Below are positions 1 through 30,116 of a stretch of DNA of 30,116 nucleotides, piece by piece; position 1 is the first letter of the stretch; each line of letters opens with the position of its first letter. The translations under genes and the position numbers were made by a program. Source of the stretch: a virus; the IMG/VR virus record IMGVR_UViG_3300009164_000240, positions 1-30,116 of that record; one strand, given 5' to 3'. Below the pieces are notes generated by a model. The model was not told where the DNA came from. It saw only the letters and a program-made list of their open reading frames with translations, and did not search any database.

Positions 1-377
1 AAGGGCAAATATGTGATGTCTGCTTCGATTCTAATACCCATGTCGGTGCTGTCTATAACAACTCCATTAATGGCAATCCTAGGATCATAATTAATAATCT
101 GCTCAACATCTTTTGTTATTAGTTGTTTAACTTCTTCAGTAAAGGGTTCAAATAATAAATCCCATATAATTGTTCCAAAATCAGGATTCATAAGTTTTTC
201 ACCTTTACGAATATAAAAGTGATTAATTAAATCTTGTTTTACTAAATCAATATCGTTTAACTTAAAGGTATTAGATGTTTCTTTACTGCTAAATCCTTTA
301 TAGGTAAATGATTGCTGACTGTCACTTACGCTTGCTGTGAAGGATGCTACTGATTTTTTATTGTAAATTTTAGCCAT
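1..377 (-). CDS. 25: Baseplate wedge protein gp25-like (3' end beyond window)
   Basis: This is the gp25 baseplate wedge subunit, a small protein with a lysozyme-like fold but a structural role, which joins wedges and helps start sheath assembly. The ATG lies at 377-375, one base after the stop of the upstream gp5-like gene, so the two are probably translationally coupled. About 125 codons are visible before the window edge; T4 gp25 has 132 residues, so only a few are missing. Family features are the segment DLINHFYIRKGEKLMNPDFG followed by an IIWDLLFEP motif, the conserved core of the GPW/gp25 family. The identification comes from this motif and from the gp53-hub-gp5-gp25 gene order usual in T4-like phages. 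Confidence 0.9.
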   Translation of the reverse strand, partial: MAKIYNKKSVASFTASVSDSQQSFTYKGFSSKETSNTFKLNDIDLVKQDLINHFYIRKGEKLMNPDFGTIIWDLLFEPFTEEVKQLITKDVEQIINYDPRIAINGVVIDSTDMGIRIEADITYLP

Positions 378-378
378 T

Positions 379-1938
379 TTATGCGTCCCTATCTGTATTT
401 GTTGGTGTAAAGAAATCAGGTGCCTGATTCTCATGTAGTGCCCACGGTTCGTGCATTGGTATACGTTTCATTATGCTTTTTAATGGTTTACTAACTGCAT
501 ATCTATTTTTGCCGTCCCATTTTTCTGTTGAGCTAGTTACAACATTTTCGTGTGTTTGTAACAACTCTGTTAACGCTGCATCTGCTGCTGCGGGAGCGGC
601 AGGACCGTTAAGATTAATATTGCCACCTGAAATTGTTGTGTTTGTAGCACCGACTGAAAAATCTCCACCGGCAGTGATTTTTGCTGCGCCTCCACTTTTA
701 ATATCAAGTGTGCCAGCAGATGTAATTTTATTATTTCCTGTAGTGTTTATATCTACATTTCCAGTAGTAGTTATAAGCCCATCTTTACCGACTACTATTT
801 CTAAATTTGTTGCAATGTCAGCGTGTAGTCTACCTTCTTCTGCTCTTAAATTTAAATTTCTTCCTGCTTCAAAATTGATATCTCTATCGGCTCTAAAATT
901 TAAATCATTTTCGCTGTGTATACTAATGCTATCTTCGGCATAGATATCGATCTTACCATTGCTAGTCATTTCAATCCAAGTTGTTCCCCTAGCGTTTCCT
1001 ATATAGATTAAATCTTCGCTATTGTGTAATAGTATCTGGTGCCCTGTTCTTGTACGAACTCTAAAGTATTCATTGTAGGGAATATTAGGATCACCTTTTT
1101 CGTTATTTAAAGTGTCGGCATAATCCATTGATCCGGTGCTTGCAGGTTTTTTACGTTGATATTGATCGTCACCATCGTCAAATACCATTGTTGTTCCACC
1201 AAGTCTACTAACAGGAACAGTGCTTGGACTCTTTGTTTGTTTCTTTCCAATAAATTGTTTTTTAGCGCCACTTCCTCTATCAAACGGACCGGGGGTGCTA
1301 ATTCCAAATACTGTATTAGGTATACTACGTCTACTAGTCGATGTAGTGACTCCCCTAACATCGTCTTCTAATAAACCTTGTTCTAAAAATCTATCAGCAA
1401 TGGGATGAACAGCTTTTTTAATCTTACCCATTTCTAATTTTTTTTCTAGATTATTAGTTTTTCTATTAACTTCCCCCACTGGCAGAGGTTGAGTAGTATC
1501 ATACTTTTTCTTTTGATCAGCAGTTAGTTCAACTTCTGTTGACCCTGCAATTGCCGGGATCATATGATTTGCAAAGCGTCCGGGTACACAGGCAAACCAA
1601 TATCCTTCCGATGGTTTACCATCTACAAATGCACACAACACTGTAGTGCCAATTTCCGGTGTAGGAAACCACATTCCGTAACTTTTTTGAGTGTCATTAA
1701 AGTCATCTTTGTTTAACCCTTGATACTCATAGGCAGTTACACCATAGAAGGGACTAGCATATTTTAAATTATATGTTTGTCCAATATCTCCTATTTCATT
1801 TCCGTTATCTCTTGTAATTGCTGCTTCAACTCCACCCATAAATGAAGGATCCAAATATCCAACTACCTTGGCCATCATGACCCCAGTACCCATTTTACCG
1901 GATGCTTCACTAACGGCTGTTCTTTTTTCTGTTGACAT
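379..1938 (-). CDS. 5: Baseplate central spike protein, gp5-like, without an evident lysozyme domain
   Basis: This is the tail spike at the centre of the baseplate. The first ~130 of 519 residues look like the OB-fold of gp5/VgrG proteins (MAKVVGYLDPSFMGG, then MWFPTPEIGTTVLCAFVDG). A linker of about residues 135-290, rich in Lys, Ser and Pro, follows. Residues ~295-450 form short hydrophobic/polar repeats (for example SISIHSENDLNFRADRDINF and NLNLRAEEG), the pattern of the triple-stranded beta-helix that pierces the outer membrane. T4 gp5 has a T4-lysozyme domain between OB-fold and helix; no such catalytic segment is visible here. The gene starts three bases after the hub stop and ends one base before gp25. 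Family assignment is confident; the absence of enzyme activity is inferred from reading the protein. Confidence 0.85.
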   Translation of the reverse strand: MSTEKRTAVSEASGKMGTGVMMAKVVGYLDPSFMGGVEAAITRDNGNEIGDIGQTYNLKYASPFYGVTAYEYQGLNKDDFNDTQKSYGMWFPTPEIGTTVLCAFVDGKPSEGYWFACVPGRFANHMIPAIAGSTEVELTADQKKKYDTTQPLPVGEVNRKTNNLEKKLEMGKIKKAVHPIADRFLEQGLLEDDVRGVTTSTSRRSIPNTVFGISTPGPFDRGSGAKKQFIGKKQTKSPSTVPVSRLGGTTMVFDDGDDQYQRKKPASTGSMDYADTLNNEKGDPNIPYNEYFRVRTRTGHQILLHNSEDLIYIGNARGTTWIEMTSNGKIDIYAEDSISIHSENDLNFRADRDINFEAGRNLNLRAEEGRLHADIATNLEIVVGKDGLITTTGNVDINTTGNNKITSAGTLDIKSGGAAKITAGGDFSVGATNTTISGGNINLNGPAAPAAADAALTELLQTHENVVTSSTEKWDGKNRYAVSKPLKSIMKRIPMHEPWALHENQAPDFFTPTNTDRDA

Positions 1939-1941
1939 TTG

Positions 1942-4269
1942 TTATCCCATAAAGTCGCCAAGTGCGGCGTTGTTTGCTGCTATGTCTTCATCTGTTGGTC
2001 CGGACCTTGGAGGCTCAGGTGTAGTTGTATCGTATAACATCTGTGTTTGTTTGCTAATTGCTTCAGAACCGTCAATGTAATCGTTACCTTGGCCTTGTAA
2101 TCTCATTAGTTCAAGAGTTTGCTGGAAGGATCCGCCGGAAAATTTGCTGTTGACATAGTTGACTTTGTAAATTCCGCTGAACGGACTAATCCATTCTCCC
2201 TTAGGAAAATTGTATAATCCACCTTCACCTGTAACTCCTAAATTAGGTTCTATAGGACTTCTCCAAGATATAAAAACATAAATTTCGCTAGCTTCCCAAT
2301 TCATACTAGCATCTGTAGTGACTTGTGGATTACTACTTTCTTCTGCAAAATAATTAGAATTAATTCCGCTGTCAGATATAAAAAACGGATCTCCTAAAAT
2401 ATCAATGTTGACATTTGCTAAATCTTTAGAGCCGTTTAAGAATGCATGATTAAATGCATCAGCAATCACTTGTTCAACTGTTTTATCTCCAGAGGCAGTT
2501 CCTGTTTTAATACTGTAATCAGGCTTAATTGCGGCTCCTCCAGCTAGTGAAGTAACACCACTAGAAGCTTCGCCTTTTTGTATAATTGCTTGATTTTTTT
2601 GTTCATCGGTGCCTGCTTGAATATCTTTATTAGCAACACTACCGTGCTGATTAGGTGGAGTTGGCATTTGTCCTTGGAACCACAAAGCATTTAATTGTAT
2701 ATCAAACTTTAATAAATCATTATTTGTTCCTGTATAGATATAATCATATTTTTTTGCAATAATCTTTTGTAGTGCTCCTCGACCTGGAGGTGCTGCATTA
2801 GGATTTTTAAATACTGCAGAATCGACTTTGTAAGGAACTATACGATAAACGTATTTTTTTGCCCTTACATTTCGTAATGGATCATATTCTAATAGTTGTA
2901 TTTGACAATCAATTCTATACCAATTAATTGCATTATCTACAATTGCCGTAGGTTTGATTGCATTTTCGGCAAACTTAGAACTTAAAATAATTCTATTAAT
3001 AATTTGACTTATTTTTTCTCCTTGTGGAAAAGTAAATAATCTTAAATTAGTATCAATAGACATTTTTTCTTTAATTACTTTTTGACCCTTTTCATCTACA
3101 ACATCGCTTTCTGATTTGAAAACATAATTACCACCGGAGGTTGCATCAAATCCCATAGTGTTAACATCACTACCTATTGCTCCACTGCCGAAGTCAACAT
3201 CACTATCGTCTTCAGAAGTACCGAGATTTATAGGAATCTGAGCATTGGGGTCGGCGGTGGCTCTAAGACTATCTGTGGATGTTGACTTATCCTCTGTCCC
3301 CACCGGATCTGAAGCACTTACCGGAAATACTATCTGATACACGTCTGGATATGTTTGTTGTTTTTTAGCCACACGTTCTCGTTGAATTCTATTTAAAGTA
3401 GTGCATAAACTTCTTGCACCTGACGACAATACACTCTTACAAGTTTCGCCGGTGATTGATATTTCGTTAGGAACAACATTAACAAGATCACTAAATCCAG
3501 AATAGTGCAGTGGCATTGCTGTTACTTTGTATTTGCTTCCACCTTCATCTACTTTAAATTCTATTTGATTAATACGAACAGTAAAATATCTAGTTAGGTC
3601 GTCAGTTGATGAAAAGATTGCGCCGTTGTCTTTGAAACCTTTAAATTCTAACATTAACAAATATGGTGTTACTTCTAGATAACTAGGATATCCTGCATTA
3701 ACTGCGGCAGTTTTCATACTCTGTAAAAATAATCCCATACTGTAAGGTTCGAATACATCAAAGGTAATGTTAAAATTATTTGTGTTACCTTCTTTAGCAC
3801 CTGGAGCAACATTGTGCTTCATTTGTACGTTGTCTATAAAATACTCAGGGGCGCCGTTTACTGTATTTGCACGTTTGTCGTCAAACCTACCGGCCGATGA
3901 TAAAATTACATTGTTTAGTGCTGATGGATTATTCCTATATAATTTAGGATTGTTAAATTGATTTGGTTCTAAACAGGCCAGTGTCCATAGAGGAGCATAA
4001 GAAGCAAATTGTTCTAATACGTTTTCATACGGGGGGCCGCCGGCAGGCGAGTTTACAAAAGCAGTTAACAATGGAGCAATTTTAGCAGGATCAGGTTCAT
4101 AGTTTTGACCTTGTCCTGGAGTCATTGTTGCTCCACCGACAACGGCATTAGTCAATTGTCTTGCAGATCCAACCGCTAGATTAATTGCCGCTGCTACATT
4201 AAGAACCGGGTTGCCATCGGGTCTTAATACATTTCCTAGAGCTTGCCCGATATCACGAAAATCTGGCAT
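1942..4269 (-). CDS. Putative baseplate hub protein (gp27/gpD-like)
   Basis: This is a 775-residue protein encoded between gp53 and gp5, where T4-like phages keep baseplate hub genes. The C-terminal ~100 residues carry a hub-type signature: IDILGDPFFISDSG, then SPFSGIYKVNYVNSKFSGG and FQQTLELMRLQG. This resembles the end of late-control D/gp27-type hub proteins, which support the spike and receive the tail tube. The N-terminal region has a long segment with YMLMLEF-like and FDVFEPYSMGLFLQSMKTAA motifs typical of phage structural proteins. It is about twice the length of T4 gp27 (391 residues), so extra domains are present. It begins one base after the gp53 stop, suggesting coupled translation. 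The hub role is well supported by position and the C-terminus; direct orthology to gp27 is an inference. Confidence 0.6.
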   Translation of the reverse strand: MPDFRDIGQALGNVLRPDGNPVLNVAAAINLAVGSARQLTNAVVGGATMTPGQGQNYEPDPAKIAPLLTAFVNSPAGGPPYENVLEQFASYAPLWTLACLEPNQFNNPKLYRNNPSALNNVILSSAGRFDDKRANTVNGAPEYFIDNVQMKHNVAPGAKEGNTNNFNITFDVFEPYSMGLFLQSMKTAAVNAGYPSYLEVTPYLLMLEFKGFKDNGAIFSSTDDLTRYFTVRINQIEFKVDEGGSKYKVTAMPLHYSGFSDLVNVVPNEISITGETCKSVLSSGARSLCTTLNRIQRERVAKKQQTYPDVYQIVFPVSASDPVGTEDKSTSTDSLRATADPNAQIPINLGTSEDDSDVDFGSGAIGSDVNTMGFDATSGGNYVFKSESDVVDEKGQKVIKEKMSIDTNLRLFTFPQGEKISQIINRIILSSKFAENAIKPTAIVDNAINWYRIDCQIQLLEYDPLRNVRAKKYVYRIVPYKVDSAVFKNPNAAPPGRGALQKIIAKKYDYIYTGTNNDLLKFDIQLNALWFQGQMPTPPNQHGSVANKDIQAGTDEQKNQAIIQKGEASSGVTSLAGGAAIKPDYSIKTGTASGDKTVEQVIADAFNHAFLNGSKDLANVNIDILGDPFFISDSGINSNYFAEESSNPQVTTDASMNWEASEIYVFISWRSPIEPNLGVTGEGGLYNFPKGEWISPFSGIYKVNYVNSKFSGGSFQQTLELMRLQGQGNDYIDGSEAISKQTQMLYDTTTPEPPRSGPTDEDIAANNAALGDFMG

Positions 4270-4270
4270 G

Positions 4271-4570
4271 TTAAACCCCTATGTACTTTTCTATATTAGA
4301 TTTTTTAGGACAATAGATTTGTGTGCCCGGGGAAAAATCATATATAGGATCTTTGAGAATGCTCATGTTACGCTGCACAAATACCCACCATAGTTTTGGA
4401 TTACCGTATAAATCATAAGCTAATAAATCCGGTCTATTCTTATACTGAGTTTCAATTGTATATAAGAAATCATCTGCTTCTGCAGGAACTGGTCTAATTG
4501 TTATTAACTCTAGATAAAGATTATTTTGCTTAGAGTTATAATATGGTGATGCTCGATTGTAAGTTGCCAT
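4271..4570 (-). CDS. 53: Baseplate wedge protein gp53-like (LysM-like)
   Basis: This is a 99-residue protein with the hallmark of gp53 and related LysM-like baseplate proteins: a tyrosine-rich N-terminus, then RPDLLAYDLYGNPKLWWVFV and a closing SPGTQIYCPKK. The YGNPxLWW segment followed by a 'P.GTxIxxP' end is typical of the LysM-type fold that clamps neighbouring baseplate wedges. T4 gp53 is longer (196 residues), and shorter forms are usual in environmental T4-like phages. It is separated by one base from each neighbour in the minus-strand baseplate operon. Confidence 0.75.
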   Translation of the reverse strand: MATYNRASPYYNSKQNNLYLELITIRPVPAEADDFLYTIETQYKNRPDLLAYDLYGNPKLWWVFVQRNMSILKDPIYDFSPGTQIYCPKKSNIEKYIGV

Positions 4571-4571
4571 T

Positions 4572-5705
4572 TTAGATGTATCCCGTTAGTTTGCCGCCGG
4601 CATAATCTTTTAAATTAAATTGTCTTAATCGTGTTCTATTATAGATAGGCGATACAGTAACGCTGATAGTTGACATGATCGGAACCCATGTCGGTGCCCC
4701 GCCACTAGCAGGTGTATATTTCATGTAGTTTACATCGTCTTTAAAGTCTACGCTAAAACTTTTTACAATCACAGGAACATTATTAAAAATTCTTGCACCA
4801 TATCCTGTTAAATTACAAACTACAGGAGGATTACCAACATGTTCGCCTTGTCCGAAAAACATTTTTGTTGAAGTTTTTAAGAATGTAGTCCCTTGTATCC
4901 AATATTCTGCATCCATTTCGTTTTCTACAGAAAACTCTCCACTAATTTGAATATCGTCTACCTGACTATTTTTATAAGCATAGAACGGTTGAATATTGTG
5001 TATCGGATCTATCTGCGAGTAGTTAGCTTTTGATGCTACTGTGATGCTTGGCAAATAGGGCCAAACAAATCCACCAGTTTCAGATAGTCGACTAAATGCG
5101 CCTCCAAATAAACCAAAGTTGCAATTTAATTTAACACGCCAGTCAGCTTCTGACCCCGCTTTTAACTCAACAAATGCTCCCTGTTGCTTAAATAATTCTG
5201 CACCACTAGGTAGATTCTTTCCTCTTGTCATACTGAGAAGATTGTTTAACATTCCAGCTGCCGATGAAATTTGTCCAGCTGCTGCTGCTAGACCACCGCC
5301 TAGTCCACCACTGGCTAACCCTAATTTGTTTAAACTTGCACCAATAGCTGCACTAGCATTACTGATTGCACCGGCGGCGCCGCCTAATGCACCCGCAGCA
5401 CCCGCTAATGCTCCTTGTGCATTTGAAACCATACTTTGTATAGGGTTTCCAATGTTACCAAGTGCTGAAGCTGCTCCACCTAGCGCACCACCTGTCTTGC
5501 CAATTAACTCGCTGGCTGCAGATGTTGCTCCGTTCAACCCGCTACCTAGTTCGCCAGCTAGACTGCCAATTTTAGAATCCAATCCTGCTTTAAGAGATGC
5601 AAAATTTGTGCTGGCTATTGCACCGCTTGCTGCGGCAGAGGCAGAGTTTACCTGCGCTGACACAGAAGAAACTAACTTAGCCAAAGGATTTGTAGATAAT
5701 GCCAT
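4572..5705 (-). CDS. Putative baseplate/tail-tube initiator protein (gp48/gp54-like)
   Basis: This is a 377-residue protein and the first gene of the minus-strand baseplate operon. The N-terminal ~165 residues are low-complexity Ala/Gly/Ser-rich with repeated GALGGAAGAI-type segments, possibly helical. The C-terminal ~210 residues resemble tail-tube-fold proteins: WRVKLNCNFGLFGGAF, VKSFSVDFKDDVNYMKYT, then WVPIMSTISVTVSPIYNRTR. These features and the position suggest a protein that caps the baseplate and starts the tube, as gp48 and gp54 do in T4. I cannot tell which of the two it matches. Upstream on the minus strand is a late-promoter-like AATAAATA box (5739-5732). The ribosome-binding site is weak (AGGA well upstream of the ATG). 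Confidence 0.55.
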   Translation of the reverse strand: MALSTNPLAKLVSSVSAQVNSASAAASGAIASTNFASLKAGLDSKIGSLAGELGSGLNGATSAASELIGKTGGALGGAASALGNIGNPIQSMVSNAQGALAGAAGALGGAAGAISNASAAIGASLNKLGLASGGLGGGLAAAAGQISSAAGMLNNLLSMTRGKNLPSGAELFKQQGAFVELKAGSEADWRVKLNCNFGLFGGAFSRLSETGGFVWPYLPSITVASKANYSQIDPIHNIQPFYAYKNSQVDDIQISGEFSVENEMDAEYWIQGTTFLKTSTKMFFGQGEHVGNPPVVCNLTGYGARIFNNVPVIVKSFSVDFKDDVNYMKYTPASGGAPTWVPIMSTISVTVSPIYNRTRLRQFNLKDYAGGKLTGYI

Positions 5706-5731
5706 TTTGAATGAATTTTCCTATTATTCAG

Positions 5732-5739
5732 TATTTATT
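5732..5739 (-). promoter_or_regulatory. Late-promoter-like box AATAAATA for the baseplate operon
   Basis: On the minus strand this reads AATAAATAC, one base from the T4 late -10 consensus TATAAATA. It sits about 27 bases upstream of the first baseplate gene, a distance that leaves a short leader. Such hexamers occur by chance in AT-rich DNA, but this one lies in the only gap upstream of a five-gene structural operon. Confidence 0.5.
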
Positions 5740-5751
5740 CTTGACAAAATG

Positions 5752-5760
5752 TGCTATTAT
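5752..5760 (+). promoter_or_regulatory. Possible host-type extended -10 promoter for gp55
   Basis: The sequence TGCTATTAT contains a TGn element in front of a TATTAT hexamer, the form of an extended -10 promoter read by the bacterial housekeeping sigma factor. Initiation about 7 bases downstream would give a ~20-nt leader before the preferred gp55 ATG at 5787. A TTGACA hexamer lies at 5741-5746, but its spacing to any good -10 hexamer is wrong. An early or middle promoter for a late-sigma gene makes biological sense. Confidence 0.35.
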
Positions 5761-5786
5761 ATTAACTAATGGAGAAACCACCGTCA

Positions 5787-6638
5787 ATGACACCTATACC
5801 TAAAGTAAAATATCTAACGAACAAGGATCTACTAAAAGAAATACATTTAAGCAAAAATACATATTGTTCATATGTAGATCCTAGCTATGGAGATTATGAT
5901 ATTATTCTCCCTAGTCTAGAAAAACTTAATATTAGAACTGTAGCAGAAGCCAAAAGAAATAAAGCAATTAAAATGAGCAAGAAAGCTCACGAGATAGCGC
6001 AATCGGGAGGAAAGAAATTTCCTGCCAAAGACTACGAAGTAGATTATAAAAAAATTCAGAAAACAGACGTAGTATTTCGTATTATGACGTTTGAACATGT
6101 GCCATTGGCGCCCGGTCGTAAAAAGACTCTCAAGAATACTGCTGACAGTCATGAAAAAGTAAATTTTCCTCCATTCCAACATTGGAAATACGACGACAAT
6201 GATAATTTGATCTTAGTCGGCAAGAGTCATTGGAAGGGAGACTTTGTTACTGGAACGTTTAATAAAGAACACGGAAAGATGACTAACAATCTTGCACGTA
6301 TGTTTTTAAAACTTTGTGAGCGTTATGCTACTAGAGGTAATGTTCGTGGATACACCTACAACGATGAAATGCGTGGGCAGGCTATTCTTCAACTAACTCA
6401 AATAGGACTTCAATTCGATGAAAGCAAATCTGACAATCCTTTTGCTTATTATACTGCTGCTGTTACAAATAGTTTTGTGCGTATCATTAACATCGAGAAA
6501 CGAAATCAAAATATCAGAGACGATATTCTCGAAATGAATGGTATGAATCCTAGTTGGACTAGACAGAATGCCAGTGGAGGTAGTCAATATAACGGCCCTG
6601 CTGCTGCTGGAGACGGCGGTGGTAGCGATTGGGATTGA
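5787..6638 (+). CDS. 55: Late transcription sigma factor gp55-like
   Basis: This is the phage sigma factor that binds host RNA polymerase core and recognises late promoters. The C-terminal half carries the sigma region-2-like segment: MTNNLARMFLKLCERYA, then ILQLTQIGLQFDESKSDNPF and AYYTAAVTNSFVRIINIEKR, matching the 'NPxAYxTxxxxNxFxRxIxxEK' pattern of gp55. I chose ATG 5787 over in-frame ATG 5769. The later start has a GGAG at 5771-5774 and gives an N-terminus (KVKYLTNKDLLKEI) that aligns with the start of T4 gp55 (KPKYNYVNNKELLQAI); the earlier ATG has no ribosome-binding site. At 283 residues it is about 100 longer than T4 gp55, because of extra sequence between the N-terminal element and the sigma core. 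The end is Gly/Ala-rich and finishes SDWD, unlike the clamp-binding tail of T4 gp55. Confidence 0.85.
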   Translation: MTPIPKVKYLTNKDLLKEIHLSKNTYCSYVDPSYGDYDIILPSLEKLNIRTVAEAKRNKAIKMSKKAHEIAQSGGKKFPAKDYEVDYKKIQKTDVVFRIMTFEHVPLAPGRKKTLKNTADSHEKVNFPPFQHWKYDDNDNLILVGKSHWKGDFVTGTFNKEHGKMTNNLARMFLKLCERYATRGNVRGYTYNDEMRGQAILQLTQIGLQFDESKSDNPFAYYTAAVTNSFVRIINIEKRNQNIRDDILEMNGMNPSWTRQNASGGSQYNGPAAAGDGGGSDWD

Positions 6639-6678
6639 CCCGTGTGTTGTAAAATAGTACAATACTAAAGGAGAATCT

Positions 6679-7689
6679 ATGTCATTATTTAAAAAAGTAG
6701 CGTGTTTTACTGATATCCATTTTGGTCTTAAATCAGGAAGTCGTACACATAATCAAGATTGCGAAGATTTTGTAACTTGGTTTTGTGAAACTGCCAAGGC
6801 AGCAGGTGCAGAAACTTGCATCTTCCTTGGCGACTGGCATCATAATCGCAGTACTACAGATGTTAGTACTATGAATTATACCGTTTCAAACTTAGAGAAG
6901 CTTAATAATAACTTTGAAAAAGTATATCTTATCATGGGTAATCATGATGAGTTTTATAAAGACAAACGTGAAATCCATAGTCTAGAATTTGCTAGACTGT
7001 TCCCTAATATTCAAGTTGTTAATAAAACACACACTGACGGTGATGTTACTATTATGCCGTGGTTAGTTGGGGACGAATGGAAAACTATTCCAAATATTAA
7101 AAGCAAATACATATTTGGACATTTAGAACTACCTAGCTTCTACATGAATGCCATGGTACAGATGCCGGATCACGGGCAGGTACAGAGTAGTCATTTTGTT
7201 AATCAAGAATATGTATTCACTGGTCATTTTCACAAAAGACAAAATTCTCAAAACATATGGTATATGGGTAATGCATTCCCACACAACTACGCCGATGCAG
7301 GTGACGATGATCGAGGTATGATGTTATTAGAATGGGGCAACAAACCTGAATTTAAAACTTGGCCTGGGCAACCAATTTATAGAACTTATAAACTTAGTCA
7401 AATTATTGATACCCCTGATGCTCTACTCAGAGAAAAAATGCATTGTCGTGTTACTATCGACTTGCCTATTAGTTTTGAAGAAGCAAACTTTATCAAAGAA
7501 CAATTTATTCCACAATACAACTTGCGTGAACTAATGCTAATACCGGAAAAGGTAGAAGTAGAATCAAATTCAGTTCCTATAGATATTAATTTTGAAAGCG
7601 TAGATACAATAGTCATGAATCAAATTAATGCTATTGAGAGCGATAGTTATAACAAAGCAATGTTGTTAGACATTTACAAAGACCTATGA
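6679..7689 (+). CDS. 47: Recombination endonuclease subunit gp47 (Mre11/SbcD-like)
   Basis: This is the nuclease subunit of the phage Mre11-Rad50-type complex, which processes DNA ends for recombination-dependent replication. All metallophosphatase motifs are visible in order: FTDIHFG (residues ~10-16), FLGDWHHN (~50-57), MGNHDEF (~91-97), FGHLELP, and FTGHFHKRQ, which supply the Asp, His and Asn ligands for two metal ions. The length (336 residues) matches T4 gp47 (339). A good ribosome-binding site (AAGGAG, 6668-6673) precedes the ATG. Its stop overlaps the gp46 start in an ATGA, so the two subunits are probably made in fixed ratio. Confidence 0.93.
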   Translation: MSLFKKVACFTDIHFGLKSGSRTHNQDCEDFVTWFCETAKAAGAETCIFLGDWHHNRSTTDVSTMNYTVSNLEKLNNNFEKVYLIMGNHDEFYKDKREIHSLEFARLFPNIQVVNKTHTDGDVTIMPWLVGDEWKTIPNIKSKYIFGHLELPSFYMNAMVQMPDHGQVQSSHFVNQEYVFTGHFHKRQNSQNIWYMGNAFPHNYADAGDDDRGMMLLEWGNKPEFKTWPGQPIYRTYKLSQIIDTPDALLREKMHCRVTIDLPISFEEANFIKEQFIPQYNLRELMLIPEKVEVESNSVPIDINFESVDTIVMNQINAIESDSYNKAMLLDIYKDL

Positions 7690-9464
7690 TAAAAATTAAA
7701 AATTTAACAGTACGTAATTTTATGAGTGTTGGCGCACAAACTCAAGCTATTGGGTTTGACAAAGGAAATCTAACATTGGTGTTAGGTGAAAATTTAGATT
7801 TAGGTGGAGACGATAGTGGAGCTCGTAATGGTACTGGCAAAACAACTATTATTAACGGACTCAGTTATGCTATTTTTGGCACAGCATTAACAAACATTAA
7901 AAAAGATAACCTCATTAATAAAATTAACGGCAAGGGAATGTTGTGTACTGTTAGTTTTGAGAAAGACGGTGTTGATTATCATATTGAAAGAGGTCGCAAG
8001 CCTAACCTATTGAAGTTTAGTATTAACGGACAAGAACAAGAATCTACAGATCGAGACGAAAGTCAAGGTGATAGTAGAGAAACACAGAAAGCCATCGATG
8101 AGTTATTCGGTCTAAGTCATGATATGTTTAAAAATATCATAGCATTGAACACTTACACTGAACCGTTTTTGTCTATGAAATCTTCTGATCAAAGAAATAT
8201 TATTGAGCAATTGTTAGGTATTACACAGTTGTCTGAAAAAGCAGAAGCATTGAAGGAACAAATTAAATTATCCAAAGATGCTATTGTAACAGAGAATACA
8301 AAAATTGAAACAATTAAAATTTCAAATGAAAAAATACAACAAAGTATTGATGCTCTAGAACGTAAACAACGCATGTGGGAAGAACAGCATGAAACTAATG
8401 TTACTAATCTAGCAAAAGCCATTGACAAACTATTGCATATTAACATCGACGATGAAATTCTGGCGCATCGAGCATTAGATGCACACAACGTAAAACGTAA
8501 AACTATTAACGATCTTAATAGTTGGATTAAGCGATGTGAATTAGATGAAACTAGAGAACAAAAACTAATTGACACTCTTAAGATAGAAATTGCTAGTTTA
8601 GAAAATCATACATGTCATAGTTGTGGACAGTCATTTCATGACGACAAACAAGTTATATTGCTAGAAAAGAAGAAAAAAGATCTACAAGAAGCTGCATTAC
8701 AGGCATTAGCTACTAACGGTCAATTACTCGAACACTCCGAGGCGCTTGCAACTCTAGGAGAGTTAGATGCTATGCCAGAAGTAACTTACGATAATCTAGA
8801 ACAAGCGTTAAATCACAAAAATACATTGAGTAGTCTAGAACGTGATTTAGAAGTTAAATGTTCAGAAAGCAATCCTTATCTTGAACAAATTAACGAACTT
8901 AAAAATACCGCTGTACAAGACATCAACTGGGATTCAGTAAATCAACTGGTTAAACTTAAAGATCATCAAGAGTTTTTATACAAGTTATTAACAAATAAAG
9001 ATAGTTTTGTTCGTAAACGAATAATTGATCAGAACCTAGCCTTCTTAAATCAACGATTAACCTACTATCTTGATAAGATTGGATTACCACACATTGTAGA
9101 ATTTCAGAACGATTTAACGGTGATTATTACACAACTTGGGCAGGACTTAGACTTCGATAATCTCAGTAGAGGTGAACGAAATAGACTCATATTGAGCATG
9201 AGTTGGGCGTTCCGTGATGTGTGGGAAAACCTATATACTTCTATTAATTTGTTGTTTATTGACGAATTAGTAGATAGCGGCATGGATTCTAGTGGTGTTG
9301 AATCCAGCATTGCGGTATTAAAACGCATGAGTCGAGAGCGTGATAAGAATATTTTCTTAATTTCACATCGAGACGATTTAGCTAGCCGTGTAAATCATGT
9401 ACTTAAAGTTATTAAAGAGAATGGATTTACTAGCTATTCAAATGACGTGGAGATTGTTGCTTGA
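7686..9464 (+). CDS. 46: Recombination endonuclease subunit gp46 (Rad50/SbcC-like ATPase)
   Basis: This is the SMC-family ATPase partner of gp47. The Walker A motif GARNGTGKTT lies at residues ~45-54. A coiled-coil region follows on each side of a zinc hook (CHSCGQ, cysteines at ~310 and ~313). Near the C-terminus are the ABC signature LSRGERNR, the Walker B LLFIDELVDSGMD and the switch SHRDD. At 592 residues it is close to T4 gp46 (560). It starts inside the last codon of gp47 (ATGA overlap). The hook dimerises through zinc in the family; here this is inferred from the CxxC motif. Confidence 0.93.
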   Translation: MIKIKNLTVRNFMSVGAQTQAIGFDKGNLTLVLGENLDLGGDDSGARNGTGKTTIINGLSYAIFGTALTNIKKDNLINKINGKGMLCTVSFEKDGVDYHIERGRKPNLLKFSINGQEQESTDRDESQGDSRETQKAIDELFGLSHDMFKNIIALNTYTEPFLSMKSSDQRNIIEQLLGITQLSEKAEALKEQIKLSKDAIVTENTKIETIKISNEKIQQSIDALERKQRMWEEQHETNVTNLAKAIDKLLHINIDDEILAHRALDAHNVKRKTINDLNSWIKRCELDETREQKLIDTLKIEIASLENHTCHSCGQSFHDDKQVILLEKKKKDLQEAALQALATNGQLLEHSEALATLGELDAMPEVTYDNLEQALNHKNTLSSLERDLEVKCSESNPYLEQINELKNTAVQDINWDSVNQLVKLKDHQEFLYKLLTNKDSFVRKRIIDQNLAFLNQRLTYYLDKIGLPHIVEFQNDLTVIITQLGQDLDFDNLSRGERNRLILSMSWAFRDVWENLYTSINLLFIDELVDSGMDSSGVESSIAVLKRMSRERDKNIFLISHRDDLASRVNHVLKVIKENGFTSYSNDVEIVA

Positions 9465-9691
9465 GTACAGATTCGCATGATAACATGATTCATGCATTTC
9501 AAGAATATTTTAAATGGCAGACCCGTTTTGAATACACAGGTGTAGACGAAGCGGGAATTAAGGCACGATACTGGTTATCAGAAATTAGAAACGAAGCAAG
9601 CATTAGGCGAACAGAAATCCAAAATAAGCGAAAAGATAGGCGAACAGCCAGAAATGGCAAAACAGGAAGGCCACGTAAACTAATTACGTGA
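9461..9691 (+). CDS. Small conserved phage protein of unknown function
   Basis: This is a 76-residue basic protein that I cannot assign to a named family. It has an aromatic N-terminal part (FQEYFKWQTRFEY), a central helix (ARYWLSEIRNEASIRRTEI) and a basic tail (KDRRTARNGKTGRPRKLIT) suited to binding nucleic acid. The TTG at 9461 is the likely start: it overlaps the gp46 stop, and a GGAG at 9449-9452 is 8 bases upstream. The alternative ATG at 9485 has no such site. Its place directly after gp46 suggests that it belongs to the replication/recombination transcript. Confidence 0.65.
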   Translation: MSTDSHDNMIHAFQEYFKWQTRFEYTGVDEAGIKARYWLSEIRNEASIRRTEIQNKRKDRRTARNGKTGRPRKLIT

Positions 9692-10125
9692 TGACATGGA
9701 CTTATAAGAAGAAAGAAGTTACTGAAATCTCTGAAGATTACCTTGGTTTCGTATATCTTATTACTAATGTTGTCTCTGGTCGCAAGTATATAGGCAAAAA
9801 ACTAGCTAAGTTTGCAAAGACAACTTATAAAACGGTTACTTTGAAGAACGGCAAAAAGAAGAAAAAGAAAATTAGAGGCAAGATCGAAAGCGACTGGAAG
9901 GACTATTATGGTTCTAGCGATGCGTTAACAGCAGATATACAGGCATTAGGCAAAGACAATTTCACCAGAGAAATACTATTCTACTGCAAAAACAAATCAG
10001 AATGCAGTTATATTGAGGCAAGAGAACAATTCAAACATAAAGTTCTAGAATCAACTGACTGGTACAACGGTCATATACAAGTTCGAGTTCACGGCTCACA
10101 CATTATTAAGAATAAGCTACCGTAG
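9691..10125 (+). CDS. GIY-YIG-type nuclease-like protein
   Basis: This is a 144-residue protein with the GIY-YIG nuclease pattern near its N-terminus: GFVYLITNVVSGRKYIGKK at residues ~17-35. The continuation DWKDYYGSSD, then DNFTREILFYC and a YIEAREQ helix with a candidate catalytic Glu, is the layout of small phage GIY-YIG proteins. A lysine run (KNGKKKKKKIRGK) is inserted in the middle. No separate DNA-recognition domain is visible, so it may be a stand-alone nuclease of repair or homing type. An in-frame GTG at 9688 is an alternative start. It overlaps the previous stop, so it is in the same transcript. The structured gap that follows could be related if this is a homing enzyme, but no split gene is seen. 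Confidence 0.7.
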   Translation: MTWTYKKKEVTEISEDYLGFVYLITNVVSGRKYIGKKLAKFAKTTYKTVTLKNGKKKKKKIRGKIESDWKDYYGSSDALTADIQALGKDNFTREILFYCKNKSECSYIEAREQFKHKVLESTDWYNGHIQVRVHGSHIIKNKLP

Positions 10126-10625
10126 GCACATAGTAGGCTCAATAAATTTAGGCAAGTTATCGCCAAACAAGCCCGCACAGGCGATTATATTGTGCCCAAA
10201 ATCCGTTCTGATGTGTGACGGTAAGGAATCTCTTATTGGCGAAGAGTAGCAAATCACTATCCTTAACAGGACGACGATCGGATATGCCTTTCATAAAACC
10301 GGTTTGATTTGTAAGAGAATTCAGTAGACAAGGCTAAAAGAAGGGAGAAAAACCCTTAGACTAATGTATGTGTTAGCGTATGTATGTTAGTCCACCGTCA
10401 GTAATAAGACAAAGCTCGTGGTACCGGCTGACCGCCACTGTAATGCTTTAACGCTAAGTGTATTGTGCAACTCACATAATGCTAACTTTACCCTGCTCGG
10501 GTAAAGTGTGACTGAACAATCTACATAATACTTAAACTGCTTCGCAGTAAAATATCTCATCATTAAAGAAGAAAAAATTCGTTGAGCGTTAAGCGAAAAC
10601 GAATACGAGCGTTAGCTCGTAAATA
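10126..10625 (+). ncRNA. Hairpin-rich non-coding stretch, candidate structured RNA
   Basis: No frame of credible length or composition crosses this stretch, yet it is full of stems. Visible hairpins are: AAGGG/CCCTT (10341-10357); a 14-bp stem at 10359-10392 closed by a TTAGCG loop and including six G.U pairs; a nested GTGG/CCAC with CGG-CTGA-CCG inside (10418-10438); a perfect 9-bp ACTTTACCC/GGGTAAAGT stem (10485-10507); ACTGC/GCAGT (10536-10548); TTCGTT/AGCGAA (10578-10597); and ACGAGC-GTTA-GCTCGT (10605-10620). The G.U pairs form only in RNA copied as the plus strand. The function is unknown, and the boundaries are guesses. I recognise no Rfam class with certainty. None of the hairpins is followed by a T tract, so they are not plain terminators. 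Confidence 0.4.
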
Positions 10626-10634
10626 CAATAAATA
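10618..10634 (+). promoter_or_regulatory. Two overlapping late-promoter-like boxes
   Basis: CGTAAATA (10618-10625) and AATAAATA (10627-10634) lie just upstream of the structural gene starting at 10658. The second is one base from the T4 late consensus TATAAATA and would leave a leader of roughly 18 nt containing the AGG at 10648-10650. Confidence 0.45.
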
Positions 10635-10657
10635 ACACATATATCTTTAGGTTGAGC

Positions 10658-12568
10658 ATGAGAATACAACAATTATCTACTAGTAAGCATTATCTCTATG
10701 AAGGACTGGACTATAGTAATAGAAAAACTATGGTTTTATGGGAAAGTGCTGGCTTACAATTAAAAGAAGCAGCTCTAACAGCTGATCAAATACAAAGTCT
10801 ATTTGCTGAGATTGAGAAATCAGCAACAGATGCTGGGGGTAATCGTACAGCCCTAGGTATTGGCAAAGATGCAATGTCTGCTGTTAATAAAGCATGGGAA
10901 GATCTAAAAACAAAGATTCAAGATAGTGGTCCGATTAAAGCTGTTGATCAGAAATATGATGATGTTGTTGGGAAGATCGAAAAAGGTTTAGGTGGCCCAG
11001 ACAATGCTGTTAATCAAGTAATTCAAAAATATCGTCAATTTGCTAAAGATCATCCTATTGCACAGGGTCTAATCTATTCAGCACTAATTGCTGCTGCTGG
11101 TATTAGTGGTGCAGGTCTAGGTGGAGCAGCAGTATTAGGACTGCTCAAGATGACAGACAAGCTGCTACAAGGTGAAAAATTTAGTAGTGCTGCATATGCT
11201 GGCGGTAAAACTGGTGCTATGGCCTACGGTGCAAGTAAAATTGGAGATTATGTCAAGGGCAAAATGGCAGACAAAGATGCCTATGATGCCATGGGTGATG
11301 CACAGGATCTAAGACAACAACTAGGCGATCCTAATGGCGAATTGCCTGGCGCTAGTTTAAAAGTAGGCCAAGAACTTCCGGACGGCGAAACTATTACTGG
11401 ATTAGATTCAAGTAACCCAAATGCAGGTGTTACTATTACAAAACCAGATGGCGGAACATATACAGTTAGTCGAGACACTGCCCAGTCAATGACAGGTCAA
11501 ACTGGTATTAGTCCTCAATCAACTGGCCCTGTTTCAACAGGTGCTGCTAGTGATCCTTCTGCAGGTGTTACTGACACTGTAGCCAAGCGTGGTAATTCGG
11601 GTTGGGACACAATGAAGGCAAATACAAATCCTGATGGTAGTCCATTGACAGTAGATCAAATAAATGCTGCTAAGGCTTCGTTACGTGCAGGTAATGCAAC
11701 TGATATGTCCACCCCGACAGATGCTGGATCAACAGTTGCATCTAAAGCAGCAGATGTTGCTGTTGGTGCTGGTAGTCCGCCACCGGCCGGAGCAGCATTT
11801 AATTCTGCCTATCTACAACAGGTAGTAGATGCAGAAGGTAAAAGCGGTATAAGATTTAAAATTAGTCCCGAGGATGCACAAAAAGCTCTAGATTGGCAAG
11901 ACTCAAATGGCGGACAACTTGTACAGGCTGCTAGTACCGCAGGCAAAGCTGCCTCTGGATATAGTAAAGACTACTTAGAAAAAGTCTTAAGTGGTGATCA
12001 TCCACGCCCAATGATTTCAAAAGAAAAAGCTGCTGCCTTATTGAAGAGTATGGAAAGCGTTAATCGTAGTGGAAAACGATTAAGTGAAGGTCAGATTTAT
12101 CTAGTTTTTAATCGTGTCTGTACTGTTAACAATTATATGTTATCAGAAGGTCGATTAGTTGAAGGTCCTATGGATTGGGCTAAAGGACTTGCAGGTAAAG
12201 CAATAGGTAAAGCTAAGACAGTTGGACATAATTTAACAACTAAAGTCACTGCCGACAAATTAAACTCAGCTTGGCAAAAAGCTGGAAGTCCAATGGACAG
12301 TGCCAAACTTAAGGCATTCTTAACACAGCAAGGTGTTTCACCGGAAGTAGTAGACACTGTATATTCATCTATGAAAATAACAGATGCACCAGCCGATCAA
12401 CAAGGACAAGCAGTTGACTTTGAACAAGTTAAAGCAATGATTGCTAAATTACCTTTAGATAGAAAAGAAAGATTATTAAAATATATACAAAAGAATTCAG
12501 GATCTGCTGCGCCAGCAGCACCGAATAGAGATGCCGGAGACGGCCGCATAGAACCAACACTCGCATAA
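10658..12568 (+). CDS. Putative virion structural protein with a Gly/Ala hydrophobic segment
   Basis: This is a 636-residue protein of uncertain family. I chose ATG 10658 because an AGG lies 7 bases upstream; the in-frame TTG at 10652 is weaker. Residues ~132-168 form a hydrophobic Gly/Ala-rich stretch (AQGLIYSALIAAAGISGAGL and on), possibly a membrane or glycine-zipper helix. The middle is a Thr/Ser/Gly/Pro-rich, probably disordered region. Around residues 474-572 comes a helical part with LSEGQIYLVFNRV, LSEGRLVEGPMDWAKGLAGK and NSAWQKAGSPMDSAKLKAFL. The EGP...GKAIGKA segment recurs at the start of the next protein. By position among late genes and by composition it is likely a virion or core protein. 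An injected internal protein is possible but unproven. Confidence 0.6.
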   Translation: MRIQQLSTSKHYLYEGLDYSNRKTMVLWESAGLQLKEAALTADQIQSLFAEIEKSATDAGGNRTALGIGKDAMSAVNKAWEDLKTKIQDSGPIKAVDQKYDDVVGKIEKGLGGPDNAVNQVIQKYRQFAKDHPIAQGLIYSALIAAAGISGAGLGGAAVLGLLKMTDKLLQGEKFSSAAYAGGKTGAMAYGASKIGDYVKGKMADKDAYDAMGDAQDLRQQLGDPNGELPGASLKVGQELPDGETITGLDSSNPNAGVTITKPDGGTYTVSRDTAQSMTGQTGISPQSTGPVSTGAASDPSAGVTDTVAKRGNSGWDTMKANTNPDGSPLTVDQINAAKASLRAGNATDMSTPTDAGSTVASKAADVAVGAGSPPPAGAAFNSAYLQQVVDAEGKSGIRFKISPEDAQKALDWQDSNGGQLVQAASTAGKAASGYSKDYLEKVLSGDHPRPMISKEKAAALLKSMESVNRSGKRLSEGQIYLVFNRVCTVNNYMLSEGRLVEGPMDWAKGLAGKAIGKAKTVGHNLTTKVTADKLNSAWQKAGSPMDSAKLKAFLTQQGVSPEVVDTVYSSMKITDAPADQQGQAVDFEQVKAMIAKLPLDRKERLLKYIQKNSGSAAPAAPNRDAGDGRIEPTLA

Positions 12569-12579
12569 GGAATAACACC

Positions 12580-13722
12580 ATGAGAATTAATGAATTTTTA
12601 ACCGAATCGGAATTGCAAGAAGGCCCAATTCTAAATAAAATAGGAGCAGGCATCGGCAAAGCTGTTGGAACAGCAGCCAAGGGAGTCGGAGCAGTTGCTG
12701 GCGGAGTTGCGGGATTAGGTCGTGCAATCAAAAAAGGTTTTACGGCAGGTAGAGACACAGTCGGTGGAGCAGGCGACGATGAAGCAGATGCAGCACCAGC
12801 AGGAGGAGGTGCCTCAGCAGCACCAGCAGCACCAGCAGGTAATGCACCAGCAGGTAATGCACCAGCAGCGCCAACAGCACCAGCAGGTAATGCGCCAGCA
12901 GCACCAGCAGGTAATGCACCAGCAGGTAATGCACCAGCAGCGCCAGCAGCACCAGCAGCACCAGCAGCACCAGCAGGTAATGCACCAGCAGCGCCGGCAG
13001 CACCTAAATCACAATTTGGAAAATTATCAGCAGCAGCAAATGGCGAACCCGCAGCACCGGCAGCTAATCCTAAAGCAGATACAGCATATGCTCAAGCGCA
13101 AAAAGCAATTGCAGGATTAGATTCTAAACAAAAAGGTGAGTTAGTTGCAATGTTGCAGAAAGAAGTTAGTAAAAAACCGCCTGCTGCTCCGAAGACAAAA
13201 GCTGATCCAGGTGCAGGAGCAATGGGTAACATGGCAGGACAGTTAGCTAAAGGTGGAGCAGCAAAACCAAACACAATGGCTAATGCTCCAGTGAGCAAAA
13301 CAAATACTGCCAAGCCCGGTAATCCAAATGCAGCACCAGCCGGTAACTACAATGGAAATACCGGAGCACCGGTATCAGGTAAAGCTAAAGCAGATGCAGA
13401 ATTTGATGCTAGTCCAGAAGGTCAAGCAATGCAAGCTAAAGTTGATGCAATGGGAACTACTCCAACAAAACCAAAAAGAGCATCAAGAGCTAAAGCGCCA
13501 GCAGCAGCGCCTGTAGATCCTACAGCAGCACCAGGTGCTGAGCCAACAACTCCAAAGAAGAAAGGTGGACGTAAGAAGCCAGCAGCACCAAGTCAAGCAG
13601 AGATTGATGCAGACAGAGATCGTATCATGGGTAACTTTACCGACAGCGTTAATCGATATAAGAAAGTTATAGCAGAAAATGCTATTAGGTCCGGAGAGAT
13701 TAGTATTTTTAGAAAGCGTTAA
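12580..13722 (+). CDS. Ala/Pro-rich repeat protein, putative virion component
   Basis: This is a 380-residue protein with a very biased composition. The N-terminus (MRINEFLTESELQEGP, then IGAGIGKAVGTAAKGVGAVA) resembles the EGP...GKAIGKA segment of the upstream protein. Residues ~68-145 are a repeat of PAGNAPA and PAAPAAP units. The rest is Lys/Ala/Pro-rich with basic patches (KRASRAKAP, PKKKGGRKKP). The last ~40 residues look folded (IMGNFTDSVNRYKKVIAENA) and end SIFRKR. The upstream stop (TAAGGA) supplies the ribosome-binding site, so the two genes are coupled. A terminator follows directly. The function is unknown; an unfolded, basic, DNA-associated or internal head protein is one possibility. 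Confidence 0.6.
   Translation: MRINEFLTESELQEGPILNKIGAGIGKAVGTAAKGVGAVAGGVAGLGRAIKKGFTAGRDTVGGAGDDEADAAPAGGGASAAPAAPAGNAPAGNAPAAPTAPAGNAPAAPAGNAPAGNAPAAPAAPAAPAAPAGNAPAAPAAPKSQFGKLSAAANGEPAAPAANPKADTAYAQAQKAIAGLDSKQKGELVAMLQKEVSKKPPAAPKTKADPGAGAMGNMAGQLAKGGAAKPNTMANAPVSKTNTAKPGNPNAAPAGNYNGNTGAPVSGKAKADAEFDASPEGQAMQAKVDAMGTTPTKPKRASRAKAPAAAPVDPTAAPGAEPTTPKKKGGRKKPAAPSQAEIDADRDRIMGNFTDSVNRYKKVIAENAIRSGEISIFRKR
12823..12945 (+). repeat. Imperfect tandem repeat coding PAGNAPA units
   Basis: The 51-bp segment at 12823-12873 recurs without change at 12895-12945, offset by 72 bp. Within it a shorter unit (CCAGCAGGTAATGCA) is itself repeated. Similar units continue to about 13000. Such DNA can gain or lose units by slippage while keeping the frame. 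Confidence 0.85.
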
Positions 13723-13724
13723 AC

Positions 13725-13750
13725 AAAAAGGGCTCTAAGAGCCCTTTTTT
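13725..13750. terminator. Bidirectional intrinsic terminator
   Basis: The stem GGGCTC/GAGCCC (13730-13735 and 13739-13744) with a TAA loop is flanked by an A run on the left and a T run on the right, so it can stop transcription on both strands. It lies exactly between the convergent genes ending at 13722 (plus) and 13752 (minus). Confidence 0.9.
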
Positions 13751-13751
13751 A

Positions 13752-13934
13752 TTAGAAGAACGGTAGTCCCGACTTTTTAGTTGTTTCAAGATTGTCTTTG
13801 ATGATTTCACCAACTATACCACGTTCCTCACTACTGAGCATTAATGCATCCCAGTAATTCATGCCACGCATGTACCAGCATATCTTCAAGATATCTTTTT
13901 TAATTTCCTTAGCCTCTTTTTCGAGATGCTGCAC
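13752..13934 (-). CDS. gp51-position small protein, probably the -1 frameshift extension of gp26
   Basis: This is a frame of 60 codons with a helical, charged product (QHLEKEAKEIKKDILKICWY, then LSSEERGIVGEIIKDNLETT, ending SGLPFF). The only upstream start is a GTG at 13934 with a GGAG 12 bases away, which is poor. The frame is open back to the slippery heptamer near the end of the gp26 gene, in the -1 register, adding 15 codons. Expression as a gp26 fusion of about 356 residues is therefore likely. T4 has gene 51, needed for hub assembly, directly after gene 26. A standalone short protein cannot be excluded. Confidence 0.6.
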   Translation of the reverse strand: MQHLEKEAKEIKKDILKICWYMRGMNYWDALMLSSEERGIVGEIIKDNLETTKKSGLPFF

Positions 13935-13963
13935 ATACAGTAGGATCTCCGGCTGAGGAAGAA

Positions 13964-14821
13964 TTAAGAGCCTACCCCGAAAAAATTTGTTTGATCCATT
14001 GTAAGCTCAACGTTAAATTCGTGCTCACATTCTAGACATTTAACATTTTGAGATTTTAATGACATTAAATCTTTCATTTCGGAAATACGTTCGTTTACCA
14101 TGTTGAATACTTGACTTGATGTATTCTCCATAAACTCTTTAATCATACCTTTGTCATTAACAATCCCTTCGGGAGTTTCAATACTAGCAATACAATTGAC
14201 AACAATATCAACAGTAAGTTCTGTTAATTTTACAAAACTCTCACCAAACTTTTCAACTTTTTCTTCTTCTGATAAGTTTTCATCTGTTACCACTGCAATT
14301 AACTTTTGTTGTTCAAACGTCTTGATAGCAGCTTTGGTAATTTCTTTATAGTTGTAAGGTCTTAGATTAATAATCAATCCGTTGACCTCTAATCGACTAT
14401 CATAATGGAACTCGGCAGCATGATCTAAATATTTTAATAAATCTAAATCGTATTCATTTCGATGCTCGCATGCAGGACAGTCTGTTGATACTTCCATGCT
14501 TTCACCATAACTGGCAATACGGATAGCAATTAACACAGTGTCCAAATCAATGCTGGGCATAAGCCAAGGATTTTTAATAGCCGGAATGCAACTTTTAATA
14601 ACCTCAACAGTTGCTTGCCCGTTCATTAATGCATCCGGAGTCTTAAACATTAATTCGTCTTTAGCTGTCATTGCATACACAGCATATTCGTCGTTTTGAC
14701 TTACATCTAACGATCCTTCTTTATAATACTCACCGTGACTAGGCAATCGAATAAACAATTTTGGTTGTCTAAAATAATTGGCTAGAGGGTTGCCAATAGG
14801 CTTATTAACTTGATCTGACAT
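13964..14821 (-). CDS. 26: Baseplate hub assembly protein gp26-like
   Basis: This 285-residue protein belongs to the T4 gp26 baseplate family. The N-terminus has the family pattern RQPKLFIRLPSHGEYY and KDELMFKTPDALMNGQA. Two CxxCxH motifs, at C115/C118/H120 and C262/C265/H267, probably form one zinc ribbon. An AxIKTFEQQ helix and an acidic region lie between. A GGAG ribosome-binding site precedes the ATG, and a perfect late-promoter box (TATAAATA) lies upstream. The last codons are AAT TTT TTC GGG GTA GGC TCT TAA: the T TTT TTC heptamer allows a -1 shift into the next frame. T4 gp26 is 208 residues, so this form is longer. The gene faces away from the tape measure gene, and a chaperone role in tail assembly fits both the frameshift and the position. 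Confidence 0.85.
   Translation of the reverse strand: MSDQVNKPIGNPLANYFRQPKLFIRLPSHGEYYKEGSLDVSQNDEYAVYAMTAKDELMFKTPDALMNGQATVEVIKSCIPAIKNPWLMPSIDLDTVLIAIRIASYGESMEVSTDCPACEHRNEYDLDLLKYLDHAAEFHYDSRLEVNGLIINLRPYNYKEITKAAIKTFEQQKLIAVVTDENLSEEEKVEKFGESFVKLTELTVDIVVNCIASIETPEGIVNDKGMIKEFMENTSSQVFNMVNERISEMKDLMSLKSQNVKCLECEHEFNVELTMDQTNFFGVGS
13979..13985 (-). other. Candidate -1 ribosomal frameshift site (T TTT TTC)
   Basis: On the minus strand the heptamer TTTTTTC is read in the gp26 frame as T TTT TTC, the canonical X XXY YYZ form. After a -1 shift the next codon is CGG (13979-13977), and the frame stays open through the 13752-13934 reading frame. Six bases downstream a GGCT/AGCC stem (13972-13969 with 13954-13951) can form, or alternatively GTAGG/CCTAC (13975-13971 with 13944-13940). 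Confidence 0.65.
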
Positions 14822-14831
14822 TTTTTTCTCC

Positions 14832-14839
14832 GATAAATA
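14832..14839 (+). promoter_or_regulatory. Late-promoter-like box GATAAATA for the tape measure gene
   Basis: GATAAATAC is one base from the T4 late consensus. It reads toward the gene at 14888 and would give a leader of about 40 nt. It lies to the left of the oppositely directed box at 14855-14862. Confidence 0.55.
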
Positions 14840-14854
14840 CTTTATCTACTCGTG

Positions 14855-14862
14855 TATTTATA
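14855..14862 (-). promoter_or_regulatory. Consensus late promoter TATAAATA for gp26
   Basis: The minus strand reads TATAAATACACG, an exact match to the T4 late -10 box. It reads toward gp26 (ATG at 14821) and gives a leader of about 20-25 nt that contains the GGAG site. Confidence 0.7.
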
Positions 14863-14887
14863 TGCGTAGTTTTTGGGGTTTTATTAA

Positions 14888-17800
14888 ATGGCAGAAGTAA
14901 CCGGTGATTTTGGCGGACAGCCAATACAATTAAACAACGCAGCTACTGAAGCAACGTTGAAGCAACTTCTTGCGGCAATGCTGGCCAGTGTGGCGCAGCA
15001 GGGTAAGAATACCAAAAAAGATATTAAAATACAGCAAGACCTAGAAGCAGAATTACGAAAGATAGCCAAAGGCGCACAGGATTTTAAGAAAGCACAAGCC
15101 GATGCCGCTGCTGCTACTAAAGATAATACTAAGAAAATAGATGATGCTGCTGAAGCCACGAAGAAAAATACCAAAGCAACAGCAGATGCAAAGAAAGCAC
15201 AAGAAGAATACAAAAAGAAACTAGAAGAAAACATTGCAATGATCGGAGCATTAAGCTCTGCCATTGAAAACGGTGTTGGACAAATTAACAAAATAACTAG
15301 TAGCTTTACCAACATGGGTAGCAGTGTTACGGCAGCAGCAGCGTCGTTAAGCGCAATACCAGTAGTTGGTAATATGCTTGCCGGAGTGTTTGGTACAGTT
15401 GCCGGAGCAGCTGAAAAGAGTTACAAAGCCTTTCAGCAATCTGCTAGTGTTGGTGCAAACTTTGGCGGTAGTATTAATGACATGATTCGTGCATCTAGTG
15501 ATGCAGGATTAACCTTTGATCAGTTTAGTGGAGTTGTTGCAAAGAACGGTGAAGCATTAGCTTTACTAGGTGGAAGCACTAGAGATGGCGCAAAACGACT
15601 AGCAGAACTAGGTAAAGAAATTAAAAAGTCTCCATTAATGGGAGAACTTGCAGGACTTGGCTACAGCACAGAAGAAGTTAATTCTGGTATGGCCAAATAC
15701 TCAAGTATGTTGGCCAAGACAGGTCAGTTGGAAGGAAAAACAAATGCACAATTAGTTGCTGGCAGTGCAGAATATCTTAAGAATTTAGATCAACTATCTC
15801 GACTAACTGGACAGAGCAAAGATGCATTACAAGCCCAACAAGATGCGCTAATGGCCGATGCTCAGTTTCGTTCAAGATTGCAAGGCATGGACGAAGCCGG
15901 ACAAGCACGATTGAATAAATTAATGTTGAGTTTGCCTGCTAGTCTACAAAAAGGTGCTAAGGAATTTATAGCCTTCGGTGGTGCCACTACTGATGCTGGT
16001 AGAGAATTTGCAACATTCATGCAGAAAGGTGCAGGAGCATCTAATGCAGCATTTAGAGAAATTGAACAAAGTGGTACGTTGTCACAGAAAGGTGCCGATG
16101 CTGTATACAGTGCTATTAAAGAAGATGCCGATGCACTTAAGAAAAGCGGTACCGGTAAATTAATTGCCAACGTTGGTAATGGTGCGCAACAGGCCATTGC
16201 ATTAGATGCAATGAATCTTTCCGCAAGAAAAACTACAACATCACAAATACAAAAGCAACAAGAAGAAGAATTAGCAGCACAAAAAGAAAGAACTAAGAAA
16301 GCTCAGGAAGGAATGAATCCTGAGGCAATGATGAAATTCCAACAGTTGATTGCTGAAACAAGTAATCGATTTACAGAGATGGTTGGTAATCATTTACCTC
16401 AACTACAAAGTATGTTTACAAAGCTAGCAGGCTTTGTCGAGTCGTATGTACTACCAGCATTTTCTTTAATTGCAAAACACATTGAAATTGTTGTTGCTGG
16501 TATGATTGCACTAAAAGTAGCACAGCTGGCTTATAAAGCTGCAATGTTTGTTGAGAAGATGAAAGAAGGTAAACGTCCAGCAGGTACCTCGGCTGATCCA
16601 ATTCATACTACCGATGGTGGCAAAGGTGGTGGACTTGACGGCGGTAATGGTAAGGGCGGTAAGAAAGGTGGCAAAGCAGGTGGAATGAAAGGTGCAGGCG
16701 GCCTCGTAAAAGGGGTAGCAGTGCTTGGTGCAGTAACAGCACTAGTTGGTTTGTATGATGATATCAAAGATGTTAATAAAGAAGTTGATTCTGGAGATAT
16801 CACCGAACGTGAAGGAACTGTAAAGAAAGGTGAAGCTGTTGGTACCGCTGCAGGTACCGCAGGGGGAGCATGGGCCGGAGCAGCCGCAGGAGCAGCTATT
16901 GGTTCAGTAGTACCTATTGTTGGTACAGTTGTAGGCGGCTTAATTGGCGGAGCCATTGGTGGTTGGTTGGGTGGAAAAGGTGGTGCAATGATTGGTAGTA
17001 GTGTAACAGAAGCTGTTACAGAATTATCAATGGACGATCTCAAGAAAGATAAAAATCTTTATAAACAATATCTAGACAAGTATAATGAATCGCTAAACCG
17101 CAATTTAAAATTAGGTAAATCCAAAGAAGAAGCAGATAAACTTGCAATAGCAGAAGCCAATAAAGCCCTCAATGTTAAGAAAGAAGAAATAAAAGTCACC
17201 AAAGCCAAAATTGAAGCAGATGCAAAAGCAGCAGATGCAGCAAAAACAGCAGCAGCAACACCAGCCGAACCTGCGCCAGAATTAGATTTTGGTGATCCAC
17301 AAAAACTATTTGATTCATTTAAGAAGCGCCAAGATGCACTATCCGGACAACCGCAAGTTGCACCTCCTGCCGGCAACGTTCCTGCTCCGGCAGCAGTAGT
17401 ACCACCGGGCGGCGCTGTTGCTACTCCTCCACCACTTAAGCAAGATCAAACTAAAAATATGGAGTTGATTAAAGCAGCTCTACAAAAACAAGGAATAACA
17501 GATCCTAAGTACATTGCAGCAACACTTGGCAATGTTATGAAAGAGACTGGCGGTCAAAGTAAGTCGGAAAATTTAGATTACTCTAAAACTAGTAATGATA
17601 GAATTAAATCAGTATTTGGTTCTAGAGCAGCAGGCAAGACTGATCAAGAATTAAATCAAATAAAATCAGACCCTAAACAAATGGGTGAGATGATGTATGG
17701 CGCAAGTACTAAAATGGGCCAACAGATGGGCAACACTGAACCGGGCGACGGTTGGAAATATCGAGGTCGTGGCTTTATTCAACTTACTGGTAAAAGCAAT

Positions 17801-19462
17801 TATGCACAGGCATCTAAGGCAATTTATGGTGACGACAGGTTAGTTCAAAACCCAGACTTGGTAAATGACCCAGCAGTAGCAGCTGAAGTTAGTGCTTGGT
17901 ACATGAAGAAAGGCAAGTCAGCAATGGCTGCTAAAATGGGCATAGACGAAAAGAATATGTCTCAAGGTGATGCTAACTTATTAGCAACTAGTCAAATTGC
18001 AGGTGGTGATGTCCGCAAAAAAGGTAGTTACCTAGCCGGCGAAGTAATGAATAAAGTTACTGCATATTCTGGACAAATGGCTGGTATTGCCGGAACAGCC
18101 CCAAGTGCAGAAGCAGCAACAGCGTTAGCAGCTAATAAAAAATTACCAGCAGCAGCACCGGTTGTTGCGGCAGCAGCACCGGTCGTTGCAGCAGCACCTC
18201 CAACAGATAAAAAATTACCAGCAGCAGCACCGGTTGTTGCGGCAGCACTGCCGACAGATAAAAATAAGACAGATGCAGCTAACCCAATGGCTAAAGATCC
18301 ATCACAACAAGTAGCCACAGCACAACCAACAGATAAGAATAAGAAAGATACTGCACTAGCACAGCCAGTTGGACAGCAGACTGCTCCCGGTAATAATAAC
18401 TATGATTTTGGAATGTCAGTTGCAATTGCCGGACAAACATTCCAGGCAGCGGTATTAAAAAGTGCTCAACTAATTGATACTACTTTTGGAAAATTTAGTG
18501 CTTCTTTTGATAAAACAAAATCAGTATCGCCTAATGAAACAAATGCAAAAGTAGCAAATGAGAATTTGCAGAAAAGTATTGATAGTACTTTTGGAAAATT
18601 TAGTACTGATGTTACATCAATGTCAACTGATGCAACAATGGCCAATGCCGCAAATCAAAACTTACAGAAAAGTATTGATAGTACTTTTGGAAATTTTAGT
18701 ACTGATTTTGCAAAGATGTCATCAACTTCAACAATGGCCAATGCGGCAAATGAAAATTTACAGAAGAGTATTGATGCCACTCTTGGAAATTTTAGCACTG
18801 ATTTTGCAACTATATCATCTGATAAAACACCGGCCGACACGGGACCTAGTAATCTACAAAAAATTATAGATAGTATTGTTGGAAATTTTAGTTCGTTGTT
18901 TGATAACACAAAAGTAGAATCACCTGATATAAATCTAGCAAATGAAAATTTACAGAAAAGTATGGATACTGCTTTTGGAAATTTTAGTTCGTTGTTTGAT
19001 AACACAAAAGTAGAACAGCCTGACACAACAGCATTATCAGATAATACAAAAGAATTATTAACAAGTGCTCAGATGATTGATACTACTTTTGGAAAAGTTG
19101 GATCACTATTTGAAAAAACACAATTATCTTCACCGGACGCATCAACTGCAACCGCAACAGTTTCAGCAGATACAACAAAAGCATTAATAGAAAAAATGTT
19201 TGCAGACAGCCAAACACAATTAGCCCAACTACAAACAATAAAAGACTCAAAAGCAAGTGATACTGAAACTAAACCTGGACCAGGAACAGGAGCTCCGGGT
19301 GCCGGTGGAGTTTCAACTCTTAATGAAGTGGTAGCTAGTTTAGAAATGTTAAATAAACAGATAGGACAATTAATTGGTATAAGTAGAACTACCGCCGATT
19401 TAAATGAAAGTCAGCTACGTGTACAAAAGAACATGGGTGGTGACATGTTCTTATCAGCTTAA
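14888..19462 (+). CDS. Tape-measure-like tail protein with embedded GH19 muralytic domain
   Basis: This is a 1524-residue protein and the largest gene in the window. The N-terminal ~140 residues are coiled-coil-like (Lys/Ala/Asp-rich). Residues ~150-500 are helical, with SLSAIPVVGNMLAGVFGTVA and long Gln/Ala segments typical of tape measure proteins. Two hydrophobic Gly/Ala segments follow (about 605-625 and 650-705, with VVPIVGTVVGGLIGGAIGGW). Residues ~857-1055 are a GH19 chitinase/endolysin-type domain: NVMKETGGQ (candidate catalytic E886), SENLDYS, then GWKYRGRGFIQLTGKSNYAQ. Ala/Pro linkers and a 32-residue tandem repeat (about 1195-1400) come next, and a short helical C-terminus. The ribosome-binding site is a GGGG run 9 bases upstream. 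Its role as tape measure is inferred from length, composition and the divergent gp26/gp51 partner; it is 2.6 times the length of T4 gp29. Confidence 0.7.
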   Translation: MAEVTGDFGGQPIQLNNAATEATLKQLLAAMLASVAQQGKNTKKDIKIQQDLEAELRKIAKGAQDFKKAQADAAAATKDNTKKIDDAAEATKKNTKATADAKKAQEEYKKKLEENIAMIGALSSAIENGVGQINKITSSFTNMGSSVTAAAASLSAIPVVGNMLAGVFGTVAGAAEKSYKAFQQSASVGANFGGSINDMIRASSDAGLTFDQFSGVVAKNGEALALLGGSTRDGAKRLAELGKEIKKSPLMGELAGLGYSTEEVNSGMAKYSSMLAKTGQLEGKTNAQLVAGSAEYLKNLDQLSRLTGQSKDALQAQQDALMADAQFRSRLQGMDEAGQARLNKLMLSLPASLQKGAKEFIAFGGATTDAGREFATFMQKGAGASNAAFREIEQSGTLSQKGADAVYSAIKEDADALKKSGTGKLIANVGNGAQQAIALDAMNLSARKTTTSQIQKQQEEELAAQKERTKKAQEGMNPEAMMKFQQLIAETSNRFTEMVGNHLPQLQSMFTKLAGFVESYVLPAFSLIAKHIEIVVAGMIALKVAQLAYKAAMFVEKMKEGKRPAGTSADPIHTTDGGKGGGLDGGNGKGGKKGGKAGGMKGAGGLVKGVAVLGAVTALVGLYDDIKDVNKEVDSGDITEREGTVKKGEAVGTAAGTAGGAWAGAAAGAAIGSVVPIVGTVVGGLIGGAIGGWLGGKGGAMIGSSVTEAVTELSMDDLKKDKNLYKQYLDKYNESLNRNLKLGKSKEEADKLAIAEANKALNVKKEEIKVTKAKIEADAKAADAAKTAAATPAEPAPELDFGDPQKLFDSFKKRQDALSGQPQVAPPAGNVPAPAAVVPPGGAVATPPPLKQDQTKNMELIKAALQKQGITDPKYIAATLGNVMKETGGQSKSENLDYSKTSNDRIKSVFGSRAAGKTDQELNQIKSDPKQMGEMMYGASTKMGQQMGNTEPGDGWKYRGRGFIQLTGKSNYAQASKAIYGDDRLVQNPDLVNDPAVAAEVSAWYMKKGKSAMAAKMGIDEKNMSQGDANLLATSQIAGGDVRKKGSYLAGEVMNKVTAYSGQMAGIAGTAPSAEAATALAANKKLPAAAPVVAAAAPVVAAAPPTDKKLPAAAPVVAAALPTDKNKTDAANPMAKDPSQQVATAQPTDKNKKDTALAQPVGQQTAPGNNNYDFGMSVAIAGQTFQAAVLKSAQLIDTTFGKFSASFDKTKSVSPNETNAKVANENLQKSIDSTFGKFSTDVTSMSTDATMANAANQNLQKSIDSTFGNFSTDFAKMSSTSTMANAANENLQKSIDATLGNFSTDFATISSDKTPADTGPSNLQKIIDSIVGNFSSLFDNTKVESPDINLANENLQKSMDTAFGNFSSLFDNTKVEQPDTTALSDNTKELLTSAQMIDTTFGKVGSLFEKTQLSSPDASTATATVSADTTKALIEKMFADSQTQLAQLQTIKDSKASDTETKPGPGTGAPGAGGVSTLNEVVASLEMLNKQIGQLIGISRTTADLNESQLRVQKNMGGDMFLSA
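18135..18247 (+). repeat. 41-bp perfect direct repeat in the tape measure gene linker
   Basis: The 41-bp sequence at 18135-18175 is repeated exactly at 18207-18247 (72-bp offset). It encodes the KKLPAAAPVVAAA-type linker directly after the GH19 domain. Confidence 0.9.
18470..19110 (+). repeat. Tandem repeat of exact 96-bp period in the tape measure gene
   Basis: Units anchored on the codons for S-I-D-S-T-F-G-N-F-S begin at 18575, 18671, 18767, 18863 and 18959, each exactly 96 bp (32 residues) apart. Degenerate edge copies sit at 18470 (105 bp before) and 19073 (114 bp after). Core protein units read NLQKSIDSTFGNFSTDF. DNA identity between neighbours is high but not complete. Confidence 0.92.
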
Positions 19463-19473
19463 CGGAATAACGC

Positions 19474-21174
19474 ATGTCTTGGAAAAAATATTTTACACCA
19501 GTAAACGTCGATAACCAAAGGGGCAACATAAGCCCAATTGGCAGTGGCGGCCGCCCCGGCCCTGCTAGATCAAACTATTCTAGCTTTTTACCCGATGTAT
19601 ATGCCGGAGCACCGAATCGTGTTGACAAATATATGCAATACGACACTATGGATATGGACAGTGAGGTTAATGCTGCTCTAGACATTCTTGCAGAATTCTG
19701 TACACAAAAAGACAAAGAAAACTCAACAGCCTTTCATATTTTCTTTAGAGGACAACCAACTTCAACTGAAGTTAAATTAATCAAAGAAAGTCTTCAAAAG
19801 TGGAGTAAACAACAAAAATTTGAAACTAGGATTTTCCGTATTGTACGCAATGCATTCAAATACGGAGACTGTTTCTTTATTCGTGATCCACAGACTCTAA
19901 AATGGTTATTTGTTGATGCAGCTAAAGTTAGCAAAATTATTGTTAATGAAAGTGAAGGTAAAGTTCCCGAACAATATGTAGTTAGAGATATAAACTTTAA
20001 TTTCAAAGAGTTAATCGCAGTAACGCCACACGGTACTACCAATACAGCACCCAGTGGTACTAGTTCTTACACTAGTGGAGGAGGAGGCGGTAGAGGTATG
20101 GTAGGTTCGGCAGCACAGCCTCCAGGCACTCGTTTTAGTAATCAAACTAACGAAGTTACAGTTGATGCTAAAAATGTTGTACATATTAGTCTAAGCGAAG
20201 GGTTAGATAACAATTATCCGTTTGGTAATTCGTTATTAGAATCAGTATTCAAAGTCTACAAGCAGAAAGAATTGCTTGAAGATGCTATTATTATCTATCG
20301 TATACAACGTGCTCCGGAACGTAGAATCTTCTATATTGACGTAGGTAATATGCCAGCACACATGGCTATGAGTTTTGTAGAACGTGTTAAAAATGAAATA
20401 CATCAACGCAGAATTCCTAGTTCAACAGGTGGTGGCACTAATATGGTTGATGCTAGCTACAACCCACTGTCAGCATCGGAAGATTACTTTTTCCCGCAAA
20501 CAGCAGAAGGCCGTGGATCAAAAGTTGATACATTACCGGGCGGCACTAATCTAGGTGAAATTACAGACTTACGTTATTTTACCAATAAGTTATTCCGTGC
20601 GTTACGCATCCCTAGTAGCTACTTGCCAACGTCAGTTGATGATGCAAGTAACACAGTAGCTGACGGAAAAGTTGGAACAGCTTATATTCAAGAGCTACGT
20701 TTTAACAAATACTGCGAACGTTTACAATCAATGGTTGTAGAAACATTCGACGAAGAATTTAAATATTGGTTAGTAAACAATGGTATTAACATTGATAACA
20801 GCATATTTGAATTAAAGTTTAATCCACCACAGAATTTTGCGGCTTATCGTCAAAGCGAGTTAGATACTACTCGTGCAGCTACGTTTGCTACTTTACAAGA
20901 AATACCGCATTTAAGTAAACGATTTGCATTAAAACGATACTTAGGATTAACCGAAGAAGAGATTAAAGAAAACGAAAAATTATGGCGTGAAGAAAACGGC
21001 AAAAATCTTAAACCTACAATAGATGCTAGTGGGCAAATGAGAAGTGTTGGTATTACGCCCGGTGGAATGGAAGCTGAAGTAGGCGGTCAAGATGCCGAAG
21101 CAGACATGGAAGCACCCCCAGAAACAGGGGAGCAGCCAGCTGAAGCAGCGACCCCAGATCAAGTAGTACAGTAA
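19474..21174 (+). CDS. 20: Portal vertex protein gp20
   Basis: This is the dodecameric portal through which DNA is packaged and leaves the head. The 566-residue protein shows the gp20 family pattern: YMQYDTMDMDSEVNAALDIL near residue 55, then FKYGDCFFIRDPQ, HISLSEGLDNNYPFGNSLLE, IYRIQRAPERRIFYIDVGNM, and GRGSKVDTLPGGTNLGEITD followed by YFTNKLFRALRIPSSYL. The length is near T4 gp20 (524). The C-terminal ~40 residues are an acidic Glu/Ala/Pro tail. It follows the tape measure gene by 11 bases with a weak GGAA site, so the two are cotranscribed. Confidence 0.95.
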   Translation: MSWKKYFTPVNVDNQRGNISPIGSGGRPGPARSNYSSFLPDVYAGAPNRVDKYMQYDTMDMDSEVNAALDILAEFCTQKDKENSTAFHIFFRGQPTSTEVKLIKESLQKWSKQQKFETRIFRIVRNAFKYGDCFFIRDPQTLKWLFVDAAKVSKIIVNESEGKVPEQYVVRDINFNFKELIAVTPHGTTNTAPSGTSSYTSGGGGGRGMVGSAAQPPGTRFSNQTNEVTVDAKNVVHISLSEGLDNNYPFGNSLLESVFKVYKQKELLEDAIIIYRIQRAPERRIFYIDVGNMPAHMAMSFVERVKNEIHQRRIPSSTGGGTNMVDASYNPLSASEDYFFPQTAEGRGSKVDTLPGGTNLGEITDLRYFTNKLFRALRIPSSYLPTSVDDASNTVADGKVGTAYIQELRFNKYCERLQSMVVETFDEEFKYWLVNNGINIDNSIFELKFNPPQNFAAYRQSELDTTRAATFATLQEIPHLSKRFALKRYLGLTEEEIKENEKLWREENGKNLKPTIDASGQMRSVGITPGGMEAEVGGQDAEADMEAPPETGEQPAEAATPDQVVQ

Positions 21175-21180
21175 TAAATA
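21173..21180 (+). promoter_or_regulatory. Late-promoter-like box AATAAATA directly before a start codon
   Basis: AATAAATAC overlaps the portal stop codon and ends only four bases before the ATG at 21185. If used as a late promoter, transcription would start at or just inside the start codon, giving a leaderless or nearly leaderless message. Confidence 0.35.
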
Positions 21181-21184
21181 CATT

Positions 21185-21436
21185 ATGCTTCTACTAGAGT
21201 TCCTTTATTTTAATGATAACAACAACGACTTTGCAGTTGATCGTCGCTACGACAACGCCAATGATAGATCTGTGGTTAAGAAAAGCGACACCAGAAAAAT
21301 TCGCTTGACTTTAAGACAACTAAATCAATTGAGAATGCAAAGCGAAGCACATGAATATGAGCAAGAAAGTGAGCTAGGCTTTGTAGGACAAATGTACGGG
21401 GCCCAAGCAAGTGCAGAAGAACAACCAGCAGCATAA
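21185..21436 (+). CDS. Small conserved protein between portal and core genes
   Basis: This is an 83-residue protein in the position where T4-like phages keep small prohead-core genes. The N-terminus is hydrophobic (MLLLEFLYFNDNNND) and the C-terminal half is helical: RKIRLTLRQLNQLRMQSEAH, then ESELGFVGQMYG. This segment recurs in small genes next to gp20 in environmental T4-like phages, from my recollection. There is no clear ribosome-binding site. The end overlaps the next frame by 26 bases. A role in head assembly is inferred from position only. Confidence 0.65.
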   Translation: MLLLEFLYFNDNNNDFAVDRRYDNANDRSVVKKSDTRKIRLTLRQLNQLRMQSEAHEYEQESELGFVGQMYGAQASAEEQPAA

Positions 21437-22055
21437 TCCAGCATTTGTGTTGGGGAATGGTACTAGTAGAGCTAATTTAAACCATCAGCTATTGTTAGAC
21501 AAAGGCATTGTTTATGCCTGTAATGCAATGTATCGAGAGTTTGAACCGCATTATTTAATAGCTGTAGATGTTAAAATGGTTAATGAAATCATAGCTAGCG
21601 GCTATCATAAAACACATGCGGTATGGACAAACCCTAATAAAGGGGTTTCTACAAAACACCATATAAACATTTTTAATCCACATAAAGGTTGGAGCTCGGG
21701 TCCAACAGCACTGAACTTTTCAGCATCTCATAGCCACAAATTAATATACATATTTGGTTTTGACTATCAAGGTGTAAATGGAAAATTTAACAATGTATAT
21801 GCAGATACATTTAACTACAAGAAAAGCACAGATTCTGCAACATTTCACGGTAACTGGCTAAGTCAAACAGAAAAAACAATTCGAGATTTTAGGCATACTA
21901 ATTTTGTTAGAGTTATTAATTCTGGAGATTTTATACCAGATCAATTACATCAACAGCATTTACCTAATCTACGACACATGACTTATGAAGAATTTGGAAA
22001 AATATATCCGGAATGTATTTACAATGCCGAAACTCTTCAAAAAAGTACCATTTAA
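21411..22055 (+). CDS. Rossmann-like protein, DUF115/glycosyltransferase-like, unknown role
   Basis: This is a 214-residue protein starting at GTG 21411 inside the end of the previous gene. The N-terminal motif PAFVLGNGTSRANLN, followed by IVYACNAMYREFEPHYLIAV, is a nucleotide-binding-like loop and strand pattern. It resembles DUF115/flagellin-modification and related sugar-modifying proteins (a 'GNGPS...CNALYR...PDYLVAVD' pattern). Later segments are WSSGPTALNFSASHSHKLIY and IFGFDYQGVNGKFNNVYADT. It lies between head genes, which is odd for an enzyme. It may modify a virion or host glycan, or it may have been recruited to a structural role. The family call is tentative. Confidence 0.6.
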   Translation: MQKNNQQHNPAFVLGNGTSRANLNHQLLLDKGIVYACNAMYREFEPHYLIAVDVKMVNEIIASGYHKTHAVWTNPNKGVSTKHHINIFNPHKGWSSGPTALNFSASHSHKLIYIFGFDYQGVNGKFNNVYADTFNYKKSTDSATFHGNWLSQTEKTIRDFRHTNFVRVINSGDFIPDQLHQQHLPNLRHMTYEEFGKIYPECIYNAETLQKSTI

Positions 22056-22075
22056 CCATAGATTGTAATCATAGT

Positions 22076-22083
22076 GTTAAATA
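22076..22083 (+). promoter_or_regulatory. Late-promoter-like box GTTAAATA before the core operon
   Basis: GTTAAATA lies 37 bases upstream of the acidic core protein gene, in a 64-bp gap that also holds an AAGGAG ribosome-binding site. It differs from TATAAATA at two positions. A separate promoter here would raise output of core, protease, scaffold and capsid. Confidence 0.4.
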
Positions 22084-22119
22084 AAGACACAGCCTAACCA
22101 TCTTGAAGGAGATTATAGC

Positions 22120-23019
22120 ATGGCAGACAAATCATTATTAGAACAAATGCTTGAACGTTTAGTAAACGACGATCAAGCTAAAGCAGAAGAATTATTCCAC
22201 GAGTACGTAGTAGCAAAGTCACGTGAAATCTATGAAAATCTTATCGAAGCCGAAATGACCGGCGATGAAGATGATACAGGTGAAGCAGACGATACAGACG
22301 TTGATGAGAATTTTGAAAATGCTGCATTTGAAGGCGACGACGAAGACACTGACGACTTTGGTGGTCCAAGCGGTGACATGGGCGACGATCTAGAAGGCGA
22401 GTTAGACGGCGAAGGCGACCTAGGCGATAAAGAGCCAGGCGAATTATTTCAAGACCTAAGTGCTATTGTAGATGAACTACAAGCTAAGTTTGATGCACAA
22501 GGCATGGGCGGCGATCACAGCGAGCCTGATATGGACAATATGGGTGGACCAAGTGACCACGATGCAGACAATGAAAATTTTGACTTAGCAACAGTACGTG
22601 AGTATGTTGACAAAGTTCCAGGTGGCCACGGTGCTGAGAAGAAAGGACAAGCTGAAGGTCAATTCAGCGGTACAGGTTCACTAAGCGACAAGCCAAGTGT
22701 AAACACTAAGCCAATCGTTGCAGGTAAAAACGACATGGGCGGCACAGCAGGTAATATTGCTCAGAGCAAAGAAGAAGCTGCAAAGTTTGCCGGTGCAGGT
22801 GGCGGACAACTAAGCGGTTCTAGCTTATTCAAAGGCACACCAAAAGAAAATAACGCAGGTAATATCAATGTTCCAGGCGGCAAGGCAGGTTCAGCTTTCT
22901 CTAAGAAAGAACCAGGTCACGGCGCTGAGAAAAAAGGTCAAGGTGAAGGTCAGTTCAGCGGTAAAGGCGGATCTGCAGGCAGCACCGAGACTACAAGTCT
23001 TTTCCGTGGTCGTAGATAA
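22120..23019 (+). CDS. Acidic prohead core protein, gp67-like
   Basis: This is a 299-residue protein. The N-terminal ~45 residues match the T4 gp67 type (LERLVNDDQAKAEELFHEYV, then AKSREIYENLIEAEM), followed by a strongly acidic stretch (GDEDDTGEADDTDVDENFEN and on). T4 gp67 is only 80 residues. Here a long Gly/Asp-rich and then Lys/Gly-rich part is added, with two copies of GHGAEKKGQxEGQFSG (residues ~169-186 and ~266-283). The end is basic (SLFRGRR). A strong AAGGAG site precedes the ATG. Its place directly before the protease, scaffold and capsid genes supports a prohead core role. Confidence 0.75.
   Translation: MADKSLLEQMLERLVNDDQAKAEELFHEYVVAKSREIYENLIEAEMTGDEDDTGEADDTDVDENFENAAFEGDDEDTDDFGGPSGDMGDDLEGELDGEGDLGDKEPGELFQDLSAIVDELQAKFDAQGMGGDHSEPDMDNMGGPSDHDADNENFDLATVREYVDKVPGGHGAEKKGQAEGQFSGTGSLSDKPSVNTKPIVAGKNDMGGTAGNIAQSKEEAAKFAGAGGGQLSGSSLFKGTPKENNAGNINVPGGKAGSAFSKKEPGHGAEKKGQGEGQFSGKGGSAGSTETTSLFRGRR
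22624..22968 (+). repeat. Two dispersed copies of an 18-codon segment in the core gene
   Basis: The segment 22624-22677 is repeated at 22915-22968. The proteins match at 16 of 18 positions (GHGAEKKGQxEGQFSGxG), but the DNA differs mostly at third positions. The copies are therefore old and kept by selection rather than by recent duplication. Confidence 0.8.
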
Positions 23020-23031
23020 TAGGACGCAGAG

Positions 23032-23658
23032 GTGAAAAATTACCTAAGCGAACATTTGAATTTCGACCAAGCCAAGATTGTTTTGGAGAGCGAAGGTGAG
23101 GGCGACGTAAAGTCGCTACACATGAATGGTATCTGTATCCAGGGTGATATCCGAAATCAGAACCAGCGTGTTTATTCTTCTCAAGAAATTGGCAGGGCTG
23201 TCAAGACGCTCAACGAACAGATCGAAGGTGGATATTCAGTTTGCGGGGAATTAGATCATCCGGCGGATTTAAAAATAAATCTAGATCGTGTTAGTCATAT
23301 GATTACCAAGATGTGGATGGACGGTCCTAACGGCTACGGAAAACTTAAAATAATCCCGACTCCAATGGGTCAATTAGTGACCACAATGTTGCAGTCGGGT
23401 GTTAAGTTAGGTGTATCAAGCAGGGGTTCTGGTGAAGTAGACGGCGATGGTAATGTCAAAGGTTTTGAGATTATCACTGTTGATATTGTAGCGCAACCTT
23501 CCGCCCCGGGAGCATACCCAACACCAGTATACGAACATTTAATGAATACATTAGGTGGAAATAAGGCATATAAAATAGCACAAGAAGTTCAAGGCGACCC
23601 TAAGGCACAGAAATACCTAGCAGAGAGTCTGATGAGAATCATCAGAGGTCTCAAATAA
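23032..23658 (+). CDS. 21: Prohead core protease gp21
   Basis: This is the serine protease that matures the head by cutting scaffold and capsid proteins. Family motifs are IQGDIRNQNQRVYSS near residues 36-50, GELDHPADLKIN with the catalytic histidine at about H76, and GVKLGVSSRGSG with the catalytic serine at S129 or S130. A PSAPGAYPTP segment matches the T4-type 'GPSAPDA'. The length (208) agrees with T4 gp21 (212). The start is a GTG, 12 bases after the core gene, with a weak upstream site, which may limit the amount made. Confidence 0.93.
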   Translation: MKNYLSEHLNFDQAKIVLESEGEGDVKSLHMNGICIQGDIRNQNQRVYSSQEIGRAVKTLNEQIEGGYSVCGELDHPADLKINLDRVSHMITKMWMDGPNGYGKLKIIPTPMGQLVTTMLQSGVKLGVSSRGSGEVDGDGNVKGFEIITVDIVAQPSAPGAYPTPVYEHLMNTLGGNKAYKIAQEVQGDPKAQKYLAESLMRIIRGLK

Positions 23659-23673
23659 CAGTAGGAGAATCAC

Positions 23674-24765
23674 ATGCTAGACATCGTAAAACAATTGTTT
23701 GAGAACAATGTGATTTCCGAAGAAATCAAATCGGAAATTGAAAACAGCTGGTCACAGCGAATTCAAGAAAACCGTGAACAAGTCACAGCAACACTTCGTG
23801 AAGAATTTGCTCAGAAGTATGAGCACGATAAAAATACAATGGTCGAAGCCGTAGAATCCATGTTAACAGACCGCTTACAAGCGGAGTTAGGTGAATTGGC
23901 TGAAGATCGTCAAACTTTAATCGACGCAAAAGCACGTTACGCAGCTAAGATGGGTCAAGATTCCACCGCAATGGAATCTTTTATCTTGAATAATCTACGT
24001 AAAGAACTTAGCGAACTACACGAAGATCGTAAGGCAGTTGCAAATAATGTTGCAAAATTAGAATCTTTTATTGTGGATGCACTAGCGAAAGAAATCGCAG
24101 AATTCCACTCTGACAAACAAGACTTAGCTGAAACTAAAGTCAAATTGGTTCGCGAAAGCAGAGCCAAGTTTGAAACAATTAAGAAAGATTTTATTCAGCG
24201 TTCAGCAAAAATCGTTCAGGAAACAGTCGCAAAAGGACTTAAATCTGAAATGGTTCAGCTACGTGAAGACATTGATGCTGCCCGTAGAAACGACTTTGGT
24301 CGCAGAATTTTTGAATCGTTTGCTAGCGAATACGCTGCAAGTCATCTCAATGAGAAATCAGAAACAGTTAAACTTATAAAAGCATTTGCCGTAAAAGAGC
24401 AAGAGCTTGAGCAAGCTGCAAAGATTGTTGCAGAGTCACAAAAGTTAGTAGAAAGTAAGAATGCAGAATTACGCATCGCAAGAGATATGGCAACTCGCAA
24501 GGAAGTTATGGGCGAATTGTTAGGGCCATTGGGCGGCGACAAGCGTGTAGTAATGAAAGAATTACTAGAAAGTGTTCAGACAGAAAAATTACGTAATGCT
24601 TACGACAAGTATCTACCATCAGTAATGAATGGTGCGGCACCGGCGAAGAAAGCACTTACAGAAGGCAAAGAAATTACAGGCGATAAGAAGGCACAACAAC
24701 TCAGTGGTGAGGAAAAAACCGCTGAAATTTTTGACATCCGCAGGCTTGCGGGACTTAAAGTTTAA
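23674..24765 (+). CDS. 22: Prohead core scaffold protein gp22
   Basis: This is the main internal scaffold around which the capsid shell assembles and which is later degraded by gp21. The 363-residue protein is almost wholly helical and coiled-coil-like: MLDIVKQLFENNVISEEIKS at the start, then heptad-rich ELxEDRxTL segments, ending FDIRRLAGLKV. T4 gp22 has 269 residues. Possible protease sites of the L/I-x-E type occur near the end (KALTEGKEI). A strong AGGAG site precedes the ATG. It lies between protease and capsid genes, the usual order. Confidence 0.9.
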   Translation: MLDIVKQLFENNVISEEIKSEIENSWSQRIQENREQVTATLREEFAQKYEHDKNTMVEAVESMLTDRLQAELGELAEDRQTLIDAKARYAAKMGQDSTAMESFILNNLRKELSELHEDRKAVANNVAKLESFIVDALAKEIAEFHSDKQDLAETKVKLVRESRAKFETIKKDFIQRSAKIVQETVAKGLKSEMVQLREDIDAARRNDFGRRIFESFASEYAASHLNEKSETVKLIKAFAVKEQELEQAAKIVAESQKLVESKNAELRIARDMATRKEVMGELLGPLGGDKRVVMKELLESVQTEKLRNAYDKYLPSVMNGAAPAKKALTEGKEITGDKKAQQLSGEEKTAEIFDIRRLAGLKV

Positions 24766-24776
24766 GGAGAACTACA

Positions 24777-25949
24777 ATGTCACAACTACTCGAGTCACGC
24801 TGGTCGGAAACCAAAGAGGCACTATTAGAAGGCCTAAATGGTAACAAGCGTACAGTTATGGCTACTACTCTGGAAAATACCCGCAAGTATTTGGCAGAAA
24901 GTGCTACTGCTGGAGCTACATCCGCCGGCAACGTTGCAACACTTAACCGTGTTATTCTACCCGTCATCCGACGTGTAATGCCAACCGTTATCGCTAACGA
25001 GTTGGTAGGTGTCCAGCCTATGACTGGACCAGTTGGTCAAATTCACACTCTACGTGTACGCTATGCAGATAGCTTCACAGGTAGCGCAGGTGGATCTGCC
25101 ACTGCAGGTGAAGAAGCATTAAGCCCATTCAAAATCGCAGAAGGCTATTCTGGTAACACAAGCGGCAAAGCTGACGCTACTGCTGCTAAAGAAGGCGCTG
25201 CTGGTAACAGAATGAGCATCCAAATCTTGAAACAAACCGTCGAAGCTAAGACACGTAAATTGTCTGCTCGTTGGACTTTCGAGGCTGCTCAAGATGCACA
25301 AGCCCAACAAGGCATTGACATCGAAGCAGAAATTATGGCTGCTTTGGCACAAGAAATTACTGCTGAAATCGACCAAGAAGTTCTACGTAGCTTGGCTACA
25401 TTAGCTTCTGGTGCTGGTAACACAGTAGCATACGATCAGACAGCAGTGTCTGGTACAGCTACATTCGTTGGTGACGAGCATGCCGCATTGGCAGTTGCTA
25501 TCAACCGTGTATCTAACACAATCGCTCAACGCACACGTCGTGGTGCAGGTAACTGGGCAGTTGTTTCCCCAACAGCATTGACAATTCTACAAAGTGCTAC
25601 AACTTCTGCGTTCGCAAGAACAACAGAAGGTACATTCGAAGCACCTACAAACACTAAGTTTGTTGGTACATTGAATAGCGCAATGAAGATCTATGTTAAC
25701 ACATATGCTGATGATGATACAGTTCTAGTTGGTTTCAAAGGCTCTTCTGAGTCTGATGCAGCAGCATTCTATTGCCCATACATTCCATTGATGAGCAGTG
25801 GTGTTGTTCTTGATCCATCTACTTTCGAACCAGTCGTTTCATTCATGACACGTTATGGTTATGTTGAGTTAACAAACACAGCATCTTCTCTAGGTAACGC
25901 AGCTGACTACCTAGGTCGCGTAACAGTAGCAGGTGCATCATTTACCTAA
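24777..25949 (+). CDS. 23: Major capsid protein gp23
   Basis: This is the HK97-fold shell protein. The 390-residue sequence has typical gp23 segments: LPVIRRVMPTVIANELVGVQ, then PMTGPVGQIHTLRVRYADSF, TRKLSARWTFEAAQDAQAQQ, and RRGAGNWAVVSPTAL. The N-terminal pro-part fits cleavage after YLAE (E41) before SATAG, by analogy with the I-A-E site (E65) of T4 gp23. The mature protein would be about 349 residues. It is clearly shorter than T4 gp23 (521), mainly through a shorter insertion region. A strong AAGGAG site and a downstream terminator mark a highly expressed gene, and the codon use looks more polished than that of its neighbours. Confidence 0.96.
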   Translation: MSQLLESRWSETKEALLEGLNGNKRTVMATTLENTRKYLAESATAGATSAGNVATLNRVILPVIRRVMPTVIANELVGVQPMTGPVGQIHTLRVRYADSFTGSAGGSATAGEEALSPFKIAEGYSGNTSGKADATAAKEGAAGNRMSIQILKQTVEAKTRKLSARWTFEAAQDAQAQQGIDIEAEIMAALAQEITAEIDQEVLRSLATLASGAGNTVAYDQTAVSGTATFVGDEHAALAVAINRVSNTIAQRTRRGAGNWAVVSPTALTILQSATTSAFARTTEGTFEAPTNTKFVGTLNSAMKIYVNTYADDDTVLVGFKGSSESDAAAFYCPYIPLMSSGVVLDPSTFEPVVSFMTRYGYVELTNTASSLGNAADYLGRVTVAGASFT

Positions 25950-25970
25950 TCTAAAAATTAGGTTAAAGTC

Positions 25971-25994
25971 AAAAAGGACCTTCGGGTCCTTTTT
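25971..25994 (+). terminator. Intrinsic terminator after the capsid gene
   Basis: GGACC-TTCG-GGTCC with a C(UUCG)G tetraloop is followed by TTTTT and preceded by AAAAA, so it may work in both directions. It lies 21 bases after the gp23 stop. Confidence 0.95.
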
Positions 25995-26000
25995 GTTTGA

Positions 26001-26008
26001 CTTAAATA
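26001..26008 (+). promoter_or_regulatory. Late-promoter-like box CTTAAATA
   Basis: This box lies between the capsid terminator and the ATG at 26017. Since the terminator blocks read-through, the next gene needs its own promoter, which supports use of this box. The leader would be only a few bases. Confidence 0.45.
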
Positions 26009-26016
26009 TCTAAGTT

Positions 26017-26286
26017 ATGCAAATAGAAAGCGATAAAGATTTTCAACAACTACGTAATCAATTTAATGCGTGGCGTAGTCGATTTCCTATGTTTACTCAT
26101 GATGTACGTCAAATTGAAAAAATTATAGATTTTCACATACAACAGCACAGTAAAATTATGGTGTTGTATAGACAAACACACAACAAAAGTTATCTAGAAA
26201 AAGCCCAATTAGAAATAGATGCTATCAATCAAGTTATAGCTACAGTGGAAAAATTGGAGTTAGTGGCTATGCTGAGTCGCGGATAA
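26017..26286 (+). CDS. Small helical protein of unknown function
   Basis: This is an 89-residue, wholly helical-looking protein (FQQLRNQFNAWRSRFPMFTH, then DFHIQQHSKIMVLYRQTHNK and a closing IATVEKLELVAMLSRG). I do not recognise a family. No Shine-Dalgarno site is visible before the ATG, and a late-promoter-like box ends 8 bases upstream, so it may be translated from a nearly leaderless message. It stands alone between a terminator and the next promoter-like box. Confidence 0.6.
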   Translation: MQIESDKDFQQLRNQFNAWRSRFPMFTHDVRQIEKIIDFHIQQHSKIMVLYRQTHNKSYLEKAQLEIDAINQVIATVEKLELVAMLSRG

Positions 26287-26289
26287 ATA
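26282..26289 (+). promoter_or_regulatory. Late-promoter-like box GATAAATA for the structural gene at 26361
   Basis: GATAAATA overlaps the stop of the previous gene and is one base from the late consensus. The leader of about 60 nt holds a GC-rich hairpin (GCGCGG/CCGTGC at 26308-26324, including one G.U pair) and an AGGAG site. Confidence 0.5.
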
Positions 26290-26360
26290 AAGTATCTAGA
26301 AATGATTGCGCGGCGCCACCGTGCAGGACCTAGAACGTCACTCAACCAGGAGAAAATCAA

Positions 26361-26876
26361 ATGGCAAATAAAGTAAATAACCGATATTTCGGTCAAACAG
26401 GCTCAGCAGCAACACCTACAATCCCAATCAGAGTCTACAACGGTTCTGCAAAAGAAGGTTATATTGTAGATCAAAAAGGCGCACGTAGATTTAAATGCGC
26501 AGACGATACAACAGTTAACGACGAAGATATGGTCGTTGGAGCACAGTATGTTATTGTATCAGCAGGTAATACTGATTGGGCAGCATGCGGAGCAGTAGAT
26601 AACAAAGTTGGTAGAATATTCACAGCTACCGCAGCAGGCAGCGGAACTGGTACTGCATATCGGGTCATCACAGCTAAACTAGTACAAGGTACTAACAGCG
26701 ATCCAACAGTGGCTAATACAGCTACCCTAGTTGGTATTAGTAGAAATGGAACCGGTGATCCTGTAGTTTTAAGAAAATTAAATTATAGAACAGCGTCTGA
26801 CTTTAACGGCAATCGTTACAAGTGGACACTAAGCGACGACTCTACACAAACTTTGATTCTTTTAACAGCAATCTAA
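26361..26876 (+). CDS. Putative virion structural protein
   Basis: This is a 171-residue, beta-rich protein. It contains a segment seen in many phage surface proteins from memory: AQYVIVSAGNTDWAACGAVD, then VGRIFTATAAGSGTGTAY. The N-terminus (NNRYFGQTGSAATPTIPIRV) and a C-terminal RYKWTLSDDS support an extracellular beta-sandwich type. A good AGGAG site precedes it. Possible roles are capsid decoration or tail/neck fibre part; the sequence does not decide. Confidence 0.65.
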   Translation: MANKVNNRYFGQTGSAATPTIPIRVYNGSAKEGYIVDQKGARRFKCADDTTVNDEDMVVGAQYVIVSAGNTDWAACGAVDNKVGRIFTATAAGSGTGTAYRVITAKLVQGTNSDPTVANTATLVGISRNGTGDPVVLRKLNYRTASDFNGNRYKWTLSDDSTQTLILLTAI

Positions 26877-26890
26877 TCTAGGATTTTAGC

Positions 26891-27904
26891 ATGGGACAGT
26901 TTTTTCAAGTAAATGGTGATTACAACATCAAGACTAGTGAAGGGTCGACAATTACCCTTGACACGGGTCCAGGTGTTGGTAATACCAGAGTCACTGGAAA
27001 TTTAGTAGTCGAAGGTGATACTTTATATGTCTCAGTTGAAAATTTAAATGTAGACGATAACATAATTACAGTTAACTATGGTGAAAGCCCAACACATGCT
27101 GGGGTAACTTTACGTTACTCTGGCATTGAAGTTGAGAGAGGTTCGTTAACTAATGTATCGCTATTGTGGGACGAGAATGATGCTAGTTGGAATTTTAAAG
27201 AAGGTGACGGCTATGCTTCAAGTCGATTACGAATAACAGAAATTTTAACAAGTTCCGATACTCCAAATCCAATAACAAGTCGAGAAGGTGATCTAACCCT
27301 CATCGGCACCGGTTCTGGAGTTGTGTCAGTTAAAGGTACTACAGCCTATGAATTGCAAGTAACAGACGATGACGATATTCCAAATAAAGCCTATGTTGAT
27401 AATGCTATTCAAACAAATCCTACGTTTCAAATTTTAAGAAGCAACACTAGAACTGTTGCTTTTGATATTGACAATCCAGTTGATCCTGGATTATTCCCAG
27501 TCGGTCCGTACTTTGTACAACCACCTGAAAGTTTAGTAGCTATAGTTGTTAATGATTCAATCATAAGTCAATTTTATAACAATAGAGTGCAGATCGGGCA
27601 ATTTATTTTCCAAGGAGAGGACCCTACTCCTGTAAATCCTTTAATCCCAGATGCAGCAGTAATTCAAACATTAAATACTAATGCTAACATTAAGTTAGAA
27701 ACTAACGGTACTGGAAAAGTAGAAATTACTTATGCCCTCCAACTTAACAATAATGGATCAACTCCAGCCAGTGTTGCTGGTAGTAGCTTAGTCTATGGGG
27801 GCACTGTAGGAGTAGGCACAACTGGATTGTATGTTGCAAATACTTCAAAAACAGACGAACTAATAAGTAAAAACAAGGCTCTTGTTTTTAGCATGATATT
27901 TTAA
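26891..27904 (+). CDS. Fibre-like virion structural protein
   Basis: This is a 337-residue, beta-rich protein. The N-terminal part TRVTGNLVVEGDTLYVSVEN, followed by LNVDDNIITVNYGE, is a common pattern of tail-fibre and neck-fibre proteins in environmental T4-like phages. A DDDDIPNKAYVDNAI segment is the 'xxxKAYVDxxI' motif of phage fibres. It lies 14 bases after the preceding gene and heads a run of small structural genes. The attachment site in the virion is unknown. Confidence 0.65.
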   Translation: MGQFFQVNGDYNIKTSEGSTITLDTGPGVGNTRVTGNLVVEGDTLYVSVENLNVDDNIITVNYGESPTHAGVTLRYSGIEVERGSLTNVSLLWDENDASWNFKEGDGYASSRLRITEILTSSDTPNPITSREGDLTLIGTGSGVVSVKGTTAYELQVTDDDDIPNKAYVDNAIQTNPTFQILRSNTRTVAFDIDNPVDPGLFPVGPYFVQPPESLVAIVVNDSIISQFYNNRVQIGQFIFQGEDPTPVNPLIPDAAVIQTLNTNANIKLETNGTGKVEITYALQLNNNGSTPASVAGSSLVYGGTVGVGTTGLYVANTSKTDELISKNKALVFSMIF

Positions 27905-27914
27905 GAGATAAACG

Positions 27915-28298
27915 ATGATATACAGCACACGACTAACAACTTCAGGAGACACGTTAGTGTTCACTAGCACTAGTACAGGAGCACCAGTTGGCGCTGGCGT
28001 TACTGCACAAGACAATGCAATTACAAATATTATTGTATGTAATACTGGAACCCCTGACCTAACAGATGAAACTGTTAATAGTTGCACACTAACATTAAAT
28101 TTAGTAGCAGCCGGCGCAGTAAGCTCAGCTACAAATACCATTGTTAAAAATTTAATTGTACCAGCTGGCGAAACTGTATTTTTTAGCGACGAACGAATCG
28201 TACTAAAAGGTGCATCTGGATATGGAACTGATTCTATACGTGCCACTGCCAGCACTAGCAATCTTTTAAGTATTACTGTGAGTGCATTGCAGGTATGA
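27915..28298 (+). CDS. Small beta-rich structural protein
   Basis: This is a 127-residue protein made of short Thr/Ser/Val-rich strands (SGDTLVFTSTSTGAPVGAGV, then LTLNLVAAGAVSSATNTIVK), with an NLIVPAGETVFFSDERIVLK segment that resembles baseplate/fibre-associated proteins of marine phages. Its last codon overlaps the next start (ATGA), so translation is coupled. The function is otherwise unknown. Confidence 0.6.
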   Translation: MIYSTRLTTSGDTLVFTSTSTGAPVGAGVTAQDNAITNIIVCNTGTPDLTDETVNSCTLTLNLVAAGAVSSATNTIVKNLIVPAGETVFFSDERIVLKGASGYGTDSIRATASTSNLLSITVSALQV

Positions 28299-28798
28299 GA
28301 TTCCTAAAACAGAAAACTCTCAGCAAGTATAGTCCCAGTGACAATGCTCTGTTTACCAATCATTATGGCCGTGCTGTAATGGATCTTACTGGAGGTCTTC
28401 GACTTCCTAAAGGCACAACAGCAGAACGTCCACAGGCTGCAGGTGTACGAAATCCAAACGGTGCTAACGGATTTATTAGATATAACACCACTACAAAATC
28501 TATAGAAGCATTGATAGATGGAGTGTGGGAAGTAGTAAGAGCACCTGGCGCAACAGCCATTACAAAAGAAACATGGGGTCCAGGAAACGATGTAGAAACA
28601 ACGTTCGGACCTTTGATAAAAATTCCTAGTTCCGAAAATAACATAATTGTATTAGTTGAAAACGTGATGCAAATTTCTGATACCAACTTTAATTTAGTTT
28701 ATGATTATCTAGGTACACCTGGTGATACTAGGATTGTATTCACTAGTGCTGTTCCTACAGATAAAAATGTAACTATATTTTACGGTTATGCTGATTAA
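28295..28798 (+). CDS. Fibre-like structural protein
   Basis: This is a 167-residue protein. The segment LPKGTTAERP...GFIRYNTTTKSIEALIDGVW is the 'GxxRYNxxxxxxExxxGxW' motif found near the ends of many phage fibre proteins. A second half (NNIIVLVENVMQISDTNFNL, then DTRIVFTSAVPTDKNVTIFY) is of the beta type seen in virion-associated proteins. The start ATG overlaps the previous stop. Confidence 0.65.
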   Translation: MRFLKQKTLSKYSPSDNALFTNHYGRAVMDLTGGLRLPKGTTAERPQAAGVRNPNGANGFIRYNTTTKSIEALIDGVWEVVRAPGATAITKETWGPGNDVETTFGPLIKIPSSENNIIVLVENVMQISDTNFNLVYDYLGTPGDTRIVFTSAVPTDKNVTIFYGYAD

Positions 28799-28800
28799 TT

Positions 28801-29877
28801 ATGAGTCAACTAGGAAGAATCTCAGGACCGTTATTAACTAATAACTTAGTTAGAAATGGATCACCACTAACATTTCGCAACGGACCTTTAGATGCTGATC
28901 TGTTATTCATCGGAGTAACTAACGATAGAATTGGTGTTAATACTACCGGTCCTGCGTATTCGTTACACGTTAACGGTGATACTAGTATAAACGGTGGTGT
29001 AATTATCAACGGTATTTCTGCCAAGGTAGGAAATGTAATTTTTAATACTAACGGCACAGTATCTAGTCAAGTTGGCCCGATTATTATTGAGCCAACTGGC
29101 GCCGATGCATATATTCAATACGGAAAAGTTTTAAATACCGCATTAGAAATTAAAGACAATTACATTAAATCAACTACTTTAAATACTGACATTGTACTAG
29201 ATGCAAATGCCGCAGGCAAAGTGTCATTTTTATCAGATACTACTGTAACAAACGGTCTACAAGTTAATGGTAACATAGGAGTGGATGGAGATGTTAGACT
29301 TGATGGAATGTTTTATGTTGGAGACAATCCATTAGATACTGTAGTTATTGCACCGGATTTTACGCAGTCAATTATTCCAGGCCAGAATAACACTTACAAT
29401 TTAGGTAAGACTGATAAAAAATGGGCAGAAGTAAATGTCCAAGCAATCGGTTCTTCGACAAATTTGTTAACAACTACCTTGCTAGTTAGCTATCAAACTT
29501 CGTATTCTGGTAATACAATTACAACGGTACAGAGTAACGAAGAGTTATCAATAACATCTAATAGTGGATCAGTTCAAATAGAAAGATTAACTATTAATCA
29601 AAGTACTATTGAGAATCTCAATAACACTCCGTTAACAATAACACATAACGGAAACGGACATTTAAAAATAAATGATTCTAATGGAATGGTTATTCCAGTG
29701 GGCAATACTAGTCAACGAGTTGGATCTGAAATTGGAGAAACTCGATGGAACAACCAAATTGGATATATGGAATGTTTCGACGGAACTGTGTGGCAAGTGG
29801 CCACCGGCGGTGGTATTGTTGTTACGGCAGCAGTCATGGAAGAACTTGGCAACGTTTATGCCCTCATGTTCGGCTAA
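28801..29877 (+). CDS. Fibre-like structural protein with GRISGPLL N-terminus
   Basis: This is a 358-residue protein. It starts SQLGRISGPLLTNNLVRNG, a short motif that recurs at the start of the next gene (30035), so the two are paralogous at least at their N-termini. The body is beta-helical in style (IGVNTTGPAYSLHVNGDTSI, then LQVNGNIGVDGDVRLDG). The end has the fibre motif ETRWNNQIGYMECFDGTVWQ. A shared N-terminus with differing bodies suggests a common attachment point on the virion. Confidence 0.7.
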   Translation: MSQLGRISGPLLTNNLVRNGSPLTFRNGPLDADLLFIGVTNDRIGVNTTGPAYSLHVNGDTSINGGVIINGISAKVGNVIFNTNGTVSSQVGPIIIEPTGADAYIQYGKVLNTALEIKDNYIKSTTLNTDIVLDANAAGKVSFLSDTTVTNGLQVNGNIGVDGDVRLDGMFYVGDNPLDTVVIAPDFTQSIIPGQNNTYNLGKTDKKWAEVNVQAIGSSTNLLTTTLLVSYQTSYSGNTITTVQSNEELSITSNSGSVQIERLTINQSTIENLNNTPLTITHNGNGHLKINDSNGMVIPVGNTSQRVGSEIGETRWNNQIGYMECFDGTVWQVATGGGIVVTAAVMEELGNVYALMFG

Positions 29878-29889
29878 ATCTCCAAAAAG

Positions 29890-29897
29890 ACTAAATA
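29890..29897 (+). promoter_or_regulatory. Late-promoter-like box ACTAAATA
   Basis: This box lies 3 bases before an ATG that opens a 24-codon frame (29901-29975). It differs from the late consensus at two positions. Confidence 0.25.
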
Positions 29898-29900
29898 CTA

Positions 29901-29975
29901 ATGATTACAGAAGATGACCAATTTTCTGTATGGTTAAACTGTGGTAAACCCGCAAAGAGCCTAAATAAAACTTAG
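29901..29975 (+). CDS. Possible 24-residue micro-protein
   Basis: This is a short frame (MITEDDQFSVWLNCGKPAKS and four further residues) in the gap between two fibre-like genes. It has no ribosome-binding site and begins right after a TAAATA box. There is no family evidence. It may be a chance frame in a leader region. Confidence 0.2.
   Translation: MITEDDQFSVWLNCGKPAKSLNKT
29960..29967 (+). promoter_or_regulatory. Late-promoter-like box CCTAAATA for the gene at 30035
   Basis: This box would give a leader of about 60 nt that contains a perfect 5-bp hairpin (CCGTG-AAA-CACGG, 30005-30017) and an AGGAG site. The leader design is like that of the gene at 26361. Confidence 0.4.
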
Positions 29976-30034
29976 GATGCGCACATAGGTGCAAAGGTGG
30001 TTAACCGTGAAACACGGGGTATTTAGGAGAGCAA

Positions 30035-30116
30035 ATGGCTATTGGTCGCATTTCAGGTCCGCTCTTAAAGAATAATCTTATCAGAGATGGTATAGATTTA
30101 GCCTTTGAGACCGACC
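30035..30116 (+). CDS. Fibre-like protein, N-terminus only (cut by window end)
   Basis: Only 27 codons are visible: MAIGRISGPLLKNNLIRDGI and a few more. They match the start of the gene at 28801 (GRISGPLLTNNLVRNG), so this is probably another fibre-type structural protein. An AGGAG site (30025-30029) lies 5 bases before the ATG. Confidence 0.65.
   Translation, partial: MAIGRISGPLLKNNLIRDGIDLAFETD

Follow-up and report, generated by a model that had tools for sequence, protein, structure and literature searches.

Phage lambda is said to make its tail assembly chaperones as the pair gpG and gpGT, in work reportedly by Xu, Hendrix and Duda from 2004, and T4 gp26 and gp51 were reportedly treated as tail assembly chaperones by Vladimirov, Gautam and Davidson in 2022. 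The locus described here shares with lambda G/GT a short protein with a predicted -1 long form, a slippery heptamer close to the 3' end of its first ORF and a place beside the tape measure gene. It departs from lambda in its heptamer, T TTT TTC, and in the placing of its gp26 gene, which closes its own transcript and runs on the opposite strand from the tape measure gene; similarity to the lambda proteins was demonstrated neither in sequence nor in fold. With T4 gp26 and gp51 it shares a common family, PF12322, and the extra C-terminus of gp51 plays the part of the extension (T region) that is read here in the -1 frame. Unlike the window, by which we mean the whole 30,116-nt stretch of viral DNA analyzed, T4 has two genes on opposite strands and no T6 heptamer at the end of gp26.

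In the sections available, a T4 review (PMC3004832) names gp26 and gp51 as chaperones of hub assembly, with gp51 absent from the final particle, and states that genetic studies support gp26 in the hub. The PRFect paper (PMC10885494), which also names the lambda pair, reports in a passage citing Vladimirov et al. 2022 that some T4-like phages do not frameshift but carry one short TAC gene and one long, fused TAC gene, and the title of the 2022 study of T4-like phages suggests other means than frameshifting in them. Cyanophage and vibriophage gp51 proteins without the first ~200 residues were noted in the available portion of Sullivan et al. 2010 (PMC3037559). Section 3.8.3 of a further paper (PMC12846349) describes the same short/long design with the motif GTTTTT in other phage families, exemplified by TAC-N/TAC-NC of Pakpunavirus Adele, in which, unlike in the window, the extension precedes the tape measure gene. 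In the same section poly-T signals are called known in the TAC-N genes of T4-like phages, and part of what follows is therefore possibly already in print.

Our literature search, mostly of sources other than subscription journals, found no paper on gp26 frameshifting in T4-like or jumbo phages. A term search of the accessible text of the RaK2 paper (PMC3622015) gave no occurrences, and the accessible parts of PMC10448857, PMC12671138 and PMC9603447 hold nothing decisive. The frameshift device is of a known kind, and it is absent from the public gene annotations examined. The mechanism itself is classical, and frameshifting members may already figure in the 2022 study, which limits the novelty; new here are the conservation over a clade and in jumbo phages, a codon-level test, a putative hairpin, and the contrast between one gene and two.

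The gp26 gene and the open -1 frame in the window

The gp26 ORF encodes 285 aa ending in ...QTNFFGVGS*, and the protein matches PF12322 above the curated cut-off (E 1.4e-19; 71.1 bits against a cut-off of 24.5) as well as phrog_150 (E 8.8e-23). The 3' end of the gene reads ACA AAT TTT TTC GGG GTA GGC TCT TAA, with the TAA at 13966-13964. A T TTT TTC heptamer had been placed in register at this end by a sequence-only reading of the same DNA, and it is borne out at 13985-13979 (-). The claim that the -1 frame stays open to the end of the downstream frame also holds, there being no stop from TTT (13985) up to the TAA at 13754-13752, and conceptual fusion of gp26 with the T region gives 356 aa, in agreement with the ~356 residues first estimated. 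The features of the junction are:

13964..14821 (-): gp26, short form, 285 aa; PF12322 T4_baseplate / phrog_150 baseplate hub
13979..13985 (-): slippery heptamer T TTT TTC, register X XXY YYZ, conserved in relatives
13752..13979 (-): -1 frame extension (T region), 75 codons plus TAA, which would yield the 356-aa long form after a shift

That reading had further described the -1 frame as having no ATG and only a poor GTG. ATG codons do exist in it, so this part has to be amended; all of them lie downstream of GTG 13934, as the other part implied, the first at +95 from the gp26 stop. The start-to-stop ORF listed in the T region is 60 aa long and begins at this GTG.

In a single sequence the heptamer is unremarkable, because an in-register TTTTTTC arises in gp26 in 10.9% (0.109) of 20,000 synonymous codon permutations and because four other in-register heptamers of the T6/A6 type were found in the 15 long ORFs scanned. 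We therefore dropped the heptamer as evidence in itself. The open frame is a different matter: none of 6,508 -1-frame positions inside the 15 long ORFs stays open for the 77 codons seen here, and this could not be luck. It is the comparison across relatives, not the heptamer in one sequence, that decides the question.

The gp26 gene and its extension are flanked by the following features:

14855..14862 (-): TATAAATA, letters identical to the T4 late promoter core, upstream of gp26; sole copy in the window
14828..14831 (-): GGAG, Shine-Dalgarno-like as judged from sequence, 6 nt ahead of the gp26 ATG
14888..19462 (+): tape-measure-like gene, divergent from gp26; phrog_794, E 2.8e-15
13725..13749 (-): hairpin with flanking A/T runs directly after the T stop, terminator-like on both strands; z -4.45

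The agreement of TATAAATA with the T4 late promoter core proves nothing by its presence alone, since one copy was found in the window against 3.1 expected by chance. The tape measure gene that had been proposed next door on the other strand is confirmed by the phrog_794 match and adjoins gp26. Its product is 1524 aa long and carries an endolysin-like domain at residues 846-1041 (phrog_181, E 3.8e-34). The hairpin at 13725-13749 is near-perfect, lies between two convergent genes and is likely a two-way terminator; a simple terminator scan of the window did not report it. At 12580-13722 (+) there is a 380-aa, Ala/Pro-rich frame with GCACCAGCA-type repeats at its start, which has no PHROG match.

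Conservation and selection at the junction

In a first IMG/VR search we confirmed 363 relatives, and in each of the best 80 of these T TTT TTC stands in register with an open -1 extension behind it (80/80). A second, alignment-based search confirmed at least 590, of which the best 80, overlapping the first set in contigs, show T TTT TTC in 79 of 79 testable loci; one locus is cut by the contig end, and the extension itself is cut in this way in four of the 79. When both sets of the best 80 are pooled, the heptamer is present in 159/159 testable loci, representing 110 distinct 360-nt junctions (110/110), and the codon ahead of TTT TTC in these junctions is AAT, GAT, AGT or ACT.

An alignment of the junction across T4-like phages had been suggested as a check, and we examined the junction in 15 named jumbo phages picked from the 62 phage records matched by gp26. 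T TTT TTY is conserved and the -1 frame is open in 15/15, the heptamer being T TTT TTC in 13 and T TTT TTT in two (XacN1 and RAS14). Counted from the first letter of the heptamer, the gp26 stop lies between 10 and 40 nt downstream. No joined gene is annotated in any of the 15 records, where the extension appears as a separate hypothetical gene or is unannotated.

The conservation extends to the choice of codon. Among 50 representatives (95% identity), the residue is invariant in 68 gp26 columns once Met and Trp are set aside, and only the two heptamer columns use a single codon, TTT in 50/50 and TTC in 50/50; at least two codons are used in the other 66. Elsewhere in the gp26 genes of these representatives TTC makes up 20% of 547 Phe codons. 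A -1-frame stop ahead of the heptamer, which the sequence-only reading had held to count against it, does occur in one relative (L053), yet the frame there opens exactly at the heptamer, and this fits a shift occurring at that point. Two relatives, L170 (gp26 at 2501-3364) and L177 (2501-3334), have lost both CxxC pairs that most members retain, and the probable zinc ribbon is therefore dispensable.

Of the three frames of the extension, only the -1 frame shows purifying selection. In this frame the pN/pS of the T region is 0.28 (gp26 itself, 0.33), as against 1.25 and 1.37 in the other two frames, and across 46 sequences it contains no stop, whereas the others contain 314 and 279. By segment, pN/pS is 0.62 in T codons 1-5, which overlap gp26, 0.365 in codons 6-30, which lie ahead of the first conserved Met, and 0.213 in codons 31-75. 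Conserved -1-frame residues begin at the heptamer itself (FFR...). No start-codon position is shared within T codons 1-30, the commonest occurring in 11 of 46 sequences. An ATG falls between the heptamer and stop+8 in 4/110 distinct junctions, and 42/110 carry an ATG or GTG somewhere within T codons 1-31. We considered and rejected an independent T start at GTG 13934, or at CTG/ATT codons with GGAG or AGG upstream; these start positions are unconserved.

Downstream of the heptamer we located a putative stimulatory hairpin:

13966..13975 (-): putative stimulatory hairpin, 5' arm, 3 nt after the heptamer
13940..13949 (-): putative stimulatory hairpin, 3' arm, pairing with 13975-13966

It comprises 10 pairs; without the two weaker pairs at its outer end, the spacing grows to 5 nt. 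The GTAGG/CCTAC stem proposed earlier is present within these arms and covaries in the clade, but in the window it carries a C.U mismatch. Folding of the window junction alone gave nothing beyond shuffles: the hairpin has z 0.03, and folding 100 nt favors a different structure (z 0.61). A covariation test covered 98 distinct junctions of the window's clade in a gap-free alignment, with 500 shuffles. Pairing holds in 87.1% of cells and drops to 34-52% with one arm displaced, the covariation score reaches 0.298 versus 0.179 in shuffles (attained by 0/500), and 90 cells are changed on both sides versus 33 in shuffles (0/500); two of the five measures are not clearly above shuffles, namely pairs changed on both sides (269/500) and pair types (42/500). 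Of 44 Glu codons at the 3' arm 42 are GAG, as against 109/376 Glu codons elsewhere in T, with two other T Glu columns likewise GAG-rich (32/43 and 24/40). RNAalifold returned no structure on the 98 junctions, none on the 50 representatives and 5 pairs on a set of 80. In 19 more distant junctions folded singly we saw no common hairpin by eye, and a Shine-Dalgarno-like stimulator upstream was found in 0/50 representatives. Taken together, a hairpin downstream of the heptamer is likely though not proven, as it covaries and RNAalifold support is poor.

One gene or two across the T4-like phages

The heptamer recurs well outside the window's clade. In the best 80 of at least 598 confirmed cyanophage-type loci, T TTT TTC lies 10 nt before the gp26 stop in 80/80 and a -1 extension follows in 80/80, cut by the contig end in two. 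It is also present in S-RIM8, Delftia phage PhiW-14, the KVP40-like VH1_2019 and 2/2 KVP40-like IMG/VR loci, and Melnitz has T TTT TTT at its gp26 end. The reduced gp51 of cyanophages and marine vibriophages, as described in the available part of PMC3037559, corresponds to the same kind of -1 extension after gp26 with the same T TTT TTC; its ~200 missing N-terminal residues would then be explained by a -1 frameshift from gp26, which accounts for the puzzling short gp51 noted in 2010. The cyanophage-type extension differs in sequence from that of the window's type, in which the heptamer mostly lies 19 nt before the stop rather than 10.

Conservation is not universal in PF12322, as the heptamer is lacking in the Ackermannviridae 3M and VAP7 and in Microcystis phage Mel-JY01. 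At its place 3M and VAP7 (L187 2100-2400, L189 2440-2700) have GTTTTC/GTTTTT and an open -1 extension-like frame, and this motif resembles the GTTTTT of Adele-like phages. The gp26 gene of Mel-JY01 (L183 2390-3470) ends AAC TTT TTT TGG CCT AAG TAA, and the overlapping extension-like frame after the seven-T run is +1, not -1; judging by this layout, a +1 (or -2) frameshift is possible there.

T4 and its near relatives are arranged differently. A T6 heptamer was found at the gp26 end in 0/6 phages (T4, 44RR, MD-2021a, G5211, Kpn6N and the RB43-like CP-p-KP-21068) and in 0/4 near-T4 IMG/VR loci. One locus, L276, whose gp26 is 58% identical to that of T4, has GAG TTT TTT AAA at the heptamer place although this gp26 is of T4 type and lacks an extension; the run may be what is left of an earlier slip site. 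We counted one PF12322 gene per record in 16/16 frameshift-type records searched (10 from IMG/VR including the window and 6 named phages, several of them fragments) and two each in T4 and 44RR. T4 gp26 and gp51 both match PF12322, and by BLASTP gp51 is a full-length paralogue of gp26 (E 2e-6) that carries an extra C-terminal part. Genes 26 and 51 of T4 are neighbours, as had been stated, but they lie on opposite strands, and given this full-length paralogy the counterpart of the frameshift product is gp51 in its entirety.

Profile comparisons connect the extensions to gp51 to different degrees. The extension of four phages of the cyanophage/KVP40/PhiW-14 type matches the C-terminus of T4-type gp51 by hhalign (94.9%, E 4.4e-8). 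The T region of the window and jumbo phages matches the gp51 family weakly (43%, E 2.5e-4), the window T gives 1.0% against T4 gp51 alone, and the two extension families give 5% against each other. In the conceptual fusion the phrog_150 match goes no further than residue 281, the window T region has no match in PHROGs or Pfam, and tblastn finds it in six phage records. With sequence matches this weak, it is mainly position and design that equate the window T with the C-terminus of gp51. Comparing single-sequence profiles with T4 gp26 and gp51 was uninformative, and we set this approach aside.

We lean towards the view that the frameshifting gp26/gp51 gene is ancestral and still the commoner form across the T4 superfamily (jumbo phages, cyanophages and KVP40-like phages), and that only the T4/44RR/RB49-like branch duplicated the gene into separate 26 and 51; the marine 'truncated gp51' would then be an annotation artefact of an unrecognised -1 frameshift.

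Proposed mechanism and alternative explanations

The best explanation, in which we have high confidence, is that a single gp26 gene with a -1 slip at T TTT TTC produces a short/long tail-assembly-chaperone pair, for which T4 uses two genes. Given the comparisons above, -1 programmed frameshifting at the heptamer is very likely. We infer that most ribosomes on gp26 mRNA would stop at the TAA 13966-13964 and release gp26 of 285 aa, and that a minority would slip by -1 on T TTT TTC as two Phe tRNAs re-pair on TTT TTT. The hairpin 3-5 nt downstream probably helps the slip. Shifted ribosomes would read 75 further codons and make the 356-aa long form, and the two forms would act as a lambda G/GT-like chaperone pair for the adjoining tape measure protein, with T4 gp51 as the counterpart of the long form and T4 gp26 as that of the short form. 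With the heptamer conserved, the -1 frame under selection and the gene present in one copy, the G/GT-like interpretation of the sequence-only reading, including the joining of gp26 to the downstream frame by a -1 shift, proves largely right.

Alternatively, the T region could be a small gene of its own that ribosomes reach by coupling or by re-initiating at the gp26 stop, with the heptamer kept by protein or codon constraint. Many records annotate it as an individual gene, and among distant relatives the gp26 stop often coincides with an in-frame start: ATGA or TAATG in four of the 15 jumbo phages (Atu_ph07, Phosso, PBECO4 and BF), an in-frame start also in KVP40-like phages, PhiW-14 and VAP7, and some start codon near the stop in 40/80 cyanophage-type loci (best 80 of at least 598). 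Yet the window's clade conserves -1-frame residues from the heptamer onwards without conserving any start, and coupling would explain neither the invariant TTT TTC codons nor a fixed T TTT TTY where the stop sits up to 40 nt away, so we regard a separate gene as very improbable. That a sequencing or assembly error split one long gene has practically no chance of being true: we found nothing in its favor, and it is refuted by an identical break at the heptamer in 110 distinct junctions from many assemblies and in isolate genomes, that is, by conservation of the break in independent genomes.

The frameshift might also be real with both forms serving as structural baseplate hub parts in fixed ratio rather than as chaperones, which we consider unlikely. 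The family names (PF12322, phrog_150) say baseplate hub, and the available text of PMC3004832 gives genetic support for gp26 in the T4 hub; against this, the same text calls gp26 and gp51 assembly chaperones and has gp51 missing from the particle. Pairs of one short and one fused long TAC gene in T4-like phages, as given in the passage of PMC10885494 citing Vladimirov et al. 2022, likewise speak for chaperones, and the portion seen of the CBB virion mass-spectrometry table lists CBB_247 and CBB_251 but not CBB_250 (gp26). The structure models offer the chaperone assignment no help. With pLDDT 79.2 for gp26 and 88.8 for T, which is modelled as four helices, Foldseek found nothing at E <= 0.001 for gp26 or T, and VIA-align matched nothing beyond pairs of helices; among the matches listed no TAC structure and no chaperone fold of the TAC, HK97 gp13 type appears for either model, and a sequence search of solved structures gave nothing with E below 0.27. 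A tail-assembly-chaperone role for the gp26 pair is likely on grounds of homology and the short/long design.

A large uncultivated clade and known jumbo phages thus very probably encode a textbook tail-assembly device in one gene that shifts frame. One shifting gene in these phages and two genes in T4 provide a natural contrast for probing how the short:long chaperone ratio sets tail assembly. Annotation is corrected here in 21 frameshift-type or possibly shifting records, in none of which the two frames had been annotated as joined.
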